A stretch of 64,000 bases of DNA, from the NCBI GenBank assembly GCA_020344315.1, contig CP070820.1:218099-282098 (forward strand), given 5' to 3'. The DNA comes from Candidatus Bathyarchaeum sp. (GTDB lineage: Archaea > Thermoproteota > Bathyarchaeia > Bathyarchaeales > Bathyarchaeaceae). The notes below the pieces were generated by a model. The model was not told where the DNA came from. It was given only the letters and a program-made list of their open reading frames with translations, and did not search any database. How positions within the stretch are numbered: position 1 is the first letter of the stretch; every line of letters begins with the position of its first letter. Made by a program: the position numbers and the translations under genes. Below are positions 1 through 64,000 of this stretch, one piece after another.

Positions 1-494
1 CCTGCCTTTACGAGAGGCACCAATCCCAGAATCGTAGCTGTGGACATGCATCCTGGACAGCCTATCAGTTTTGCATTCTTGATTTCTTCGCGGTGAAGCT
101 CAGGTATACCGTAAACTGCTTCCTGTAGCAGTTCTGGGTGAGTGTGCTTCCATCCATACCACCTGTCGTAATCGTCTGGGTTTTTCAGGCGGTAATCTGC
201 GCTCATGTCAATGACTTTCACTCCTGTTTCTAGCAGCTGAGGAACAAGATTCACTGATTTGCCATGGGGCATCGCAGCAAACACTAAGTCACAGTTGTCT
301 GCTACTCGGGAGATGTTTGGGGGAGTGAATTTTAGTTGTGTTGCTCCTCTGAGGTTTGGGTGAACCGTGAAGATGTATTCGCCATCGTTTGCGCGGGATG
401 TTACTGTGGTCAGTTCGACCTCTGGATGGGAGAGTAGTAACCTTAGAAGTTCTCCGCCTACGTATCCTGAACCACCTATTACTCCTACTCTCAC
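1..494 (-). CDS. lysY: LysW-aminoadipyl-phosphate reductase (LysY/ArgC family), C-terminus beyond window
   Basis: NADPH-dependent reductase of the carrier-protein lysine (or arginine) pathway; it reduces the LysW-bound acyl phosphate to the semialdehyde. The visible 164 codons begin with a Rossmann glycine motif (GVIGGSGYVGGELLRLL) followed by the ArgC-type segment AAMPHGKS. Near residue 148 comes GCPGCMST, whose second Cys matches the catalytic Cys of ArgC/LysY. The start is GTG, four bases after the lysX stop, so the two are almost certainly co-transcribed and translationally coupled. The left edge of the window removes roughly half the protein. Sequence alone does not separate LysY from a bifunctional LysY/ArgC; adjacent lysW and lysX favour the LysW-dependent form. 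Confidence 0.93.
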   Translation of the reverse strand, partial: MRVGVIGGSGYVGGELLRLLLSHPEVELTTVTSRANDGEYIFTVHPNLRGATQLKFTPPNISRVADNCDLVFAAMPHGKSVNLVPQLLETGVKVIDMSADYRLKNPDDYDRWYGWKHTHPELLQEAVYGIPELHREEIKNAKLIGCPGCMSTATILGLVPLVKA

Positions 495-498
495 ATTT

Positions 499-1692
499 TC
501 ACTCTCCTTGGTCAGATTCAATTATGCTCTGGGCTCCCCTGAGCAATGGTTCTGCCAAGTTTATCCCAGCAGCTAACCTAGTTTGCTCCCAGAATTCAGG
601 GCAAGCGTTAGCTTCATGGAACATGATGTTATGCTTGTTTTTTTCCATGCTTTCCTCGATAATGTCTTTGATGTTCAAGTAGGCTTCTTGGCTTTTATAG
701 TGTTGAAAAGTCTTTTCCAGCCTCCTATTCCATTCTGGAAAGTCCGTTCTTTTAGTCTTGTCTCGCTTAAGTTTTTTCACTGCATCGAAGGACGGTTCAA
801 GATTCTCGAATTCTTCTAGAAGATATTCGTCTTCAACCGTTTTGTTTTCGCCTACCTTTATCATGGCGTCAAAGGCCAAGAGCCAAGCTCTGCTGTCCCC
901 TCCAATTGCTCTGCTACATTTAACTGATACATCTCTGATGTGAGATGGCAAGTTTACGCCGAATACCATATTGCCCAAGAAGGTGTTTGTCCTGAAGTCT
1001 TTGAATCCAGCTCGTGCTAAAGCTGTGGGGTAGCAGTATGGGGGCTTTCCGTCCTCTTTGGTGACTATTATTCTTAGGTCGTAGAACCATTTCTGAACGA
1101 GGGTTTGAGCAAGAATTCCCACTGGATTAATTATTGAAGGCTGAATTCCCCTGAGAATCGCTAATAGGTCTTCCCTGTCTTTGGCAAGCTTAACGTCTTT
1201 TCCATGGGTTCCAGCGTCTGGTTTGATTACGATGTTTTCATGGCCAAGTTCCAGTTGCATCAGGTCGGCTATGTCCTCCTCGTTACGTATCTCCCTTCCA
1301 TCTAAGGTTCTTTCGTTGGAATCAACTGGAACATAGACTGTATGAGGAATGTTGATTCCCGCATGCCAGAAATGGAGCAGAGTCCTCAATTTGCTGAAGC
1401 AGACGTATTCTACGCATTGGGGATTTATCACATGCTTCCCGAAAGCCTCCAGAACGTTGGCTGCAAAGAGTCTGCGATTCTTGCTTTGGGCTCTGTTCAG
1501 CACTACTTTGATGTCTTTGAGAACTTTTGTGTAGTCTTTTCCCTTAGTACTGAGGGTATACCTATTTTCGTCTAGGCGAAAGGCAACTTTGCGAAAGGGA
1601 ATGTAGACTAGGTCTATTCCCATCTCTTCCGCAGTCATTTTGATGCCTTTTTCATCAGTTTCAGAACTTTCAAACAGAATTCCAATGCTCAT
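499..1692 (-). CDS. lysX: LysW ligase LysX, ATP-grasp (RimK-like), with long internal insertion
   Basis: ATP-grasp ligase that attaches alpha-aminoadipate (or glutamate, if ArgX-like) to the C-terminal Glu of LysW. Supporting blocks are IVIKPDAGTHGKDV (about 154-167, ATP-binding lysine), GFKDFRTNTFLGN (229-241), and the metal/substrate region FHEANACPEFWEQTRLAAGIN (split at 358-378), equivalent to the NEVN..PEF..TTG motif of LysX. At 397 aa it is about 100 residues longer than usual LysX proteins. The extra, strongly charged sequence lies at roughly residues 281-355, between the conserved SRAIGGD and HEANACPEF blocks. Start ATG has a GGATG-like RBS about 12 nt upstream. It lies between lysW and lysY in the same orientation. 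Confidence 0.9.
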   Translation of the reverse strand: MSIGILFESSETDEKGIKMTAEEMGIDLVYIPFRKVAFRLDENRYTLSTKGKDYTKVLKDIKVVLNRAQSKNRRLFAANVLEAFGKHVINPQCVEYVCFSKLRTLLHFWHAGINIPHTVYVPVDSNERTLDGREIRNEEDIADLMQLELGHENIVIKPDAGTHGKDVKLAKDREDLLAILRGIQPSIINPVGILAQTLVQKWFYDLRIIVTKEDGKPPYCYPTALARAGFKDFRTNTFLGNMVFGVNLPSHIRDVSVKCSRAIGGDSRAWLLAFDAMIKVGENKTVEDEYLLEEFENLEPSFDAVKKLKRDKTKRTDFPEWNRRLEKTFQHYKSQEAYLNIKDIIEESMEKNKHNIMFHEANACPEFWEQTRLAAGINLAEPLLRGAQSIIESDQGE

Positions 1693-1794
1693 ATCTGTTC
1701 TTACATCCTTGCTTCAAACACTTTCAGGTATATGTTTTCTCAGTCTACTTCTTTTCTGTTTCGCATATTATTGTTAAGAAATAAAGAGAGGGAA

Positions 1795-1971
1795 TTATTC
1801 TCCCCAGTCTTCGCCTTCAATTCCTAGTTCTTTGAGCTCCACGGAATCTCCCTTGCTTTCTGTCACTTCCAGTTCCAGCCCACAGCTGGGACAGCTCAGG
1901 ATTTCTCCTTTCATGACATCCTCTGGAACTTCGATTTCCGCGTCGCAATCGGGGCACCTAGCACTCTTCAC
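1795..1971 (-). CDS. lysW: Lysine-pathway carrier protein LysW
   Basis: Small acidic zinc-ribbon carrier that protects the alpha-amino group of aminoadipate and presents intermediates to LysX, LysZ, LysY, LysJ and LysK. Two Cys pairs (CPDC near the N-terminus, CPSC mid-protein) form the zinc site. The chain ends in GEDWGE, the signature whose terminal Glu is the attachment point. A longer reading starts at GTG 1980, but a strong Shine-Dalgarno (GAGGTGG, 1985-1976) sits 5 nt before the in-frame GTG at 1971, so the shorter 58-residue form (V-K-S-A-R-C) is preferred. First gene of the leftward lysW-X-Y operon. Confidence 0.95.
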   Translation of the reverse strand: MKSARCPDCDAEIEVPEDVMKGEILSCPSCGLELEVTESKGDSVELKELGIEGEDWGE

Positions 1972-2019
1972 AAATTCCACCTCTTAATTTGGTTTGAACC
2001 ATTATAAAAAACATTGCTC

Positions 2020-2027
2020 TTTATAAG
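2020..2027 (-). promoter_or_regulatory. TATA box of the lysW operon
   Basis: On the minus strand reads CTTATAAA, followed by a short leader that contains the GAGGTGG ribosome-binding site of lysW. An inverted AAATCCG copy (plus-strand CGGATTT, 2033-2039) lies just upstream of it, where a regulator could overlap TFB/TBP binding. Confidence 0.5.
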
Positions 2028-2073
2028 AATTTCGGATTTATAGCTAGTGGTTTTGCACAATTTCCGATTAATT

Positions 2074-2178
2074 ATACGAAATCCGTATGAACATCCACCC
2101 GCGTAACTGCTTGAGCGAGTTTTCTAACCTGTCCTCATTTCTAGTGAGAAAAGGGGACCTGAGATACGGAAACCGTTA
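2074..2178. promoter_or_regulatory. Candidate Lrp (LysM-like) operators in the divergent lysine intergenic region
   Basis: A perfect 5-bp-arm palindrome ATACGAAATCCGTAT occupies 2074-2088. A second related site, ATACGGAAACCGTTA, is at 2164-2178 and contains ACGG-AAA-CCGT. The AAATCCG core recurs inverted at 2033-2039. The 15-bp size and dyad symmetry fit Lrp/AsnC operators, and an Lrp-family gene starts 70 bp downstream. That this regulator binds here is inference. Confidence 0.45.
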
Positions 2179-2248
2179 CGAATTTGCTGCGAGTTGTTCA
2201 GAAATCGTTAAATTTTTCCGCGTAGATATTGTATCTGAAGTGTAGAAA

Positions 2249-2659
2249 ATGGATGATACTGACAAGGCGATAATTGGAATTCTGAAGTTGGATGGTCGTG
2301 CCACCTACAGTGACATCGGAAAGAGAGTTGGCTTGTCTGAGGGGGCTGTTCGGAAGAGAATCAGAGCCCTTGTTGATTCAGGGGCAATAAGACGATTCAC
2401 AGTCAAGGTTGGGCTTACAGAAGGAGCAGAAGCAATAGCTCTGCTTTCAGTAGACCCCTCCTTGCCAACTTCTGAGGTTTCCAAAGCGCTGAAGAAATTC
2501 TCCAACGTCGAAACAGTCTACGAGATCACCGGTCAATACGACATTGCTGTCATAATATCGGGCTTGAACATAACCGAGGTTGACGAGTGCCTTGAGAAAA
2601 TCCGCCGATTAGCGGGTGTCGCCAACACAAACACCATGATTATCTTACGTAGCTGGTAA
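2249..2659 (+). CDS. lysM: Lrp/AsnC-family transcriptional regulator (LysM-like)
   Basis: 136-residue Lrp protein. The N-terminal winged HTH (residues 1-60) starts with MDDTDKAIIGILKLDGRATY and has the recognition segment VGLSEGAVRKRI. The C-terminal half (65-136) is a RAM ligand-binding domain with the YEITGQYDIAVII core. It lies between the two lysine transcription units and is read in the same direction as the downstream homocitrate synthase gene. In Sulfolobus, LysM regulates lysWXJK by binding in the equivalent region; the same role here is inferred from position and from the palindromes upstream. Ligand (lysine or other) is not visible from sequence. Confidence 0.85.
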   Translation: MDDTDKAIIGILKLDGRATYSDIGKRVGLSEGAVRKRIRALVDSGAIRRFTVKVGLTEGAEAIALLSVDPSLPTSEVSKALKKFSNVETVYEITGQYDIAVIISGLNITEVDECLEKIRRLAGVANTNTMIILRSW

Positions 2660-2749
2660 AAAAATTCGTTTAGGCGATTCTGGGTCCAACTACGGTTTCA
2701 GAAATGAATGTAATGTTTTCGTATTCTAGATAAGATAATTTTACATAAA

Positions 2750-2759
2750 GTATATATAT
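2750..2759 (+). promoter_or_regulatory. TATA box for the homocitrate synthase operon
   Basis: GTATATATAT immediately before the first possible TTG codon (2760). A transcript from this box would start near 2777-2785, excluding TTG 2760 and favouring the in-frame GTG at 2802. Confidence 0.5.
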
Positions 2760-2801
2760 TTGTGCGTTTTGTATACTTCCAAAACCGAATTCACCAAAAC
2801 G

Positions 2802-4067
2802 GTGCGAAAAGGACGGCTCAACGAAGTGGAAGAAGAATACCTTAACGAACAGGGGCAAAAGCTGCTAAAAAGGCTAAAGAGAGAAGGAATCCTCCCAAGC
2901 CCTTACAACTTCGCTAACTTCAAGGTTCCCTCATTAGATGAGTATATTGTTCACGACAGTACCCTAAGAGAGGGAGAACAGACCCCCGGCGTCATATTCA
3001 GCATAAAAGACAAACTAACGATTGCCAAGAAACTGGACGAGGTGGGAATACAGCAGATAGAAGCCGGATTCCCAGCCGCCTCAGAAAAACAAAGAAAATG
3101 CATCGAATCCTTGGTCGATATGAACCTGGACGCTCAGCTTTCTGCCTTCGCCCGCGCTAAAAAAGAAGACATAGACCTTGTAGCTAACACGGGAGCTGAC
3201 GGAATAGTCCTGTCCCTCTCTATATCACCCTATCACAGAAAATACAAGTTCCATGGCATGAGCCAAGAAGAATATCTGGAAAAGCTGGCTGACCACATTA
3301 GCTACGCAGAGGATTATGGCCTCTTCGTCATATACAGTGCAGAAGACACAACAAGAGAAAACGACCTGAATTTCCTGAAAAAAGCCTACAAAACAGCAGA
3401 AGAAGTAGGAGCAGACAGAGCAAGAATTATTGACACTCTAGGCTGCGCAAGCCCCAACGGAATGGCCTTTCTAGTGAAAGAAATCGGAAAGGTTATAGAC
3501 ATTCCAATCGAGGTCCACTGCCACAACGACCTTGGACTAGCTTTGGCAAATTCATTGGCATCCGTAGAAGCTGGAGCGTCAACAGTTTCAACATCTGTGA
3601 ATGGCTTAGGTGAGAGAGCTGGAATAACCGTAACAGAAGAAGTTATTCCTGCCCTACACATAATCTTCGGGACAAGCCCCTTTGAAATGAGCCAGCTAAC
3701 TGCCCTCTCAAAACTCGTCGAGGAAGTTTCAGGGATAAAAATGCCTCCCCAAAAACCGTTAACTGGTGAAAACGTAACTGCCCACAGTTCCGGGATACAT
3801 CAGCACGGCGTCTTCGTACATCCAACAACATACGAGTTTTATCCGCCTAGGCTGGTGGGTCAGAGGAGAAAAGTGTTCATAGACGAACTGGGTGGGAGGC
3901 ACGGCATCTTGTATGTTGCAAAAAAAGAGTTGGGACTTGACATCTCTGAGGAGACGGCGAGAAAGGTTCTCGAGAGAGTCAAAGCATCCTTTTACCATGA
4001 GGGAAGACGAAGCTCCTACACACCCAACGAAATTAAAGAATTGATACTGGAAATTCAACGGGGTTGA
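2802..4067 (+). CDS. Homocitrate synthase / 2-isopropylmalate synthase family (probable lysine-pathway LysS)
   Basis: Claisen condensation enzyme of the DRE-TIM superfamily, here probably acetyl-CoA + 2-oxoglutarate to homocitrate. DSTLREGEQTPGV carries the catalytic Arg and metal Asp; EVHCHNDLGLALANS carries the two metal-binding His; VNGLGERAG is the family glycine signature; ENVTAHSSGIHQHGV matches the C-terminal subdomain. About 100 residues follow the barrel, shorter than a full LeuA regulatory domain. A charged ~40-residue N-terminal extension precedes the barrel. The reading frame extends to TTG 2760, but that codon abuts the TATA box, so GTG 2802 is chosen. The next gene begins within its stop region. 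Neighbouring aconitase-type and dehydrogenase genes support the lysine assignment, but isopropylmalate or citramalate synthase cannot be excluded. Confidence 0.85.
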   Translation: MRKGRLNEVEEEYLNEQGQKLLKRLKREGILPSPYNFANFKVPSLDEYIVHDSTLREGEQTPGVIFSIKDKLTIAKKLDEVGIQQIEAGFPAASEKQRKCIESLVDMNLDAQLSAFARAKKEDIDLVANTGADGIVLSLSISPYHRKYKFHGMSQEEYLEKLADHISYAEDYGLFVIYSAEDTTRENDLNFLKKAYKTAEEVGADRARIIDTLGCASPNGMAFLVKEIGKVIDIPIEVHCHNDLGLALANSLASVEAGASTVSTSVNGLGERAGITVTEEVIPALHIIFGTSPFEMSQLTALSKLVEEVSGIKMPPQKPLTGENVTAHSSGIHQHGVFVHPTTYEFYPPRLVGQRRKVFIDELGGRHGILYVAKKELGLDISEETARKVLERVKASFYHEGRRSSYTPNEIKELILEIQRG

Positions 4068-4072
4068 GGTCT

Positions 4073-5311
4073 ATGGGATCTACCCTAACTGAAAAAATCT
4101 TGGCTAACGCTTCTCACAAGAAAAAAGTTGTTCCAGGAGATTTTATCGTAGCTGATGTAAGTTATGTAATGGCTCACGATTCCACAGCCCCCTTAGCCAT
4201 CGAAGGTTTTTACAACATCACAGACAAGGTTTTCGACACGGATAGGGTAATAATTGTGTTTGATCACTTCTTTCCTTCACCATCTGTGGCTGGAGCAACC
4301 CTTCATCAAAAGGTAAGAAAATTCGTTATGGACCAGCACCTTTCCGGTTTCTTCACCAATGGAGTCTGTCATCAACTCTTGGTTGAGAATTTTGTTTCTC
4401 CCGGAGATGTTGTTGTTGGAGCTGATTCTCACACCTGCACTGAGGGAGCTTTGGGAGCTTTTGCCTCTGGTTTGGGATCAACGGACATTGGGGGAGCCAT
4501 GGCTACTGGAAAATGCTGGTTCAAGGTTCCGGAAAGCCTGAAATTCGATTTAACTGGTTCTCTGCAGAAAGGTGTCTATGCCAAGGACGTTATCCTCAAC
4601 ATTGTTGGGAATGTTGGAGCTGCCGGAGCTCTCTACAAGGCATGCGAATTCACTGGAGACTACGTGAAGAATGCGAGTGTCTCTTCTCGGTTGACGTTGT
4701 GTAACATGGCTATTGAGATGGGAGGTAAAAACGGTATTATTGAGGCGGATCAGAAGACCCTTGAGTTTCTGGGAGGAAGAGAAGGAAGAATCTTCAGAAG
4801 CGACAAGGACGCAGTCTACGAGGACGAATATGAGATAGATGTTAGTAGGATTGAGCCTCAGGTTGCCCTTCCTTCAGCAGTAGATAATGTAGAACCTGTA
4901 TCTGCTGTTGAGGGAAGAAAGATAGATCAAGCCTATCTTGGAACCTGCACTAATGGGCGATTAGAGGACCTTGAGGTTGCTGCAAAGATTCTGAAAGGAA
5001 AGAGAATTGCCAAAAATGTCCGGTTGATAGTGTCTCCTGCTTCTCAGGACATATACTTGGAAGCCTCTAAGATGGGATACTTGGAGGATCTCGTCAAGGC
5101 GGGTGGAACCATCTGCAATCCGAGCTGTGGTCCCTGTATCGGTAGACATGAGGGAGTGCTTTGCGAAAGAGAAACGTGCCTTTCAAGCCAGAACCGAAAC
5201 TTCTCTGGAAGGATGGGATCGCCCGAAGCGGATATTATTTTGGGTTCTCCAGCGACAGTTGCAGCATCTGCGGTAGCTGGCAAGATTGTTGATCCGAGGG
5301 ATTACCTGTGA
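4073..5311 (+). CDS. Homoaconitase/isopropylmalate isomerase large subunit
   Basis: [4Fe-4S] hydro-lyase large subunit that isomerises homocitrate (or isopropylmalate) together with the small subunit encoded next. Diagnostic segments are ADSHTCTEGALGAFASGLGS, the cluster ligand Cys in LGTCTNGRLEDL, and the Cys pair in NPSCGPCIGRHEG. Length (~413 aa) is normal for the archaeal LeuC/HacA type. A TTG at 4064 overlaps the upstream stop; the ATG at 4073 (MGSTLTEKI) matches the usual family N-terminus and is preferred. The stop overlaps the start of the small subunit gene (GTGA). Confidence 0.88.
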   Translation: MGSTLTEKILANASHKKKVVPGDFIVADVSYVMAHDSTAPLAIEGFYNITDKVFDTDRVIIVFDHFFPSPSVAGATLHQKVRKFVMDQHLSGFFTNGVCHQLLVENFVSPGDVVVGADSHTCTEGALGAFASGLGSTDIGGAMATGKCWFKVPESLKFDLTGSLQKGVYAKDVILNIVGNVGAAGALYKACEFTGDYVKNASVSSRLTLCNMAIEMGGKNGIIEADQKTLEFLGGREGRIFRSDKDAVYEDEYEIDVSRIEPQVALPSAVDNVEPVSAVEGRKIDQAYLGTCTNGRLEDLEVAAKILKGKRIAKNVRLIVSPASQDIYLEASKMGYLEDLVKAGGTICNPSCGPCIGRHEGVLCERETCLSSQNRNFSGRMGSPEADIILGSPATVAASAVAGKIVDPRDYL

Positions 5312-5793
5312 GAGCATGGAAATTTGGGGATGACATAAACACTGACGTAATTACGCCGGGCAGATACACTGTCACTACTGACAGGAAACGGTTGGGGCAG
5401 ATAGCTTTCATAGAGTATAGACCGGAATTCGCTAAAGAGGTTCAAGAGGGAGACGTGATAGTTGCGGGAAACAACTTCGGGTGCGGTTCATCCCGTGAAC
5501 ATTCTCCAGTAGCCATAAAAGCTGCTGGAATAAGTGCGGTGATAGCTAAATCATTTGCCCGCATATTCTTCAGAAACTCCATAAACATTGGGCTTCCCCT
5601 CTTTGTCTGTGAAGAAGCTGGCAAGATCGATGACGGCGACACAGTTGAAATAAACATCAAAACTGGAGAGATTAATGACAAAACTAAGGGCATAACCCTC
5701 AAGGCTAAGCCGTTGCCAGAGTTTATGCAAAGGATTGTGGAAAAGGGCGGATTGGTAAACTTTCTGCGAAGCGATGGATATGACAACGTATAA
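5308..5793 (+). CDS. Homoaconitase/isopropylmalate isomerase small subunit
   Basis: Swivelling-domain subunit completing the hydro-lyase active site. WKFGDDINTDVITPGRY at the N-terminus and NFGCGSSREHSP in the middle are the conserved LeuD/HacB segments. The substrate-specificity loop following TPGR reads YTVTTD, unlike the YLRT of methanogen homoaconitase or the YLVY type of isopropylmalate isomerase. Preference for homocitrate, isopropylmalate, or both therefore stays open. Starts at GTG overlapping the large-subunit stop, and its 3' end overlaps the dehydrogenase start by 20 bp; this is a tightly coupled operon. Confidence 0.88.
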   Translation: MRAWKFGDDINTDVITPGRYTVTTDRKRLGQIAFIEYRPEFAKEVQEGDVIVAGNNFGCGSSREHSPVAIKAAGISAVIAKSFARIFFRNSINIGLPLFVCEEAGKIDDGDTVEINIKTGEINDKTKGITLKAKPLPEFMQRIVEKGGLVNFLRSDGYDNV

Positions 5794-6784
5794 ACTAGCT
5801 GTTATTCCCGGACCCGGAATTGGTAAAGAGGTTGTTCCTGAAGCTGTTCGGCTACTGGAGAGCACAGATTTAAAATTTGATTGCAGCTACATGGAAGTTG
5901 GCTACGAAGTTTTCAAAAAAACTGGTACTCCAGTGCCTGATGATGTTTTAGCTAGAATGAGGAAGACTCAAGCCTGCTTGTTTGGAGCCACTGCAACACC
6001 TGTTGGCGTACCAGGATACAAAAGTGCAATCATAACCTTGAGAAGAGCTTTGGGCTTGTATGCTAATGTTAGACCCGCCAAGAGCTATCCTAGTCAGAGA
6101 GGCATGAAAGATGTTGATTTGGTGATTGTTCGGGAAAACACTGAAGGCTTGTATAGTGGCATGGAGTTTGAACTTGCGGATTCGGCATATTCTATCAGAG
6201 TGATTACCCGAAAGGCAACTGAGAGGATTGCTCGATTTGCCTTTGACTTGGCGATGAAACGACAAAAAAAGGTAACTGTGGTTACTAAAGCGAATGTGTT
6301 GCGTAAGTCGGATGGTCTCTTTCTTGAGGTTTCACGGAAGGTTGCGGAAGATTATCCTGAGGTGGAAGTGGAAGAGGCTTTTGTTGATGTTACAGCCATG
6401 AGGCTCATTCTGAAACCTCACATCTTCGACGTGATTGTGACTTCCAACCTTTTCGGGGACATTCTCTCGGACGAGGCAGCGGGTTTAGTTGGAGGATTAG
6501 GGTTAGCTCCCAGCGCCAACATAGGAGCAGATTTTGCACTTTTTGAGCCTGTTCATGGTTCTGCCCCTAGGCTTGCAGGAAAGGGAATAGCGAATCCAAT
6601 GGCTGCCATTTTAGCGTCTAGGATGATGCTGGACTATCTCGGCGAAAGCAAGTGGGCTGAACGGGTTGAAAACGCTGTCGTAACCGTGCTAAAAGAAGGG
6701 AAAAGTTTGACTCCTGACCTTGGAGGCTCTTCGTCAACAACTGAGGTTACAGACGCGATAATTAAGGCGCTAAAAAAGAGTTGA
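5774..6784 (+). CDS. Homoisocitrate/isopropylmalate dehydrogenase
   Basis: NAD(P)-dependent beta-decarboxylating dehydrogenase, third step of the 2-oxoacid elongation cycle. It has the [10 protein letters not shown] start, the substrate helix [15 protein letters not shown] with its Arg residues, the [16 protein letters not shown] block, metal-binding Asp in [17 protein letters not shown], and the adenine-binding [14 protein letters not shown]. 336 aa is typical. Last gene of the lysine operon; it starts inside the 3' end of the small-subunit gene, and a second ATG two codons in (5780) is also possible. Context favours homoisocitrate dehydrogenase. The loop before [13 protein letters not shown] does not settle specificity. 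Confidence 0.87.
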
Positions 6785-6845
6785 ATTCTGTTTATTTTAG
6801 AAAAGGTCTTTATGTCCCCCTGATTATTGTTTCAGTTGAGAGTCG

Positions 6846-8054
6846 ATGAAGCGAATATGGTTACTTCTATGCACTGTGCTATTGGCTTCAACCGTTTGTT
6901 TCCCCATCGTGTATCTTCACTACACGAACGAAAAGAACGCCGTTGACGAAGATTTCTTTTTCGGGGTCTCTTTTGGCTCAGACAAGCCTAGCGAAGCAAA
7001 GCTCCTGATAGACAAAGTGAAAGGATACACCAACCTCTTGGTCATAAACAATTGGGACATATGTACCAACAAAACTATCCTCAACGAAATCTGCGAATAC
7101 GCCTATGATGCGGATTTGTACTTTATGGTGTTCTTCGATTGGGTCTCCCGCGTTGTGTATCCGTGGCATCAGACATGGCTGGATACTGCTGAGGAAAGAT
7201 TTGGAGACAAGTTCTTAGGAGTTTATCTATTCGACGAACCTGGGGGAAAACAGATTGACACGGGATATTGGAAAACTAGTAACCAAACGATTGACCCGAG
7301 ACATTGGAACGGAGACCATGACATCATAGATATTTTTGAGAACGTGTCAGACTACAGCGAAGCAGCAGAGCTGTTTGTTGCTGATATTTCCTCTATGAAC
7401 AGCACGAAAGACCTGAAGAGAAGAAACATACCAATGTTCACGTCCGATTATGCGCTTTACTGGTTTGATTATCTAGCTGGCTATGACGCAGTGTTTGTTG
7501 AGTTGGGATGGAACCATAGGACAACTAAACATATAGCGCTAGGCAGGGGAGCCGCAAACGTACAAGAAAAAGATTGGGGAGCAATCATTGTATGGAAAAG
7601 TTTGGACCCAGAAGACGAAAACAAAGGAATCTACAAGACTGGACCCGAAATGCTTCAGGACATGATTGTATCCTATCAAGCAGGAGCCAAATACGTGATC
7701 ATATTCAATTTTCCCCACGAAAAGCCTTATGGTATCTTAGAGAAAGAACACTTCAACGCCATGGAGGCATTCTGGAATATGACCCGTTCGCCCAACAAAA
7801 ACTCTCTTGAAAAGGTAAGTGGGGAAGTGGCTTTTGTTCTCCCAAAGGATTATGGTTGGGGCATGCGATGGCTATCTGACAAAATTTGGAAACCCGCATG
7901 GGGTCCAGATAACCAGTCTCTCCCAATATGGGAAAATATGAACAAACTGATCGAGAGATGTGGTCTCAGGCTAGATATAATCTATAATGATACAAGATTC
8001 GATTTCATGAAAAAATACTCGGAAGTATACTACTGGAACAGCGTGATTGATTAA
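6846..8054 (+). CDS. Secreted or lipid-anchored protein, possible TIM-barrel glycoside-hydrolase-like
   Basis: 402 aa with an N-terminal signal/anchor (about residues 4-22, hydrophobic run WLLLCTVLLASTVCFPIVYL). The mature part is rich in aromatic residues and potential N-glycosylation sequons. LGVYLFDEPGGKQ near residue 125, with Asp-Glu at the end of a predicted strand, and the order of beta/alpha-like segments (FTSDYALYWFDYLAGYDAVF, AIIVWKSLDPED, AKYVIIFNFPHEK) resemble secreted glycosidase-like TIM barrels. I cannot name a family with certainty. It follows the lysine operon after 61 bp but has a different theme and probably its own promoter. No C-terminal membrane segment. Confidence 0.6.
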   Translation: MKRIWLLLCTVLLASTVCFPIVYLHYTNEKNAVDEDFFFGVSFGSDKPSEAKLLIDKVKGYTNLLVINNWDICTNKTILNEICEYAYDADLYFMVFFDWVSRVVYPWHQTWLDTAEERFGDKFLGVYLFDEPGGKQIDTGYWKTSNQTIDPRHWNGDHDIIDIFENVSDYSEAAELFVADISSMNSTKDLKRRNIPMFTSDYALYWFDYLAGYDAVFVELGWNHRTTKHIALGRGAANVQEKDWGAIIVWKSLDPEDENKGIYKTGPEMLQDMIVSYQAGAKYVIIFNFPHEKPYGILEKEHFNAMEAFWNMTRSPNKNSLEKVSGEVAFVLPKDYGWGMRWLSDKIWKPAWGPDNQSLPIWENMNKLIERCGLRLDIIYNDTRFDFMKKYSEVYYWNSVID

Positions 8055-8085
8055 GCGAGAATATATTATATAGGCGAGAGGGGGT

Positions 8086-8424
8086 TCAGTGTCTTCCTCT
8101 ATGCCTTGAGTTTCTCTGACTTCGGGTCTGTTTTTGTCTCCAATCCCGTTTCCTCTGGGTTTCTATCCTTTCTCTCGGATATTCGTAGTGTTTGGAACCA
8201 TGCCTTCTGTACTCATCAATTGTTCTGTAGAAGCTTGAGTAACTCATCTCTCCCTTAGAAAGTGACTTTAAGAGGTCATTCAATTCAGCCTTTGTCTCTG
8301 GTGTGGTAAGTTTGTCCCATGTCTCAGAATAAGCCATATATGCAGCGTGAAACTTGAAGTCAGATGGTTTGTCAATCAGCAGTTTCTCTACTTCTTCGGT
8401 TGTGGGCTTCGTTTCTTCGGTCAT
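8086..8424 (-). CDS. Hypothetical protein, basic C-terminal tail
   Basis: 112 residues with no family that I recognise. The first 85 residues look folded and helical (FKFHAAYMAYSETWDKLTT, SKGEMSYSSFYRTIDEYRRH). The last ~30 are strongly basic, rich in Arg, Lys and Gln, and end in RHRGRH, suggesting nucleic-acid contact. Start ATG is 50 bp downstream of a TATA-like box, supporting a genuine independent gene. Confidence 0.55.
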   Translation of the reverse strand: MTEETKPTTEEVEKLLIDKPSDFKFHAAYMAYSETWDKLTTPETKAELNDLLKSLSKGEMSYSSFYRTIDEYRRHGSKHYEYPRERIETQRKRDWRQKQTRSQRNSRHRGRH

Positions 8425-8472
8425 TACTCTCTATACCCTAATACTGATAGAGATAGTATACGCAATGCACCA

Positions 8473-8480
8473 CCTATAAA
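8473..8480 (-). promoter_or_regulatory. TATA-like box for the basic small protein
   Basis: Minus-strand TTTATAGG about 50 bp before the ATG at 8424, giving a predicted leader of about 25 nt. Confidence 0.35.
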
Positions 8481-8525
8481 TGTTATCTAAAACCCTAGAA
8501 ATCGCCGTCTCTTGCCTAGAAGCGT

Positions 8526-9188
8526 CTATTTAGGGTTTTCTCCATCGCAGAAACGTGTTATGTACTCCAGCGCCACCTGTGAAGCATTTTCCAACGTTTC
8601 TTCACTTATGCCGGTTGCTCCGCAAACTACTATGGTGACGTTTTCTGTTTCTTCGGTTACTTTTGTGTTGTCAGCATCCCGATAAGGGTAGACAGCTATC
8701 AGCTTCTCATTGTCAGAGACAACTATTTCTCCGCCTTTTAGAATCAAGGGTTTTTCCATGCCAATTCCCAAGAATTGTTCGCCCTCTTCTGCAAATCTCA
8801 TGAGAAGGTCTCCCTCCAGTTTGTCTGCGTCAAAGGTTGCTAAAGCAATTCTGCTCTTGATGGAGGCTAGGTTGTAGGCGTCAACAAGAGTGTTTATGCA
8901 TGGAATTGTTCTTCCTCCGAGAATTCTTCTGATCAAAGCCTCTGCTGCTGGGCGGTTTTTTGTAGGATCTATTCCCACTCTCCAGAAAAAGTTTCGATAG
9001 GCCCTGAAGATGGGCTGATCTTTCACTGAGTCTATGTCGTACTCTTCCCGGACCTGCTTCATTAGCTTGACCTTAAATTTTTCCAACTCGGGGTCTCTCT
9101 TCTGGATCTTCACGTCTTTAATGTGGAATATAGAAGCAGTCAAGTCTGGAAAACGAGCTTTCAGTTTAGAATCGATTTTCAGGCTCAT
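8526..9188 (-). CDS. Stand-alone B3/B4 domain protein (PheRS-beta-like, COG3382)
   Basis: 220-residue protein matching the free-standing B3/B4 domain of the phenylalanyl-tRNA synthetase beta chain. Clear blocks are PIFRAYRNFFWRVGIDPTKN, RPAAEALIRRILGGRTIPCI and NTLVDAYNLASIKSRIALATFD, the conserved B3/4 fold core. In PheRS this domain houses editing; stand-alone versions are proposed to act on mischarged tRNA or free amino acids, which is not demonstrated for this family member. Monocistronic and leftward, 58 bp from the transglutaminase-like gene. Confidence 0.8.
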   Translation of the reverse strand: MSLKIDSKLKARFPDLTASIFHIKDVKIQKRDPELEKFKVKLMKQVREEYDIDSVKDQPIFRAYRNFFWRVGIDPTKNRPAAEALIRRILGGRTIPCINTLVDAYNLASIKSRIALATFDADKLEGDLLMRFAEEGEQFLGIGMEKPLILKGGEIVVSDNEKLIAVYPYRDADNTKVTEETENVTIVVCGATGISEETLENASQVALEYITRFCDGENPK

Positions 9189-9246
9189 GTCTCCATCCTC
9201 CCTGTAGTTCGAATTAACCCTGCTCTTCTTCTGTTAGATAAGGTTT

Positions 9247-10404
9247 TCAAAAATGTTCTGGGTTATCTGCGAATTCCCAATCTTCGGAGGTCTCTGGTTC
9301 ATTCCATGTGCTTCCTCGCGTTGCCAGATTAACTACTAGGAGAATCACCAGCAAGAAGCTCAGTATGATCACTATCATCAGCAAGTCAGCGGGTATGACT
9401 ACAAGTCTGAATGTGCTGCTGGCTGCACTACTGTAGTCATCGTCCCCAACCCATGTGGCTTTGATAGAGTATATTCCGCCGGGAGGAGACTGCCATGTGT
9501 GGGAGTACTCTCCCTTGGAATCAGTTACAACCGTTGTCAGCAAAGTTAAGGGAGAACCCATTGAACTGACGTATAACGTGATTGATTCTCCTGACAAAGA
9601 AGGTGAAAGTGACCCGCTTATCTCTACATCGTTTTGTGCAACAACAAAATTCGTGGAAAGCGACATGTGAAGTGCCGAGGAATCAGGGATAATGTAGCTG
9701 GATGAAACCTGTCCCGGAGCTGTCTCTTCATAATTCCCAAGGGATATTATTTTTGCTGCTGCTCTCTGAAGAACTTCTGGGCATTCGCCGACGCGCCATC
9801 CCTTCTCCCAATTACCACCCGTAGTCTCGGCTACATAGAATTTCTTTCCTTGGTGTCTATAAAAATAAAGAGTGGACCGAGCGTCCTTTGGGCTTTCTGG
9901 CAGATGAACTCCCAAAAGCATGTGGTCGTGCCACTCAAGGTAGAGAAGGACTACGTCAAGTCCACCCGCCTTCATTATTGAGGCTGCCAGTATAGATAAG
10001 AGGTCGCAGTCACCTTCATTTTCAACAATGGTTTCTACAGGATATTTTTGTGGATCGCTCTCTACATATTCAATCTGATGTACTAACATGAGAACGCCGT
10101 TGGCAAAGTCCTCTTCGTTGTTGTAGATACTCCACAGGTCGTCCGCGATGGGTTCCAGAGCATCGGGGGTTACGAATCTGGAGAAATCGGAATAGTAGAG
10201 GGTGTGGTCTCTGCTGCTGTAATTCGCGTAGAGTGCTTCAGTTACTGAAACCCTTAAGCGATAGTTTATGGAGCCGTCTGGACTATCTAGAAGTTTGTAT
10301 GTGCATTCGTGAGCGGCGGCATAACAGCTGTTAAAGAGGAAGAGCAGTAGCAAAATGAAGAGAGTGGCGCAAAATATCTTCTGGCGCCTTGATGGTGAAG
10401 ACAT
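9247..10404 (-). CDS. Membrane-anchored transglutaminase-like protein with Ig-like domain
   Basis: 385 aa surface protein. Signal peptide at residues ~9-30 (FCATLFILLLLFLFNSCYA). A transglutaminase/cysteine-protease-like core has catalytic-type Cys in NEGDCDLLSILAASIMKAGG and His in WHDHMLLGVHLP. It is followed by an Ig-like beta-sandwich (VSGSLSP-type strands to YSIKATWVGDDDYSSAAS) and a C-terminal membrane helix (about 343-362) with a short acidic cytoplasmic tail. The active core therefore faces outside. The third catalytic residue (Asp/Asn) is not obvious; VAETTGGNWEKGW may carry it. Substrate unknown; roles in peptide cleavage or cross-linking are typical of the superfamily. Confidence 0.75.
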   Translation of the reverse strand: MSSPSRRQKIFCATLFILLLLFLFNSCYAAAHECTYKLLDSPDGSINYRLRVSVTEALYANYSSRDHTLYYSDFSRFVTPDALEPIADDLWSIYNNEEDFANGVLMLVHQIEYVESDPQKYPVETIVENEGDCDLLSILAASIMKAGGLDVVLLYLEWHDHMLLGVHLPESPKDARSTLYFYRHQGKKFYVAETTGGNWEKGWRVGECPEVLQRAAAKIISLGNYEETAPGQVSSSYIIPDSSALHMSLSTNFVVAQNDVEISGSLSPSLSGESITLYVSSMGSPLTLLTTVVTDSKGEYSHTWQSPPGGIYSIKATWVGDDDYSSAASSTFRLVVIPADLLMIVIILSFLLVILLVVNLATRGSTWNEPETSEDWEFADNPEHF

Positions 10405-10850
10405 ACACTTAACCCTTCTTCTTCACCCTATTTAACATTGATCAGAATATTAAATGTTATGTTACACGAACAGATGAATTAATGACTAAAAACGCTACAT
10501 ACTCTATCCATTCTCCCAATCTTACAACATTCGCATTTATCACCCTTTATTCTCCCAAAAAATCATCGCCAAAACAGACAAAAAGAAGAAACCAAACATA
10601 TTTGAAGACTAATAACAGAAGATTGTTGAAAACAGTTTTTTTCCAGAAAACTAAGAGAACAGCAAAACTGGTTATAACGCATGAGCCGGAAAACTGACCG
10701 ATGCAGGCTATATCTGTGATTTCTACCTTGATCGCAAGTCACTCAGAAAACGCAAATGATTTTGATTCACTTATGGAGCCCTTGATTTATCTAAAAGTAA
10801 ATAAAGGTATTTGCTGATATTAGGGAAGCAACCGAAAAATAGGTCCTAAA
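10405..10850. other. Intergenic, AT-rich, contains one dispersed repeat copy
   Basis: 446 bp between divergent surface-protein genes. Both genes should have promoters here, with TATA-like runs near 10445 and 10790. A 71-codon open frame inside is Lys/Asn/Thr-rich with no protein character and overlaps the repeat, so I do not call it a gene. Confidence 0.5.
10597..10642 (-). repeat. Dispersed repeat family, copy 1
   Basis: On the minus strand the core CTGTTTTCAACAATC continues as TTCTGTTATTAG. The 27-nt core (10609-10635) matches the copy at 48632-48658 at 26 of 27 positions, and similarity extends on both sides (GAAAAAA upstream, AATATG downstream). Lies in noncoding DNA. Confidence 0.7.
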
Positions 10851-12410
10851 ATGGTGTTTGACTTGAATGCACACACGCACAAAAGAGCCTCACTGATAAT
10901 CGTGATTTCTCTTCTGGTCCTTTCAACATTATCGATTCTCTCGATGCAATCATGCCCAGTTAGCGCCCAAACTTCAGACGCAGTCCTCACCGGCACAATC
11001 TACGATAGCGGAGTGGACACTGATGACGATGGACTCTTCAATTTCTTAGAAATCGGAGTTCAAATTAACGTTTCCACCGCAGGAACATATGATGTGGATG
11101 TGACGGACCTTTACGATGCAGATTACAACCTCATCGACCTCTCGAACAGGAGTTCCAAGTACTTCGATGTGGGCATTCATGTTTTCGACATCTACCTAGA
11201 TGGCGAGGTCATCTACAACTCTGGCATCAATCCTACCTCAGTTGCCCTCATCGACCTCTACACCGACACCGAAGACCCAATTAGCACCGAACATGACATT
11301 CCCCTCTCAGAGGACTACACCTACACCGACTTCCAGACCAAGCCCGTTATAATCGACTACAAATTCAATGAGATAGAACGAGAGATAATCTTAGGTCATG
11401 GAAAAAGCATTCGCATCACAAACATCTACACCATAACCAACCTTGGAGACAACATACTTAATATTGAATTCGGCATCCCCGACGATGCCTCCAACATCAA
11501 GTTGCGGGACGAGATGGGTAATCTTGAGGTGTCAGAGGGATTCAAAACGATAACAGTGAATCTTAGAGAAAATTTGTATACAAATCAAACGGTGATGCTT
11601 TATGTTAGTTATTATCTTCCATGGGAAACCTACGTCACTCCGCAGAATGGAGTTAACTACAGCTTAGATTTTACCTTCTATGAAGAATTCGATTGGACGA
11701 TAGGAGAGCTAACTGTCTCCATAATTCTTCCTGAAGGCGCTGAGTTCCAGTCCTCTAATCCTAGCGATTATCTCAGCGTCCAAAAAGGCGGTCTTAAAGA
11801 CACCGTGACCTTTGCTTTCTCCGATGTGACCCCGGAGGACGATCTCAATTTTGAGATCAGTTATAGGTATCTTATGTTCTGGTCTTCTTTCTACCCTACT
11901 ATATGGGTGGGAGTCTTGGTTGTTATTGTGTCCGCCGTTGCTTTTCTCTGGAAAGCTCCTGCACCCGTTGCTGCTCCGATAATTCCGGTTCCACCGGAGA
12001 ATATCAGGAGATTCGTTGATGTCTATGAAGAAAAAGCAAGGATTAAGTCAGAGCTTGAATCCATGGAGGAGCGGTTACGGAAGGGAAAAATTTCTAGACG
12101 CAGATTCAAGATTCGGAAAAGAATGCTGGATGGTCGTCTCTCCACGATTTCTAGGGATCTCTCTTCTCTTCATGAGAAGATACGGGTTGCTGGTCACAAA
12201 TATGCAAACATGATGAGACAGATTGAGGTGGCTGAAAACAATCTTGAAGGCGCGGTGAGGGACATCCAACGAGTCAAAGCTAGATACAGGCGCGGTGAGG
12301 TATCTAAGGGTGCGTATGGAAAGCTTATGGACGAATACAATCGCAGAAGCGAAGAGGCTGAGGCAACGATTGATGGTGTTCTTCTGAGGCTCAGAGAGGA
12401 AATCCGTTAG
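10851..12410 (+). CDS. Membrane protein with large extracytoplasmic domain and cytoplasmic coiled coil
   Basis: 519 aa. Signal/anchor at about residues 13-38. An acidic extracytoplasmic region begins with a calcium-loop-like DSGVDTDDDGLFNFLEIG and contains beta-rich domains. One membrane segment lies near residues 345-365 (FYPTIWVGVLVVIVSAVAFLW), then a Pro-rich hinge and a charged cytoplasmic tail of about 140 residues predicted as coiled coil (KARIKSELESMEERLRKGKI, RRSEEAEATIDGVLLRLREE). The topology suggests transmission of an outside signal or anchoring to a cytoplasmic partner. No named family recognised. The first 140 residues resemble other archaeal surface proteins of the same start pattern. 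Confidence 0.65.
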   Translation: MVFDLNAHTHKRASLIIVISLLVLSTLSILSMQSCPVSAQTSDAVLTGTIYDSGVDTDDDGLFNFLEIGVQINVSTAGTYDVDVTDLYDADYNLIDLSNRSSKYFDVGIHVFDIYLDGEVIYNSGINPTSVALIDLYTDTEDPISTEHDIPLSEDYTYTDFQTKPVIIDYKFNEIEREIILGHGKSIRITNIYTITNLGDNILNIEFGIPDDASNIKLRDEMGNLEVSEGFKTITVNLRENLYTNQTVMLYVSYYLPWETYVTPQNGVNYSLDFTFYEEFDWTIGELTVSIILPEGAEFQSSNPSDYLSVQKGGLKDTVTFAFSDVTPEDDLNFEISYRYLMFWSSFYPTIWVGVLVVIVSAVAFLWKAPAPVAAPIIPVPPENIRRFVDVYEEKARIKSELESMEERLRKGKISRRRFKIRKRMLDGRLSTISRDLSSLHEKIRVAGHKYANMMRQIEVAENNLEGAVRDIQRVKARYRRGEVSKGAYGKLMDEYNRRSEEAEATIDGVLLRLREEIR

Positions 12411-12477
12411 TTACAAAACGTTTTTATTTCATAGCCTCATTTTCTTTAAAATCTAAAAAGGCGGAGTTGATTATCTG

Positions 12478-12663
12478 ATGGTTGAAATCAAGGTCGATGT
12501 GGATAAATGCACCGGATGCGAAACTTGCGTTGACGTATGTCCTGTAGAGGTTTACGAAATGAAAGACGGCAAGTCTGTGGCAGTAAACATTGAGGACTGT
12601 CTTGTATGTAGAGCCTGCGAGATGCAATGCCCCGAAGGTGCAATCCAAGTCATCGAAGAGTAA
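12478..12663 (+). CDS. Ferredoxin, 2x[4Fe-4S]
   Basis: 61-residue bacterial-type ferredoxin. The first cluster motif is CTGCETCVDVCP (Cys 11, 14, 17, 21) and the second CLVCRACEMQCP (Cys 41, 44, 47, 51); all eight ligands are present. Small soluble electron carrier, suitable for radical SAM or oxidoreductase partners. Start ATG with GGCGGAG-like RBS upstream. Stands alone after the coiled-coil membrane protein gene. Confidence 0.92.
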   Translation: MVEIKVDVDKCTGCETCVDVCPVEVYEMKDGKSVAVNIEDCLVCRACEMQCPEGAIQVIEE

Positions 12664-12730
12664 AAAAAGGCAAACCAATTAGAATGCCTACTCGGGGAAG
12701 CAATTACATTTCCCCAAACTTTCAATTCTT

Positions 12731-12780
12731 CCATGAAAAATGCTGTTTTTCAACATACTGCTGTTAGCAATTTTTTACAT
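12731..12780 (+). repeat. Dispersed repeat family, copy 2 (divergent)
   Basis: Core GCTGTTTTTCAACATACTGC followed by TGTTAGCAA; same order of blocks as the copies at 10597 and 48615 (purine run, CTGTTT-CAACA, CTGCTGTTA) with several substitutions. Noncoding. Confidence 0.5.
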
Positions 12781-12870
12781 GCAATAAATTGTTATTTCCA
12801 CGTATATATAATACATTTTTTAAACAATGCATGAATTGTATATGGGTAGATTAAGATGTATAGATAGTTA

Positions 12871-13304
12871 TTGAAGCTGAACGAGAGAACCTGTATTAAT
12901 ATCTTAGACAGTAAGCTAGAGATCTTCATCAAGAGAGGCGGTTACGGGATCGTTAGTCGGATCAAGAGAGGAAAGAGGGAAGGAAAATTTAGAGATATCT
13001 CGAAAGCTTCTGAAGTTACGGGGCTCGCAAGTCCTACGATCTACAAGATATTGGAAGAGCATCCAGACATAGGGCAAGTGCCGAGAATATCGTAGATCAG
13101 ACAGGGACAGAGCTGAGAACTCTAGAGAAGTTCTACAGAGCAAAAGATGAAACTAAGTTACGTCATGAAATGCAGGGGACAGAATACAAAACGATACCCT
13201 TCCATGAATGGATAGGATCTTTAAGCATCATCTTCAGAGCGAGATACAACCAGCTCGGAGCAAATCTTGATGGAGCCAAACAATCTTTCGATACGCTTCC
13301 TTAA
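12871..13304 (+). pseudogene. Frameshifted HTH-protein remnant
   Basis: Two frames join into one protein-like sequence. 12871-13095 reads KFRDISKASEVTGLASPTIY followed by KILEEHPD, a helix-turn-helix of the kind seen in archaeal recombinases and element regulators. After a frame change near 13080-13090 a second frame to the TAA at 13304 reads LRTLEKFYRAKDETKLRHEM and FHEWIGSLSIIFRARYNQL. The first part has a TTG as its only start and no RBS. I interpret it as a decayed gene, possibly from a mobile element; the family is not firmly identified. Confidence 0.5.
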
Positions 13305-13530
13305 ACTTCTTCTTGCTACATAACTCCCAAATCTTCATTGAAACATTTTTTCTGACTCGTTTATTAAGAAGATCCATTTTTTATTGGTTTCACTTTCAGC
13401 TATTCTTCATAGGTTAAACTACAGTTTGACGGTTTAGGAGTTTTACATTTTAACAAGTGTGTTACATTTTTGTAATGTTCTAATTGATTATTAAATTTAA
13501 CATAGTTTTTCAATCAGAATATATTAAGAG

Positions 13531-13538
13531 TAATATAT
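13531..13538 (+). promoter_or_regulatory. TATA box for the carbohydrate-binding surface protein
   Basis: TAATATAT about 24 bp before the ATG at 13558, which predicts a leaderless transcript; no Shine-Dalgarno precedes the start. Confidence 0.4.
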
Positions 13539-13557
13539 CTGTAACGACGTATTTCTT

Positions 13558-15630
13558 ATGAGCGGAAAAATGGCAAAACGAAAGTTGATGTTTCTCCTCG
13601 GATCTATTCTCATACTGTCAATAGTTGCAGCATATATCTATTCAAACTGGAGTACAGACGTTACCTCTACTACACCGGAAGAGAGTACAACCGAGGGGCC
13701 AACAACTGAAGAACCAACAACTGAGGAGCCAACGACTAGGGAACCAACAACTGAAGAGCCCACAACCGAAGAACCAACAACCGAAGAGCCCACAACCGAG
13801 GAGCCAACGACTGAGGAGCCAACAACCGAGGAACCGACAACTGAGGAACCGACGACTGAGGAACCGACCACTGAAATGCCAACAACTGAGGAGCCAACGA
13901 CTGGGGAACCAACAACTGAGGAGCCACCATCCGAGGAGCCGACAACCAGTGACCCTTTAGACATTATGATAGCTGAAGCGGTAGGAAATAATGAAGACGA
14001 CCATGAAGATGAAGAAGATTATATATGGGATAGTTCCGATGTCATTACAATAACATTGAATATCGATTCAATAACCGTCGATGAAGAAAACGGCACCATA
14101 ATTGATGAAACAACGGTAACCATTACATCTGCAGGTACTTACAACATAAGCGGTACTTTGGTAGATGGACAGATAATCGTAGACACTAATGATGAAGAGA
14201 CTGTAAGACTTGTCTTAAACGGGGTCAACATCAGTAGCACTGCAAGCGCCCCTATTTATGTTGAGGATGCAGCAATAACCGTCATTGTCCTTGCCGAAAA
14301 TACAGAAAATTATCTAACAGACAACGTGAACAATGCAGAATACGGTACACTTGCTAGTAGAGATGACCTTACAATCTACGGTAATGGGACACTCACAGTT
14401 AGTGGAAATGCTAACGATGCTATTCGAAGTAATGACGGACTTGTCATAAAAAGCGGGAATATTAAGGTAACTTCAGTCGATGACGGGATTAGGGGTAAAA
14501 ATTATCTAGTGATTAAAGGTGGAAACATCACGGTAAATTCCGTTGGCGACGGCTTGAAATCGGATAATGCCGAAGAAGAAAACAGAGGGTATATCTCTAT
14601 TGAAGATGGTATGATAAATATTACTTCCACCAAAGGGGACGCTGTTACTGCCCAAACTGATCTATTGGTAACCGGCGGGACATTCGCTTTGACAAGCGGC
14701 GGCGGAAGCGCTGTAACACCTAATGATCTATCCACTAAAGGGCTAAAAGCCGGTATCTGTATAGTTATAGATGATGGAGATTTTACCATCAACTCTTCTG
14801 ATGATGCAATTCACTCAGATCACATGATCCTCATAAATAACGGTACATACCATATTGCTACAGGGGATGACGGCATACACGCAGACACATCTTTGGAAAT
14901 CAATGACGGAACATTTGTCATATCACAATCCTATGAAGGGCTAGAGAGTAACATGAAAATCACCATTAACAATGGCCATTTTCAGATTAATGCAATTGAT
15001 GACGGAATTAATGTAGCCGCAGGGAATGGGGGCGATTTTGTACCTGGAGGAGGCTGGGGCGGCGGAGGCGGTGGCGGTTTTGGACCTCCGGGTGAATTCT
15101 ACATATACATCAACGGCGGCTTTATTTACATTGAATCAGATTGTGACGGTCTTGACTCAGACGGATATATTGAGATGAGTGGCGGTGTTTTGATTATTGA
15201 CGGTCCGGTCCCAGGGTCATTCCCTAACGCTGCGATAGATTATGGTATGGGCTCATTAAACGTCACCGGCGGGATATTAGTGGGGGTAGGAAGCTCCGAT
15301 ATGACACAGGGTCCAAGCACAATGTCTACTCAATATTCCTTAATCGTGAACTTTGGCTCACCGCAGTCAGCGAATACATTAGTGAATATCCAAACTGCTT
15401 TAGGTGAGACAGTTCTTACGTTTAGTCCCGCGAAAGCATATCAATCGATAGTCTTCTCTTCTCCTGAGCTTACAACTGTTTCATATGACCTATATCTGGG
15501 AGGAAGCTCCACAGGTACTCTCTCATACGGCATATATGAAGATGGAACATACAGCCCAGGAACCAAATATACCAGCTTTACTATTTCCGAGGTTGTAACG
15601 ACTATAGGTAGCAGCGCATTTTCGTGGTAA
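13558..15630 (+). CDS. Cthe_2159-type carbohydrate-binding beta-helix protein with Thr-Pro-Glu linker
   Basis: 690 aa. N-terminal membrane anchor at about residues 9-28. Residues ~42-137 are a TTEEP/TTREP/TTGEP repeat, a flexible spacer and a likely O-glycosylation target. Residues ~160-690 match the Cthe_2159 family (calcium-dependent polygalacturonate-binding right-handed beta-helix): many repeats of the DDGI/DDAIHSD/GDGLKSDN type, each starting a coil. A Gly-rich turn (GGWGGGGGGGFGPPG) interrupts the helix near 500. Anchored at the N-terminus, the binding domain would project outward. It is convergent with the VTC-CotH-DUF4956 genes, the same partners it has in Bacteria, which argues for shared function and transfer as a set. 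Confidence 0.85.
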   Translation: MSGKMAKRKLMFLLGSILILSIVAAYIYSNWSTDVTSTTPEESTTEGPTTEEPTTEEPTTREPTTEEPTTEEPTTEEPTTEEPTTEEPTTEEPTTEEPTTEEPTTEMPTTEEPTTGEPTTEEPPSEEPTTSDPLDIMIAEAVGNNEDDHEDEEDYIWDSSDVITITLNIDSITVDEENGTIIDETTVTITSAGTYNISGTLVDGQIIVDTNDEETVRLVLNGVNISSTASAPIYVEDAAITVIVLAENTENYLTDNVNNAEYGTLASRDDLTIYGNGTLTVSGNANDAIRSNDGLVIKSGNIKVTSVDDGIRGKNYLVIKGGNITVNSVGDGLKSDNAEEENRGYISIEDGMINITSTKGDAVTAQTDLLVTGGTFALTSGGGSAVTPNDLSTKGLKAGICIVIDDGDFTINSSDDAIHSDHMILINNGTYHIATGDDGIHADTSLEINDGTFVISQSYEGLESNMKITINNGHFQINAIDDGINVAAGNGGDFVPGGGWGGGGGGGFGPPGEFYIYINGGFIYIESDCDGLDSDGYIEMSGGVLIIDGPVPGSFPNAAIDYGMGSLNVTGGILVGVGSSDMTQGPSTMSTQYSLIVNFGSPQSANTLVNIQTALGETVLTFSPAKAYQSIVFSSPELTTVSYDLYLGGSSTGTLSYGIYEDGTYSPGTKYTSFTISEVVTTIGSSAFSW
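13684..13950 (+). repeat. 15-bp tandem repeat coding for the TTEEP linker
   Basis: About 17 imperfect units of GAACCAACAACTGAG type; variants are mostly synonymous (CCA/CCG/CCC, GAA/GAG, ACA/ACG), with occasional changes to R, G, M or S. The synonymous divergence indicates selection on the peptide. The same tract creates long open frames on other strands that are not genes. Confidence 0.85.
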
Positions 15631-15683
15631 TGACTAAAGCAAATGGTGACACTCTTTCACTCTTCTAGTTTGCAGCAAAAACA

Positions 15684-16391
15684 TCAAACCAGAACACCTG
15701 CTGACCCCCTACACATAGCAAACTTTCCAATAGCAGACCGCGGACGAATCCCGCCCGAAAACAAACCCCGAACAACCTCAGGAAGAACACTGCCAAACTT
15801 AACCTCCAAAATCACACCCGGTTCCTCACGAATCCCAACAGTAGAAGCATCATGATCAAAAAGAGAAACAGGTCCCAAACCAGTACGCAGTCCAATATCA
15901 AAAGTAACCCTTAGATCTCCAACAGGATGAACATACGCCTCACGAAGATATTCCACTACTACTACAGGACGTAGAAGATTTCGACGGCACTCCAAATAGA
16001 AACACCTGAGAAGTTGACTTTCCGAATCAGCTAAGAAAGAAACGTCCCCGCCTATAATACGATCGGCTTCATCCCTACTTAGCACCGCACTCTCCTTAAA
16101 CACGTAATAATTAAACTTACTCTTACGCTCAAACTTAACAAAATCATCGCATAAATCATAGATTCGCATACGATATTTCTTCCGTATAGGAACCCCAGCC
16201 ATCTTATCGAAAAAAGCAGTATTCCTAAAATCATCAAAATAAAGACTCCGAACATGATAACGACCATCAGGCCCAGCATGAGAATCCAACTTAAGAACCG
16301 CCCCCAACTTCCTGCTAAGAATCCGATACTGCATAAAATTAAGATGATACTTCAGTTCATGCCTCAGACGACGCCCCTCAAGATCAAACAT
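15684..16391 (-). CDS. VTC-domain protein (polyphosphate polymerase-like)
   Basis: CYTH/VTC-type tunnel protein. Conserved basic and acidic strands appear in order: RHELKYHL at the N-terminus, YHVRSLYFDD, RKKYRMRIYD, FVKFERKSKF, VVVEYLREAY, LRVTFDIGLRTG, and LEVKFGSVLPEVV near the C-terminus. In yeast Vtc4 these residues bind nucleotide and polyphosphate. There is no SPX or membrane domain, so it would be cytoplasmic unless complexed with the DUF4956 protein. A longer reading starts at 16412, but AGGTGAT just before the ATG at 16391, and the CotH stop at 16396, favour the shorter form. Last gene of the DUF4956-CotH-VTC operon. Confidence 0.85.
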   Translation of the reverse strand: MFDLEGRRLRHELKYHLNFMQYRILSRKLGAVLKLDSHAGPDGRYHVRSLYFDDFRNTAFFDKMAGVPIRKKYRMRIYDLCDDFVKFERKSKFNYYVFKESAVLSRDEADRIIGGDVSFLADSESQLLRCFYLECRRNLLRPVVVVEYLREAYVHPVGDLRVTFDIGLRTGLGPVSLFDHDASTVGIREEPGVILEVKFGSVLPEVVRGLFSGGIRPRSAIGKFAMCRGSAGVLV

Positions 16392-16395
16392 AAAA

Positions 16396-19300
16396 TCACC
16401 TACGCCTAGCATTCACCTTGATGCCAACAACAAAAAGTACACATATAAGCCCAACCACACCAACAAGTAACAGAACTGACCAAAGCGAAGACTCAGCATC
16501 AAACTGCCTCATATTATTCCCCCAACCAGGAGTCGCCGATAGCAGATGTTCCCAATTTTCTGCTCCATCGGGTAGTCTACCATACGAAACATCTTGAAGC
16601 TGTTTGGTATAGGTTATTGAATCTATCAAAGTTATGCCATCAGAAGCGAAAATGGCAATTGCCTCTCCATTTGCGCGAAGACCAAAACCGCAATGAAGCC
16701 CATCTGAATCAGAGGCGTTGTCAGCCCAGATCAGCAAAAAGCCGCCTGCCTCGATTATGGTGTCGTCTGGAAATTGCCACTTAGTAGGGTTCCCCAAGTT
16801 ATCAGTTAAATACATGCCGCTGAGGTTAATCGACTCGTTGCCGCCATTGTGGAGTTCAATCCAATCAGGACTATTGCCGTCAGGTCCCGCAATGGTGGCG
16901 CCGTTATCGGCCATAAACTCGTTAATAACCAAACCATCAGGAATGTCACCGACGTGAGTGGGGTCACCAGACGTCACAGGTTCACCCATTTCGTTGGGCA
17001 AGCCAGGGGTCGGTGTTATGTAGTGCCAGCTTGAGGCGCCGTCAGGCAGTCTACCATACGAGACATCATCAGGTTGCTCAGTGAAAGTGATTGAATCAAT
17101 TAGCGTTTCAGCGTCGCTTGCGAATAGGCATACAGCTTCACCGCTTGCATTAAGGCCGAAGCTGGCATGCAACAAACCCTCATCAGGAGAATTGTCTGCC
17201 CAAACAACCAGAAAACCACCAGCGTCTATAACAGTGCCCGATGGAAATTGCCAAGCATCAGGATTTGCTAAGTCGTCAGAGAGGTACATGCCGCTGAGGT
17301 TAACCGATTCGGTACCGCCATTGTATAGTTCAATCCAATCAGGATAATTGCCGTCAGGACCCGCAACAACTGCATCATTGTTCGCCATGAACTCGTTAAT
17401 GAACAGATCCTCAGGAATGACAAGGGGGGTAAGTTCATCGGGGGTCACACGTTCACCTAAGGTATTTGATAAATTAGGAGTCGGTGTTATGTAGTCCCAA
17501 GTTGAAGCTCCGTCCGGCAGTCGACCATATGAAATATCATCATACTGTTCAGCAAAGGCGATTGAATCAATTAGGGTCTCAGCATCATCCGCCAGTAGAC
17601 ATATAAATTCCCCTTCTGTGTTAAGATTGAAATTCATATACCCCGGTTTAGGGGTAGAAGAATTGTCTCCCCAAACAACTAGAAAACCTCCGGCTTCTAT
17701 GACAGTGCCCGATGGAAATTGCCACTTTGGATTTGTCAAGTCATCAGATAAGTACATGCCGCCAAGATCGATTGATTCGGTACCGCCATTGTAGAGTTCA
17801 ATCCAATCAGGATAAGTTCCATCAGGACCCGCAACAGCAGCATCATTGTTCGCCATAAACTCGTTAATAACCAAATCATTAGGAATGCTTGCGGATTGAT
17901 TAGGCTTAGCAGGTGTTACAATTTCACTCATTATCTGCCATAGACCTTCACCATCGGGAAAACGGCCAAAAGAAACGTCAGCATTAAGTGCAGGATAAGA
18001 AATGCTGTCAACTAACACATAACTTGAGTCGTCATCCATGTACAAGTACATGTTGCCACCGCCCGAATTGAGGCTAAACGGGGCATGATCGGCTCCTTCA
18101 CTGGGTTCGTTGTCGAGCCACAGCAATAGGAACTCTCCATCGTCAAGATTCTGTGCGGGCAGTTCCCACTTGTTTGGAACTCCTGGATCATCCGTCAGAA
18201 ATATGTTGCTAGTGTTCACCAAGCCGGGTCCAAGATTGTAGATTTCTACCCACTGATCGTAGTCGCCTTCATTGTCGGCGATTGTACCTTGGTTCACAGA
18301 CATCAAATCGTTTAATTGCAGATCGGTTTTTTTCGCAAACGCGTTAAGCTGAGTGTTAACATAGGCTGCTCGTCTCGCCACAAAATCGATAGTTGCTTCA
18401 AGTTCAGGCTCGAAAGCCTCTGGGTTTGTCCAAAGGTTAGGGTCATTGTAGACTTCGTCGCGGATAAGGTCTGCCAGCTCTTGAATTCTAGCACTTATAG
18501 AATCTGGGTTGAAGCCTTCTCTAAGCATCTGGGCGAGTGCACGAAGATAGGTGGTATTGTAAGATTCTACTGCCATAACATTCTTTATTAAAGTTAGAGT
18601 GTCATTTGTTGCTCTACCTCCACCCCCGAAACCAAATCCGGTCATTGTGGACGGTGGAAACACTCCATATTCTACTGGGTCTGCACCAGACCCCATCATC
18701 CCGAATCCGAATTTCCCGAATGCTAAGTTGGCATCCCATAACAGATGAGTGAATTGCCCAGTATTGCTTCGATCGTAGAGGTAATAATTGCGTGCGTTCC
18801 CAATATACGAGTCCAAACTGACGAAGAGGTCAAGAAGCGCTATGGAATACAGTGCTGATTCAACATCAAAGATGTGCCCAAGTTTATCGGGCAATTCGGA
18901 TATAGGTGTGTTTGTCAGGACATTTGTTAACCAAATCAGGTCTGACCAATCGTTTATCTCTTCATTGTTCTTGAGTTCATATAATCCGTAGTACGATTCA
19001 GGGTCTGGACCAAGATACGAAAGAGTGGCTCGGCGCTCAGCCTTGTAAAGGTTGCCATCCTCGTCATCCTCAAAACGGCTTTCAACAAAAGTATTGTCAA
19101 TGTGTTCCATCGCCAAGTAGAGACCATAATATTCATCGTTAATATACAGTCGCGTATACACGGAACGGGGCGTAGGCACATAATTGCCGGCAAAGTCCAT
19201 GAACAGTTTCTCACGAATCAGAGATGGGTCAAGCGCACCATTGTTTAGATTCAATTTTTTGAGACCAAAAAAGGTTGTTTCTTCACCATCTCCCGCATCA

Positions 19301-19755
19301 TACATGTTAAAATCAATCCGGAAAGGCTTCTTGATCTTCTCATCCTCACCCCCGCCACCTCCAAAAAAACCGCCACCACCGCCGAAATTGAAGCCAAATG
19401 TAGACAAACCTTTGAAACGTGCCCCAACAGGGTCTATTTCAATACCATGAGAAACAAAACGAGCGGGAAAATAGGGATCCGCTGTGTTGCGATTACTATC
19501 ATGTGCAGCATATAGAGTATCATACCAGTCAGGGTCATCAAAATGCAGGCGAATCTCATGAATGTAACTATCATCAAAAAAAACATCTGCCTCATTAATC
19601 ACATTGCCCTCACCGGCCCAAGGACCCGCTTCCGCACTGATAGTTTGAACAACGCCAAATAGTGTACTAGCTAACAAAAGTACAGAATATAGAACTACCA
19701 ACGCTAATCTTGATTTATTTAGGTGCAACCTAGTTGTATCCCCTCTTTTCACCAT
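16396..19755 (-). CDS. CotH-kinase-family surface protein with four lamin-tail domains
   Basis: 1119 aa. Signal peptide ~16-42, then a CotH kinase-like domain (~45-470). Family segments include KKPFRIDFNMYD, GLKKLNLNNGALDPSLIREK, YGLYLAMEHIDNTFVESRF, GNLYKAE and the metal-binding-type HLLWDANLAFGKFG. A Gly-rich run (FNFGGGGGFFGGGGG) is inserted in the N-lobe. One divergent (~478-615) and three nearly identical lamin-tail/LTD beta-sandwiches (starting ~625, ~783, ~940; period ~157 aa) follow, each with INEFMA.N and DWIELYNGG. A C-terminal membrane helix and RRR tail anchor it. CotH of Bacillus is an atypical secreted protein kinase; kinase activity here is inference. DUF4956 lies upstream and VTC downstream. 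Confidence 0.87.
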   Translation of the reverse strand: MVKRGDTTRLHLNKSRLALVVLYSVLLLASTLFGVVQTISAEAGPWAGEGNVINEADVFFDDSYIHEIRLHFDDPDWYDTLYAAHDSNRNTADPYFPARFVSHGIEIDPVGARFKGLSTFGFNFGGGGGFFGGGGGEDEKIKKPFRIDFNMYDAGDGEETTFFGLKKLNLNNGALDPSLIREKLFMDFAGNYVPTPRSVYTRLYINDEYYGLYLAMEHIDNTFVESRFEDDEDGNLYKAERRATLSYLGPDPESYYGLYELKNNEEINDWSDLIWLTNVLTNTPISELPDKLGHIFDVESALYSIALLDLFVSLDSYIGNARNYYLYDRSNTGQFTHLLWDANLAFGKFGFGMMGSGADPVEYGVFPPSTMTGFGFGGGGRATNDTLTLIKNVMAVESYNTTYLRALAQMLREGFNPDSISARIQELADLIRDEVYNDPNLWTNPEAFEPELEATIDFVARRAAYVNTQLNAFAKKTDLQLNDLMSVNQGTIADNEGDYDQWVEIYNLGPGLVNTSNIFLTDDPGVPNKWELPAQNLDDGEFLLLWLDNEPSEGADHAPFSLNSGGGNMYLYMDDDSSYVLVDSISYPALNADVSFGRFPDGEGLWQIMSEIVTPAKPNQSASIPNDLVINEFMANNDAAVAGPDGTYPDWIELYNGGTESIDLGGMYLSDDLTNPKWQFPSGTVIEAGGFLVVWGDNSSTPKPGYMNFNLNTEGEFICLLADDAETLIDSIAFAEQYDDISYGRLPDGASTWDYITPTPNLSNTLGERVTPDELTPLVIPEDLFINEFMANNDAVVAGPDGNYPDWIELYNGGTESVNLSGMYLSDDLANPDAWQFPSGTVIDAGGFLVVWADNSPDEGLLHASFGLNASGEAVCLFASDAETLIDSITFTEQPDDVSYGRLPDGASSWHYITPTPGLPNEMGEPVTSGDPTHVGDIPDGLVINEFMADNGATIAGPDGNSPDWIELHNGGNESINLSGMYLTDNLGNPTKWQFPDDTIIEAGGFLLIWADNASDSDGLHCGFGLRANGEAIAIFASDGITLIDSITYTKQLQDVSYGRLPDGAENWEHLLSATPGWGNNMRQFDAESSLWSVLLLVGVVGLICVLFVVGIKVNARRR
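16525..17950 (-). repeat. Three near-identical ~475-bp tandem repeats (lamin-tail domains)
   Basis: The three C-terminal LTD units share long blocks at DNA level, for example the segments coding for GTVI-AGGFLVVW, SDD/TDN-LxNP and DVSYGRLPDGA. The high similarity suggests recent duplication or gene conversion. The first LTD of the protein is much more divergent. Confidence 0.75.
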
Positions 19756-19795
19756 CTAACCTACCGTCCACACCCAATTGAGGAAACAGCAGCAG

Positions 19796-20467
19796 CTAAG
19801 CAACGTCAGCGTTGTAGCTGACAAGCGCTGCGTCCCTTACACCCTTAATCTTCAGCAGATCATCCACTTTCGATGCATCTTTTGCTTTCATTCGAACCTC
19901 AAGCATCAGCTCCACTCCAGCAGAGGTTACAGTTCGAGATCTAAGCTTGTTTTTTGGAAGGGCTTCTTGGATAGCTGCTTCAGCTTCAGTTGCATAGTGG
20001 ATCACCAGCAGATATGGGTCGTTGCTACGTAGGTTTGCTCGGTTCAACACGAACAAAAATAATCCGATTATCGGGGAACCCACTATGGCTACCATGTATA
20101 GTCCTGCACCACTGATAATTCCGACTGCGATAGCCCAGAACGTGAACACGATATCGGCTGGGTCTTTGATTGCTGTTCGGAAGCGCACTATGCTTAGGGC
20201 ACCTACCATTCCTAAGGAGAGAGCGATGTTGGAGCTGATTGGCAAGGTGATGAGTGTTACCACAAGTGAGGTTAGCACTAGCCCAACGTTGAAGTTTCGG
20301 GTGTAGATTACTCCTCTAAAGCATTTACGGTACATGTAGAAGATGAACAGGGTCACCATGAAGGAGACAATCAGGCTCAACAATACACGCTCGACTGTGA
20401 GTGCTTGGTATGCGTTGGGTGGATTCAAGAAGTCGGACAGCAAATCGTTTAAATCGTTTAAATCCAT
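19796..20467 (-). CDS. DUF4956 membrane protein
   Basis: 223 aa with four or so membrane helices in residues 25-150 and a soluble C-terminal alpha/beta domain (~155-223). The family core is visible: GALSIVRFRTAIKDPADIVF and WAIAVGIISGAGLYMVAIVG. DUF4956 proteins are regularly encoded beside VTC-domain and CotH genes in Bacteria, and may form a membrane channel or transport partner for a VTC product. That role is inference from gene neighbourhood. It is the first gene of the leftward operon, with a TATA box positioned for a leaderless mRNA. Confidence 0.85.
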   Translation of the reverse strand: MDLNDLNDLLSDFLNPPNAYQALTVERVLLSLIVSFMVTLFIFYMYRKCFRGVIYTRNFNVGLVLTSLVVTLITLPISSNIALSLGMVGALSIVRFRTAIKDPADIVFTFWAIAVGIISGAGLYMVAIVGSPIIGLFLFVLNRANLRSNDPYLLVIHYATEAEAAIQEALPKNKLRSRTVTSAGVELMLEVRMKAKDASKVDDLLKIKGVRDAALVSYNADVA

Positions 20468-20487
20468 TTATCTCATCCAATTGTTGT

Positions 20488-20495
20488 TTTATATA
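20488..20495 (-). promoter_or_regulatory. TATA box of the DUF4956-CotH-VTC operon
   Basis: Minus-strand TATATAAA-type sequence (within AACTATATAAAAC) about 25 bp upstream of the ATG at 20467, predicting a near-leaderless transcript. Confidence 0.5.
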
Positions 20496-20715
20496 GTTCT
20501 ATTTATTAATAGTTTTTCATAAATAGACTATATTTGCATTTAGCCAGTTCGCAGAATACACTATTCAAAGATGCAGCATAAATGCTGTCCACTGTACATT
20601 TCTACATGCGCCTCATTTTTGTCCTTTAATCTCCCTTCATCTTTGATAAATTCAAATCCACAAGAATTGAATTTTGCAGCTCAAAATATATTCAAGGAAA
20701 CTATGGTTACTGCGT

Positions 20716-21456
20716 CTAACTGCTCCATTTCAGTTGCCACCAGAGTTTTATCACTTGCCAAGCCATGTCGAAAGAATCTTCGATGAGTCTTACTTTCGTT
20801 TCATGTCCACTCGTCCATTCCACAGGAATCTCCTTTATCGTGTAGCCTTTGCGAAATGCTCTGACAATGAGTTCTGTGTCCCAGAACCAGTGGCTAGCTG
20901 CTACTTCGTCAAGTAATTGCATGAGAGGTTCTCGCCTGAAAGCTTTAAACCCGCACTGATGATCCTTAACTTTAGAGCCTAACATTGCCCGAACCATAAA
21001 GTTGTAGATTATTGAAAACAGATGCCTCGTGCGACTTCTTTCAACTCTGCTTTTAGAGAGCATCCTCGAACCAACAGCCAAATCATATTCTTCCTCTTCA
21101 ATAGCCTTGACAAGAGATTCCAATTGTCCCACGTTTGTGGCTAAATCCACATCCATGTAAACGAGGATTTTGCCACTAGCTTTTTTGAAGGCATTTTTTA
21201 GGGCTGCTCCTCTTCCAAGCCGTTTTTCTATATGCAGGTGCTTTACGAGTGGGTACCTTTCAGAAAGCAGGGCTGCAACTTTGTCGGTTCCATCCGTACT
21301 ACCATCCTCGGCAATTATTATTTCATACGAATGCGCAAATTCCTCGAGGGCTTTCATTACTTTTGTCACTGCATTCTCTAACGTGTTCGCTTCATTGTAA
21401 GCTGGAAGCCCTATTGAAAACTCCACCATATGCCTCTGACTCGTCTCATCTTTCAT
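20716..21456 (-). CDS. Family 2 glycosyltransferase, polyprenyl-phosphate mannosyltransferase-like
   Basis: GT-A fold enzyme of the dolichol-phosphate mannose synthase type. GLPAYNEANTLENAV and AEDGSTDGTDKV bind the nucleotide sugar, and MDVDLATN holds the DxD metal motif. KDHQCGFKAFRRE and WFWDTELIVRAFRKGY are conserved in this subgroup. No C-terminal membrane helices, so it acts on the cytoplasmic membrane face. Its ATG overlaps the last base of the PMT stop (TAATG), so the two are coupled: this enzyme probably makes the lipid-linked sugar that PMT transfers. An alternative start at M11 (MVEFSIGLP) is possible. Confidence 0.85.
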   Translation of the reverse strand: MKDETSQRHMVEFSIGLPAYNEANTLENAVTKVMKALEEFAHSYEIIIAEDGSTDGTDKVAALLSERYPLVKHLHIEKRLGRGAALKNAFKKASGKILVYMDVDLATNVGQLESLVKAIEEEEYDLAVGSRMLSKSRVERSRTRHLFSIIYNFMVRAMLGSKVKDHQCGFKAFRREPLMQLLDEVAASHWFWDTELIVRAFRKGYTIKEIPVEWTSGHETKVRLIEDSFDMAWQVIKLWWQLKWSS

Positions 21457-23144
21457 TAATGAAACACCCAGCTTTCAAGCCACTTTATACTTTCCATCCA
21501 CGAGGAAGACACCGGCATCCCAGAGGTGACAGGATAAAAAAGCCCGAAAAGAACCACAACTACTGCAAAATAGGCTAACGTTGCTGCTTTTCCCCATTTG
21601 CTGCTCCAATATTTGTTCAGAAAATACGCTGTAGCCAAACAGAGAAAGGCTACACTAGCATAAAAGTGGTAGAGCAAGGTGTATCTCGAAATTAATGCGT
21701 AAGGCAGCCACTGGGAAAAGAACAAGACCGTGATGAAAATGCAGGCGAAATCCTTTCTTCTTATGGCGCGTTCAACAGCCAAGAATACGAACGCGAAACC
21801 GACCCACCAAACCGCAGGATTCCCCATAGCCACGATTATCGACACAATATTGCCAGGCAAGTGTGCTCGATAAAGCAGCACAGGCCTTAGAGTAAAAGGC
21901 CAAGTCCACCATCCAGACGCAAAAGGATGAGTAGCTTTCAGCCCTGAATGATAACCAAACATGGATCCCTGCAAATTAAACACATTCACCAAGCTGCGCC
22001 CTGCAAGCATGTCTGGAATATAGGTCAAGAAGTAAACAAACACAGCCAGCGCTATGAAACAAAACAGCAGAAAAAATGGGCGTGCAAAGAACGCGTTAAT
22101 CTTGGCTGATAATATATCTTTTAGCTTTATAACCTCTCTAAGCCTGAGCACTAGAAGAATGGCTAGCTGACCTAGGAAACAAAAGAGTACAATCCATTTT
22201 GTTGAAATCCCGAACGCGAAGAACAATATTGCCAGAAACAATGGAAGAGCTGGAGCTTTCCATCCGTTCTTGAGTACGCCTTTAACGTAGATCAAGAAAA
22301 AGAGTTGCGATGCTAACGAGAAGAAGGCTACATAAACATCAACAGTTGCCATTCGCCCCATCGCAAAATTCATGAAATCGAATGTCAATAGAAAAGATGA
22401 AGTGAAAGCGCCGATCCACGTTCCAAACAACTCTTTTCCTACGAGATAAATTAAAGCTATCATCATCGTGGCGAATACAACGCCCATTATACGCCATCCA
22501 AACGGGTTATAGCCAAAAATCAAAATCCCCGATGTAAGGATCAATTTTCCAAGAGGCGGGTGAGTCCATTCATAAGGGCGCTGAGAGTTCACGTAGTTCT
22601 CCGCTGTTCTGACAAAGTATTTTTCATCGAAATGTATTTCCGACATATAAGTTGGGGGACACTGAACCAAGCTCTGTTCATCAATCAACTTAGACAAGTT
22701 TGGGTCAGTAGTTCCTTCACCCATAACCGCATTGATTGCAATTTTCTGGTTATCTAAGCTTAGAACCGCCACCTCAGCGACTTCGATAGAAGCCTGCTGG
22801 AAGTTAAACCGTATATAGCGGGCGTCTCTGTTGATGTTGAATTTACTCCAACGATAGTAGGCGAACGAACCATGGGTCGGAATCTCAAGCTTTCGGGGAT
22901 AACTCCAGTTTTCAGGAGAGCCAGTGTAAACCGTAACGTTAGCAGAGCCAAATTTAACCAAGAGGTAAACGCTGTGGACGCTCTCAAATCCGCCGAGGTC
23001 AATGTAAAAGCTTCTATCTTCGGTTGCCTGCCAAGTAGTAAGCGGAGTTTTGGTCATTCCCAGATTCCATGTTGCGACTGAGAAGAAAACTATAGAAAGC
23101 ACAATTATCGTCAACAAGTCTCGCTTATCAATCTGCATTTTCAC
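21456..23144 (-). CDS. PMT-family protein O-mannosyltransferase (GT39)
   Basis: 562 aa polytopic membrane glycosyltransferase. The first extracytoplasmic loop, after the N-terminal helix, begins with a ~120-residue beta-rich segment (YIDLGGFESVHSVYLLVKFG, RYIRFNFQQASIEVAEVAVL). It resembles a discoidin/galactose-binding sandwich and is not part of standard PMT. It is followed by the catalytic Asp-Glu motif (SEIHFDEKYFVRTAENYV) and EWTHPPLGKL, both diagnostic of PMT proteins. About 9-10 membrane helices follow, with conserved GYHSGLKATHPF and WWTWPF. It transfers sugar from polyprenyl phosphate to Ser/Thr outside the cell. Operon with the GT2 gene; nearby surface proteins with Thr-rich linkers are plausible substrates. 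Confidence 0.87.
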   Translation of the reverse strand: MKMQIDKRDLLTIIVLSIVFFSVATWNLGMTKTPLTTWQATEDRSFYIDLGGFESVHSVYLLVKFGSANVTVYTGSPENWSYPRKLEIPTHGSFAYYRWSKFNINRDARYIRFNFQQASIEVAEVAVLSLDNQKIAINAVMGEGTTDPNLSKLIDEQSLVQCPPTYMSEIHFDEKYFVRTAENYVNSQRPYEWTHPPLGKLILTSGILIFGYNPFGWRIMGVVFATMMIALIYLVGKELFGTWIGAFTSSFLLTFDFMNFAMGRMATVDVYVAFFSLASQLFFLIYVKGVLKNGWKAPALPLFLAILFFAFGISTKWIVLFCFLGQLAILLVLRLREVIKLKDILSAKINAFFARPFFLLFCFIALAVFVYFLTYIPDMLAGRSLVNVFNLQGSMFGYHSGLKATHPFASGWWTWPFTLRPVLLYRAHLPGNIVSIIVAMGNPAVWWVGFAFVFLAVERAIRRKDFACIFITVLFFSQWLPYALISRYTLLYHFYASVAFLCLATAYFLNKYWSSKWGKAATLAYFAVVVVLFGLFYPVTSGMPVSSSWMESIKWLESWVFH

Positions 23145-23374
23145 TCAAACCTTCCAACCAGCATTCGATAGGGCTTCGACTGGCTTGAACTCGACCCAAT
23201 TCTTGCCCTCGCAAATCCTTAATCATCAGCGTCAAAGCGTATAGGAATCCCATTAAATTAATCAAGGTTACTATCCAAACGGAATCGGTGTGTGTCAGCC
23301 AAACATGAATAATACCATTTCATAAAAACAATTCTAAAAATTGTAGAGTCAAACACACAATCTTCTTCTGTTAA

Positions 23375-23749
23375 CTATTCCTTGGGAACCTTGAAGTGAG
23401 AACTTTTTCCAGCGCTGATGTACTCTCCACCAACGTTGCGGACAACGGATGCAATTTTAGCGAAATTGTCAGAACCTAGGAATCTCCGTGGTCTCACAAC
23501 GATGTAATTTTCACTCTCTTCAAAAGTTAACATACCCTGAAGTTCTGAAGAAAAGGCTTGCTTAACATCTTTAATGCTGCGCATTTTTTCAGTTGCGGAA
23601 ACAGAGATAGTAGGAGCAGCAGCTGGTCCGCTTACCGCTTTAAGGGACTTGGAAACTTCAGCGAGGTCCCCCGAGATCACGTTCAAGACACTGAGGAGTT
23701 CATCAATTTTTCGGGACAATTCTTCGATGCTTACTTTTTCTTCCCCCAT
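23375..23749 (-). CDS. Conserved small protein with N-terminal coiled coil
   Basis: About 124 aa. Residues 1-45 form a heptad-rich helix (VSIEELSRKIDELLSVLNVI). An Ala/Pro linker leads to a compact C-terminal alpha/beta domain (NYIVVRPRRFLGSDNFAKIA, VVRNVGGEYISAGKSSHFKV), which looks like a small nucleic-acid or peptide-binding fold with many basic residues. No named family. ATG at 23749 is preferred to the TTG one codon earlier. Monocistronic. Confidence 0.6.
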   Translation of the reverse strand: MGEEKVSIEELSRKIDELLSVLNVISGDLAEVSKSLKAVSGPAAAPTISVSATEKMRSIKDVKQAFSSELQGMLTFEESENYIVVRPRRFLGSDNFAKIASVVRNVGGEYISAGKSSHFKVPKE

Positions 23750-23865
23750 CAATCATTACCTCTGCACAAAATTATTTTACCATAAGTTACTCATTTGTTT
23801 TGTCCCATCCTGTTGTTATCTGGAACATTAATTAAATCTGGGAAGGATTATTCAGTAGAACAGAA

Positions 23866-24900
23866 ATGTTGGAGATTGACGGCAGCCAGAAGAGCGGCAG
23901 CGGAACAATATTACGGTTATCCATCGCCCTCGCAGGTATACTAGAGGAGCCGTTGTACATTTACAATATCCGCCATAGACGTCGTCAACCGGGACTGCGC
24001 CCCCAGCACTTAGAGTCAGTGAATACAGCGGCGAAGCTCTGTAATGCTGAGATTGAAGGAGCAAAGCTTGGTTCTCGGGAACTGTGGTTCAAGCCAAGCG
24101 GCATTATAAGTGGTGAGGTGCGGGCTGAGATAGGCACTGCAGGAAGCATATCCATGCTGCTCTTGACAGTTCTGCCCCTCTGCGCCTATGCCAAGGGCGA
24201 CATTAAAGTTCACGTCGTCAATGGTGGTACAGACGTTCGCTACGCTCCCACCATAAACTACATGAAATACGTGCTCTTGCCCATCCTTGACCGGATGGGT
24301 TTGAAGGCTTCGTTGGCTGTCAAAAAGTATGGTTATTATCCTAAGGGTATGGGCGAAGTCCTCTTAACTATCGGCTCTATATCTAGGCTTACTTCAATCC
24401 GTCTAAAGGAGTTTGGGGGAGTAGAAGAGATTGGAGGCGTTTCTGTCTGTACTTTCTTGGAGGATCGAAGGGTGGCGGAGCGGCAAGCTGAAGCAGCTAA
24501 GAGTGTTCTTAGAAACAACGGTTACGCGGCAAAGATTCGTGTCATAAATGATAGGTCTAATCCTCTTCAGAAAGGTAGTTCTCTGGTGTTATGGGCAAAA
24601 ACAAGCAAGGGCGCACTATTGGGAGGAGACGCTATAGGAGAACTGCGTAAGTCCAGCGAGGTTGTGGGCAGGGATGCAGCTGAAAGTCTCTTGAGAGAAA
24701 TTGACGCTGGGGCAACGGGGGATATTCATTTGGCTGATATGCTTGTACCCTACGTTGCATTGGCAGATGGCACCTCAAGCTATCTAACTCGCGAGATGAC
24801 GGACCATTTAGACACTAACATCTGGTTGGTTGAAAAGATTTTAGGCGTGAAATTTCAAGTTTCAAAGGTTAGGAATCTGTATAGAATCGAGAAGAGCTAA
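23866..24900 (+). CDS. rtcA: RNA 3'-terminal phosphate cyclase
   Basis: 344 aa, normal RtcA length. Converts RNA 3'-phosphate to 2',3'-cyclic phosphate using ATP through a histidine-AMP intermediate. Blocks: LEIDGSQKSGSGTILRLSIA at the start, RRRQPGLRPQHLESV, GEVRAEIGTAGSISMLLLTV, the GGTDVRYAP nucleotide-binding motif, GYYPKGMGEV, and the C-terminal MTDHLDTNIWLVEKILG carrying the catalytic His. Cytoplasmic. Stands alone with its own upstream AT-rich region. Confidence 0.93.
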   Translation: MLEIDGSQKSGSGTILRLSIALAGILEEPLYIYNIRHRRRQPGLRPQHLESVNTAAKLCNAEIEGAKLGSRELWFKPSGIISGEVRAEIGTAGSISMLLLTVLPLCAYAKGDIKVHVVNGGTDVRYAPTINYMKYVLLPILDRMGLKASLAVKKYGYYPKGMGEVLLTIGSISRLTSIRLKEFGGVEEIGGVSVCTFLEDRRVAERQAEAAKSVLRNNGYAAKIRVINDRSNPLQKGSSLVLWAKTSKGALLGGDAIGELRKSSEVVGRDAAESLLREIDAGATGDIHLADMLVPYVALADGTSSYLTREMTDHLDTNIWLVEKILGVKFQVSKVRNLYRIEKS

Positions 24901-24941
24901 AACAGTAAAAAGGATGCAGGAACCTGCGAATGTGTTTCCTA

Positions 24942-25130
24942 TCACTCAGTTCTCATAAGATAAATTGATTCATCCAATCCACATGTTCTTCCACAAGATT
25001 GCAGAAGTCTGTAATAAGCCCTTTTTGCTCTTGCCCGTCTCTTTCCTTTCAAGTAGAGAATTTCCTTCTCCATTATTTCTATCTCAATTTTCATTGCCTC
25101 TTTTCTTATCTGATCGGACAATCCATGCAC
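24942..25130 (-). CDS. Conserved two-Cys small protein, paralogue 1
   Basis: 62 residues (GTG start): basic, helical, with the block KGKRRARAKRAYYRLLQSCG followed by RTCGLDESIYLMRTE. A close relative is encoded at 46366-46575; about 36 of 47 aligned C-terminal residues look identical, including both Cys and LDE-IYL. Conservation at protein level with many synonymous DNA differences shows it is a real gene. Function unknown. The amphipathic basic helix and C-x3-C pair suggest RNA or metal binding. A TATA-like TAATTATATTT lies about 40 bp upstream. Confidence 0.65.
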   Translation of the reverse strand: MHGLSDQIRKEAMKIEIEIMEKEILYLKGKRRARAKRAYYRLLQSCGRTCGLDESIYLMRTE

Positions 25131-25300
25131 CCCTTGAAAATCAATTAATTACTGGTTTGCTTGTGAAATATAATTAAGGGTAACGTATACAAAGCAAGAC
25201 AATGCACGTTCTATTCAGTCACCCGTAGAGTTAACAGAACCGAAAAGAGTAAAGGATATAAGTGGCTTTTCTTGCTCTGCAATAGTGAGAGGATAGTTTC

Positions 25301-26263
25301 GTGAGTTTATGGAAACTTCGTTTTTCCCTTCTAGGAACATTAGCCCTCATCATCGGCTTATCCACCCTCTTCTTCACAGTTATCCTGTCCTTAGCAGGAG
25401 TCAGTTTACTACTATTACCCTTCATAGTAATCATCCTAAACATCATCCAGTGGCTCATAGCCCCCTACCTCATAAACGCCATGTACCGAGCCAAAGAAGT
25501 CAAACCGACCGAAGACCCAGCCTTACACGAGATGGTTGAGAGACTCAGCAAAAAGAGCCACATTAAAAAACCGAAAGTCATGAAAGCCAAAATTCCAATA
25601 CCTAACGCCTTCGCCTACGGTTCCCCCATCGCCGGAAGCAGAGTTGCAGTAACAACTGGACTTCTGGAAACCCTTGAGACCGAAGAGGTAGAAGCAGTAA
25701 TAGGCCATGAGCTGGGTCATCTGAAGCACAGAGACGTCCAAGTTATGATGTTCGTCTCCATCCTACCCGCAATCTTCTACTACATCGGTTTCTCAATGAT
25801 CCTTTCCTCCTCGTTCAGAAGTAGAGATAGCAGAGACAGTGGGGGAGCCGCAATTATCGGCATCGCAAGCATCGCCATATACTGGGTCCTCACCCTCTTC
25901 ACCCTGTACCTAAGCCGAATACGCGAATACTTCGCTGACCGCCACAGCGCCTCCATCGTCGAAGACGGTCCTCGCAAACTCTCTGAAGGATTAGCCAAGA
26001 TAGTGAACTCAACCAACAAAGTGAAACGAAAACGCCGCGACGCAAGCGGTTTCAACTCTTTCAAGGCTCTCTTCATCTCTGACCCCGATCGCGCGGAGTC
26101 CGATTCTGCATCCTTGACACAGTTTGGGAGAAGAATGGGAGATCGGGGGCTTGTTGAGGATGTTCTGCGAAGAAGGGTAACAACTTTCGACAGGGTCATG
26201 GAAGTCTTTTCCACTCACCCTAACATAGTGAAACGGTTGAAAGCCCTCCAAAAACTCGATTGA
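25301..26263 (+). CDS. htpX: HtpX-like zinc metalloprotease (M48)
   Basis: 320 aa membrane protease for quality control of membrane proteins. Two N-terminal membrane helices (9-60). The zinc motif is HELGH in EAVIGHELGHLKHRDV (about residues 132-147) and the third ligand region is SRIREYFADRHSAS. Two more hydrophobic segments lie between them. The protease domain faces the cytoplasm. GTG start with upstream GAGAGGAT. An in-between segment with extra Ser/Arg (SSFRSRDSRDSGGA) is lineage-specific. Monocistronic. Confidence 0.92.
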   Translation: MSLWKLRFSLLGTLALIIGLSTLFFTVILSLAGVSLLLLPFIVIILNIIQWLIAPYLINAMYRAKEVKPTEDPALHEMVERLSKKSHIKKPKVMKAKIPIPNAFAYGSPIAGSRVAVTTGLLETLETEEVEAVIGHELGHLKHRDVQVMMFVSILPAIFYYIGFSMILSSSFRSRDSRDSGGAAIIGIASIAIYWVLTLFTLYLSRIREYFADRHSASIVEDGPRKLSEGLAKIVNSTNKVKRKRRDASGFNSFKALFISDPDRAESDSASLTQFGRRMGDRGLVEDVLRRRVTTFDRVMEVFSTHPNIVKRLKALQKLD

Positions 26264-26369
26264 TCATCCCCTTTATGCTTAGATTTTCCTCTCTTTTCAA
26301 CCTTAAGGAGCCCATTCTTCGCAAATTAAATAAGTGAAACATACTAAATGAAGTGGCTGTGGATGGAAA

Positions 26370-26828
26370 ATGAGGTTGACCATTCTTAAGAAGAAGAGTT
26401 ATTATGCTCTAGGTCTTACACTCGCTATTCTTGGAATCATAGTACTGCTTGTCGTGGTTTGGAGATGGTGGGCCACGGATGTTTTTTCATCCCCAGACAT
26501 CATTTCAGCAATAAACTCCAGCTTTGGAAATGAGGATGAACTTTTAGGTTTAGGATTGGGATTATCACTCCTTCCCTACACTATAATAGGAATTATATGT
26601 CTTGTAGTTGGTTCTGTTATTCTAGTTCTTCGAAGAGAAAGAGTTACTGTGACCGAAGAAGTTACCACGCTGCTTGAGTGCCCCCTCTGCAAACATCGAT
26701 GGGAAGAATCCAAGTCCAGAACACATTTGGAGTCGATAGGCTATCCTACTGTGCGAACCCTCTCCAGACACAGATGTCCAAAATGCGCCAAATTCATTCG
26801 CCCAAAAATTGTGGCAACAAAAAAGTGA
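26370..26828 (+). CDS. Two-helix membrane protein with C-terminal zinc ribbon
   Basis: 152 aa. Membrane helices at about residues 12-32 and 68-88, separated by an extracytoplasmic loop. The cytoplasmic C-terminal part has two Cys pairs, CPLCKHRW and CPKC, 34 residues apart, forming a zinc ribbon. No named family. Its start has no strong RBS; a TATA-like AACATACTAAATG is near 26340. Function unknown. Confidence 0.6.
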   Translation: MRLTILKKKSYYALGLTLAILGIIVLLVVVWRWWATDVFSSPDIISAINSSFGNEDELLGLGLGLSLLPYTIIGIICLVVGSVILVLRRERVTVTEEVTTLLECPLCKHRWEESKSRTHLESIGYPTVRTLSRHRCPKCAKFIRPKIVATKK

Positions 26829-26907
26829 AACCTATCTCAATGACTAAAAAGAAACAAGCATTTTAACCGCTTAACTTTGTCGGGGTTATCGCCTTATTGA
26901 GGATGAA

Positions 26908-26979
26908 GGGGTTTCTGAGGCGTACCACGGGGCGAATTTAAGGAGAAAGACACTGAAAATCCCAAGCGGCTGATATCGC
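26908..26979 (+). ncRNA. Candidate structured RNA element, copy A
   Basis: 72 nt highly similar to copy B at 31911-31983. The shared core is GCGTACCACGGGGCGA, followed by conserved AAGG, GAAAATCCC and AGC.GCT..ATCGC blocks in the same order. The 5' GGGGTTT (26908-26914) can pair with AAATCCC (26957-26963), 7 bp with one G-U. GCGA (26932-26935) can pair with TCGC (26976-26979) outside that stem, a possible pseudoknot. It lies between the 3' ends of convergent genes, so it is not a simple 5' leader. Orientation is taken from copy B, which has a well-spaced TATA-like box. Confidence 0.55.
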
Positions 26980-27093
26980 TTTTGGTAATTTTCATCTCTT
27001 ACCCGTGATGACGCCTTTTCAGTCCCTTGTTTTCCTCTGATGCTTTACTCCCCATAAAAAAAGGGAGGGAAATTTCTTTGTTTTTTAGTGTTT

Positions 27094-29721
27094 CTATTTG
27101 CGAGGTTTGAGCACCGAATATAGTGCGATTATCAGTGCGATGATGACTATCACTAGGATCACTATGACGTATGTTGTTAGGCTGCTAATTGACTCTTCAA
27201 CGTTGCTGACCGAACCCTCTACAGGTTCCAAATTAACTGCTTCTGGTGCTGGACCCACTGTAACATAGGTTGTGGCGCCTGAACTGCCATAAGAGTCGTC
27301 TCCCGCAAAAGCGGCAAGGATCTCGTACTTGCCCTCGTCTGGCGGAGTCCACTCATAGCCGAAGGTGCCATAATATCCGTTAGTTGTTGCTGTGCCAATG
27401 TCAGTGTAACCGCCGTCTTCACTCATAGCCGTCAAAGTAACTGGAACACCAGTTATCGTCTCATTTTCCCAGATTCCGCCGATTGGTCTCTGCAGATGCA
27501 AGTATTCCATTTGTAATGTCATTGAGTCTTTGGATACGCATGGTGTGCCTGGTTGAGCTGGAGACATGTCAAGCACTGTGCCTTTTATTGTGATGGCGGT
27601 TCCTTTTGGTACTGCAGCGTCAGGGGCTGTAACTGTTGTTTCGCTTTTGCCCTTGCCGAAGACGTATTGAGATCCGTCCCATGAGTTGGCGGCTGTGAGA
27701 TATCCATCTGCGACAGCACCAAAAGCCATAGGATTGCCTATTTTCCAGACAAGTTCGCCTGTGAAGATGTCAATGCAGTGGAGACCCCAACCTCTGGTCA
27801 TGGGCCAACTAGCAGTGTGCTCAGTATTGTATACGTACATCTTTCCGTCAGCAATCATGGCGCCGCCGTTGAATGGATAAACTCCTTCACCATCTTCGTT
27901 GATGTAGGGAGATTCATACACTGCAAGCGAAGGCGCTTGATAGTGCCATTCTATGGTTCCGTCGTCCCAGTTAAATGCGTAGACGCCGTCGTAGGCTTGC
28001 CGGAAGAACATTCCGTAAGCTGACTCTATAGAGTAAGCTCCGAAGCCAGCCTCTGACCATGGATGGTCCATCGTCTCGCTCTTCCATGCCAAGGTCCCAT
28101 CATCTAGATTGTATGCATAGAAGTAGCCGTTTTGCGTCAGCACCGCGATTTTTCCGTGGTCAGCGACATAGCACGATCTGCTGTATATCGGTTCGTCAAC
28201 ATTTACATTCCAGAGTATTTCGCCTGTTTCCAGATCGTAACCTTGTAGCTTAAATGCTTCATATACTCGTGTTGGACCATTCCAGCCATAAGCAGCTACA
28301 GTAACACCTATGCCTACATTGAAATCGATGTGCGGGTAGGTATGATAACGATATCCCGCTGTAGCAGAATCCGGATAGGTCGTGCTGACCCAGCTGGACT
28401 TGGCATAAGTTGTGTTGCTTATCACCCTGCTGGCAAAGTTGTTGCTGGATCCGGATGTTCTCCATTCAATCAAACGGTACTCGCCGCCACCAAGGTTCTG
28501 TATTGACTTGACTCGCTGGTTTGTGTAGTAGACGGATGTGCCTGATGACCACGATATTGGTGAAATATCGTATTCACTCGCAGCTCCTGTAAGTGGATTG
28601 AATTTAAACAGAGTGCTGCCGCTTATCGCCAAAAGCTCTACTGAAAAGGTTGTCTGTGCCTCAGCGCCGGGCACTGATCCCGCGCCTGGGTCATTATATG
28701 AGATGATGTTGGGTGAGACAGCTGTAACCTGTGGTCCAAAAAATCCCATCGTAGTAACTGTCGCTAGTGGGTATGATTCAAAATACACTTCTCCGGTACG
28801 TATGTCGTAGCACTGTAATACCGTCATCGCCGTACCATTCACAACTCTTGTAAGGGCATCGTAGCATCTTCCAGCATAGACCAGGCTTGGATTACCCGGA
28901 TTGCTAGTTGTGCCGTAATGATATGCGTATCCTCCTATGATGCCTGCTATGGTTTCTTGTCGTTTCCATGCTATGTGTGCAGTGTTTGGCCCTTGGACCC
29001 ATGGGTGGAAGTCATAGATTGGACTCCAGCTTGGATTCGTGTCAGGGTAGAGTTCGTCCCATACGGGACCGCCTCCGACATAGCCGGTGCCTGGCCAGCC
29101 TCCTAGGATCGGCCACCACTCTCTGTGTTCGAGAGAGGCGGGTCGTTCCCAGTAGTCTGTTGGAAGCCCCAAGTCAGGCCAAGAATACACAATGTCTTCC
29201 TGTACCGTGAGTGATAGTACTTCAGTAGAGCTGGGCTCATAGTACGTTGAGCCAAGCGTGACCGTTGGTCCTTCACCGAAACCGCCAGGAACGTCTCCTC
29301 CAGGGAAGTATGTTCCGTGGAATACAAATTGGAGCGTCCAATCGCCAACTTGGTCGGGTGTGAACTCGAACCATGCTGTTGTATCCGCTTCATAAGAATC
29401 AATAAAGGTGCTTTCTGCGTTGCCGTCGGGGTCTGTGATAATCACCTCATAATCCGGATGATATCGACTTCGATGAGTTGCGGGGTTAAGCCATAGGTTA
29501 ACCAGTATTGGCTGGTTAACGCCTACGGTGGTAGGTCTAAAGCTAAGAAAGGCTCTTGTAGCTTCTGTAACCTCAGGAGTAACTCCGGATGGTAGTGGTC
29601 CGCTAACTGGTTCATCTACAGCTTGCACTGGCACACTAGTCATTACCATGAAAGCAGAAATCATTAAAAGAACTATAGCGATTGTAGCCGTCAATTTAGC
29701 TTTGCTTGTTGAATGTTTCAT
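27094..29721 (-). CDS. Secreted PQQ-repeat beta-propeller protein with Ig-like domains and C-terminal anchor
   Basis: 875 aa from the ATG at 29721, chosen because AGGAGAT lies 6 nt upstream; the frame stays open to 29784. Signal peptide ~8-34. A beta-sandwich N-domain (LSFRPTTVGVNQPILVNLWL) precedes a PQQ/pyrrolo-quinoline-type propeller with repeats such as GYDLETGEILWNVNV, AYNLDDGTLAWKSE, AFNWDDGTIEWHYQ and CIDIFTGELVWKIG. An Ig-like domain (PPDEGKYEILAAFAGDDSYG) and a membrane helix (LTTYVIVILVIVIIALIIAL) with KPRK tail follow. Surface exposed; probably binding or scaffolding rather than quinone enzyme. Divergent from a tandem-Lrp regulator, which may control it. Confidence 0.8.
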   Translation of the reverse strand: MKHSTSKAKLTATIAIVLLMISAFMVMTSVPVQAVDEPVSGPLPSGVTPEVTEATRAFLSFRPTTVGVNQPILVNLWLNPATHRSRYHPDYEVIITDPDGNAESTFIDSYEADTTAWFEFTPDQVGDWTLQFVFHGTYFPGGDVPGGFGEGPTVTLGSTYYEPSSTEVLSLTVQEDIVYSWPDLGLPTDYWERPASLEHREWWPILGGWPGTGYVGGGPVWDELYPDTNPSWSPIYDFHPWVQGPNTAHIAWKRQETIAGIIGGYAYHYGTTSNPGNPSLVYAGRCYDALTRVVNGTAMTVLQCYDIRTGEVYFESYPLATVTTMGFFGPQVTAVSPNIISYNDPGAGSVPGAEAQTTFSVELLAISGSTLFKFNPLTGAASEYDISPISWSSGTSVYYTNQRVKSIQNLGGGEYRLIEWRTSGSSNNFASRVISNTTYAKSSWVSTTYPDSATAGYRYHTYPHIDFNVGIGVTVAAYGWNGPTRVYEAFKLQGYDLETGEILWNVNVDEPIYSRSCYVADHGKIAVLTQNGYFYAYNLDDGTLAWKSETMDHPWSEAGFGAYSIESAYGMFFRQAYDGVYAFNWDDGTIEWHYQAPSLAVYESPYINEDGEGVYPFNGGAMIADGKMYVYNTEHTASWPMTRGWGLHCIDIFTGELVWKIGNPMAFGAVADGYLTAANSWDGSQYVFGKGKSETTVTAPDAAVPKGTAITIKGTVLDMSPAQPGTPCVSKDSMTLQMEYLHLQRPIGGIWENETITGVPVTLTAMSEDGGYTDIGTATTNGYYGTFGYEWTPPDEGKYEILAAFAGDDSYGSSGATTYVTVGPAPEAVNLEPVEGSVSNVEESISSLTTYVIVILVIVIIALIIALYSVLKPRK

Positions 29722-29907
29722 TTTTTTATCTCCTAATAGACAGAAAACACCTTGATTGGCTTGTATATTTAATACTTTCTCCATATTGCATTAACTTTAT
29801 TGCACAAAATAAAATTCTTATGTGTTTTTAGTTTTAAATGTGCAAAAGATATTTATGGGGTTGAATAAATATCGTTGCTAAACTCGTTTGAGAAGGACCC
29901 CAAAGAA

Positions 29908-30960
29908 ATGAGCGCTGGACCAAAAATTGACGAAATTAATGCTAAAATTTTAAAGGCATTACTTAAGGAGCCGAGAACCAGTTTTACGGAAATCGCTAAA
30001 GAATGTGGGCTATCGAATACTTCTATAAAAAACAGATTTGATCGTATGAAGAAATCGGGGATAATTAACGGTGCAATCATGCAAATAAACCCAAGAAGTT
30101 TTGGGTATGATTGTATTGCATTTGCAAATATCGAAGTAGATCCCAGAGAAAAGGTAAGAGTTTATGAATTCCTTAAAAAGCAACAATTCGCCATTTATCC
30201 CGCCCAGTTAACTGGCAGAAACGTCATCCTAGGATTTGTAGTTTCTAAAAATACAGATGATCTGTCCCGAATCGTAAAACAAATCCAAAGTCACCCTAAC
30301 ATTAGATCTGTTTCTACAGCAATCTGGATTGACATAACAAACATGGATCACCCCGAAAACCTGATTGTTGAAGCAACTGATACAATGCCGAATCCAAACA
30401 TGGTGCAGTCCAAGGAGAAAGTGAGCCATGCCATCACACCTAAGCAGACAGACATTGATTTGGAGGCAAAAGGGAAAAAAATCAACAAAGCACGTCAATT
30501 AGACAAAATTGATATTGCACTGATCAAGTTGCTGTCGAAAGATGCTCGTCTTTCTTTCAGAAGCATCGCGAAAAAGCTGGGTATTTCTCCTAATAATGTC
30601 ATCAAAAGATACAAAGAATTAAGGAAAAATGTTCTTCCTTTTTCTTCAATAACTGTAAACCTGCAAAACTTGGGGTACATGGGCACAGGCGTTATGTTGA
30701 TTAATGTCTCAAGCAAGCACTCGGTGGATCAGACGTTTGACAGATTATTGCGGATTCCAAATGTAATAGTGACCATAAAGCTTTTCGATTATTATGATAT
30801 CTTGGCGATAGCGCCTTTTAGAGTTCTTGAGGATTTGCACGATTTGAAAGAAGAAATTTCCAATATTTCAGGTGTTAATGAAATTAACCTAATGGTAGAT
30901 AAGCCCTATAAGAAATGGCCCTTAAACATGATTTCCGAGCTAATAATAAAGAACCTTTAG
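29908..30960 (+). CDS. Tandem Lrp/AsnC regulator (two HTH-RAM units fused)
   Basis: Two complete Lrp-like units in one chain. Unit 1 has an HTH at IDEINAKILKALLKEPRTSF and GLSNTSIKNRFDRM, then a RAM domain. Unit 2, after a charged linker (~residue 180), has an HTH at LDKIDIALIKLLSKDARLSF and GISPNNVIKRYKEL, then a second RAM-like domain. The internal duplication would make a monomer equal to a normal dimer. ATG 29908 is preferred; TTG 29875 is in frame and could serve a leaderless mRNA from the TATA-like sequence near 29850. Divergently transcribed from the PQQ-repeat surface protein. Confidence 0.78.
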   Translation: MSAGPKIDEINAKILKALLKEPRTSFTEIAKECGLSNTSIKNRFDRMKKSGIINGAIMQINPRSFGYDCIAFANIEVDPREKVRVYEFLKKQQFAIYPAQLTGRNVILGFVVSKNTDDLSRIVKQIQSHPNIRSVSTAIWIDITNMDHPENLIVEATDTMPNPNMVQSKEKVSHAITPKQTDIDLEAKGKKINKARQLDKIDIALIKLLSKDARLSFRSIAKKLGISPNNVIKRYKELRKNVLPFSSITVNLQNLGYMGTGVMLINVSSKHSVDQTFDRLLRIPNVIVTIKLFDYYDILAIAPFRVLEDLHDLKEEISNISGVNEINLMVDKPYKKWPLNMISELIIKNL

Positions 30961-31031
30961 GCGATTGAAAATTTTTCTGTAAACAACATACTCGAGAAAT
31001 TGTTTCTATGATGCTGAAGCATTTTTTAAAA

Positions 31032-31610
31032 CTAAGATGGGTTAACCGCTGAATGGAAAACTTTCACTCTTTCAAATATTTTGTATCCTAAATGTCCGCC
31101 AACTATGCTTTCAATTATTATTATTGGAAGCATAAATGACATCAGACTAAGGAAACCTGAGAGAGCTTGTGGAGCATATAATAAGTAGTATAGGATTGTG
31201 AAGATTTGATTGATTGGATGAAATATCAACGAAAACATGATGGACAACAAAAGCAATTTATTATGCGTTTTAAAGAATCCATAAATGCTGTTGAATAGCA
31301 TGTCACCAAAAATGGCGGTAACTACTAGTGGTACACGAGCCAGTATATCATAGGGCGGCCCAATGAAATATGTGGGAAGGGTGAGGAGAACGAATAATAT
31401 TGTTGAGAATAAAAATCTCCATCTTCCTCCATAATATAAGAGCAATTGAGCACTGATGAATATTACATGACCAACAATGAAAAGGTACCCTGCTCCCCGT
31501 ATTCCAGTCAGGGGAGCTATTTGAGCCACAAAGAGGGTGTACACTAGACCTAACACAGCAAAAATAACTACTGTAGTTAAATCTTTGCTTGTCCACAAGA
31601 ACATGCACAA
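31032..31610 (-). CDS. Six-helix membrane protein, ECF-S-like
   Basis: 192 aa, almost entirely hydrophobic, with about six membrane segments. The size, the first segment (KDLTTVVIFAVLGLVYTLFV) and PLTGIRGAGYLF resemble substrate-binding S components of ECF vitamin transporters, but no clear family signature is seen. No A or T component lies nearby in this window. Start near a poor RBS. Monocistronic. Confidence 0.5.
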   Translation of the reverse strand: MCMFLWTSKDLTTVVIFAVLGLVYTLFVAQIAPLTGIRGAGYLFIVGHVIFISAQLLLYYGGRWRFLFSTILFVLLTLPTYFIGPPYDILARVPLVVTAIFGDMLFNSIYGFFKTHNKLLLLSIMFSLIFHPINQIFTILYYLLYAPQALSGFLSLMSFMLPIIIIESIVGGHLGYKIFERVKVFHSAVNPS

Positions 31611-31881
31611 TCCTGCTTTTGTTGCGCACTTATTCCCTTTTCATCATTTAAATGCCTTACGATGGTGCCTAAAAAATTAGGCTAGTGATAAAATTGCACA
31701 TAACCTGTGCTAATTTGAAAGCTAATTCACGTTAACATTAGAGACATCTTACGCAACTCCTTTTTTATCCAGAATCTATGTTTTGGTTTGCTTTTTGAGA
31801 TGCTACGAAGAAACATCAGCTACCTACTTATTAAACAAAAAGTTGAAAAAGGAGCAAATTTAACAAGATTTCGATAAAAAG

Positions 31882-31889
31882 CTTAAAAT
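31882..31889 (+). promoter_or_regulatory. TATA-like box of RNA element copy B
   Basis: CTTAAAAT centred about 26 bp upstream of the first base of the conserved element (31911), which is the archaeal TATA-to-start spacing. Confidence 0.4.
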
Positions 31890-31910
31890 GCAGATAAACA
31901 AGAGGAAGAG

Positions 31911-31983
31911 AGGGTTTCCTGAAGCGTACCACGGGGCGATTCAAGGGAGATAAAAAATGAAAATCCCCAGCTGCTACAATCGC
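31911..31983 (+). ncRNA. Candidate structured RNA element, copy B
   Basis: Close match to copy A at 26908, sharing GCGTACCACGGGGCGA and the flanking blocks. GGGTTT (31912-31917) pairs with AAATCC (31961-31966). GCGATT (31936-31941) pairs with AATCGC (31978-31983), 6 bp, outside the first stem and so a potential pseudoknot; in copy A the equivalent pairing is 4 bp. A TATA-like box sits 26 bp upstream. It ends 12 bp before a phosphoribosyltransferase ATG, so it could be a 5' leader or a separate RNA. Confidence 0.55.
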
Positions 31984-31994
31984 GCGCTAATACA

Positions 31995-32639
31995 ATGAGA
32001 GAATTAAACAAAAGAAACCAAAAAACCCCAGTCCCTAGCTTAGGGAACAATCTGGAGTTTGAGATTCCCTCATGGGATCAAATTTACAGTCTTCTCCTGA
32101 ATCTAGCTGGAGCAATTCAAAAAAGTGAATTTGAATCGGACGTAATCGTCGGCATTTCCAGAGGCGGCTGGCTTCCAGCTCGAATAATATCAGACCTACT
32201 GGAAAATCCTAAACTAGCGAACGTAGCAGCAAAGTTTTATGTGGGAGTAGCCGAAACCAAAGGTAAACCTGCCATCACGCAGCCAGTCTCTATTCCAGTT
32301 AAAAACAAAAAAGTTCTTGTTGTTGACGATGTTGCAGATACGGGTGAGAGCCTCAAACTCGTACACTCCCATCTGAAGAAGCAAGGTGCATCAGAAATTA
32401 AGATTGCAACCATCTACTATAAACCATGGAGCACCATGGTTCCAGACTACTACGAAAAAGAAACGCGCTGCTGGATCGTTTTCCCTTGGGAGAGAAAAGA
32501 AACCGTTAGAAAAACTGTGGAAAAGTTCAGAGGCGAAGGAAAAACAGTGGAAGATGCAAAAGAAAAGCTGATTAGTTCCGGATTAAACAAGAGACTCGTG
32601 GAACAGTTCATCAAAGAAATCTTCGGGGAAACACCTTGA
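31995..32639 (+). CDS. Phosphoribosyltransferase (purine/xanthine type), paralogue 1
   Basis: 214 aa type I PRTase. The PRPP-binding motif is KVLVVDDVADTGESLKLV; VIVGISRGGWLPARI is the N-terminal loop that binds pyrophosphate; WIVFPWERKETVR is the C-terminal hood found in archaeal hypoxanthine/xanthine PRTases. About 50 extra C-terminal residues (KTVEDAKEKLISSGLNKRLV) look like a small helical domain. The KEOPS gene cgi121 starts inside its stop codon. A paralogue lies at 36695. The base accepted cannot be told from sequence. Confidence 0.85.
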   Translation: MRELNKRNQKTPVPSLGNNLEFEIPSWDQIYSLLLNLAGAIQKSEFESDVIVGISRGGWLPARIISDLLENPKLANVAAKFYVGVAETKGKPAITQPVSIPVKNKKVLVVDDVADTGESLKLVHSHLKKQGASEIKIATIYYKPWSTMVPDYYEKETRCWIVFPWERKETVRKTVEKFRGEGKTVEDAKEKLISSGLNKRLVEQFIKEIFGETP

Positions 32640-33202
32640 CCGAAAATCCGGAAGAAGCCAGCAAACACATCACCATAATTGGTTTCAGGAACGTTAAGAT
32701 ACAGAACATCAACAGTTTTCTTCAACACTTCAGAAGCGAAAAAGTAGGAGCCTCTGTTCAGTTTTTTGACGCTAAACTGGTGGCAAGCCCCCAACACCTG
32801 TATTTTGCCGCCTTGAATGCGCTGAAAGCTTTCAAAAAAAAGACAAATATATCAAACAGTCTAGCTGTTGAGGCTCTCCTTTATGCTTCTGCCCAGAGAC
32901 AGATAAAAAAAGCTGTGGAGATGCTGGGAATCAAGCAAGACTCTTCAGAAGTGGCAGTCTTGATAATGGCAGAAAATAGGCGAGAAAATGATGCTTGCTT
33001 AAGTCTAGTTTCTAACCTGATTCCCGGTGAACGCAACGACAGCGTTCTAGAACTGACAAATAAAAAAATCAAAACAATCAAAAAGTTGTTCAAGATTTCT
33101 GGCCTTGAATTCGAGGCTAAGCTGAAAAGAGAAGGATTAGAAAAGGAAGCGTTAACAGATCTTGTAATCGAGCGCATGGCCTTATTGGTCACTAAGAGCT
33201 AG
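32636..33202 (+). CDS. cgi121: KEOPS complex subunit Cgi121
   Basis: 188 aa. The central segment QFFDAKLVASPQHLYFAALN, then the TNISNSLAVEALLYASAQRQ block and IKKAVEMLGIK, match Cgi121. In archaea Cgi121 binds the tRNA 3' CCA end and activates Bud32/Kae1 for t6A37 synthesis. TTG start overlaps the upstream PRTase stop (TTGA). An N-terminal ~20 residues and a charged C-terminal tail extend the fold. Its 3' end overlaps the convergent sua5 gene by 21 bp; both genes act in the same tRNA modification. Confidence 0.85.
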   Translation: MTENPEEASKHITIIGFRNVKIQNINSFLQHFRSEKVGASVQFFDAKLVASPQHLYFAALNALKAFKKKTNISNSLAVEALLYASAQRQIKKAVEMLGIKQDSSEVAVLIMAENRRENDACLSLVSNLIPGERNDSVLELTNKKIKTIKKLFKISGLEFEAKLKREGLEKEALTDLVIERMALLVTKS

Positions 33203-33802
33203 AGCAGTTAAAATTTCTTTAAGGCTTATAGGACCATCTCGAAGAATTCTCGGTTTTTCTGAAGTTAAATCAGCTACTGTTGAAGGTCTTCCCTGAGCCG
33301 GAGTTTCCCCATCGAGAACAACGTCCACCATTTCCTTCAACTCATCTGTTATTTCCTGAACTGTTCTCGGAGGCTCTCCCCCGGTTCTATTGGCACTTGA
33401 CCCTATAAGAAGGCCTCCACACAAGCTGATGAGATGAAGAGCAACATCGTTGTCGGGTATCCTCAAGCCTACAGAATCCCCGCTGAAAGTAACAACATCC
33501 GGAAGAGTAGGTTTCTTGTGAAAAACTAGTGTAAGAGGTCCAGGCCAAAATTTTGCAGCCACTCTCTTCCCGTTCTGTGAGATGAAGGCTATCTTATCTG
33601 CGTCACTGATACTTGCTGCCAATACAGGTAGAGGCTTTTTTCTGGCGCCCTTCAATTTCAGAATTCGCTTCACGGCTTGAACGTCGAATGGATTGCATCC
33701 TAACCCGTATACTGTTTCGGTTGGATAGATTACCAATCCACCCCTCTTAACAATCCGAGAGGCTACCATAATGTTGTTTCTAGTTGCTCTTAATACAGTC
33801 AT
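33182..33802 (-). CDS. L-threonylcarbamoyladenylate synthase (Sua5/YrdC, without C-terminal Sua5 domain)
   Basis: 206 aa YrdC-type enzyme that makes threonylcarbamoyl-AMP from Thr, bicarbonate and ATP for t6A. Conserved: GGLVIYPTETVYGLGCNPFD, LKGARKKPLPVLAAS, FWPGPLTLVFHKK, VGLRIPDNDVA, GGLLIGSSANRTGGEPP and GRPSTVADLTSEKPRILRDG. No extra Sua5 domain. Convergent with cgi121 and overlapping it by 21 bp; the KEOPS complex uses its product. Confidence 0.93.
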   Translation of the reverse strand: MTVLRATRNNIMVASRIVKRGGLVIYPTETVYGLGCNPFDVQAVKRILKLKGARKKPLPVLAASISDADKIAFISQNGKRVAAKFWPGPLTLVFHKKPTLPDVVTFSGDSVGLRIPDNDVALHLISLCGGLLIGSSANRTGGEPPRTVQEITDELKEMVDVVLDGETPAQGRPSTVADLTSEKPRILRDGPISLKEILTALALSDQ

Positions 33803-33933
33803 TTTTTTTGTCGAATCAAATAAGGAGAAGTGATTATTAAGGTTCTACCTACCCCTATGATTTTGCTTTAAACGGCTACAAGAATAGGTGAAGAAAAAAA
33901 GAGTGGGTTGTTCAGTTGTTTATTTTGTTGTTT

Positions 33934-34629
33934 CTATCTTGCTCTTGACCTCACTCTGGGTCCTAGGAGTGTCCAGAGCCATTCCACGAATTCTCTCAGG
34001 TTTTTCGTTTGTATGTACACGTCGCCGGGGCCTCTTACCTCTGTGACTAGTCCTTCACCGCCAAGGAGAGTCGACTTCAGGCCTCCAAATTTTCTGACCT
34101 TATAGTCGCAACTATCGCTGAAGGCTACGAGATGAAAGTTGTCAACGATCAAGGATTTACCAGCGTCTATGGTGTGTTTGTCGATGGCCCCAAAAGTATT
34201 TATGAAGAGTGTGCCGTCTCCTGTAACTTTTATCATGAAGAGTCCCTGTCCAAAGAGTCCCTTTGTGAATCCCTGCCATTTCACGTCCAAGTCCACATTT
34301 TGGGTGGATGCGATGTAGGAGGCGCTTTGGATGATGTAGCCTTGGTTTGGTTTAACTTCCAGTGTTTCGATATCGCCAACTGGAGCAGAGACGAAAGCAA
34401 CTTCACCTGAACCTTCTTGTGCTCTATAATCATTCACAAAAAAGGATTGACGTCCCAAGAAGGTGAGTCCCAGAGTGCCTAAGAGGCTCTTTTCTCTCAT
34501 CCGTGTCTTTACATCTATGTTGGGTTCCATATAGGTCATCGCGCCAGCTTCTGCAGTTATAGATTCGTTAGGTTCTAGCTTAACAACAAGCATCGAATAC
34601 GAAGGCTTGTACTTAATTTCATACTCCAA
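33934..34629 (-). CDS. AIM24/TIGR00266-family protein
   Basis: 231 aa all-beta protein. The family pattern is clear: YSMLVVKLEPNESITAEAGA, MTYMEPNI, GRQSFFVNDYRAQEGSGEVA, GQGLFMIKVTGDGTLFINTF, GAIDKHTIDAGKSLIVDN, GGLKSTLLGGEGLVTEVRGP and GDVYIQT. Tubby-like fold of unknown biochemical role (eukaryotic Aim24 is mitochondrial). Soluble, no signal. Monocistronic, between sua5 and abce1. Confidence 0.85.
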   Translation of the reverse strand: MEYEIKYKPSYSMLVVKLEPNESITAEAGAMTYMEPNIDVKTRMREKSLLGTLGLTFLGRQSFFVNDYRAQEGSGEVAFVSAPVGDIETLEVKPNQGYIIQSASYIASTQNVDLDVKWQGFTKGLFGQGLFMIKVTGDGTLFINTFGAIDKHTIDAGKSLIVDNFHLVAFSDSCDYKVRKFGGLKSTLLGGEGLVTEVRGPGDVYIQTKNLREFVEWLWTLLGPRVRSRAR

Positions 34630-34785
34630 GTTTTATTTCACTTCCATGTTTTCATATCGGGTTTTCTCAGATGATAGCTAAATAGATGAACTTGAAATTT
34701 AAAATTATCCTGAATCTGAGCAGCAAGAGATTTAAGTTATTATTCTCCGTCCATTATTCTACGTTAACAGGTGTAGCGATAGAAG

Positions 34786-36570
34786 ATGGTTCGGATAGCA
34801 GTTCTAGACGAGGAGCGATGCGACTCCAAACGTTGCGGTAGACCATGTTATCGCTTCTGCCCACCAGTGAGAAACAAGATTGAAGCCATTATATTCGAGT
34901 CCAACAAACCTCAAATCGTGGAAAGCCTCTGCGTAGGATGCGGAATCTGCGTCAGAAAATGCCCCTTCAAAGCAATCTCCATCGTCAATCTGGCAGACGA
35001 ACTGGAAGAGGAATGCAGCCACCGCTTCGGCCCTAACACCTTCAAACTCTTTCGCCTCCCAACCCCCTCCGCAGGCGTAGTCTTAGGCCTCCTAGGACAA
35101 AACGGCATAGGAAAAACCACAGCCCTCCACATTCTCTCCGGAGAAATCAAACCGAACCTAGGAAAATATGGTGAGCCCCCAGAGTGGAGGCAGCTGATTC
35201 AACATTTCCGAGGCTCAACCCTCCAAGAATATTTTCAGAGACTGAGCGAAGGAAACCTGAAGGTTGTGCACAAACCCCAGTATGTAGACCGGATTTCCCG
35301 AGTAATCTCAGGCAAGGTTGGAGAGCTTCTCGAGAAAGTCGACGAGCGGGACAAGCTGAGTCAGCTTACTGAACAGCTTCAACTCGAGACCATTTGGGAT
35401 CGAGACCTGAAGGTTTTGAGCGGGGGAGAACTTCAGCGGGTGGCTGTCGTCGCCTCTATCTGTCGAGAAGCAGATGTCTACCTCTTCGACGAGCCATCCA
35501 GCTATCTAGATGTGAAGCAGCGACTGCAGGCTGCCAAGGCCATTCAAACCCTCAAACAGGATGGAAAGACCGTGATTGTGGCTGAGCACGACCTAGCGAT
35601 TCTCGATTACCTATCCGATCAAATATGCATCTTTTACGGTGACCCCGGCGTCTATGGAGTAGTCTCTCATGTTCACGGCGTGAGGGTGGGAATAAACATC
35701 TACCTTGAAGGCTTCATTCCTGACGAGAACATCCGATTCAGAAAAGACCCAATAATCTTTCACGTTAAACCTCCAGCCGCCGGATTAACAGGGGGTGAAC
35801 CCGTATTGGAGTGGAGTGAACTGAAGAAGTCTTATGGCGAATTTAAGTTTCAAGCGGTGCCTGGGGAGGTGAAACGGGGAGAGGTAGTTGGAATATTTGG
35901 ACCAAATGGGATTGGAAAGACCACATTCATTAAGGTACTTGCAGGAATTGAGGAAGCAGATTCTGGAGAAACGTCAACCCCGAGTGAAATGAAAGTAAGC
36001 TATAAGCCCCAATACATTTCGCCGCAGTACAAGGGAAGCGTTGAAGATTTGCTGAAGGAGACGGCTGAAAAAACTTTTGAAACCAGTTTGTATCATAGCC
36101 AGATTCTGCAGCCCCTCAAAATGCAACTCCTTCTCGATAGAGACGTAACTGAGCTTAGCGGAGGAGAACTTCAGAGAGTTGCCATCGCCGCCTGCCTGTC
36201 TCGAGAGGCGGAGCTGTATCTTCTCGACGAACCGAGTGCCTATCTGGATGTTGAAGAGAGACTCTCTGTGGCTCGGACGATCCGACGGGTAATCGAAAAC
36301 CGAAAAGTAACGGCTTTCGTGGTGGAACATGATGTGGTGGCACAAGATTTCATAGCTGATCGCCTCATGATACTTACTGGAGAACCCGGATTACACGGCT
36401 TTGCGAATCCGCCAACAGATCTTCGTGATGGCATGAACAGTTTTCTCAAAGATATGGCGATTACATTCCGAAGAGACCCTCAAACGAAGAGGCCAAGAGT
36501 AAACAAGGAAGATTCCAAGCTGGATAGACATCAGAAGAAGATAGGCGAATACTACTACATACGCGACTAA
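34786..36570 (+). CDS. Ribosome recycling ATPase ABCE1/Rli1
   Basis: 594 aa. N-terminal iron-sulfur domain (1-75) with two Cys sets: CDSKRCGRPCYRFCP and CVGCGICVRKCPF. Two ABC ATPase halves follow: Walker A GQNGIGKTT and signature LSGGELQRV in the first, GPNGIGKTT and a second LSGGELQRV in the next. Walker B regions are VYLFDEPSSYLDV and LYLLDEPSAYLDV. It splits 70S-type archaeal ribosomes after termination. Full length and intact. A phosphoribosyltransferase gene follows at 125 bp. Confidence 0.96.
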   Translation: MVRIAVLDEERCDSKRCGRPCYRFCPPVRNKIEAIIFESNKPQIVESLCVGCGICVRKCPFKAISIVNLADELEEECSHRFGPNTFKLFRLPTPSAGVVLGLLGQNGIGKTTALHILSGEIKPNLGKYGEPPEWRQLIQHFRGSTLQEYFQRLSEGNLKVVHKPQYVDRISRVISGKVGELLEKVDERDKLSQLTEQLQLETIWDRDLKVLSGGELQRVAVVASICREADVYLFDEPSSYLDVKQRLQAAKAIQTLKQDGKTVIVAEHDLAILDYLSDQICIFYGDPGVYGVVSHVHGVRVGINIYLEGFIPDENIRFRKDPIIFHVKPPAAGLTGGEPVLEWSELKKSYGEFKFQAVPGEVKRGEVVGIFGPNGIGKTTFIKVLAGIEEADSGETSTPSEMKVSYKPQYISPQYKGSVEDLLKETAEKTFETSLYHSQILQPLKMQLLLDRDVTELSGGELQRVAIAACLSREAELYLLDEPSAYLDVEERLSVARTIRRVIENRKVTAFVVEHDVVAQDFIADRLMILTGEPGLHGFANPPTDLRDGMNSFLKDMAITFRRDPQTKRPRVNKEDSKLDRHQKKIGEYYYIRD

Positions 36571-36694
36571 TATTTGTAGATTGGAGTTTCTGGAACAACA
36601 TTCAAAATGAGTTTTAACGAAGCATAAGATATAGGCGAAACTGTAATATTAGAAACCTAATGAAGTAATCAGAAATAGGAGGGGCAATTCTCTC

Positions 36695-37354
36695 ATGTCT
36701 GCAGATTGTTTCGAATGTGAAGTCATGGACTGGAACCTGTTTTACAAGTTAGCTAGGCAAGTGGCAAAGAAGGTCAACGGTTCAGGCTACAAACCTGACC
36801 TGATAGTTGGATTAGCCCGGGGAGGCTGGGTTCTAGCCCGGATTCTCTGCGATTTGGTAGGCGTCAAGGACCTCGTAAGCCTAAAGGTTGAGCACTGGGG
36901 CATAACGGCAACACCAGACGGAAAAGCTAAGCTAAAGTATCCTTTCAAAGTCGACTTAACTGGAAAAAAGGTGCTAGTTGTAGACGATATTACCGATACT
37001 GGCGAGAGCATGCGCGTAGCAGTTGAGTACATTCAATCTCTGAAACCTTCCGAGATTAGAACAGCTGCCCTGAGACATATAACGAGTTCAAAGTTTATGC
37101 CAGACTACTTTGGCGAGGAGATAACTTGGCGGTGGGTGATATTTCCTTGGAACTTCACAGAGGACATGTGCAACATTGTTCCGAAAGTCTGCGCTCGCCT
37201 CTCAGTGAGCCCTGATGGCGACGTTGATGTTGCACAGCTCAGGAATGAACTGAAACAATTCTACAAAATTGACACAACTGAAGAAACGATAGCTGAGATT
37301 CTTGGAGAACTTAAACGCCGTGGGCTCATAGATAAAAATGCAGAAAAGAGTTGA
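36695..37354 (+). CDS. Phosphoribosyltransferase, paralogue 2
   Basis: 219 aa. LIVGLARGGWVLARILCDLV and KVLVVDDITDTGESMRVAVE are the pyrophosphate and PRPP loops; WRWVIFPWNFTEDMC is the hood. The C-terminal ~55 residues form an extra helical domain (VAQLRNELKQFYKIDTTEET). Relatedness to the 31995 enzyme covers the whole PRT core. Strong RBS AGGAGGGG about 12 nt before the ATG. Its stop codon directly abuts that of the convergent MTA phosphorylase gene, with no bases between. Confidence 0.83.
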   Translation: MSADCFECEVMDWNLFYKLARQVAKKVNGSGYKPDLIVGLARGGWVLARILCDLVGVKDLVSLKVEHWGITATPDGKAKLKYPFKVDLTGKKVLVVDDITDTGESMRVAVEYIQSLKPSEIRTAALRHITSSKFMPDYFGEEITWRWVIFPWNFTEDMCNIVPKVCARLSVSPDGDVDVAQLRNELKQFYKIDTTEETIAEILGELKRRGLIDKNAEKS

Positions 37355-38152
37355 TTAGATTAAGGCATCTTTCAGGGCACAGCCACAATCGCAATCCACA
37401 TCTTTAGGTATCTGTGGAATAGCCTCTAGAATTAATTTCTTGAAATTCTCATCATTCTTGCGCATTGTCTCTATTACCTCCTTCGTAGACACAGGCTTTT
37501 CAGCCCACACATCATAGTCAGTAACCATCGATATTGGGACGTAACACAATTCGGCTTCCTTAGCCAAGACGCACTCGGGATATATGGTCATTCCTATGAT
37601 ATCCGCCTTCCACATCCGAAAAAGTCTGGACTCAGCTTTCGTTGAAAACCTTGGACCTTCAATACAAACGTAGGTTCCGCTTTTCTTAACGTTTAAGCCT
37701 AGCTTCTGAGCGAAGTCGATAAAGAAAAGCCGGAGCTGTTGACAGAATGGGTCAGCAGTAGATATGTGGCATATCTCTCCTCCTTCGTAGAAAGTGTCTA
37801 ACCGTTTCTTTGTTCTATCAATAAGCTGATCTGGGATAACAAAATTACCTGGCTCGTAATCCTCTCGTAAACTTCCCACCGCTGAAGAAGCAACAATTTT
37901 TTTGACGCCTAACTGCTTTAGCGCCCACACGTTAGCGCGATAGTTGACTCTATGAGGAGGAATCGTGTGGTTTCTACCATGTCTAGGTATAAACGCTACC
38001 CTAACGTTCTTGTAAATGCCAACGGAGACAAGATCTGATGTTTCACCAAAAGGGGTGAAGACCTTAATCTCTTTTACATCCTCGAAATTTTCTTGATCAT
38101 AGACGCCTGTTCCACCTATGATCCCTATCTCAGCAGTGTTTGCCTTAGCCAT
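37355..38152 (-). CDS. mtnP: S-methyl-5'-thioadenosine phosphorylase
   Basis: 265 aa purine nucleoside phosphorylase family enzyme, cleaving MTA to adenine and methylthioribose-1-phosphate. IGIIGGTGVYDQ and FIPRHGRNHTIPPHRVNYRA bind phosphate; CIEGPRFSTKAESRLFRMW and GMTIYPECVLAKEAELCY line the base site; VTDYDVW holds the Asp. The C-terminal CDCGC carries the CxC pair typical of thermophilic archaeal MTAPs, where it forms stabilising disulfides. Adjacent PRTase could salvage the adenine. Confidence 0.92.
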   Translation of the reverse strand: MAKANTAEIGIIGGTGVYDQENFEDVKEIKVFTPFGETSDLVSVGIYKNVRVAFIPRHGRNHTIPPHRVNYRANVWALKQLGVKKIVASSAVGSLREDYEPGNFVIPDQLIDRTKKRLDTFYEGGEICHISTADPFCQQLRLFFIDFAQKLGLNVKKSGTYVCIEGPRFSTKAESRLFRMWKADIIGMTIYPECVLAKEAELCYVPISMVTDYDVWAEKPVSTKEVIETMRKNDENFKKLILEAIPQIPKDVDCDCGCALKDALI

Positions 38153-38293
38153 ACCCTTCCCACCGTGTTCAACGTAATAACATCACGAGATCATTTAATA
38201 ATAATTGTGGGACGCGAAACTTCTGTTTTGGTTACCGCGTACGTAAAAGTTATCTTGGTTCATTTACATTTAACTTATTTGAGGGATTAAAAG

Positions 38294-38761
38294 TTGGCGA
38301 AGATGCTTAAAGTGCTTATTGTCTACTACAGCCAAACTGGTAACACTGAGAAGATGGCTAGGGCAGTTGAAGAAGGAGCGAAGTCAGTTGTCGGGATTAA
38401 TGTAGAGGTGAAGTATTTTGCTAGACCCGAAGAATTGGCAGAGGCAGACGCCATAATTCTTGGGATGCCCACATATTACCATGATATGGGCATAGATATG
38501 AAGAACCTGCTGGAAGCGGTGTCCAAGGAAGAGATAGACCTAAAGGGCAAGGTGGGAGCAGCTTTCGGGTCTTATGGTTGGAGCGGAGAAGCTCCTATCA
38601 TGCTCGTGGAGATTATGAAACACAAGTTTGGAATGGATGTCATCGAACCTCCTATACGGATTAAGTATAATCCAGACGGCGAAGGTCTAGACGAGTGTCG
38701 CAAACTTGGAAAAACCGTTGCCGAAAAGATTGTGAAGTCAGCTTTGGATTCTAGCGGGTGA
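38294..38761 (+). CDS. Flavodoxin
   Basis: 155 aa FMN protein. Phosphate-binding loop YYSQTGNTEKMARAV near the N-terminus, GMPTYYHDMGIDMKNLL at the first isoalloxazine-binding loop, and AAFGSYGWSGEAP at the second. TTG start 38294 is preceded at 8 nt by GAGGG; ATG 38303 (MLKVLIVYYSQT) is the alternative. Cytoplasmic electron carrier. Divergent from mtnP. Confidence 0.88.
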   Translation: MAKMLKVLIVYYSQTGNTEKMARAVEEGAKSVVGINVEVKYFARPEELAEADAIILGMPTYYHDMGIDMKNLLEAVSKEEIDLKGKVGAAFGSYGWSGEAPIMLVEIMKHKFGMDVIEPPIRIKYNPDGEGLDECRKLGKTVAEKIVKSALDSSG

Positions 38762-39000
38762 TATTATCCCTGATTTTAAGAGGCATGGTCGTCTGGAGGA
38801 GAGTGTGATGGCTTCACACATAGTCTCTATATAGACTCAATATAAATAAATATATTATTTTAATAAAATATATATTGACAGGTGAAGAATATAGACGCGT
38901 ATAGAATGCGAAAGGTAAGAAAGAGTGGACCTAACCTGTGACAGCACAAAAGGCATATTTTTTTGTTAGTTTCAAAGGTTAGTGGAGGTGAAAAAAGAAT

Positions 39001-39951
39001 ATGGAAAATGAAGAGAGATTCCGGTTTAAGACTACCATTGGATTAGCTCTAATTATAATATTAGTATTGGCAGCGGTTTTCGCAGCAGTCTTCTTCTTAA
39101 CCATGTGGGTCAACGTTCCAGTAGGCAATGCAGTCGTATTGGTCGACCCATTAGGAGGCAAAATCAGCGAACCGATTCTGGGTCCGACCTGGGTAACCAA
39201 GGCTCCTTGGGTACGACCCGTCCAGATCACTGTTGCGGTGGATACTTTGGGAATGTGGGGTGACGGAACTGACCGCACAGCAGACTTTCCAACAGTGAAG
39301 AGTTTTTCAAGGGACCAGCTGGAGATGGAAATTGACATCATGATACGGTGGAGGCTTGACTCTGGGAAGGTTAAGCAACTATATGAGAATCTGCCCCAAA
39401 AGAACTGGAAAAACGATGTTATAGCATCTATCGCAAGAGAACAGATCAGAATAGTCACGAAGGACTTTAATACAATTGAAACAATCGAGCAAAGAGATTT
39501 TGTGGCTCAAACCATGCGAGATGCCATCTGGAACAAACTTAGCACATCAACCCCTCTCGCCGGAGCTGTAATAGACTTTGAATTCGAACTCAGAAACATA
39601 GGATACCCAGTAAGGTACACGTCAGCCATCGAGGACAAATCGATTGCAGAACAGCAGAAAATTGAAGCAGAATTCCAGAGACAAATAGTAGTCATTAACG
39701 CCACCGCGAATGCTGAGAAAATCACGATTGAAGCAACAGCGAGAGCAAATGCCACAGTTATCGAAGCCAATGCAACTAGGGAGGCTATAGAGCTTGTTCT
39801 TGAGGCTGCAGGAGTAGATTCAAGTAACGAGACTAGGGTTGCAGAACTTTACCTTGTAGTGCAGACTCTCCGGCAGATAGCTCCAGACATTGACATGCTG
39901 ATAATGGCTCCTGACGGAACTCCTATACTGTTGCCATCACCAACATCCTAA
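39001..39951 (+). CDS. SPFH/band 7 (prohibitin-like) membrane protein
   Basis: 316 aa. One N-terminal membrane helix (about 13-36), then an SPFH domain (GNAVVLVDPLGGKISEPILG, QLEMEIDIMIRWRLDSGKVK, QTMRDAIWNKLSTSTP) and an Ala/Glu-rich coiled coil (IEAEFQRQIVVINATANAEK). Proteins of this type oligomerise into membrane rings and regulate membrane proteases or lipid domains. Strong RBS GGAGGTGA 10 nt upstream. Preceded by a 239-bp AT-rich spacer with TATA-like runs near 38850-38870 and no other signal that I can see. Confidence 0.88.
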   Translation: MENEERFRFKTTIGLALIIILVLAAVFAAVFFLTMWVNVPVGNAVVLVDPLGGKISEPILGPTWVTKAPWVRPVQITVAVDTLGMWGDGTDRTADFPTVKSFSRDQLEMEIDIMIRWRLDSGKVKQLYENLPQKNWKNDVIASIAREQIRIVTKDFNTIETIEQRDFVAQTMRDAIWNKLSTSTPLAGAVIDFEFELRNIGYPVRYTSAIEDKSIAEQQKIEAEFQRQIVVINATANAEKITIEATARANATVIEANATREAIELVLEAAGVDSSNETRVAELYLVVQTLRQIAPDIDMLIMAPDGTPILLPSPTS

Positions 39952-40065
39952 AAATAAACCACAAACCACCCCCCTCTATTTTTCTCACACCAAGACTTTT
40001 TTGCGATTGGAAAACTAGAAAGAGAGAACAAAAGCATCCACTGCTATACTCGAACTGGTTAAGGA

Positions 40066-40596
40066 TCATGTTTTATTTGTTTGTTCACTGGTGAATAGCC
40101 CAGGACGTTTGATGTAAGGAATTAGAATCGCAACCAAAGCCGAAGCAATAAGCGCTTCAACTGTAAGCTTCACAAGGATGGTTGTAACTGTTGTCAGAGC
40201 CACTGGAGGAGGCATTGGTCTGGAAAGAACGAACCAGATGTAATCGGTAACAAAAACGTAAGGAGCTTGGATGCCCCATGCTAGAATGCCAGCGAAAAGG
40301 GGCCTAAGCTTTAGTTTCTTAGCGAAAAATCCTGCGGCTGCTCCTAGGATGGCTAATCCGCCGATGATAAAGGGGATTTCAACTGAAAAACTCATGTATA
40401 ATCCGCCTATAGCTCCTGTCAGCAGGCCTGCCCATGGTCCTGCGATGATGCCGCTTATGAGTATGGGTATTTGGGTGAAGTGGATGCTTGAGCTGAAGGA
40501 TCCGATGGCGATTGGGACGGCAAAGGGTGTAATTGATAGAATGTTTGATAGGGCTGCCATCACAGCTACAAAAGTTAGGGTTTTTGTCCTGTTCAC
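40066..40596 (-). CDS. ECF transporter S component
   Basis: 176 aa, six predicted membrane helices. KTLTFVAVMAALSNILSI at the N-terminus with the AxxxA-type helix used to contact EcfT, then IHFTQIPILISGIIAGPWAG and LTGAIGGLYMSF, are typical of vitamin-binding S components. Substrate unknown. GTG start. Third in a leftward series FmdE - DUF1893 - ECF-S with short gaps (31 and 75 bp), so the substrate may relate to those genes. ECF A and T components are not in the window. Confidence 0.8.
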   Translation of the reverse strand: MNRTKTLTFVAVMAALSNILSITPFAVPIAIGSFSSSIHFTQIPILISGIIAGPWAGLLTGAIGGLYMSFSVEIPFIIGGLAILGAAAGFFAKKLKLRPLFAGILAWGIQAPYVFVTDYIWFVLSRPMPPPVALTTVTTILVKLTVEALIASALVAILIPYIKRPGLFTSEQTNKT

Positions 40597-40671
40597 TTAG
40601 AGCAGCACTCCAGTAACACTTTTTTCTTAAATAGTAATACTAATATTTAACATTTACCACACGTTCAAATG

Positions 40672-41127
40672 CTATGATTCTTTGCTTTTGCCCATAATTT
40701 GGTTCGCGCAAGACTTCAACTTAACATAGGCTTCCTCTGAGTTTCCAGAAGTCATAGCGAGTTTTTCAAAGGGACACACATCCTTTTTGTTGCGGTTCAG
40801 GATGTTTGGAGCTGTCTTTTCGAACCGATATGCAATATTGTTGTCTCTAAGCACCTTGATTCCTTCCTCGCTGATAGTAAGTGCAAACACGGAAGTCACT
40901 CCAGCATAGACACAGAGCATAGCTGCTGCCACCCCAACAATCTTATCAGCTGCTGAGGCCGCGATCAAATTCTTATCCAGTCTCTCGATGGCTTCTAGAA
41001 AACCCTTTATTCCCTGTTTTTGTGTTTTAAAGAGGACCTTTCTCTTCTTCACGATCACGAGGCTAAGGTCTTCCTCTATAAGCTTCAGCCTGGCAAGTTC
41101 TAAGTCTTGGTCCTGCACTTTCATCAC
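40672..41127 (-). CDS. DUF1893 protein
   Basis: 151 aa. Residues 10-115 match DUF1893 (cytidine-deaminase-like fold): LSLVIVKKRKVLFKTQKQGI, ASAADKIVGVAAAMLCVYAG, SEEGIKVLRDNNIAYRFEKT and the NRNKKDVCPFEKL block with a conserved Cys. The signature VADKVxG-AAA is well preserved. A C-terminal helical tail with one more Cys follows. Biochemical function unknown. Located 31 bp downstream of the FmdE-like gene in the same orientation. Confidence 0.85.
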   Translation of the reverse strand: MMKVQDQDLELARLKLIEEDLSLVIVKKRKVLFKTQKQGIKGFLEAIERLDKNLIAASAADKIVGVAAAMLCVYAGVTSVFALTISEEGIKVLRDNNIAYRFEKTAPNILNRNKKDVCPFEKLAMTSGNSEEAYVKLKSCANQIMGKSKES

Positions 41128-41158
41128 TGAAATAACCGTGAAGACCTTAGAAAAACGT

Positions 41159-41617
41159 TTACCCTCTACTTATGGTGAAGAGCTCCTCTTCAGGTGTGGA
41201 GGCAACGATTCGAGCCAGTTCCCTAATCTCTTCACTGGGAACATTTCCGGAAGGTAGCTCTCTCTTCAGCGTGTCGAAGAGGGCAGAGTTGACTGCCACA
41301 GTTACTTGTTTTCCGCCTTCAATTTCGAACTTCGCTTCGATTCCAGAATAGTTCCGTATCCTCAGTTTCTTGTTTCCCATGGTGCATTTGGTTGCTATCT
41401 GTAGACCATCCACGACACAAGAGAAGGGGATTGAATATTTCAGCTTCGCTGTTACCCGCAGTTTCTTTTCTCTTCTTTTGGCATTCAGCTCTCGGAGGCC
41501 TATGAGTCCCATTCTAAGGCCCAGCACAAGAAAGGGACCTAGATGTCCATGGAACTCTACGGCTCTCTTTAGCAAGACATCCATTTCTTCCGCTTTAACT
41601 GGACTCGATGTTGACAT
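41159..41617 (-). CDS. FmdE-family protein
   Basis: 152 aa FmdE domain. FHGHLGPFLVLGLRMG is the defining Cys-free His motif at residues ~22-37; DGLQIATKCTMGN carries the conserved Cys; LRIRNYSGIEAKFE follows. The usual C-terminal zinc ribbon is absent. FmdE proteins occur beside formylmethanofuran dehydrogenase operons, but most are of unknown function and may bind cofactors. Here it heads a leftward group with DUF1893 and an ECF-S protein. An Ftr gene elsewhere in the window shows that the C1 pathway exists in this organism. Confidence 0.87.
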   Translation of the reverse strand: MSTSSPVKAEEMDVLLKRAVEFHGHLGPFLVLGLRMGLIGLRELNAKRREKKLRVTAKLKYSIPFSCVVDGLQIATKCTMGNKKLRIRNYSGIEAKFEIEGGKQVTVAVNSALFDTLKRELPSGNVPSEEIRELARIVASTPEEELFTISRG

Positions 41618-41767
41618 TTGACATCACTGACCTCATTAACCTTGGAATTTTTGGGTAGCAAAGTAACACTCTTTTAAGGTGTAGTATTACTGGCTTCGAT
41701 AAAAATCTTACTTCTCTTCCCCATGCTTGTCCAACAGAAATGCGCACATTTTTGTAGTAGGTTGCTG

Positions 41768-41989
41768 CTATTTGATCTGCTTAATAAAAACCATATTTCT
41801 CTTGGGTCTAGATTTGAGACGCGCTGTTGAACCAAATTTTGAGGGACCACGGTTCCCATGGCTATGACTCGCCGGACATCGAATTCCCACTTGTTTTTTA
41901 TCCTTCGAAACCCAAACAACAATTCCATCTTTGTTACATCGTGGACATTTCATTTGGTCACGTTTTTCTATTATCTCCTTTTCCTCCAC
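41768..41989 (-). CDS. Small zinc-finger-like protein
   Basis: 73 aa. KCPRCNKDGIVVWVSKDKKQ, then RCPASHSHGNRG, provides C-x2-C and C-x3-H-x-H candidates for a zinc site, then a basic tail (STARLKSRPKRN). GTG start preceded by A-rich sequence without RBS; ATG at MKCPRC is a second option. A competing frame on the same strand (41674-41928) lacks any protein character. No named family. Confidence 0.5.
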   Translation of the reverse strand: MEEKEIIEKRDQMKCPRCNKDGIVVWVSKDKKQVGIRCPASHSHGNRGPSKFGSTARLKSRPKRNMVFIKQIK

Positions 41990-42005
41990 ATTTTTTTTCT
42001 AGACC

Positions 42006-42022
42006 ACGCGTGCGGACCGCGT
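42006..42022. repeat. GC-rich inverted repeat ACGCG-N7-CGCGT
   Basis: A short dyad in an otherwise AT-rich stretch, about 17 bp upstream of the zinc-finger-like gene start. Could be an operator or a small hairpin; nothing else supports a function. Confidence 0.3.
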
Positions 42023-42057
42023 AGAAATTTTGGGAATATACACTATTTTATCACCAA

Positions 42058-42621
42058 TTAATTGGTACTTTTTTCAATCGCCAAAAGCTTCATTAAATCC
42101 TTCTCTAAGAACCTTGTCCAACCACGTCTAAAATGAAAATCAGCATTGTCACTTGTTAGCCTAATGTCGCAAGAGTAATGCCCATCGGCATGTCCCTTGC
42201 AATCAGAATCCTTTAAAGCAATCTGACCGCATTTCGCCTTACATAATTTCTGTGTATATTCGTTTATTATCGAGAAAAGCTTAATCGCCTCAAAATGAGG
42301 TTTAACTATTTCTGAAATCATCTCAATCCTGTCCTTTTTCATCTCATTTTTTGCTGCTTCAGTAAACCGCTTTCCAACAAGAACGCCTTTATCATAATTC
42401 CCTTTCTCCAATAAATCACTCATCTCCCTCACGGAATCCACTCCAATATATCCTGTTTTTGATAGTGTTTCAATTATTACACGTACCAATATCTTATCAT
42501 CTGACTTTTGAGGCGAAACCGTAAAATCCACCAGTCTTTCCTTCTTTCGAACATCTACTGTCTCATAGCCTCTAACGGCTAAAACAACCTCAGCCTTATC
42601 AACAAAGCTTTCTACATTCAC
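42058..42621 (-). CDS. Restriction-endonuclease-like (Mrr-like) fold protein, active site unclear
   Basis: 187 aa. The order of elements VDFTVSPQKSDDKILVRVII - SVREMSDLLEKGNYDKGVLV - GKRFTEAAKNEMKKDRIEMI resembles the Mrr catalytic core, where strand-ExK/QxK is followed by the helix and the GVLIT..FT..A segment. The expected D...(E/Q)xK residues are not obvious (VIIETLSK is the nearest), so it may be an inactive or binding version. The C-terminal half has a Cys-rich loop (CKAKCGQIALKDSDCKG) that may bind zinc. Promoter likely near 42710, giving a long leader. Confidence 0.5.
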   Translation of the reverse strand: MNVESFVDKAEVVLAVRGYETVDVRKKERLVDFTVSPQKSDDKILVRVIIETLSKTGYIGVDSVREMSDLLEKGNYDKGVLVGKRFTEAAKNEMKKDRIEMISEIVKPHFEAIKLFSIINEYTQKLCKAKCGQIALKDSDCKGHADGHYSCDIRLTSDNADFHFRRGWTRFLEKDLMKLLAIEKSTN

Positions 42622-42933
42622 AACTCATCTTCTCCAGCAACAAAGAATTACAGAAACAGATAGCTGAACAATAAATCACTGTTGCTGGCAATATACTCTC
42701 ACGGAACCTTATATAACCACCTGTACCAACGCGCATTTCATCCTGACCTTGATTAAGATTTTCCGTCCTTTTTTATGCCTTTTTTGAACATGCTGAGCGC
42801 CCACGCTCTTGTTCCCCTATCCTTTATAAGGGTGCAAACAGCAGTATGGCTGAAGAGCTTTCTCTTATCGCACGGGCTCGTCCTATCGAATAACTGGAAT
42901 CTTTTCTATTCAAGTATACAGAGGTGAGTTTAC
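42622..42933. other. Divergent promoter region
   Basis: 312 bp. Minus-strand TATA box GTTATATAAGG near 42708-42718 serves the leftward Mrr-like gene (leader ~70 nt). Plus-strand CCTTTATAAGG near 42821-42831 serves the rightward zinc-ribbon gene, whose ~80-nt leader ends with GAGGTGAG before the ATG. No RNA gene or other feature recognised. Confidence 0.45.
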
Positions 42934-43179
42934 ATGTCCCAAAAAAGGATATTTGAAGTTAAATGTACTGATTGCGGCAAATCTGCCACTGTGCCTTTTA
43001 GACCCACAAAAGGCAAGCCAGTTTACTGTAAAACATGTTTCTCAAAGCACGGGCAAAAACAGCGGAAAGGGTCGTGCGTAAAACGTAACTTTGATATGAA
43101 AAATGCATGGGCAATACGAGGAGATAACTGGCAAGGAACAAGAAACGAAGAGCACCGCAGCGTTTTTCAAAAGTTCTAG
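42934..43179 (+). CDS. CxxC-x17-CxxC zinc-ribbon protein
   Basis: 81 aa. KCTDCGKSATVPFRPTKGKP then VYCKTCFSKH is the classic small zinc ribbon (Cys 11, 14, 32, 35) often found with nucleic-acid-binding proteins. The tail after residue 45 is basic then polar (KNAWAIRGDNWQGTRNEEHR) and may be eroded from a longer protein. RBS GAGGTGAG. Part of the gene is duplicated as a fragment at 43979. Confidence 0.75.
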   Translation: MSQKRIFEVKCTDCGKSATVPFRPTKGKPVYCKTCFSKHGQKQRKGSCVKRNFDMKNAWAIRGDNWQGTRNEEHRSVFQKF

Positions 43180-43433
43180 TCATGCTCCTGCATTTGCCTA
43201 CGTTTTTTACGTTAATGTATTATCGAGGCGGTACGGGGATTCTTCCACCGATAAGGGAAAGGAGATTCGGAGAGAAGATAGAGATAATTGTTCTATCTTC
43301 TAATTTTTCCTTTTTTTGCAATTCGCGCAAGCAGAACTAACTGTTCCGTGATTTCTATTCCTTCCTGTTTCTATATGCTTAAAATTGCCAATTTCAGGGT
43401 TTGACATTGCTCTTATGTTTTAATGTGAGATGG

Positions 43434-43895
43434 TTATAAACTGCCTATTATGATGATGTCAACGTTAAGGTTTGTAAAATCAGTTTTGTCAGATACCGAC
43501 AGCGTTAATGTAACTTGAATTATCTCGGCAGAATTAAGAGACTGCCCACCATAATCCCAGTCTATGGTTATGTCTTTGAAGGCAGTTCTCGGTTTCCAGT
43601 TTGACGTTTTCAGGGATAAAAACAAAACCGTGTTCCCTTCGTTTTTAATGTAACAAATTATGTTTTTGCTCGACCCTGGTTCAAGCATTCCCCAGCTAAT
43701 AGATGACATTGGGTTGGTGCACTGATTATCGCTGTAGATGCCAATTATAACTCTATCCGTTGCTCCCTTACCTTGTCCTTTCCCCTCTTTTTCTTTTCCG
43801 TTTGGATTGTTAGAAGCTAATACCGAGAGGGTACAAACTTGAATGATGAGCACGAGCAAGGTAATTATGATGATGGCTTTTGTTCTGTTATGCAT
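43434..43895 (-). CDS. Secreted/anchored beta-sandwich protein
   Basis: About 153 aa from ATG 43895. Signal/anchor at residues ~5-27 (TKAIIIITLLVLIIQVCTLS), a basic Lys/Gly-rich spacer (NGKEKEGKGQGKGATDR), then a CARDB/Ig-like strand-rich domain (SSISWGMLEPGSSKNIICYI, VLFLSLKTSNWKPRTAFKDI). No enzyme motif. Resembles archaeal surface accessory or pilin-like proteins; unknown. Confidence 0.6.
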   Translation of the reverse strand: MHNRTKAIIIITLLVLIIQVCTLSVLASNNPNGKEKEGKGQGKGATDRVIIGIYSDNQCTNPMSSISWGMLEPGSSKNIICYIKNEGNTVLFLSLKTSNWKPRTAFKDITIDWDYGGQSLNSAEIIQVTLTLSVSDKTDFTNLNVDIIIIGSL

Positions 43896-43978
43896 TCCCA
43901 ATCCATATTTGTAGTATGTATTAAGACTTAAATAATCTTTCCATGATTACGAACAACAGACATACACATCCTCTATTA

Positions 43979-44060
43979 CCACAAAAAGGCAAGCCAGTTT
44001 ACTGCAAACTCTGTTTCTCTAAGCACGGCAAAAACATCGAAAAGGGTTTAAGGTGTTCTT
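43979..44060 (+). pseudogene. Truncated copy of the CxxC zinc-ribbon gene
   Basis: Reads P-Q-K-G-K-P-V-Y-C-K-L-C-F-S-K-H-G-K in one frame, matching residues 24-41 of the protein at 42934. DNA identity is high across about 55 bp (GGCAAGCCAGTTTACTG is exact). It lacks the N-terminal Cys pair and any start codon. A partial duplication remnant. Confidence 0.75.
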
Positions 44061-44190
44061 CCTACAACATAGGAGAGGGGCTCCAGAGAGAGCCAATAAT
44101 CCTCTTTCTTCTTATCTGCTAAAAAAGACGCATAAATCATAAATAGTCTCTTTATTCTTTTGGATAACATCCAACTGGAGATAGGTCCCC

Positions 44191-44757
44191 TTGGGCTTCT
44201 TCAAAATGTTCAGGAAACCAAAAACTAAAGTTGCATTCAAAATTCCAAAACCTACAATCGCTTTGGGAGCAAATATAGACGGTACAATCACTGTCTCTTC
44301 CAAGGAAGAATTTGACGCGACAGAAGTAAGAGCAGAACTCCGTTGTATCGAAAAACGTAGACGAGAAAGATGGGTATACAACGAACGCCTTAGACGCAAC
44401 ATCAGACACGAATACTGGGATTCAGCTACTTTACATACAGAAGATTTGAGGGCAAGCGGCCCAATACACATTGTACCGGGATTCAAGAAGACTTTTTCCA
44501 TCAAAGTTAATATTCCCGCTGGTGGACGTGAGACCCTAGATGGCATGGATGCAAACGTCACATGGTTCATCAAGGGAGTGGTAGGCGTAGAAGGTCGTCC
44601 TGATCCTACTAGCGAAACAATAGAGCTTCAGGTGGTCAGGTCTGCAACACTTCCAGCTAGGGAAGAGGTAGAGATGGTGCCCTGCGAGTATTGCAAAGCT
44701 CTGATGCCTTCAAATTCAAGCGCATGTCCCATCTGCGGGGCACCAAGAAAGAACTGA
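44191..44757 (+). CDS. Arrestin/SpoOM-like beta-sandwich protein with zinc ribbon
   Basis: 188 aa. The N-terminal ~150 residues are an arrestin-like fold: KVAFKIPKPTIALGANIDGT, ATEVRAELRCIEKRRRERWV, FKKTFSIKVNIPAGGRETLD and DANVTWFIKGVVGVEGRPDP. Such proteins (Spo0M, Vps26-like) are adaptors. The C-terminal CEYCKALMPSNSSACPICGA is a zinc ribbon. TTG start with GGAG 9 nt upstream; ATG 44206 is an alternative. Monocistronic, in an otherwise eroded region. Confidence 0.7.
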   Translation: MGFFKMFRKPKTKVAFKIPKPTIALGANIDGTITVSSKEEFDATEVRAELRCIEKRRRERWVYNERLRRNIRHEYWDSATLHTEDLRASGPIHIVPGFKKTFSIKVNIPAGGRETLDGMDANVTWFIKGVVGVEGRPDPTSETIELQVVRSATLPAREEVEMVPCEYCKALMPSNSSACPICGAPRKN

Positions 44758-44828
44758 ATCTCCACTCTTTTTCTATTAAGCAAAATAGAAATACAGAAAC
44801 AAATTGTAGGAGATTAACAAACAGTTGA

Positions 44829-45125
44829 AAATTAAATGTAGCCAAAAGAATTGTAAAAACAATCTGGACAGCTATTGCAGGTCACGAACTAAAGCATGGC
44901 TCGGAATATGTAGATATAAAAAACGGTTGACCTAGAAGAGTTCCGTTTATAATTTGGGATGATTTTGGCGCACACTCGAATAAGGCGAAAACGCAGCATG
45001 AAAGAGGCTGGTGTCCTACATATCACACTAAAATCAGAGATAAGATAGGGGAAGGCTCAAAGGAGGCTCTCATTAGATTGAAGGCGAGGGTTTTTATCAG
45101 TAGTTCAAGGATATTTTTAAATTGA
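44829..45125 (+). pseudogene. ATPase-like gene fragment with in-frame TGA
   Basis: One frame reads AKRIVKTIWTAIAGHELKHG, then SEYVDIKNG, a TGA, then PRRVPFIIWDDFGAHSNKAK and TQHERGW before turning into low-quality sequence. FIIWDDFGAHSNKAKTQHE looks like a Walker B region of a mobile-element ATPase. No start codon or RBS. Probably a remnant of an integrated plasmid or virus gene. Confidence 0.45.
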
Positions 45126-45156
45126 AGCAAAATCAAGGAATTTGTGGTGAGTATAT

Positions 45157-45450
45157 TTGGGATGGGGGAAGTGGTGGTCACTCACCAAAAGAATCGTATC
45201 TATTGATCCTGATAAACTGGGCGTTTATGAACTAGAAGACTCCCTACATAACACAGTTTATTATGGGAGCGGCAAAATTAAAACTCGATTAATGGATCAT
45301 GTCAATAAACAAGATTGTCCTATTGCAAAAAATTATCGTTTTGAGTTATTTAATACCGAAGCGGAATGTAGGGCAAGAGAGAAAGCACTCTTGGAAGAGT
45401 ATCAGAAAAAACGTGATAAACTTCCGATGTATAATGAAAAGATTCTTTAA
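45157..45450 (+). CDS. GIY-YIG-like single-domain protein
   Basis: 97 aa. GVYELEDSLHNTVYYGSGKI has the GIY (GVY) and YIG (YYG) spacing, followed by KTRLMDHVNK with the helix Arg/His, and AECRAREKALLEEYQKKRDK with the Glu, then YN. This matches the compact GIY-YIG nuclease fold, seen also as free-standing archaeal proteins. TTG start with GGTGAG five bases upstream. Located between an ATPase-like remnant and a broken ferredoxin, so it may belong to a decayed element. Confidence 0.6.
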   Translation: MGWGKWWSLTKRIVSIDPDKLGVYELEDSLHNTVYYGSGKIKTRLMDHVNKQDCPIAKNYRFELFNTEAECRAREKALLEEYQKKRDKLPMYNEKIL

Positions 45451-45544
45451 GAGAGACGGAAATAGTTAGTGCGCGATTGAAGATTATATATATTTTTTGA
45501 ATAATAGCTAATTAGCTGTTATCTTCAGAGGGAGGAACATTTGT

Positions 45545-45844
45545 TTGCCTAATAATTCGGGTTTTCAAAAGATGAGAAAAAGGGTTGGTAAAGAGAACGG
45601 CGTTGCCATTTGGGGACCTGTGGACCCACCTAAGAAACTTGGTATTCGTGGAAGTAACGTTGCGGTTGACCGGGATGTATGCACGGGATGTGGAATATGC
45701 CTCAAAGTCTGTCCGGTGCAATTATATGACTGGAAGGAAACTACTGGCCATCCCACCTCTGAGAAAAAGGCTTTTCCCGCCAGAGAATCAGAATGCGCAT
45801 GTTGCTATCAATGGTAAGTTCAGTGTCCAGTTCAAGCGATTAGA
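45545..45844 (+). pseudogene. Ferredoxin gene with in-frame TAA and lost cluster ligand
   Basis: Starts at a TTG after GGGAGGAAC. The first cluster is intact (RDVCTGCGICLKVCPVQLYD), followed by the family block TTGHPTSEKKAFPARESEC. In the second cluster the frame reads C-A-C-C-Y-Q-W-stop-V-Q-C-P. Relative to the expected C-x2-C-x2-C-x3-CP, the third Cys is Trp (TGG) and the next residue is TAA. The rest (VQCPVQAIRV) continues in frame directly into the methyltransferase-like gene. A TG-to-GT swap would explain both changes. Either a pseudogene or a sequence error. Confidence 0.7.
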
Positions 45845-46345
45845 GTGATTTTTTACCCGCCCAAAACATTTAACGTGGCGGTTCCTTTAATGTTCGCACA
45901 AATCATAGGTAGCGTCATTTATGGAATCGTATTTGGACCTTGGTTAAGTCTAATAATTCTGTTTTATGTTGGATGGATACTCTCAGCTTTTAGTCTACCA
46001 TTCTTCTTTTCTCCATTTCTATACTTTCCAAAAATGCAACAAGAAGGAAAAAGCGTGATGGATACTTCAGTTATCGTTGAACGCGGAACCTATGCAATTG
46101 TTAGACACCCACAAATTCTAGGATGTATACTGTTGATGTCTGCTGCAATTTTAATCTCCCAACATTGGGTGAGCGCAATTATTGCCGTTCCAATATTCGT
46201 TTTGTTTTATCAATATGTGCTAAAGGAGGAAAGAAACCTCATCGTAAAATTTGGCGATGATTACAGACACTATATGCAAAGAGTGCCAAGCATGAATCCT
46301 TTGTTGGGAGTCATAGATCTAGTAAGACGTAAAATTGGAGATTAA
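45845..46345 (+). CDS. Isoprenylcysteine carboxyl methyltransferase-like membrane protein
   Basis: 166 aa, four or five membrane helices. RGTYAIVRHPQILGCILL and FVLFYQYVLKEERNLIVKFG, then DDYRHYMQRVPSMNP, are the S-adenosylmethionine-binding motifs (RHP, EE..L...FG..Y..Y...V) of the ICMT/PEMT family. GTG start sits inside the C-terminal end of the ferredoxin frame, and both are in the same frame with only one TAA between. It could therefore once have been a ferredoxin fusion. Substrate unknown. Confidence 0.75.
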   Translation: MIFYPPKTFNVAVPLMFAQIIGSVIYGIVFGPWLSLIILFYVGWILSAFSLPFFFSPFLYFPKMQQEGKSVMDTSVIVERGTYAIVRHPQILGCILLMSAAILISQHWVSAIIAVPIFVLFYQYVLKEERNLIVKFGDDYRHYMQRVPSMNPLLGVIDLVRRKIGD

Positions 46346-46365
46346 AAAAGAGAGGGGCTATCCGA

Positions 46366-46575
46366 TTACTCAGACCTTTTGAGATAAATTGGTTCGTCTA
46401 ACGCACATTGTTTACCACAGGATTGCAGAAGTCTGTAATAGGCCCTTTTTGCTCTTATTCGTCTCTTGCCTTTGAAGTAAAGAATCTCCTTTTCCATTAG
46501 TTCTATTTCAATTTTTATTGCTTCTTTCCTTTCTGAGAGGATGGTCCACTCCGGAACTAAATTACTGAAAATCAA
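46366..46575 (-). CDS. Conserved two-Cys small protein, paralogue 2
   Basis: 69 aa. Shares KIEIE.MEKEILY.KGKRR, then RAKRAYYRLLQSCG, C.LDE.IYL.R.E with the protein at 24942-25130; only the first ~20 residues differ. The start is uncertain: the ATG at 46575 gives a hydrophobic N-terminus that aligns poorly, and homology begins near SERKEAIKIE. Function unknown. Both copies lie at the ends of intergenic gaps on the minus strand, downstream of unrelated rightward genes. Confidence 0.65.
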   Translation of the reverse strand: MIFSNLVPEWTILSERKEAIKIEIELMEKEILYFKGKRRIRAKRAYYRLLQSCGKQCALDEPIYLKRSE

Positions 46576-46765
46576 ATATTAATTTTTTATTGGTAAAATT
46601 ATTCCTAAATGAATAACTACTTCTACGAAAAACCTGAAAGTTGTTCCATAATAAGAATACCTTGATGCCACAACGTTTTGGTTTGGGCGGTGTCCCAGCA
46701 GGGGAGGATATCGAGAGAGATAAAGGTTTTATGACTAGTTTGCTAACGATCTACGGGAGACAAAT

Positions 46766-47173
46766 ATGACGAAGATTGTTCGTGTTGGCGTCACTTTTCC
46801 TCCAGAGCTGCTGAGGGAGCTGGATGTAACAATCGAAGAATTGGGTTACAATAGTAGATCCAAGGCTATACAAGATGCGGTTACAGCCTTCATTACAGAG
46901 CAACGGTTACTTAAGAAACAGAAGGGAAAAAAGGCGGGCGTTCTAGTGATGGTTTATAACCATCAAGTTAGGGGCTTAGAGGATGATCTCATTCAAGCCC
47001 AGCATAACCATCGCCAAGTTATCTGTTCTGTTCTCCACGTTCATCTTAGCGATAGAGAATGTCTTGAGGCTGTTGCGGTTAAGGGCAACGCCGAAGAGAT
47101 AAGAAAACTTGCTCAAGAGCTGGCAACAAAGAAGGGAGTAAAACAGGTCAGGTCAACCATAATTACCCCATAA
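46766..47173 (+). CDS. nikR: Nickel-responsive regulator NikR
   Basis: 135 aa. Ribbon-helix-helix N-terminus (KIVRVGVTFPPELLRELDVT) for DNA binding and a C-terminal ACT-like domain. The high-affinity nickel ligands are all present with NikR spacing: His80, His91, His93 and Cys99 (HNHRQVICSVLHVHLSDREC). Represses nickel uptake genes when Ni(II) is abundant. A HX4DH nickel/cobalt transporter gene lies 3 kb downstream; I did not find a convincing NikR palindrome upstream of it. Confidence 0.92.
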   Translation: MTKIVRVGVTFPPELLRELDVTIEELGYNSRSKAIQDAVTAFITEQRLLKKQKGKKAGVLVMVYNHQVRGLEDDLIQAQHNHRQVICSVLHVHLSDRECLEAVAVKGNAEEIRKLAQELATKKGVKQVRSTIITP

Positions 47174-47248
47174 TTTTTCATGCCGTCCATTAGGATAAAA
47201 GAACTTAAGGCGCTAATAACATCTACTTGTTTAGAAAGTGAGTGAAGG

Positions 47249-47956
47249 TTGGAGATAAAAGGATTCGTTGATGTCAGTTTCGTGGATTGGGACGGTAAAC
47301 TTTCTTCCGTCATTTTCCTCCCAACCTGCAACTTTCGCTGTCCCTTCTGTCACAATGTAAATCTTGTTCTTTACCCTGAAAAGTTGGATACGATTTCCTT
47401 CGAAGACGTGGAAGATCAGCTCAAAAAGCAGATAGGCTGGACTGACGGAGTGTGCATCACGGGTGGGGAGCCAACCCTCCACAGTGATTTGCCAGAGCTA
47501 TGCTCCAGATTAAAGAAGATCGGTTTCTTGGTCAAAGTGGACACGAACGGGACCAACCCTACTATGCTGAAAGAACTTATGGACCGAGGGCTCGTGGACT
47601 ACGTAGCCATGGACATAAAGGCACCATTGACTGAGGAAAAATACTCCAAGGCAACTGGCATCAAAGCAGAAAAATTGCTGGAAAAGGTGAAGGAAAGCAT
47701 TAAACTCTTGTTAGGGTCCAACATGGATTATGAGTTCAGAACCACGGTGGTTCCTACGCTTCATGACGAAGATGACATAAAACAGATATGTCGTAGCTTA
47801 AGGGGATGCAAAAAATACGTTTTACAGAGGTTTGAAGTCAGCCTTGGAAAGACAACCATAGACCCAGACTTCATGGCGAAATCCCTAACCGAAGAAGAAA
47901 TGCAAAAATTTCTAACCATAGCAGAAAAGTTTCTTCCTATTGCAAAATTGAGGTAA
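47249..47956 (+). CDS. Radical SAM activating enzyme (anaerobic NrdG/PflA-like)
   Basis: 235 aa. Radical SAM motif CNFRCPFCHN with Cys27, 31 and 34; GGEPTLHSDLPEL binds SAM; VDTNGTNPTMLKEL and VAMDIKAPLTEEKY are typical of the NrdG2/PflA group that installs a glycyl radical. The partner (anaerobic ribonucleotide reductase or glycyl-radical enzyme) is not in the window. TTG start (TTGGAGATAAAAGG) with a weak RBS. Follows nikR by 75 bp. Confidence 0.85.
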   Translation: MEIKGFVDVSFVDWDGKLSSVIFLPTCNFRCPFCHNVNLVLYPEKLDTISFEDVEDQLKKQIGWTDGVCITGGEPTLHSDLPELCSRLKKIGFLVKVDTNGTNPTMLKELMDRGLVDYVAMDIKAPLTEEKYSKATGIKAEKLLEKVKESIKLLLGSNMDYEFRTTVVPTLHDEDDIKQICRSLRGCKKYVLQRFEVSLGKTTIDPDFMAKSLTEEEMQKFLTIAEKFLPIAKLR

Positions 47957-48145
47957 ATCCTGCTGATAAGTGGAAGATTAAAGAAAATCTATCAATCCCA
48001 TGAATTCATGCGCTAAGGCAACTTTTTTGGAATCTAGAATAGGAAAGCAAAATTTTGGAAGCAGCTTGAGTATTGTCAGATCCATCACCAGAAACGAAGT
48101 GGCTATATACAGGAAACGTAAATGAAGAAAGACGTGTTGCTTAAG

Positions 48146-48223
48146 GCTCCGGTAGTATAGTCCGGCTAAGTATGACGGCCTCTCGAGCCGCCGACCCGGG
48201 TTCGAATCCCGGCCGGAGCACCA
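48146..48223 (+). tRNA. tRNA-Glu (anticodon CTC)
   Basis: Acceptor stem GCTCCGG pairs with CCGGAGC; T arm CCGGG-TTCGAAT-CCCGG is perfect; anticodon loop CTCTCGA gives CTC for GAG codons. One A-C mismatch at the outer anticodon-stem pair (27-43). CCA is encoded. No intron. Confidence 0.93.
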
Positions 48224-48614
48224 ATCTCTTTTGAAAGGTTGCTCTGTAAGACAATTTAGAGGAAGCAAGTGGCTTGTTGAGTTAATTATTTCATGTAGCT
48301 GGCAATTTCAGATTCAGAGTAGTCCTTTAAGAGCAGGCGGCACAACAGCCATTTACCCAGAGAAGGATTCCCCTTGCTACCCATGCCAGTTCACTCAAGA
48401 AACCTATCTTAACCGTTAATATAGTATTTGTTTCAGAGCATGTATTATATCAAAAATCAGCATGTACCGGTTGCCTAGGGCTCCCTCTGCAACCGCTTGG
48501 GGGGCTCATAGTACATTGCTGGTCCTTCAGTAGTCTATTGAAAATTTTGAAATGATATCTTTTCTAGTTTTAAAAAACTTAGAAAACACCAGTAGCATTC
48601 TTCTGTTTGTCAAC

Positions 48615-48670
48615 TTTTCTTTAGAAAAAAGCTGTTTTCAACAATCTGCTGTTATTAGTCTCCTAATATG
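48615..48670 (+). repeat. Dispersed repeat family, copy 3
   Basis: GAAAAAAGCTGTTTTCAACA followed by ATCTGCTGTTATTAG; its 27-nt core (48632-48658) differs at one position from copy 1 (10609-10635, opposite strand). Confidence 0.7.
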
Positions 48671-48701
48671 CTCGGAGATTTGGACAGCAAATCATATTCT
48701 T

Positions 48702-48760
48702 GCATGGAAAAACAGAAAAAACACTGTTTGCAACAATGAAGTATTATTAGTATACTAATA
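48702..48760 (+). repeat. Dispersed repeat family, copy 4
   Basis: GGAAAAACAGAAAAAACACT then GTTTGCAACAATGAAGTATTATTAGTATACTAATA; same order of blocks as copy 3, 87 bp away and in the same orientation, with more substitutions. Confidence 0.55.
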
Positions 48761-48829
48761 CAAAAAAGAACCATTAGTCGCCACGCGCCCAATTCGAGGG
48801 ATGAAATTCTTTTCTTTAAGACTTTCTAG

Positions 48830-49804
48830 TCATCGGAGAAAAATTATGATTAAAGTTTTCATGACTAAGATTGGTAAAATTATGAAGATGCTGAAAAGAA
48901 TGGCTGTCAGCAGCATTACCCGTAAGGCTCTTATGATATGTGTCGACGAAACATCCGCATTGTCTCCTATTCTGTAGAAACCTGGTTTTTCCAGCTGGAT
49001 GCTTAATGTTCCAGCCATGGCTGATAGGGTCCACCCAGCGTTAAGGCTTTCAGTATTTTTCTTGTCCCTCTGCAAGATTCTCCAAGATTTTCTCCAATTC
49101 TCTTTCAAGAGAAGTGCAGCCAGTACCATCAAGATTGCGGTCAGCCTAGCTGGAATGTAATTGGCTATTGTATCCATTTTCGCTGAAAACCAGCCGATGT
49201 TGACGTGCTCTTGATCCTTGTATCCAACCATCGAATCTAGCGTGTTAATGACCCGGAATGCAATCGCACCTGGAACACCGAATAAGGCAAAATAGAAAAA
49301 AGGTGAAGTTATTCCATCCGTGGTTCCCTCTGCTATTGTTTCAACTGCCGCAGAGATTATGTGCCGTTTATTCAGTCCATTTGGGTCCCGTCTTACAATA
49401 AAGGGCAACAATTTCTTCACTTTCTCATAATCTTGGTTTTCCACAGATTCTGCGATGGGCAGAGTATACTGTCTCATGCATTTGATAGCAATGGCAGTAT
49501 AAAGCATGAACGCCGATACAACAATATACGGTATCCAGCCTAAAAATTCACGAACCAAAAAAATCATAAAGTAGACTGGAACTGCAAAAAGCATGATGAC
49601 AAATATGCCAAGAAGGACACCACTCATCTTCTCAACCCTTGAATTTTCACTTGCGATCTTGGGCTTCAAATAAGCTATGACCTTTCCCATCCACCAAGTT
49701 GGATGAATACTGTCTGGTAACTCGCCAAAAACTAGATCAAATACGAATGCTAAACAAAAGATTAACAAAGAATCGAAGAAGAGAGAAACATCTATTACGA
49801 ACAT
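48830..49804 (-). CDS. cbiB: Adenosylcobinamide-phosphate synthase CbiB
   Basis: 324 aa membrane enzyme that attaches aminopropanol (phosphate) to adenosylcobyric acid. DLVFGELPDSIHPTWWMGKV at the N-terminus, RRDPNGLNKRHIISAAVETI then AEGTTDGITSPFFYF, and LDSMVGYKDQEHVNIGWFSA are the hallmark blocks; AGWTLSAMAGTLSIQLEKPG near the C-terminus completes the match. Immediately upstream on the same strand lies a decayed CobD/HisC-like aminotransferase, which normally supplies the aminopropanol phosphate. Confidence 0.94.
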   Translation of the reverse strand: MFVIDVSLFFDSLLIFCLAFVFDLVFGELPDSIHPTWWMGKVIAYLKPKIASENSRVEKMSGVLLGIFVIMLFAVPVYFMIFLVREFLGWIPYIVVSAFMLYTAIAIKCMRQYTLPIAESVENQDYEKVKKLLPFIVRRDPNGLNKRHIISAAVETIAEGTTDGITSPFFYFALFGVPGAIAFRVINTLDSMVGYKDQEHVNIGWFSAKMDTIANYIPARLTAILMVLAALLLKENWRKSWRILQRDKKNTESLNAGWTLSAMAGTLSIQLEKPGFYRIGDNADVSSTHIIRALRVMLLTAILFSIFIILPILVMKTLIIIFLR

Positions 49805-49872
49805 TTTTGCGTTCCATAATAGTTCTTTAAATTAAGTGGAGAGGTTGACCTAATATCATTACTGTCTCTTCT

Positions 49873-50145
49873 CCTAGGCGTTGTTTCCCACAACTTCAGT
49901 GAAGGCCTCCAATAACCGTTCATTCTCTTTTCGCGTTTAAAACGTTATCCGAATGTAGTAATCCAGTCCCCTGAAAGAATTGTAGTTCCGTCTACATACT
50001 CTGCTTTAATGTCTTCTCATCGAGTTGAGCCGCTGTGAAACCAGATTGCATGATATCCCTGAGGATATAGTCAGCATCAGCTGGATATAGCCTGAAAGCA
50101 TTTATCTGCCTTAGTTCATGAGTCAAATATGCTCTTTCACCTCTA
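49873..50145 (-). pseudogene. Decayed threonine-phosphate decarboxylase/HisC-like aminotransferase, C-terminal part
   Basis: On the minus strand one frame reads ERAYLTHELRQINAFRLYPA, then DADYILRDIMQSGFTAAQLD. After a frameshift the next frame reads RNYNSFRGLDYYIRITF, a TAA, TRKENERLLEAFTEVVGNNA and TAG. This is the C-terminal domain of CobD/HisC (S-FRGL-Y-RI-T..ENE.LLEA). At least one frameshift and one stop are present, and the N-terminal PLP half is missing. It sits just upstream of cbiB, consistent with a former cobalamin operon. Confidence 0.8.
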
Positions 50146-50261
50146 AAACGTTAGCGACTTTCTTTCACACTTGCGCACCTAAGAAAAGAATATTTGGGAC
50201 TTTGGATTCGTAAATAAAAATAAAGAGGGCGGATGCGGGTGCATGCGGTGATGCTGATTTT

Positions 50262-50957
50262 ATGGATCCTACAGTAATTCTAATAATTTCCGCTGCCTTA
50301 TCCGCAATCTTTCACACCTTGGTTCCAGACCACGAGATTCCTTTGGCAATGATCGGACGGACACAAAACTGGACATTAAAGAAAACGGCTGGAATCACAT
50401 TTATCGCAGGGATAATTCACATCTCTGTTTCAATGGGGATCGGAGCAATCGCTCTAATAGCAAGTGCAACACTATCACGTTTCATTGCCAATTCAGCGCA
50501 GCAGATATCAGGATTTCTGCTTATTGCTTTTGGTTCAGTTTACGCATTTATATCTTGGAAACGAAAACAGGGAGGCCATAGGCATTCTCATGAACCTAAC
50601 CAAACAGAACATTCCCATAATCCTGTTCATTCTGAACAAAGTGTAGTTTCCATGAAAAACTCTAAAGTGGGCTGGGGTGCTTGGATTGTGGCAATAGTTG
50701 GAATAGCCCCCTGTTTCACTCTTATCCCTGTCTTGATTGCTGCTGTTCCATACGGAGCAACTACGACCCTGTTGGTTATGCTTTCTTATGCTGTTGCCAC
50801 GATTGGAATGATGGTAATCTTAACCTCGATTGCGCTCAAAACAATTCAGTATGTCACAAAACTCCACCGAATAGAGAAACACATGGAAATACTGGCAGGA
50901 TTTGTAATACTCATTGTTGGGGTATGGCTAATACTGGAAATTGGCCTAGGATTCTGA
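50262..50957 (+). CDS. Nickel/cobalt transporter-like (HX4DH, NicO/UreH type)
   Basis: 231 aa, six membrane helices. HTLVPDH at residues 18-24 is the HX4DH metal motif of the NiCoT/NicO/RcnA superfamily. A central His-rich loop (GGHRHSHEPNQTEHSHNPVH) is typical of Ni/Co carriers. GIAPCFTLIPVLIAAVPYGA forms the second conserved helix pair. Direction (uptake or efflux) is not decidable. ATG with GGTGATG 8 nt upstream. NikR and CbiB encoded nearby fit a nickel/cobalt theme. Confidence 0.75.
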   Translation: MDPTVILIISAALSAIFHTLVPDHEIPLAMIGRTQNWTLKKTAGITFIAGIIHISVSMGIGAIALIASATLSRFIANSAQQISGFLLIAFGSVYAFISWKRKQGGHRHSHEPNQTEHSHNPVHSEQSVVSMKNSKVGWGAWIVAIVGIAPCFTLIPVLIAAVPYGATTTLLVMLSYAVATIGMMVILTSIALKTIQYVTKLHRIEKHMEILAGFVILIVGVWLILEIGLGF

Positions 50958-51095
50958 AAACTCGAGGGGACTCAGAAGCGAAATCTTACAGAAGACTGCT
51001 GTAAAATCGAATTCATTGATAATAGATTTTGATGTGTTTGTCAGTCAAAGGCCTTGTTAAGAGAAGATTTAAAAAAGCAGCAAGACATTAAAAAC

Positions 51096-51190
51096 CGGAA
51101 AAAATTTGCGAGAGACAGCAAGGTGATTCTAATAATAGCATCGAGAAAATTCGATCACCAGTCTTTCTATCCGAAAGGGTTATGCCCCTT
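51096..51190 (+). ncRNA. Candidate nested-hairpin RNA upstream of the HemW-like gene
   Basis: Three nested pairings: CGGA (51096-51099) with TCCG (51170-51173); GAGAGAC (51110-51116) with GTCTTTC (51161-51167), one G-U; GGTGAT (51122-51127) with ATCACC (51154-51159). A further hairpin AAGGG/CCCTT follows (51175-51190). A TATA-like TTTAAAAAA at 51068 could start it. A second TATA-like run at about 51203 lies between it and the gene start, so it may be a separate RNA. No known riboswitch consensus recognised. Confidence 0.35.
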
Positions 51191-51237
51191 CACTACTATT
51201 GTTTTAAAAAATAAGATCGTGGAGATATCCTAGGAGA

Positions 51238-52524
51238 ATGACAAGTAAACACACTGAAACTTCATTTACGTACGAAAAAGCCGAGCATTGGCCACCTTAC
51301 ACATATCGTGACTATCCCAATGTGACACCTGAGAGCCTCCAAGCCTTCATAAACTTTTTAGCAACCGAGAATACCAGCAGTGAGCGGAAAGGGTTGCAAC
51401 CTTGGATACCCTTCTGCACCATAAAATGCAACTTCTGTTATTTTCCCACAGAACTGCTCTCAAACAGTGAGATGGGAAGATATCTCTTGGCATTAAAGAA
51501 ATGTCTAAACATCTACGCAGAGACAAGATACGCTAGAACAAGTGAGTTCTCCGAGGTATATCTGGCCGGTGGAACCCCAAGCATAATGTCAACCCAGCAG
51601 ACAATTGATCTTTTGTCGTTCTGTGAACAGAAGTTTAATGTAAGGGAGGATCGGGAAATCAAGATAACAGGTTGTACTCACGATTTCGACTACAAGAGAC
51701 TAAAGGCGCTCTCCGAATATGGCGTGGATCAATTAGACTTGGGAGTACAGACCTTTGATGATGACTTAAGGAGAATGTTTAATCTGCGAGATACGGCAAG
51801 GATGGCTGAGGAAACTATCAAGACCGCCCATAAGGTAGGGATTCGTGTAAGTATTGACCTGATGTATAACCTTCCCGGACAGACCTTGAACGCTTGGAAT
51901 AACGATATTCGAAGAGCATTAGAGTTGAATGTCGAAAGCGCCGATTGTTATGCTTTGGACGTATATCCAGGAACGAAACTCTCCGAACAACTTCAGTCTG
52001 GTATTTTGCCCCCGAGGGGAGACCAAGAAGCTGAAACAGAGATGTATCTTTGGGCATATAGCACATTCCAAAAGGCAGGGTATAAGCCAACGTGCCACAA
52101 CCGCTTCTCAAGAATAGCCGAAGACTTCAAAGACCCCTGCTTTGAGACCCTTGGCACTGGTGCAGGGTTCTTTATGGGAACTCTAGGAAGGTTCTCTTAT
52201 GTGGATGTTGAGCCTGCAGAGGCGTATATTGATGCGGTTAACCGTGGAAAGTTACCCATAGCAAAACTCTCGATTGGATCAATTGAGGATGAGATGAGAA
52301 AGATGATGATGCGACTATATATCCGTCTACCCGTTAACAAACAGGAGTTTCGAAGACGCTTCGGAATGTTGCCAGAAGAAGCATTTGAAACTGTAATCAG
52401 CAGATTAATGAAAAATGGTCTAATCGAGGTTGACGAACGAGAGATAAGATTGACCAAATTGGGCGATGTGTGGAGATACAATGTCTGTTGGGAATTCTCC
52501 CGCCTAGATGCAGATGCTCTATGA
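51238..52524 (+). CDS. Radical SAM enzyme, HemW/coproporphyrinogen-oxidase-like
   Basis: 428 aa. Radical SAM Cys 60, 64 and 67 in PFCTIKCNFCYFP; EVYLAGGTPSIMSTQQ; a Gln/Asp block DQLDLGVQTFDDDLRRMFNL; SIDLMYNLPGQTLNAWNNDI, all as in HemW/HutW. A C-terminal winged-helix-like tail (EAFETVISRLMKNGLIEVDE) matches HemN/HemW. HemW proteins are heme chaperones or radical methyl/cyclopropyl enzymes rather than true oxidases; substrate here unknown. ATG directly preceded by AGGAGA. Candidate RNA upstream. Confidence 0.83.
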   Translation: MTSKHTETSFTYEKAEHWPPYTYRDYPNVTPESLQAFINFLATENTSSERKGLQPWIPFCTIKCNFCYFPTELLSNSEMGRYLLALKKCLNIYAETRYARTSEFSEVYLAGGTPSIMSTQQTIDLLSFCEQKFNVREDREIKITGCTHDFDYKRLKALSEYGVDQLDLGVQTFDDDLRRMFNLRDTARMAEETIKTAHKVGIRVSIDLMYNLPGQTLNAWNNDIRRALELNVESADCYALDVYPGTKLSEQLQSGILPPRGDQEAETEMYLWAYSTFQKAGYKPTCHNRFSRIAEDFKDPCFETLGTGAGFFMGTLGRFSYVDVEPAEAYIDAVNRGKLPIAKLSIGSIEDEMRKMMMRLYIRLPVNKQEFRRRFGMLPEEAFETVISRLMKNGLIEVDEREIRLTKLGDVWRYNVCWEFSRLDADAL

Positions 52525-52628
52525 CTTCAACAATTAAAGATTAAGGGATTAAAGCTTCAATATCGTGCGCGCAATCACTAGCTTTCTGGACGCAGGATCA
52601 AAAATTTTTGGTTACGAGTGCAACCTGT

Positions 52629-53228
52629 TCAACTTTCTGTTTTGAAGTGTTTTTGGAAGACATGCTGGATTTCTTCGGTTTTTTCCAGTATAACGACACC
52701 GTCCATGGCGGCTAGTTTTTTGACGTTTTCAACATCTTCTTTTCTCACTCGTATTTTCATTTCTCGTCCGTCGGGAAGTTGCGTGGCTGCTGTTCCTTCC
52801 TTGAGGTCGCAGGGCAGTATGTATACGGGTATGAAGGATTTCAGAGCCATTATCACTGAGTTAGTTAGTAAAGTGTCCGCTATTCCCGTTGCGATCTTGG
52901 CAACGGTATTTCCTGTAGCTGGAGCAATTAGCAAAAATTTTATTTTTTCGCTCTGCAACTGAACCGCAAGGGTGGGTACATTCGAGTTAATTTCCACCCG
53001 AATTTTATCAAAATTTTCCTTCAAATCCTCAAGGAGCCGGTAAAAGTTTAATATTTGGTTTCCTGCTTTCGAGAGATATATTGTTATTCTAACTTCATTT
53101 TGATATTGCTCCCTGATCTGTTTCATGGTCTCAATTACTTCGTGTAGCCGGTCTCCGCTACCTGTGATTCCCCAAGCAACCCTCTTCTTCTTCCCCTTTT
53201 TTTCGAGTTGCACGGTTCCAACAGCCAT
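52629..53228 (-). CDS. Archaeal flavoprotein, AfpA/MJ0208-like
   Basis: 199 aa Rossmann-type flavoprotein. VAWGITGSGDRLHEVIETMK at the N-terminus, FLLIAPATGNTVAKIATGIA (phosphate/flavin loop), DTLLTNSVIMALKSFIPVYI and a late ILPCDLKEG are the flavoprotein family blocks (relatives include dihydromethanopterin reductase DmrB and archaeoflavoprotein AfpA). ATG 53228 is preferred over TTG 53237. Twelve bases downstream of an iron-sulfur flavoprotein gene, which could be its redox partner. Confidence 0.8.
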   Translation of the reverse strand: MAVGTVQLEKKGKKKRVAWGITGSGDRLHEVIETMKQIREQYQNEVRITIYLSKAGNQILNFYRLLEDLKENFDKIRVEINSNVPTLAVQLQSEKIKFLLIAPATGNTVAKIATGIADTLLTNSVIMALKSFIPVYILPCDLKEGTAATQLPDGREMKIRVRKEDVENVKKLAAMDGVVILEKTEEIQHVFQKHFKTES

Positions 53229-53239
53229 TTTCCACAACT

Positions 53240-53836
53240 CTACTTCTGCTTTTTAATCTCGATTTTCTTAAGGGCTCCGGCAAATTTTTTAATTGTTTTC
53301 TTTAAACTTCTGAAGCCTTCCTTGTCTTCTTTTACGCTTTCAAGAGTATCTTTTGACCAGAAGTTTGCTCCGAGGTTTGCTCCGAAGGAGCCACCGCTTA
53401 CGGGTATGATCCCGTTTAGGATGTAAAACGTTAGGATTTGCTGGATTGCCAGTTCCTGTCCTCCAATTCTGTCTCCCCCAACCGCGACTGCCATGCCTAT
53501 CTTGTATTTGAGGATGTTGGGGTCTGCGGCTAAGAGGGCTCTGCATCTGTCCATGATGGCTTTTGTTTGGGCGCTGACTCCTCCATTGTATACTGGGGTG
53601 GCAAAAATTATTCCCTCAGCCTCCCTTAGCAGAGCATAAACGGTGTTCATGTCATCCACTATTATACATTCATTATGTGTTAGACAGTGGTCGCAGTGGG
53701 TGCAGAATCCGATTTTTTTGCCTCTGACAGTGAAAAATTCTGTTTCGAACCCCATCTCCTTCAGCTTGTTTAGGGCTTCTCTCAAAACGTGTTCTGTTGC
53801 ACCTTTTCTTGGGCTCCCACATATGCCAACAATCAT
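53240..53836 (-). CDS. Iron-sulfur flavoprotein (Isf)
   Basis: 198 aa flavodoxin-fold protein. GSPRKGATEHVLREAL binds the FMN phosphate. The compact motif CTHCDHCLTHNEC (Cys 45, 48, 51, 57; C-x2-C-x2-C-x5-C) binds the [4Fe-4S] cluster of Isf proteins; FATPVYNGGVSAQTKAIMDR is the flavin-side loop. Isf accepts electrons from ferredoxin and handles O2/H2O2 in methanogens. Heads a two-gene operon with the AfpA-like gene. Confidence 0.87.
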   Translation of the reverse strand: MIVGICGSPRKGATEHVLREALNKLKEMGFETEFFTVRGKKIGFCTHCDHCLTHNECIIVDDMNTVYALLREAEGIIFATPVYNGGVSAQTKAIMDRCRALLAADPNILKYKIGMAVAVGGDRIGGQELAIQQILTFYILNGIIPVSGGSFGANLGANFWSKDTLESVKEDKEGFRSLKKTIKKFAGALKKIEIKKQK

Positions 53837-54000
53837 AGTTTTTCATCGACTTTTATGTTCACTAGAATCAATAAATGTTGCTGAAGATGGGCTCTTCACT
53901 TTCACCTAAGTGTCCCCTTTTCCCCAGTTTGCTTCTGCTTAATGCTTAATAGCCTAAAACTCAACGTCACTAACCCCATATTGAAAGGAAGGCGAGAAAC

Positions 54001-54720
54001 TTGCTGCAAAAAACAATCTTGAAAAGTGATCTATCCAAACCACATCTACCCTTCAATATAAAGAATATAGATGGTTCGTTTCCAGGTTTCATGTTTGGCG
54101 ATTTTGCAGTCCTTCACGGTTCACCAACAATACGGTTTCTCTCATCCCTTCTCTGCGTCAGGGCTCAACTTCCCCATCAGCTTGGGGGTCTAGGAACAAA
54201 TGTAGTGTTTGTTGACGGAGGTAACACCTTCAGGTTGTATGAGATTTCCACTTTAGCTCAACTTCACGAGCTTGACCCTAGTGAAGTCTTAGGAAGAATA
54301 TTCATTTCTAGAGCATTTACAGCCTATCAGATTACTTCCTTGCTTCTTGACAGACTAGAGGCAGCGATAGACCGGTGCGATGCGAAACTTGTAATAATTT
54401 CAGACATTGCGAGACTATACCTAGACAAGGATGTCCCAAAAAAAGAATCTAAAGAAATCTTTAATCAGGTGACAACTCATCTCTCAAAATTCGCGGAAGA
54501 AAATCAGGTCATATTGATTGCAACTTATCTTCCCAATCACTCAGCAAGGCGTAATCTCTTCTTCAAGACAGCAGTTTGTGGACGTAGCAAGGTTGTAGCC
54601 TCAATCAAACCATCTAGGTATGGTCAGCGATTTGTTTTAGAAAAACATCCGCATCTCAAGTTAGGAAGCATGGATTTTCCCTCCAAGAACGTTATACTCT
54701 CCAATTTCGTGGGGGCTTGA
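54001..54720 (+). CDS. RecA/RadA-superfamily paralogue with degenerate Walker A (PolB2 operon)
   Basis: 239 aa. Resembles RadA/RadB cores: GFMFGDFAVLHGSPTIRFLS is where Walker A would be, but lacks the GK[ST] lysine. TNVVFVDGGNTFRLYEISTL, the SRAFTAYQITSLLLDRLEAA segment and KLVIISDIARLYLDKD (Walker B-like) follow. Predicted ATPase-dead or nucleotide-independent adaptor. TTG start with AAAGGAAGG upstream. It overlaps the next small gene, which overlaps the polymerase gene; in crenarchaeotes an equivalent three-gene PolB2 operon is DNA-damage inducible (from memory of the Sulfolobus literature). Confidence 0.78.
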   Translation: MLQKTILKSDLSKPHLPFNIKNIDGSFPGFMFGDFAVLHGSPTIRFLSSLLCVRAQLPHQLGGLGTNVVFVDGGNTFRLYEISTLAQLHELDPSEVLGRIFISRAFTAYQITSLLLDRLEAAIDRCDAKLVIISDIARLYLDKDVPKKESKEIFNQVTTHLSKFAEENQVILIATYLPNHSARRNLFFKTAVCGRSKVVASIKPSRYGQRFVLEKHPHLKLGSMDFPSKNVILSNFVGA

Positions 54721-54986
54721 ATGTGGGGAGAACCATTGAATCTTACAGAATGGCTCTGGATCGGGAACTGCAGAAATGGAGTAGCTTTGCAAGAGCTCTA
54801 CGCAGAGACGAGAGAATAGCTTTCGAGCAGCTGATAGATATATGCAGAAACTATGCGTCTGCGGGAAGTAACGCCACACGTCCTATACTGTTTGAGCCAA
54901 TGGTGATGTCGATTCTTTTGCATCAACAACAGATGCTGAACAGATTAGAGAAGATGCTGGATGCAAAAAGAAAGCAACCCACCTAA
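54717..54986 (+). CDS. Small helical protein of the PolB2 operon
   Basis: 89 aa, all helical and charged (RTIESYRMALDRELQKWSSF, RDERIAFEQLIDICRNYASA, LLHQQQMLNRLEKMLDAKRK). TTG start overlaps the RecA-like stop; GTG 54723 is a second option. Its 3' end overlaps the polymerase start by 26 bp. Small helical partners are a regular part of archaeal PolB2 operons; function unknown, possibly bridging the RecA-like protein and the polymerase. Confidence 0.75.
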   Translation: MNVGRTIESYRMALDRELQKWSSFARALRRDERIAFEQLIDICRNYASAGSNATRPILFEPMVMSILLHQQQMLNRLEKMLDAKRKQPT

Positions 54987-57261
54987 CCTTAAGCGTGTTA
55001 AAGGTTGGATTTTCGATATTTATCCTTCAGCAATCGGACAGATGAGCGTCTGGATTATCGCAGAGAACGGTCAAAGAATACGGTTACTAGACGAATTTGA
55101 TCCAAGAATCTATGTCTCGGGCAGAGAAGAGGATTTGAAGAAACTTCTATCCCAACTCTTCTCGAATAAGCCCATGCTTTCTTGCAGGTTTGTTTACAAG
55201 TACATCATCCCAATCACTAACCGAAAAGCGAAAGTTCTTGAGGTCACGCTGAAAGATTATCAGCAAAAGCCCTTCTTTGTTCGCAGAATCTTACAAATTG
55301 GGCGCCACCGACATTTTCAGGTGCACAACTGCGATTTAAAGCCCGCTCAAGCCTACCTCTATGAGCGAGACCTTTTTCCTTTAGCCTTTATGGAAGCAGA
55401 AGTTGAAGAATACCGCTTGAGAATCCGTCTTCTGGACTCCGTTGAAAGTACTAATTACCTGATTCCATCTCTAAGAATAACCCGAGCCAGCTTAGAGATC
55501 AATAAGAAAAAAAGAATAGCCCGTTTTTCCGATCCGTTAAAAGCAATAGTTCTTTCCAGCGACGAAAAAGAGGTATTGATAGATTCTGGTGATGAGAAGG
55601 ATAAACTATTACAGCTGGTCAAGAAAGTTAGAAGACTTGACCCAGACATATTATTAACGAAGGGTGGCGACTCATTCATTTTTCCTTATCTTGCCAAAAG
55701 AGCATTGGTTAACAATGTGTTGAACGAGTTCATTCTGAGCCGAGAAGAAGTTCCCCTTGTTGCTAAGTACAGGCGAGGCAGATCATATTTCTCGTATGGT
55801 AGAACCTATTATCGTTCTCCCACGCGAAGGCTGTACGGCAGAATCCACATCGACGAGAACAACACTTTCATCCTGAGAGAAAGCGGCATTTACGGATTAA
55901 TCGAGATTGCCAGAACCTGCAGAGTGCCCCTGCATAGAGCTTCACGGTCTTCAATTGGAACTAGTATGTCATCTCTTCAGTATTATCAGGCAATGAAAGA
56001 CGAGTTTCTGATTCCACGAAACAAACTTGTTGCGGAAGCCTTCAAATCGGCATATGACCTTCTTGTTGGAGACCGTGGAGGTTTTGTCTATGAGCCTAGA
56101 ATGGGCATCCACGAAAAGGTTGGTGAAGTTGATTTTTCTTCAATGTATCCGTCATTAATGGCCAAGTACAACATATCTGCCGAAACTGTTCTTTGTGATT
56201 GCTGTCCAGATTCGAAGCTGCGGATTCCTGAGCTTGATTACCACATCTGCGAGAAGAGAAACGGAATTGTTGCTAAGGTCTTGAGTTTTGCAGTGAAGAA
56301 GCGGCTATGTTACAAAAGGCTGGCTAAAGAAACGTCGAATGATGCGTTGCGAGAGGTCTATAATAGCCGTCAAGGTGCCTTAAAATGGATATTGGTGACG
56401 TGTTTTGGCTATTTGGGGTATAGAAATGCTAAGTTCGGCACTGTTGACGGTCACATGGGTGTCTGCGCCTTCGGTAGACAAGCACTATTGAAAGCTGCTC
56501 ATATTGCCGAGAAGAGGGGATTTAGCGTAATTCATGGCATCGTCGATTCTTTATGGTTGAAGAATGAGGAGGTGGACCTAAACGATTATGTTAGTTTATG
56601 TGATGAGGTGAGTGAAGAGGTTGGGGTGCCTTTAGATTTTGGAGGCTGTTACAAATGGATAGTGTTTCTTCCCTCTAAAATACATCCAAACGTTCCAGTG
56701 CTGAACAGATATTACGGCGTCAAAGAAGACGGCAGTATCAAAGTTAGGGGACTTGAGGTGAGGAGAAGAGACACTCCTAAATTCGTTTATGCTGCTCAGA
56801 TGGATATGATTAAGGTGTTATCTTCTGCAGACGATTCTGTGGCCTTTGTTGAGAAAATACCTGATGCCTTGAAAGTAATACGAGAGTACCGAAGAAGACT
56901 GCTGGATGGAAAAGTGCCAGTCTGGGATTTAATCGTTACAAAGCGACTTTCCAAAGAGCCAGAAAACTATACCCAGAAGGTCAGTCAATTGATTGCTGCT
57001 GAGCAGCTATTGAAAGAGGGGGTTGAAGTCTCAGCTGGAAAAAGTGTCCGTTTTCTATTTACTAGTGCAGAGAACAGACGTTACGAAAGAAGAGTTAAAG
57101 CGAAAGAGTTGATTGAAGAGCAAACCAGTGCGGATGTCAAAAAGTACCTTTCGCTTCTATATTCAGCGGCTTCAAACATCCTAAGTCCCTTCGGATATTC
57201 TCCCAAAGAAGTTTACGACTACGTACGCGGCTATCAGCATGTGAAACTAACTTCATTCTGA
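54961..57261 (+). CDS. Family B DNA polymerase, PolB2 (divergent active site)
   Basis: 766 aa. N-terminal and exonuclease-like domain: Exo I (DxE) is missing, while a relic of Exo II is seen in RLDPDILLTKGGDSFIFPYL. Polymerase motif A is intact (GEVDFSSMYPSLMAKYNIS). Motif B reads RQGALKWILVTCFGYLGYRN. Motif C is HGIVDSLWL, with one Asp where replicative PolB has DTD. This is the archaeal PolB2 pattern, once thought inactive but linked to translesion or mutagenic synthesis in Sulfolobus. Thumb extends to the C-terminus. The operon with a RecA-like protein parallels bacterial ImuA-ImuB-DnaE2. Confidence 0.87.
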   Translation: MQKESNPPNLKRVKGWIFDIYPSAIGQMSVWIIAENGQRIRLLDEFDPRIYVSGREEDLKKLLSQLFSNKPMLSCRFVYKYIIPITNRKAKVLEVTLKDYQQKPFFVRRILQIGRHRHFQVHNCDLKPAQAYLYERDLFPLAFMEAEVEEYRLRIRLLDSVESTNYLIPSLRITRASLEINKKKRIARFSDPLKAIVLSSDEKEVLIDSGDEKDKLLQLVKKVRRLDPDILLTKGGDSFIFPYLAKRALVNNVLNEFILSREEVPLVAKYRRGRSYFSYGRTYYRSPTRRLYGRIHIDENNTFILRESGIYGLIEIARTCRVPLHRASRSSIGTSMSSLQYYQAMKDEFLIPRNKLVAEAFKSAYDLLVGDRGGFVYEPRMGIHEKVGEVDFSSMYPSLMAKYNISAETVLCDCCPDSKLRIPELDYHICEKRNGIVAKVLSFAVKKRLCYKRLAKETSNDALREVYNSRQGALKWILVTCFGYLGYRNAKFGTVDGHMGVCAFGRQALLKAAHIAEKRGFSVIHGIVDSLWLKNEEVDLNDYVSLCDEVSEEVGVPLDFGGCYKWIVFLPSKIHPNVPVLNRYYGVKEDGSIKVRGLEVRRRDTPKFVYAAQMDMIKVLSSADDSVAFVEKIPDALKVIREYRRRLLDGKVPVWDLIVTKRLSKEPENYTQKVSQLIAAEQLLKEGVEVSAGKSVRFLFTSAENRRYERRVKAKELIEEQTSADVKKYLSLLYSAASNILSPFGYSPKEVYDYVRGYQHVKLTSF

Positions 57262-57326
57262 TGTCTTACAGCAGATCAGGGCTTCTTGTTCCAAGTCAAA
57301 TCGTTGAGACCACATACACATGTTGT

Positions 57327-58076
57327 TTATCGCTTCAATTCTTCAACAAGTTTTACGATTTGTTCTATTATGTACTCGTTTATTCGTTGTCCTTTCTCAG
57401 CCGATGCTATTGTCGGGTCGCCCATCACTCCACTTGGGAAGTATCGCTCAGGATCTGGAATTATCTCGAACCTTGGCAGGTTTGGAAAGCTTCGTTTTCC
57501 CTTTCCTTTTATCAGGTCTGATCGAATGGCCATTACTCTTGAAGTCTCGATTGTGCCAGCGTGGGAATCTCTTTCATCAAATTCTTTGCCTTTAAGGTCG
57601 AATGCGAAGTCGTAATCTGAGCAGACTATGATTCGGGATTTTCCGGCTTCGTTCTTATGCTTAGTTACGACCTCTTTGGCTGCAAGTTTGAGCGCAGTCA
57701 TATGTGATCTACCCGCATGGCCGGTTATGATCAGCAATCTCTTGAAGCCATTGCGGATGAGTTCCTCTAGAATATCAGTCATTATGCTGCGCAATGAATC
57801 AAAGCTTAGCGTAAGAGTGCCGGGAAAGTTTCTTGTGGAATTGCAGACACCGTACCTTAAGGGCGGCGCAACTAGGCAGTCAGCTTTCTGGGCGACTTCT
57901 AGAGCAACATACTCTGCTTGAAGACTGTCTGTGCAAAGCGGTAGATGAGTGCCATGTTCTTCGACGCTTCCACAAGGAATAATAACAACTTTGCCCTCTT
58001 CAGCCGCTTTCTCTGCTTCTTTCATACTGAGTTCGTCAAACCACAAATTCTTGTTTTCGCCTGAATTTGTACACAT
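57327..58076 (-). CDS. Creatininase-family amidohydrolase
   Basis: About 249 aa from ATG 58076 (AAAGGAGA upstream; the frame is open to 58106). Metal-binding blocks GSVEEHGTHLPLCTDSLQAE, TGHAGRSHMTALKLAA and DERDSHAGTIETSRVMA contain the Glu, His, Asp and His ligands of creatininase/MftE/ArfB. In archaea one family member, ArfB, deformylates a riboflavin and F420 precursor. This protein could be ArfB, but other specificities are equally possible. Leftward, 52 bp after a nucleotidyltransferase-like gene. Confidence 0.82.
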   Translation of the reverse strand: MCTNSGENKNLWFDELSMKEAEKAAEEGKVVIIPCGSVEEHGTHLPLCTDSLQAEYVALEVAQKADCLVAPPLRYGVCNSTRNFPGTLTLSFDSLRSIMTDILEELIRNGFKRLLIITGHAGRSHMTALKLAAKEVVTKHKNEAGKSRIIVCSDYDFAFDLKGKEFDERDSHAGTIETSRVMAIRSDLIKGKGKRSFPNLPRFEIIPDPERYFPSGVMGDPTIASAEKGQRINEYIIEQIVKLVEELKR

Positions 58077-58128
58077 GTGAATTCTTCTCCTTTTCCTCAC
58101 AATCAAATGAAATAGAACGTACGTTATT

Positions 58129-59211
58129 TCAGTTTTTGATGACCTTTACGGTTTGTTCGTAGTAGCGAGGACCATAAGTTAGCGTGATTTGATGGAACAC
58201 CTTGGTTCGGGTAACTACTTTTTCAAGATTTCCCTCAACCAGAACCTGCTCACCCCGTTTCGCCTGCATCCTGAACTCCTCCATATACGAGAATATCCGC
58301 TTAATCTCGTCAACTTTCGGTCCTTCTATGACATCGCGAACCTCAATCTGGTAAATCGATGGAATAAATGGAGCATCGGCATCGTCACTTATCTCGGCTA
58401 CTGCCTTGATCCAGCCTACATTGATTATCCGCGTATCCTTGTTGTATTCATTGCAGATTTCATTCCACTCCTTCACTGGCTCAAACTCTGCCTTAACAAC
58501 TCTCCTTCCAGCTTTAGGTTTGAAAAGACTGTAGATCATTTTTCTTTGTTGATGCCAAAGATACTCTCTCGGACTGTAATTCACGAACTGCCAATTCTTT
58601 CCCTGAATAGCCTTTTTGCTAGAAAACTCATTTCGCAGAGAGTCGTCTTCCAGATAAAGGTCCTCTAACGTCCCACAAAGTTTTTTCAGTTTTTTTCTGC
58701 TGTAAACGATGAGGTCCAAGTCTGAAAAGTTGGGGTGATAGAAACCGTGAAGGAGAGACCCGAAGACTCCGAAATCTATTTCCGATAATCCTGACTTGGA
58801 TGAAACCAGTGCAAAGAGGTCCTCTAACGCTCTGTGAAGAGCGTCCTCAGGTTCTTTTGCAATCTGCTTTCGCAATCCGACGTCTGGTTTCCGGGCTTCC
58901 ATTATATCTTCTTCATTTACTCCCACTAGACATTTCTGCAAGGGTTCATGAAAAATTGTGTATTGTGGATATTTTTCGCGAACTAAGTTTAGTCCCTCGT
59001 CTGCGAAGAATTTGTAGTAGAGTGGTTGTTTTTTTCCTCTACGAGCTCTGGGGTTCGGGGACTGGAAGATGTTTGCTGACGCGTATTCTGGGTCACAGAC
59101 ATAAGCGTTAGAAGGGTGGATGTAGCCGTAAACCCGAAAAATTATCCCGTCCTCAGTAACTATAGCGTCACGGTCTCTAAGCTTCAACAACTTATTCGTC
59201 TCCACAATCAA
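58129..59211 (-). CDS. Pol-beta-type nucleotidyltransferase with C-terminal domain, paralogue 1
   Basis: 360 aa. The nucleotidyltransferase signature GVFGSLLHGFYHPNFSDLDL (GS followed by DLDL) lies near residue 150. The N-terminal ~100 residues start with a conserved IIFRVYGYIHPSNAYVCDPE block. The C-terminal ~110 residues contain IPSIYQIEVRDVIEGPKVDE, then QVLVEGNLEKV, shared with the two other paralogues; it looks like an OB-type or substrate-binding domain. TTG start overlaps the stop of paralogue 2 (TTGA), so they form an operon. Substrate unknown; tRNA-, protein- or antibiotic-type transfer are all possible. Confidence 0.75.
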   Translation of the reverse strand: MIVETNKLLKLRDRDAIVTEDGIIFRVYGYIHPSNAYVCDPEYASANIFQSPNPRARRGKKQPLYYKFFADEGLNLVREKYPQYTIFHEPLQKCLVGVNEEDIMEARKPDVGLRKQIAKEPEDALHRALEDLFALVSSKSGLSEIDFGVFGSLLHGFYHPNFSDLDLIVYSRKKLKKLCGTLEDLYLEDDSLRNEFSSKKAIQGKNWQFVNYSPREYLWHQQRKMIYSLFKPKAGRRVVKAEFEPVKEWNEICNEYNKDTRIINVGWIKAVAEISDDADAPFIPSIYQIEVRDVIEGPKVDEIKRIFSYMEEFRMQAKRGEQVLVEGNLEKVVTRTKVFHQITLTYGPRYYEQTVKVIKN

Positions 59212-60248
59212 CGTAAAAGGGGTTCAATATACTCTTTCTCGCGTGTGGCAGTTCCCACCACAACCTGATGGTATGCTTCGCCTGTTTCAACGTTTTCTAC
59301 ACATTCCAGCGTTCCCGAAACCTTGATGCCTTCTCTCTGACGAGCCACATTTCTGTAGTATCCAATCATCGAGAGAACCTTTGTTGGAACTTGCTCTTCC
59401 GTAAGTTCTGACGCTGGGTCGTCTGGTTGGTAGTTCCTGATCTGGTAGATTGCAGGTCTAAACATGTTCTCGCTGTCATCAACAACCATGCAACTGAATG
59501 TGACATTCTTAATGGGCATATATCTGAATCGTCCATACTGGGCATTGATCTCCTCAGGCTTTCTCACCGCATTATACACGAAACGCCTATCTTCATAGCG
59601 TCCACGATGCTTCCTTGCCCTATCAATCTTCTTAGTGAAAACATACTTCAACCGGCCTTCCCCAACAAGCCTATCAACAGTTCTCTCTAATTTCCTGAAG
59701 TTCTGAGAACCGTAAACCACAAGGTCAATGTCAGAATATACTGAATGCATATTTAGCCCAACAGACCCGTGGATTCCGAAATCTTCGAGGGCCACCTGCG
59801 ATTCGTTGGAGAGAAGCGAGACAAGCTCAACAGCTTCTTTTTGCAGCCTATCTTTCTTATCTCTTTTGACGAGCTTCTGTAGACACTCGTTTGGCAGATA
59901 AACTCTTTCTATATTTTCATATGGAACGCTCAAAACTTCCTTGTTCAGATATGGACAAGAATACAGGTAATTAGGAAATCTGCGTCGAAAAGTTTCCGAG
60001 AACGTTTGATAGTTCTTGGCTGTGTAGAGTTTCTCTGGTCTGGCTAGTTCTATGTTTCCAAGTTTCCACTTCTGTCTGAGAAAACGTATTGGAAAAATGG
60101 ACTTCAAGTTGGAGGGAATGTATTTCAGAAAAGCGAATACGCGATTGTCCGGATGCTTATACCCAAAAACGTAGAAGATATGGCTCTCTCTCGTGAGAAG
60201 GGTTTCTCCGTCTCTAGGAATCCAATCTTTTGCATCCAAATTGTCCAT
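59208..60248 (-). CDS. Pol-beta-type nucleotidyltransferase, paralogue 2
   Basis: About 346 aa from ATG 60248, which aligns with paralogue 1; the frame is open to a TTG at 60350. TATA-like AATATACT (60279-60286) sits ~30 bp upstream, supporting the shorter form. Key motif GIHGSVGLNMHSVYSDIDLV. Shared N-terminal block IFYVFGYKHPDNRVFAFLKY and C-terminal MFRPAIYQIRNYQPDDPASE with KVSGTLECVENVETGEAYHQ. The middle region is basic (KKIDRARKHRGRYEDRRFVY), suggesting nucleic-acid contact. First gene of a two-paralogue leftward operon. Confidence 0.75.
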   Translation of the reverse strand: MDNLDAKDWIPRDGETLLTRESHIFYVFGYKHPDNRVFAFLKYIPSNLKSIFPIRFLRQKWKLGNIELARPEKLYTAKNYQTFSETFRRRFPNYLYSCPYLNKEVLSVPYENIERVYLPNECLQKLVKRDKKDRLQKEAVELVSLLSNESQVALEDFGIHGSVGLNMHSVYSDIDLVVYGSQNFRKLERTVDRLVGEGRLKYVFTKKIDRARKHRGRYEDRRFVYNAVRKPEEINAQYGRFRYMPIKNVTFSCMVVDDSENMFRPAIYQIRNYQPDDPASELTEEQVPTKVLSMIGYYRNVARQREGIKVSGTLECVENVETGEAYHQVVVGTATREKEYIEPLLR

Positions 60249-60457
60249 CTCCACGGTGAAATGAAGTAACTTCGATGAGTATATTCCTCTCCCAATCTTC
60301 CATCCCTTATTATCTTTAAGTTTTCCTGAATGAACATTAAAAATAGACAATTACGTTCCCAGATTGACAACTTGACAAAGGGCTGTTTCTGGAAAGGAAG
60401 AGAGGTAACTGTTAATAGAAATCTCGACTAATTGAAATTTGCTGTGGAGGAACGCAG

Positions 60458-61162
60458 ATGGAGAATCAATCGGGTTGGAAGGCGAAAATAGCATTCTTTT
60501 GTTATCTTGCATTGGCTGGCGGAATTCTTCTGGGGGGAATTATTGTGGCTTTCATTTTGCTTGGCATGGGACTCGACTATCAAGAATTGACTTTTCCAAT
60601 TGCTCTCATATCTCTTCCAATCAATGAAGGCATAATCCTCGGAATCACACTAATATTTGCTAAACATAAAGGTGCGAGTTTGAAAGATCTGGGTTTGAAA
60701 AAGCCAAAACTCAACATCCTGTTGCTTGTATCGGTTGCTGCAGTGTTCCTTATTCTGCTTGCTGTCACCATTTCTGTCATTGAAGAATTTATTCTTGGTC
60801 CAGACCCGATGGCGGAAGACCTTGTGCAGGTTCTGCTGCCTCGTAACTTGCTTCAACTGGTTGCCATAGTTGGTCTCTCACTGGCTCTAGTTGGGCCAGC
60901 TGAAGAATTAGCTTTTAGAGGTTTCGTTCAGAGAGGGTTCGAAAATTCGTTTGGGAAAGCAGGGGGATTGTTGATTGCCTCGATCTTATTTGGGCTCTTG
61001 CATGGACTCAATTCTTTGCGTGCTATAATTCCCGTATTTGTTGTTAGTTTGGTTTTGGGTTATATATGGCAGAAAACTGATGGAAATACCACCACCACAG
61101 CTTGGATGCATGGACTGTACGATGCAATAACCATATCAATAGCCTATTTTGCTTCTGTCTAA
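60458..61162 (+). CDS. CPBP-family intramembrane protease
   Basis: 234 aa, seven or eight membrane helices. The catalytic Glu pair and Arg are EE149-150 and R154 (GPAEELAFRGFVQRGFENS); His182 in LFGLLHGLN and His218 in WMHGLYDA complete the active site. Rce1/Abi-type membrane protease; bacterial relatives process peptides or prenylated proteins. It lies between two divergent nucleotidyltransferase genes, the right one starting 38 bp after it. Confidence 0.88.
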   Translation: MENQSGWKAKIAFFCYLALAGGILLGGIIVAFILLGMGLDYQELTFPIALISLPINEGIILGITLIFAKHKGASLKDLGLKKPKLNILLLVSVAAVFLILLAVTISVIEEFILGPDPMAEDLVQVLLPRNLLQLVAIVGLSLALVGPAEELAFRGFVQRGFENSFGKAGGLLIASILFGLLHGLNSLRAIIPVFVVSLVLGYIWQKTDGNTTTTAWMHGLYDAITISIAYFASV

Positions 61163-61167
61163 AGACC

Positions 61168-61177
61168 AAATATAATA
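61168..61177 (+). promoter_or_regulatory. TATA-like box for nucleotidyltransferase paralogue 3
   Basis: AAATATAATA about 27 bp before the ATG at 61201, predicting a leaderless transcript independent of the CPBP gene. Confidence 0.4.
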
Positions 61178-61200
61178 ATTGCCTTAGGGCTAATGAGAGT

Positions 61201-62247
61201 ATGCAAGGTTTCAGGGACCGGGATTTCCTTCAAACCAACGAAGGATTTTTCTTCTGTGTAGTTGGACCATTGCACCCACCAAAACGAGTCATCTCCTACC
61301 TTAAATATGTCCCATCAGAATCCGGAGTCTGGGGAAAAGGCGAAAAAAAATTCAGCCGAATATTACAGAAATATACGATTCCAAACCTGCTGAAAACCTT
61401 CAATTTTCTAGAGCGAAACTATCCTCATTACCTGTTTCATTCCCACGTAGACAACATTACGCTAACCGCTGTTCCCCACAAGAACATAGAAACGCATTTC
61501 AAACCAGAACCAAAACTTTCTCAACTGAGACTAGCTTCACAGTCAGATTCGCTGCAGAGAAAACTGATTAGATTCACAAAGTTTTTGGAGGAGATAAGTG
61601 GTGTGCCAAGCGGCTCTTTCGGGGTAACCGGCTCTCTTCTTCTCGATATTCATCAACCCACATTTTCGGATCTCGACATAACAGTATATGGCATAAAGAA
61701 CAGCTGGGCACTAAGAAATACCTTAACCGAAAACCGCAACTCTGAAATGCCTATTAAACGTGTCGTGGGAAAACCTCTTGAATGGTGGTGTGCCAAGAAA
61801 TCTAGGCAATATCCGTTGACGGCTGCGGAAGCATCGAAGATATATGAACGGAAGTGGAACCTCGGATTTTTTGAGGATACATGGTTCTCTATTCATCCAG
61901 TTAAGCTGGAAAGCGAGGTTGCGGAAAGATATGGACAAAAGATTCACTATCCCTGTAGTCAAGTAACGATCCGCGCGGTTGTATGCAACAATAGAGACTC
62001 GCTGTTTCTTCCCGCAATCTATCAACTAGAAGAAGTGAATGTTATGGAGGGTCCTCGGTTAGGGAAGATAACTGAGGTGGTTTCTTACGAGAGTCTCTAT
62101 GACAGTCTAGCTGAAACCGGCGACGTAATCATAGCTATGGGCAAACTTGAGCGTGTCTTGGACAAGGGAACCAGCCGAGAATCGTACCGTGTCTTGGTTG
62201 GTTCTCCTGAAGGCAAAGGTAAAGAATACATAAAATTGCAGGATTAG
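61201..62247 (+). CDS. Pol-beta-type nucleotidyltransferase, paralogue 3
   Basis: 348 aa from ATG 61201 (the frame extends to 61102 inside the CPBP gene). GVTGSLLLDIHQPTFSDLDI is the catalytic signature; FFFCVVGPLHPPKRVISYLK is the shared N-terminal block; LFLPAIYQLEEVNVMEGPRL and VIIAMGKLERVLDKGTSRES the shared C-terminal domain, ending KEYIKLQD. Overall closer in layout to paralogue 2. The substrate-contacting residues differ among the three, so they are probably not redundant. Confidence 0.75.
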   Translation: MQGFRDRDFLQTNEGFFFCVVGPLHPPKRVISYLKYVPSESGVWGKGEKKFSRILQKYTIPNLLKTFNFLERNYPHYLFHSHVDNITLTAVPHKNIETHFKPEPKLSQLRLASQSDSLQRKLIRFTKFLEEISGVPSGSFGVTGSLLLDIHQPTFSDLDITVYGIKNSWALRNTLTENRNSEMPIKRVVGKPLEWWCAKKSRQYPLTAAEASKIYERKWNLGFFEDTWFSIHPVKLESEVAERYGQKIHYPCSQVTIRAVVCNNRDSLFLPAIYQLEEVNVMEGPRLGKITEVVSYESLYDSLAETGDVIIAMGKLERVLDKGTSRESYRVLVGSPEGKGKEYIKLQD

Positions 62248-62258
62248 CCTCTGGCGGG

Positions 62259-63224
62259 CTACTCCAGCTCCAGTATCTCTTTTAGATAAGCTCGGAACGG
62301 ACCAAGCTTGCCTCCGTAGTTTCCAGCTGTAATCTTTACAACGCCTGGAACTTTAACTGCCGCCTTTATTCCTTCAGCCATAGCCTTTTTCACAACCTTC
62401 TGGTTCAAGCCATTTATCACTATCTCGTAGACACTTTCAACGTCCTCAGGAACCACGGTGTCTGGTACAAGCTTCTTCACTGTCGGACAGTACGGATGAT
62501 TGGTGGATGCGGGAAGCTTGTAATTCACGGATCCAACCTTAGAGCCTGATCCGCAGATCCCGCCTGGGAAGGGCATGATTACCCCCCGAACATTCTTGCT
62601 AATTGCCGCTTTAGCATCCTCTGACGCTTTGAGACCGGCCTTCCAGTCTTTCGCCAAGATTATGATGTTTCCGCTGGCAACAGCCTTCATGGCGCCGAAG
62701 TTGTCTTCAACCATGAATTCGCCTTCCATGATTGGGATGCGCCAAACTTTCCTTCCCGCAATCTCGTCGCTCTTCTGGAAGCCGTCGGCGAAGAGGCGCA
62801 GGCTTCTTCCCACTTTCAGTCTTCTTTTTGCCTTAGGTAGAGCGTCGAAGGCTGCTGTGGTTGGGCATGTCATGATGCTTTGTCCGATTCTCAGGCTCAT
62901 CTGGGCCTTGAGACCGCTCCTTGTTGTGTGGTAGATTTGGATAATTGCTCCTGGGCGTCCATCCGGGGTTTCTTTGGGCGACACTGTGCCTTCTAATGCC
63001 GCTTCTGCTGGTGACATAATAATTGAGGATGCAAATCCAGTTGCGGTTCTTGCCGCAATTAAAGCCCACTTCTCATTGGCAGCAGTTATCAATATCCTGC
63101 CTGCCCACATGGGGAACATTTCAGCGAATGTATCATCTATTATTGTTCCAGTTTTTAGAATGTATCCCCTTTCGTCTTTTTTGACTACAGGGATACCGGC
63201 TACTTCTCCTAACTTGGTTGCCAT
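62259..63224 (-). CDS. ftr: Formylmethanofuran:tetrahydromethanopterin formyltransferase
   Basis: 321 aa. Transfers formyl between formyl-MFR and H4MPT in the archaeal C1 pathway (methanogenesis, methane oxidation, or Wood-Ljungdahl in non-methanogens). Sequence blocks GTIIDDTFAEMFPMWAGRIL, ATGFASSIIMSPAEAALEG, YHTTRSGLKAQMSLRIGQSI, MEGEFMVEDNFGAMKAVASG and KVGSVNYKLPASTNHPYCPT are highly conserved in Ftr. AGGAAGAAG RBS before the ATG. No mcr, mch or fwd gene accompanies it here. A small frame upstream overlaps its start by 16 bp. Confidence 0.95.
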   Translation of the reverse strand: MATKLGEVAGIPVVKKDERGYILKTGTIIDDTFAEMFPMWAGRILITAANEKWALIAARTATGFASSIIMSPAEAALEGTVSPKETPDGRPGAIIQIYHTTRSGLKAQMSLRIGQSIMTCPTTAAFDALPKAKRRLKVGRSLRLFADGFQKSDEIAGRKVWRIPIMEGEFMVEDNFGAMKAVASGNIIILAKDWKAGLKASEDAKAAISKNVRGVIMPFPGGICGSGSKVGSVNYKLPASTNHPYCPTVKKLVPDTVVPEDVESVYEIVINGLNQKVVKKAMAEGIKAAVKVPGVVKITAGNYGGKLGPFRAYLKEILELE

Positions 63225-63439
63225 AGTTTCTTCTTCCTGAACAGTTTATAGGTTGTTTCTCCGATTTTGGTATCTGTCACATATTCAAAGCCTTGCTCTA
63301 TAAGTTTTTTCATCTCATCAAGGTTCATGATGGTTGCTGCGTGCCACTCGTCGCTTTCAAAGTTGAGTAAATAAGTGTAGAGTTCGATGGCTTCGAGTTT
63401 CTTATTCTCTAAAAATCTTTTGACGTGAAATATGTCTAT
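63209..63439 (-). CDS. Small protein frame overlapping ftr, start codon unclear
   Basis: On the minus strand the open frame reads IDIFHVKRFLENKKLEAIEL, then YTYLLNFESDEWHAATIMNL and DEMKKLIEQGFEYVTDTKIG, ending KLFRKKKLWQPS at a TAG 16 bp inside ftr. It looks like a real, well-folded small protein, but between the in-frame TAA (63443-63445) and ATG 63328 there is no ATG, GTG or TTG. Either translation starts at ATG 63328 (39 aa), at a rare codon (ATA 63439), or the 5' part is damaged. Confidence 0.45.
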   Translation of the reverse strand: MDIFHVKRFLENKKLEAIELYTYLLNFESDEWHAATIMNLDEMKKLIEQGFEYVTDTKIGETTYKLFRKKKLWQPS

Positions 63440-63453
63440 GGGTTAATAGTTGC

Positions 63454-64000
63454 TTATCTGGGATTACTCCATGCATAATGAACGTAAATTTCGTAATAGG
63501 CTATGTCTCTGCTTTCGGTTGCTAAAGGTATCTCAACAGTTCTTGTTTTATTAACTCCTAATTTGAACACGTAACCAATCATTCCTTTACGGGCATCAGT
63601 GTTTACGGATGGGATTTCAGTTCCATTCTCACAGAATACATTGGCATCTAAAGAAACATAAGAATAACTTTCGTTGGTGAAAACATCGTTACAAACCCTA
63701 GAATTCTCTGGGGGATAATCGTTTCTAACTGTTGCATTTATTATGAACATGGGGTCGCCTGTTTTAACGACAGGGTTTATAGGCTCTACACCGGGTGGTG
63801 GCGGTTCATAAATATAGGCTATAATTGTATCGTTTTCTCTCCAAAAACTATAGCTTGCAGAAGCATTAACCAAAAAAATCTTCGTTACGACTCCGTCAGC
63901 ACTAGTGAGCTAATCGGGGGTAACTGGCTTAACATTCGTAGCTAACCAATCCTCCTTAGACCCCGAAGCAAGATACCAAACAACTCCAACAACAGACAAC
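63454..64000 (-). pseudogene. Secreted protein interrupted by in-frame TAG, 5' end beyond window
   Basis: From the right edge the minus frame reads LSVVGVVWYLASGSKEDWLA, a membrane anchor, then TNVKPVTPD, TAG (63912-63910), then LTSADGVVTKIFLVNASAS and on without break to PR-stop at 63454. The C-terminal 139 codons form an extracytoplasmic beta domain with sequons (ESYSYVSLDANVFCENGTEI, VNKTRTVEIPL). The frame is protein-like on both sides of the TAG, so this is either a pseudogene, a sequencing error, or a recoded amber. TAG ends several other genes here, making general recoding unlikely. Confidence 0.6.

What the first reader, a model, noticed from the sequence alone, without database searches (positions are those of the whole stretch)
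13558..20467. CotH kinase, VTC, DUF4956 and Cthe_2159 surface locus in an archaeon
Four genes that co-occur in Firmicutes and other Bacteria (DUF4956 membrane protein, CotH kinase/lamin-tail, VTC polyphosphate-polymerase-like, Cthe_2159 carbohydrate binder) are together here in an archaeal genome. Two of the proteins carry Gly-rich runs and are membrane-anchored outside; one has a Thr-rich spacer. Hypothesis: VTC makes polyphosphate or a related polymer, DUF4956 moves it across the membrane, and CotH uses it or ATP to modify the surface proteins. Family calls come from sequence motifs; the system-level role is inference.
Basis: partly seen in the sequence, partly recalled or inferred. Interest (0 to 1): 0.82.

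Follow-up and report, generated by a model that had tools for sequence, protein, structure and literature searches.

The report
Archaeal polyphosphate-polymerase surface gene cassette
An archaeon of the Bathyarchaeota carries a small gene cassette, also known from some bacteria, that probably makes a phosphate polymer at the cell membrane and displays polymer-binding proteins outside; the pair at its heart (DUF4956 plus a VTC polymerase) is always found together, whereas the protein kinase that caught the eye is an optional extra.

Summary
The four families are really there, all above their Pfam cut-offs: Cthe_2159 (13558-15630, +) and an operon-like minus-strand run of DUF4956 (20467-19796), CotH kinase + 4 lamin-tail repeats + membrane anchor (19755-16396) and VTC (16412-15684). 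The genome belongs with Candidatus Bathyarchaeota. In 251 genomes of its class, VTC and DUF4956 occur in exactly the same 14 genomes, adjacent in all; Cthe_2159 occurs in 12, all among those 14; CotH in only 3. The lamin-tail anchor protein lacks the kinase domain in 6 of the 9 loci that have it, including a congener. So the core is DUF4956-VTC, not CotH. VTC resembles yeast Vtc4 and keeps eight known tunnel residues; the host genome has no PPK1/PPK2. Best reading: a two-protein, membrane-coupled polyphosphate synthase with surface partners; product and export are inferred. CotH acting on the cluster's own surface proteins is weakly supported: the two other CotH carriers have no Cthe_2159. Bacteria have the same parts, published as Pel accessory genes; the archaeal carriers have no PelG, so a published statement that this synteny is not found outside Pel loci does not hold. 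New variant of a known kind.

The parts
19796..20467 (-). DUF4956 membrane protein (223 aa): hydrophobic helices followed by a ferredoxin/ACT-like C-terminal domain, MgtC-like
   Evidence: Pfam 48.3 bits; AF2 model with 5 helices then an alpha/beta domain, pLDDT 66.7; C-terminal part resembles the MgtC C-terminal domain 2lqj, weak E 0.014
16396..19755 (-). CotH kinase + four lamin-tail repeats + C-terminal membrane anchor (1119 aa)
   Evidence: Pfam CotH 202 bits, LTD 207 bits; hydrophobic segments at residues 18-36 and 1094-1112
18358..19347 (-). CotH kinase domain (residues 137-466), present in only 3 of 14 related loci
   Evidence: phmmer to B. cereus CotH 5jd9 E 3.7e-15
16516..18321 (-). 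lamin-tail (LTD) repeat region, about residues 479-1080, the part shared with kinase-less relatives
   Evidence: the L040 680-aa protein aligns to residues 479-1119 at 53% with no CotH part
15684..16412 (-). VTC / polyphosphate polymerase domain protein (242 aa), soluble
   Evidence: Pfam 102 bits; profile hit to yeast Vtc4 3g3q E 1.6e-7; AF2 model pLDDT 84.7, best PDB match Vtc4 3g3r E 4.7e-12
13558..15630 (+). Cthe_2159 beta-helix carbohydrate-binding protein with N-terminal membrane anchor (690 aa), convergent to the operon
   Evidence: Pfam 323 bits; phmmer to the Cthe_2159 structure 4peu E 7.8e-36; hydrophobic segment residues 10-28
13687..13946 (+). Thr/Glu/Pro-rich spacer, 15-nt tandem repeat x 17.3
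   Evidence: composition
20716..23144 (-). upstream GT2 (20716-21456) and PMT-type O-mannosyltransferase (21456-23144); neighbours, not conserved parts of the cassette
   Evidence: Pfam; no homologues in the flanks of the other loci

Best explanation
The locus is a Bathyarchaeal copy of a cassette shared with Bacteria. Its core is a pair: VTC, a cytosolic tunnel enzyme that makes polyphosphate from ATP, and DUF4956, a membrane protein that docks it and most likely carries or senses the growing polymer, giving a two-gene counterpart of the eukaryotic VTC complex, in which tunnel and membrane domains are fused. The polymer would be delivered to or retained at the cell surface, where the membrane-anchored lamin-tail protein and the Cthe_2159 beta-helix protein bind polyanionic or glycan polymers. 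CotH is an optional kinase domain on the lamin-tail anchor. Shown: families, gene order, co-inheritance, Vtc4-like fold and tunnel residues, modular presence of CotH, absence of PPK1/PPK2 and PelG in the host assembly. Inferred: polyphosphate as product, export through or with DUF4956, binding of the polymer by the surface proteins.
For: VTC and DUF4956 in exactly the same 14 of 251 genomes and adjacent in all. Vtc4 residues K200, R264, R266, K281, K294, R361, R373, E426 have counterparts in the window protein, K21, R81, R83, K97, K106, R157, R168, E203, invariant or nearly so in 15 proteins. Best structural match is Vtc4 with an ATP analogue, ahead of triphosphatase-type tunnel enzymes. VTC has no membrane segment while DUF4956 does, so together they restore the layout of eukaryotic VTC. 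DUF4956 has an invariant basic stretch R95-F-R97-T and K101 in 17 homologues. No PPK1 or PPK2 in the window genome; 10 of 14 carriers lack PPK1. Cthe_2159 above cut-off occurs only in carriers (12 of 14) and belongs to a family with a solved beta-helix. CotH confined to 3 carriers.
Against: No activity data. Tunnel enzymes of this fold include triphosphatases, so the product is not proven by residues alone. The DUF4956 model has modest confidence and its C-terminal domain resembles MgtC/ACT regulatory domains, which fits a sensor as well as a channel. In Streptococcus intermedius deletion of the VTC homologue SIR_1593 gave no aggregation phenotype while DUF4956 and CotH deletions did (PMC12345266), so the parts need not act as one machine there. 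Co-occurrence counts are not corrected for relatedness: all 14 come from one order (3 families), plus G097 from elsewhere in the phylum. The window genome is 88% complete, so absences in it are not absolute.
Confidence: 0.5

Rival explanations
1. The cassette is an accessory of exopolysaccharide or surface glycan assembly: VTC, DUF4956 and CotH tune or decorate a secreted glycan rather than deliver polyphosphate. In the window the glycan machinery would be the upstream GT2 and O-mannosyltransferase.
For: In bacteria the cassette adjoins Pel operons (PMC7112168), sits inside an EPS-type cluster in Pseudobutyrivibrio and next to a GT2 and HEAT protein in Planococcus and C. perfringens NELoc-2; S. 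intermedius DUF4956 and CotH mutants change Pel amount and aggregation.
Against: No PelG in any of 15 carrier genomes; GT2 and PMT are not neighbours in the other Bathyarchaeal loci and no glycan gene recurs in those flanks.
Confidence: 0.25
2. DUF4956-VTC is a phosphate or ATP status sensor (MgtC-like membrane part plus ACT domain plus a tunnel enzyme that binds or hydrolyses short polyphosphates), not an exporter.
For: MgtC-family similarity and MgtC-like C-terminal domain; tunnel fold shared with triphosphatases.
Against: Vtc4 residues kept and Vtc4 is the best match; a sensor does not explain the tight link to outward-facing Cthe_2159 and lamin-tail proteins.
Confidence: 0.15
3. One reading: extracellular CotH uses exported polyphosphate or ATP to phosphorylate the cluster's own surface proteins, notably the Thr-rich Cthe_2159 spacer.
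For: The CotH domain keeps D315 and D341, aligned with Asp residues of bacterial CotH, and lies on the same protein as the outer anchor; an outside kinase needs a phosphodonor.
Against: Only 1 of 14 loci has both CotH and Cthe_2159; G199 and G229 have CotH and no Cthe_2159; spacers rich in Thr/Ser occur without CotH.
Confidence: 0.08

Closest known systems
CotH - polyphosphate polymerase (PPP) - DUF4956 - DUF4832 accessory genes of Gram-positive Pel clusters (PMC7112168; SIR_1592-1594 in PMC12345266)
   Same: Same three families adjacent; DUF4956 as MgtC-like membrane part plus ACT domain; CotH secreted
   Different: No PelG in the carrier genomes; CotH optional and on one protein with lamin-tail repeats and a C-terminal anchor; Cthe_2159 is a regular partner; archaeal host; no DUF4832 among the Pfam-scanned neighbours
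Eukaryotic VTC complex, Vtc4 polyphosphate polymerase (3g3q, 3g3r, 8i6v)
   Same: Tunnel fold and the eight checked tunnel residues
   Different: No SPX domain, no fused membrane domain; the membrane part would be a separate, different protein (DUF4956)
Bacillus CotH spore-coat kinase (5jd9)
   Same: CotH domain, E 3.7e-15, conserved Asp pair
   Different: On a 1119-aa lamin-tail anchor protein in an archaeon; CotB/CotG-like substrates were not searched for
Cthe_2159 (4peu) beta-helix carbohydrate binder
   Same: Domain at 323 bits, N-terminal anchor
   Different: Longer protein with a Thr-rich spacer and a second part with a Gly-rich loop; ligand unknown here
Paenibacillus cellulosilyticus VTC-DUF4956-Cthe_2159 run (L075) and gut scaffold MT838813 LTD/CotH-DUF4956-VTC run (L079)
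   Same: Same gene sets in bacterial DNA; L075 order equals Bathyarchaeal L033
   Different: VTC proteins 25% and 44% identical to the window's

Membership tests
Vtc4-type polyphosphate polymerase (PF09359) | Family HMM and tunnel fold | tested here: met
   102 bits vs 23; best PDB fold match 3g3r E 4.7e-12
Vtc4-type polyphosphate polymerase (PF09359) | Tunnel residues K200 R264 R266 K281 K294 R361 R373 E426 | tested here: met
   mapped, conserved; the list of residues is from my own knowledge of the Vtc4 structure work; E426 rests on a low-scoring piece of the alignment
Eukaryotic VTC complex | SPX domain and membrane domain fused to the polymerase | tested here: not met
   242-aa protein with only the VTC domain and no hydrophobic segment
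Vtc4-type polyphosphate polymerase (PF09359) | ATP-dependent polyphosphate synthesis | not testable with these tools
   needs an enzyme assay
CotH kinase (PF08757) | Family HMM | tested here: met
   202 bits vs 23.8
CotH kinase (PF08757) | Catalytic and metal-binding Asp residues | tested here: met
   D315 and D341 invariant in 5 CotH proteins; spacing to the first Asp differs from 5jd9 by a short insertion, so equivalence of D315 is by alignment only
CotH kinase (PF08757) | Protein phosphorylation | not testable with these tools
   needs an assay
Pel-associated CotH-PPP-DUF4956 cassette | Three families adjacent | tested here: met
   bacterial examples
Pel-associated CotH-PPP-DUF4956 cassette | Pel biosynthesis genes present | tested here: not met
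   PelG (PF16933) absent from 15 carrier genomes
DUF4956 (PF16316) | Family HMM, membrane helices | tested here: met
   48.3 bits vs 30.6; helices
Cthe_2159 (PF14262) | Family HMM and homology to the solved beta-helix | tested here: met
   323 bits; 4peu E 7.8e-36
Cthe_2159 (PF14262) | Binding of acidic polysaccharide | not testable with these tools
   needs a binding assay

The most novel reading that the evidence does not exclude
DUF4956 and VTC form a prokaryotic polyphosphate synthase-translocase that puts polyphosphate on the archaeal surface, where Cthe_2159 and lamin-tail proteins hold it and, in the few CotH-bearing species, an extracellular kinase draws its phosphate from that polymer instead of ATP.
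Probability: 0.1. Interest if true: 0.85.

Novelty: new variant of a known kind. Interest (0 to 1): 0.5.

Why it matters
It separates the core (DUF4956-VTC) from the optional parts of a cassette so far studied mainly as a helper of Pel in streptococci, shows that it exists without Pel in another domain of life, and gives a small, testable candidate for coupled polyphosphate synthesis and export in organisms without a recognisable PPK. If DUF4956 proves to be the membrane partner of VTC-type polymerases, an unannotated bacterial family gains a function.

Tried and rejected
A single-sequence PDB search for VTC found nothing credible; the profile was needed. The genome-contig scan with a two-sequence DUF4956 alignment chose lineage-specific peptides and returned only 3 Bathyarchaeal loci, so bacterial relatives came from the plasmid and phage collections; the three 'phage' scaffolds look like bacterial DNA (murB in one, pyruvate kinase in another). 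Viral-contig scans gave one further locus and none. Chance clustering rejected. Membership of the GT2/O-mannosyltransferase pair in the cassette rejected because it does not recur. G179's weak VTC match (28 bits) has no partner genes and is not counted. Promoter and terminator scans were at or below chance and of a bacterial type.

Full report
What is there. The window proteins match all four named Pfam families well above the curated cut-offs, and the coordinates are right. On the minus strand DUF4956, the CotH/lamin-tail protein and VTC follow each other with a 40-nt gap and a 17-nt overlap, as in an operon; Cthe_2159 lies on the plus strand, tail to tail with VTC. The genome is a 1.56-Mb single contig, 88% complete. 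Two genomes of the same order contain contigs whose lengths and gene layout equal those of MAG contigs titled Candidatus Bathyarchaeota (7346 and 95767 bases).

How widespread. In an even sample of 251 genomes of the class, VTC is found in 15, of which one (G179, 28 bits) is weak and lone. DUF4956 above cut-off is found in exactly the remaining 14. Cthe_2159 above cut-off is found in 12, all within the 14. CotH is found in 3, all within the 14. In a sample of 121 genomes of the phylum, a more distant member (G097) also has DUF4956 next to VTC at a contig end. These counts are not corrected for relatedness, but physical linkage is further evidence: DUF4956 and VTC are neighbours in all 14.

Anatomy across relatives. 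A lamin-tail protein with C-terminal membrane anchor stands between DUF4956 and VTC in 9 of 14 loci (window, L013, L034, L035, L036, L038, L039, L040, L044). It carries a CotH domain only in the window, L038 and L044. In L040 the protein aligns to window residues 479-1119 at 53% identity, the part after the kinase domain; in the same-genus genome G087 a single lamin-tail repeat plus anchor remains (L013). In the tree of both proteins joined, the CotH-bearing loci and L040 group together (92), with L013 next to them (51), so the kinase domain has been gained or lost within this group. Cthe_2159 is adjacent in 11 loci, usually convergent, and elsewhere in the assembly in G315. No other gene family recurs in the flanks of most loci, so the cassette has clear borders.

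What the parts can do. The VTC profile finds yeast Vtc4 (3g3q, E 1.6e-7). Counting along that alignment gives the Vtc4 residues K200, R264, R266, K281, K294, R361, R373 and, in a short low-scoring piece, E426; the archaeal counterparts K21, R81, R83, K97, K106, R157, R168, E203 are invariant or nearly so. That these are the functional residues of Vtc4 is my own knowledge. The AF2 model (pLDDT 84.7) has Vtc4 bound to an ATP analogue as best PDB match. VTC itself has no hydrophobic segment; DUF4956 has three strong ones by a simple scale and five helices in a model of modest confidence, followed by a ferredoxin/ACT-like domain resembling that of MgtC. The published description of the streptococcal homologue is four membrane segments plus an ACT domain (PMC12345266). 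The stretch R95-F96-R97-T98 and K101 is invariant in 17 DUF4956 proteins, bacterial ones included. The host assembly has neither PPK1 nor PPK2, and 10 of 14 carriers lack PPK1, so VTC is its only recognised polyphosphate polymerase candidate. The CotH domain keeps two Asp residues aligned with bacterial CotH proteins.

Bacterial relatives. Pseudobutyrivibrio has CotH-VTC-DUF4956 inside an exopolysaccharide-type cluster; Planococcus has VTC-DUF4956-CotH followed by a HEAT protein and a glycosyltransferase, much as C. perfringens NELoc-2. Paenibacillus cellulosilyticus has VTC-DUF4956-Cthe_2159, the order seen in the divergent Bathyarchaeal locus L033. A human gut scaffold carries a lamin-tail/CotH protein, DUF4956 and VTC. 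In the trees of VTC and of both proteins joined, this gut sequence groups with the main Bathyarchaeal clade (100), while L033 falls outside it. This suggests at least two transfers between Bacteria and Bathyarchaeota, with direction unresolved by so few bacterial rows.

Literature. The three-gene set is published as accessory genes of Gram-positive Pel clusters (PMC7112168). In S. intermedius, deletion of the DUF4956 and CotH genes altered Pel amount and aggregation, that of the VTC gene is not reported to, and the authors state that they did not find the arrangement outside Pel loci (PMC12345266). Here 15 carrier genomes have no PelG, so the arrangement, or its DUF4956-VTC core, does exist without Pel. 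The library searched holds open-licence papers only, so absence of earlier reports is not proven.

Verdict on mechanism. I favour a membrane-coupled polyphosphate synthase made of VTC and DUF4956, with surface-exposed polymer- or glycan-binding partners (0.5). An accessory role in glycan assembly (0.25) and a phosphate sensor (0.15) are the main rivals. The Thr-rich spacer is a simple 15-nt repeat expansion, and Ser/Thr-rich spacers occur in species without CotH.

Noticed in passing
window 10851-12410 (+): Membrane protein with a Ribophorin I domain match above the Pfam cut-off (32.1 vs 25 bits) followed by a coiled-coil-like region; ribophorin I is best known as an oligosaccharyltransferase subunit of eukaryotes.
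   Followed up: no
window 20716-23144 (-): GT2 (dolichyl-phosphate sugar synthase-like) and PMT-type O-mannosyltransferase directly upstream of DUF4956 on the same strand; could glycosylate Thr-rich spacers, but the pair does not recur at the other loci.
   Followed up: partly
window 9247-10404 (-): Secreted protein with an Ig-like region and a transglutaminase-like look; a homologue lies near the cassette in L036 (4923-6764), and another transglutaminase-like ORF in L013 (12683-13240).
   Followed up: no
L033 9984-13109: A divergent second lineage of the cassette in genome G225 with gene order VTC-DUF4956-Cthe_2159, as in Paenibacillus L075; its congeners carry the common lineage.
   Followed up: partly
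L035 2788-6378: A 1196-aa Cthe_2159 protein with several internal copies of the beta-helix domain.
   Followed up: no
L014 14984-15651: DUF4956 broken by a stop or frameshift in genome G097, at a contig end; may be an assembly error.
   Followed up: no
L078, L079, L080 (phage collection): Scaffolds filed as 'Bacteriophage sp.' carry the cassette and, in two of them, murB or pyruvate kinase; they look like bacterial chromosome.
   Followed up: partly
L077 7518-10227 (Nonomuraea): DUF4956 with a long N-terminal extension (375 aa) directly followed by CotH, without a VTC hit.
   Followed up: no

Follow-up and report, generated by a model that had tools for sequence, protein, structure and literature searches.

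A candidate structured RNA family encoded behind surface-protein genes in one order of Bathyarchaeia

Background

Bathyarchaeia are abundant sediment archaea with almost no genetics, and structured 3' elements that are common to a whole gene family appear, in the literature covered, to be little known in archaea. Archaeal SECIS elements are structures carried by the 3' UTRs of some archaeal mRNAs; the element described here differs from them in that the gene-linked proteins that we fetched are open-framed up to their stop codons, no selenocysteine link was seen, and Rfam gave no match in the sequences searched. Integron attC cassettes are alike in that an imperfect hairpin containing unpaired bases comes after the gene, in the same orientation and sometimes in tandem, but here no integrase scored over the cut-off and all genes belong to one family; the core motifs of attC also differ from the ends of our element.

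The closest parallel in logic comes from trypanosomes, in which the shared 3' UTR element of variant surface glycoprotein (VSG) mRNAs is a 16-mer that is CFB2-dependent. According to the available parts of two reports (PMC8051951, PMC9044945), these mRNAs belong to a large surface-protein family, and the shared element is tied to mRNA stability. The present case is likewise a surface-protein family sharing a conserved 3' element (a likeness of logic, with no homology claimed), whereas the VSG element is eukaryotic, short and linear and the Bathyarchaeial element is a covarying hairpin of ~110 nt. In archaea, aCPSF1 (FttA) binds the U-tracts of terminators and cleaves downstream, as stated in the available part of PMC8716108; the U-run that we find between stop codon and element resembles these terminators, which are described there as a U-run plus a factor, a conserved downstream structured RNA being absent from that part of the description.

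Results

Two copies in the window and eleven in the host genome

The window, i.e., the whole stretch of 64 kb that was analysed, corresponds to positions 218099-282098 of the host genome (G000, a single contig of 1,556,845 bases). The first-pass annotation had reported two copies of a conserved RNA-like element of ~72 nt, at 26908-26979 (copy A) and 31911-31983 (copy B). Both intervals have GCGTACCACGGGGCGA and further blocks in common, in the same order and far beyond chance, and the view that this is a conserved RNA-like element was borne out by many homologues and by genuine covariation (see below). The length had to be revised, since homology of copy A extends to ~27072, and 72 nt had been reported because copy B is truncated. 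The flanks, described as unrelated, are so outside the element, but the stretch 26980-27072 is homologous. Contrary to the earlier reading, it is most likely the minus strand that is structured, and the long outer stem joins 26908-26930 with 27001-27026, half of it outside the interval first reported. The features, in minus-strand order from the gene through copy A, followed by copy B, are:

27094-29784, minus strand: gene for a secreted, C-terminally anchored surface protein of 896 aa (an ORF with paralogues in the host and in related genomes), its stop codon followed by copy A
27044-27072, minus strand: C-rich, U7 and G-rich stretch right after the stop codon, reading TTTCCCTCCCTTTTTTTATGGGGAGTAAA
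26908-27026, minus strand: element copy A, full length (~120 nt), with the clamp GG-(R)CUG ... CAG-AAA-CCC, a variable covarying stem and a putative inner hairpin
27001-27026, minus strand: 5' arm of the long outer stem, with a 3-nt bulge (plus-strand TTT at 27017-27019)
26950-27000, minus strand: putative inner hairpin with an apical loop stretch, from MFE folds; its sequence differs among lineages
26908-26930, minus strand: 3' arm of the outer stem, with an AAA bulge (plus-strand TTT at 26912-26914) and the terminal CCC
31911-31983, minus strand: element copy B, a remnant with the 3' part only, its 5' half lost (matching query positions 1-74 of 120)

Copy A lies, as annotated, between converging genes (26370-26828, plus strand, and 27094-29784, minus strand). 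Copy B ends 11 nt short of the start codon of a phosphoribosyltransferase-like ORF at 31995, and no surface-protein gene adjoins it; the TATA-like box that had been pointed out upstream of it on the plus strand is not common to the copies, the plus-strand upstream flanks being unrelated. Beyond the end of copy A at 27026, sequence is conserved up to ~27072, and the U7 stretch within 27044-27072 is possibly a terminator-like U-run in the loop of a small hairpin.

With a 120-nt query composed from the copies, 11 copies were found in the host genome, where a pattern search had already shown further ones: ten are full-length and the eleventh is copy B (E-value 5.8e-25, compared with 3e-47 to 1.4e-28 for the nine further copies). 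Apart from copy A, seven of the nine full-length copies stand behind homologous genes of 839-920 aa and the remaining two adjoin gaps of 100 N. Such 100-N scaffold gaps occur at three element sites of the single contig (L024, L025 and L149), and the assembly was therefore probably broken by the repeated 3' ends.

The surface-protein gene and the stop-to-element spacer

The protein of 896 aa encoded next to copy A contains a PQQ_2/BamB-like beta-propeller region (residues 514-621; PF13360, 3.5e-11) and a hydrophobic C-terminal anchor with basic residues at its end. On the minus strand, a C-rich stretch, U7, a G-rich stretch and then the hairpin follow one another, starting a few nt past the stop codon. 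Among 80 distinct gene-linked spacers, the distance from the stop codon to the core is 40-90 nt (median 56.5); 78 contain a U/T run of at least five, 70 a C-rich stretch and then a T run, and 35 also GGG after it. Family genes that lack the element still have the U-run, and the element is therefore not essential to the family; judged from these sequences, it is an optional but placed addition downstream of a terminator-like run.

Covariation in the variable stem and moderate support for the gene-sense strand

Near-identical copies were merged, giving 88, and the loci L107 and L128, which lack the anchors, were dropped; 83 of the 88 copies passed the anchor and length filters and entered the pairing, stem and opposite-strand ORF tests, and 82 the pseudoknot test. 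The fold would be closed by a conserved clamp, GG-GCUG-ARN ... CAGC-AAA-CC, in which each strand has a 3-nt bulge (A-R-N on the 5' side, AAA on the 3' side) and which encloses a variable stem. In an alignment (A3) of 41 distinct copies, 93.7% of 615 cells were paired, the clamp counts being biased because nearly all copies had been picked for exact clamp ends and 23 of the 41 came from a pattern scan in which the clamp sequence was fixed; the stem pairs of columns 13-18 with 121-126 lie outside this selection. Two-sided changes occurred in eight of the 15 pairs, all of them in the 9-bp stem (eight of its nine pairs), none of 500 shuffles reached any of five measures, and sliding by one column reduced pairing to 43-57%. 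In the 83 copies, compared ungapped, the first eight pairs were standard in 558 of 664 cells versus 481 +/- 7 in 2,000 shuffles. That the gene-sense strand is the structured one is moderately supported by the excess of G-U wobbles over A-C mismatches (48 versus 30 in the 83 copies, the cells not being independent). The clamp itself is almost invariant and therefore has no covariation support of its own; its pairing is plausible.

The putative inner hairpin recurs in MFE folds. When 22 copies were aligned by sequence alone with MAFFT, RNAalifold recovered no more than 12 outer pairs, owing to misalignment of the inner part. Neither of the pairings proposed in the first-pass annotation is conserved: an inner hexamer able to pair with the 3' terminal hexamer is present in 10 of the 83 non-redundant copies (gene-sense strand only), and the GCGAT/ATCGC-like pair of the outer pairing, or possible pseudoknot, is kept in 6 of 83. 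For a possible pseudoknot, GGAGAAA with UUUCUCC, complementarity scored 15.87 when matched, above the flank controls (12.8 and 12.4) but scarcely above permuted pairings (15.39 +/- 0.27; 82 copies). Covariation, named at the outset as a check on the element, was thus found, and the copies display both a conserved secondary structure and compensatory changes, the marks of a candidate structured RNA.

Distribution among genomes

Covariance-model searches of the genome and its relatives, which had also been proposed, yielded further homologues. Of 61 genomes, 6 gave a match in a DNA search and 9 with a first covariance model; a second model, for which the outer structure was given by hand, picked up the element (E <= 1e-4) in 42 of the 256 genomes searched in the class. 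The copy-A protein was present in 60 of the same 256 genomes (E <= 1e-20): 39 genomes have both, 3 the element alone, 21 the protein alone and 193 neither. Among the matches listed, the element-positive genomes all belong to one order of Bathyarchaeia. We also scanned 84,980 species genomes with a pattern fixed on the clamp (GGGCTGA, GG and CYYCAGCAAACCC), which returned 66 stretches, 60 of them in records titled Bathyarchaeota or Bathyarchaeum and one in a record titled Crenarchaeota; four of the 66 resemble background. In viral contigs the clamp pattern had no match. One more of the 66, with two matches, is on a contig labelled Tenericutes bacterium M17C-02 (L219, JANKMU010000033.1), which carries two surface-protein genes with the element; it is probably mis-binned (from a Bathyarchaeum of the same sample series), because the same genes are present.

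Gene linkage and orphan copies

We fetched 70 elements from six genomes: 51 of them follow a family gene, 16 are orphans and 3 are undecidable at gaps or contig ends. In the pattern-scan set from named genomes, which overlaps the genomes of the former set and leaves out four background hits (L226, L249, L263, L266) and three contig-edge elements, 52 of 61 are gene-linked. Orientation and position behind family genes are fixed in most copies. The earlier statement that the element is not just the leader of one gene was incomplete: the element mainly accompanies the genes of one family, on their 3' side, although about a quarter of the fetched copies lack such a gene.

Some orphans lie upstream of unrelated genes, and two pairs (L106/L128 and L107/L126) occupy orthologous places in two species. 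Five orphans (L100, L106, L123, L128 and L148) lie ~40-60 nt behind a palindromic promoter-like motif, a link that was seen by eye. The motif reads TCAARRTTTCTTGA-N-AAAACC and has 4, 3, 18 and 21 sites in G000, G001, G002 and G003, respectively, versus 0-1 in the reversed control; since its sites exceed this control and also occur without orphans, it is a real motif that is not orphan-specific, and it looks like the operator of an unrecognised regulator beside a promoter. In G051, three gene-plus-element units follow one another in the same orientation on contig C38, at ~76.9, 81.0 and 84.3 kb (L137, L132, L136), in a cassette-like arrangement.

The orphans bear on the idea that the element yields a separate stable sRNA, i.e., that aCPSF1 would cut behind the U-run, the folded downstream piece would survive, and promoter-bearing orphans would give the same RNA. 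Of 80 distinct gene-linked copies, 78 lie right behind the U-run, which fits this idea, as do the five orphans behind the motif and the orthologous sites in two species. For most copies, however, no dedicated promoter is recognised, many element-free places also bear the motif, and the link of the motif to the orphans was made by eye, the test having covered only the excess of the motif over the reversed control. We consider a separate sRNA unlikely.

Divergence of elements and gene bodies

Within the host genome, the elements are 76-92% identical (79-92% in the core) and the protein bodies 32-68% (a rough comparison of nucleotide with amino-acid identity), and between families (G000, G002 and G003 versus G051 and G039) the elements average 67-71% identity. 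Spearman coefficients between body and element similarity were -0.03 in G000, 0.13 in G002, 0.45 in G003 and 0.01 in G051, and those between body and C-terminal anchor similarity -0.02, 0.14, 0.50 and -0.13, respectively. When G002 was compared with G003, in 6 of 14 cases the best body partner was also the one whose element was most similar. Elements that are alike behind diverged bodies, with uncorrelated similarities, point in the host genome to strong constraint, to exchange of 3' modules, or to both. The copy-A protein (27094-29784, minus strand) and that of L022 in the same genome have bodies that are 68% identical and C-terminal anchors that are only 29% identical; by this comparison they are mosaic surface proteins.

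Terminators in archaea are generally described as U-runs that lack a hairpin. The element could be a backup terminator of transcription, or a passive 3' end hitchhiking with gene duplication, and this would suit the placement behind the gene, the long hairpin and the position of several elements between converging genes (e.g., copy A), but a U-run already lies upstream of the element, a mere terminator would need neither the strong constraint on clamp and bulges nor a preserved stem, and within a genome the elements resemble one another more closely than the gene bodies do (on the rough nucleotide versus amino-acid comparison above); we regard this explanation as very unlikely.

A further alternative is a DNA element, namely a hairpin-forming site of recombination or mobility, similar to a MITE or to attC, at the 3' boundary of surface-gene cassettes that can be exchanged. 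Tandem units in some genomes (such as G051), the uncorrelated similarities of body, C-terminus and element in G000 (as if modules shuffle), the variable presence of the element among family genes and the existence of orphans are all compatible with such a site. The single orientation and the narrow distance past the stop codon speak against it, as do a stem that covaries instead of showing identity by descent, the lack of target-site duplications on inspection and of any match in viral contigs, the absence of integron integrases above the cut-off in seven genomes and of the attC core motifs, and the fact that gene partners in G002 and G003 retain elements (in 6 of 14 cases the top-ranking element is that of the partner). 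On balance, a DNA element seems unlikely.

Comparison with known families

The first-pass annotation recognised no known RNA family, and Rfam had no match to the element in the sequences searched. At gathering thresholds (Rfam 15), the whole window holds a single tRNA match; lax thresholds added only sub-gathering chance matches around copy A, copy B and L207, and the orphan loci gave tRNAs only. An archaeal C/D or H/ACA guide RNA was rejected, with only sub-gathering chance matches to C/D families (snR50, sR44), and so was a short ORF on the opposite strand, whose frames and peptides differ among copies (ATG was present in 17 and absent in 3 of the 20 inspected, out of 83). The integron attC site was likewise rejected, the integron integrase model TIGR02249 scoring over the cut-off in none of seven genomes; tyrosine recombinases below the cut-off in that search also match in all 14 control genomes. 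A viral origin was discarded on the result for viral contigs. As to a MITE or insertion-sequence end, which the annotation had named as an alternative, no transposon-end match and, by eye, no target-site duplication were seen, orientation and distance are fixed in most copies, and orphans exist. No description of such an element was found in the literature covered, most subscription journals and bioRxiv preprints lying outside it, and the element is apparently undescribed. We therefore propose, with high confidence, a new candidate family of structured RNA at or just past the 3' ends of surface-protein genes.

Discussion

Our best guess, from comparative sequence data, is that the element serves as a family-wide signal for the 3' end or the stability of mRNAs, with a trans-acting reader. 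An element of ~100-125 nt is encoded just past the U-run terminator of multi-copy genes for secreted beta-propeller-like surface proteins; transcripts that read through or beyond the U-run would carry it; its RNA would fold as a long hairpin, which would be stable against decay, or bound via the clamp bulges and the loop, or both; and a trans-acting factor, presumed to be a protein, would set the 3' end or the lifetime of all family mRNAs together. We give this whole chain, from a transcribed and folded element behind the U-run to a bound factor, roughly an even chance. Since aCPSF1 cuts downstream of U-tracts, according to the available part of PMC8716108, an element located there is well sited for the 3'-end machinery. 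Against a signal of this kind, most transcripts could already end at the U-run that separates the element from its gene, 21 of the 60 protein-bearing genomes have no element match, and orphan copies exist. In an extended form, which we think improbable, a family-wide RNA code would operate, in which a single trans-acting factor reads the folded 3' element that 10-25 surface-protein transcripts share in each genome, promoter-driven orphans act as decoys or titrating sRNAs, and homogenised elements serve as recombination anchors for shuffling of the repertoire.

Bathyarchaeum tardum, one of the member species, is kept in enrichment culture (the available part of its description mentions an S-layer and not PQQ; PMC10477458), and transcripts can therefore be sought. 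In one order of Bathyarchaeia, a covarying RNA appears to mark a large family of surface proteins: if the element acts at the RNA level, it would offer a testable handle on post-transcriptional control in Bathyarchaeia, and if it acts at the DNA level, it would indicate a new system by which archaea shuffle the gene cassettes of their cell surfaces.
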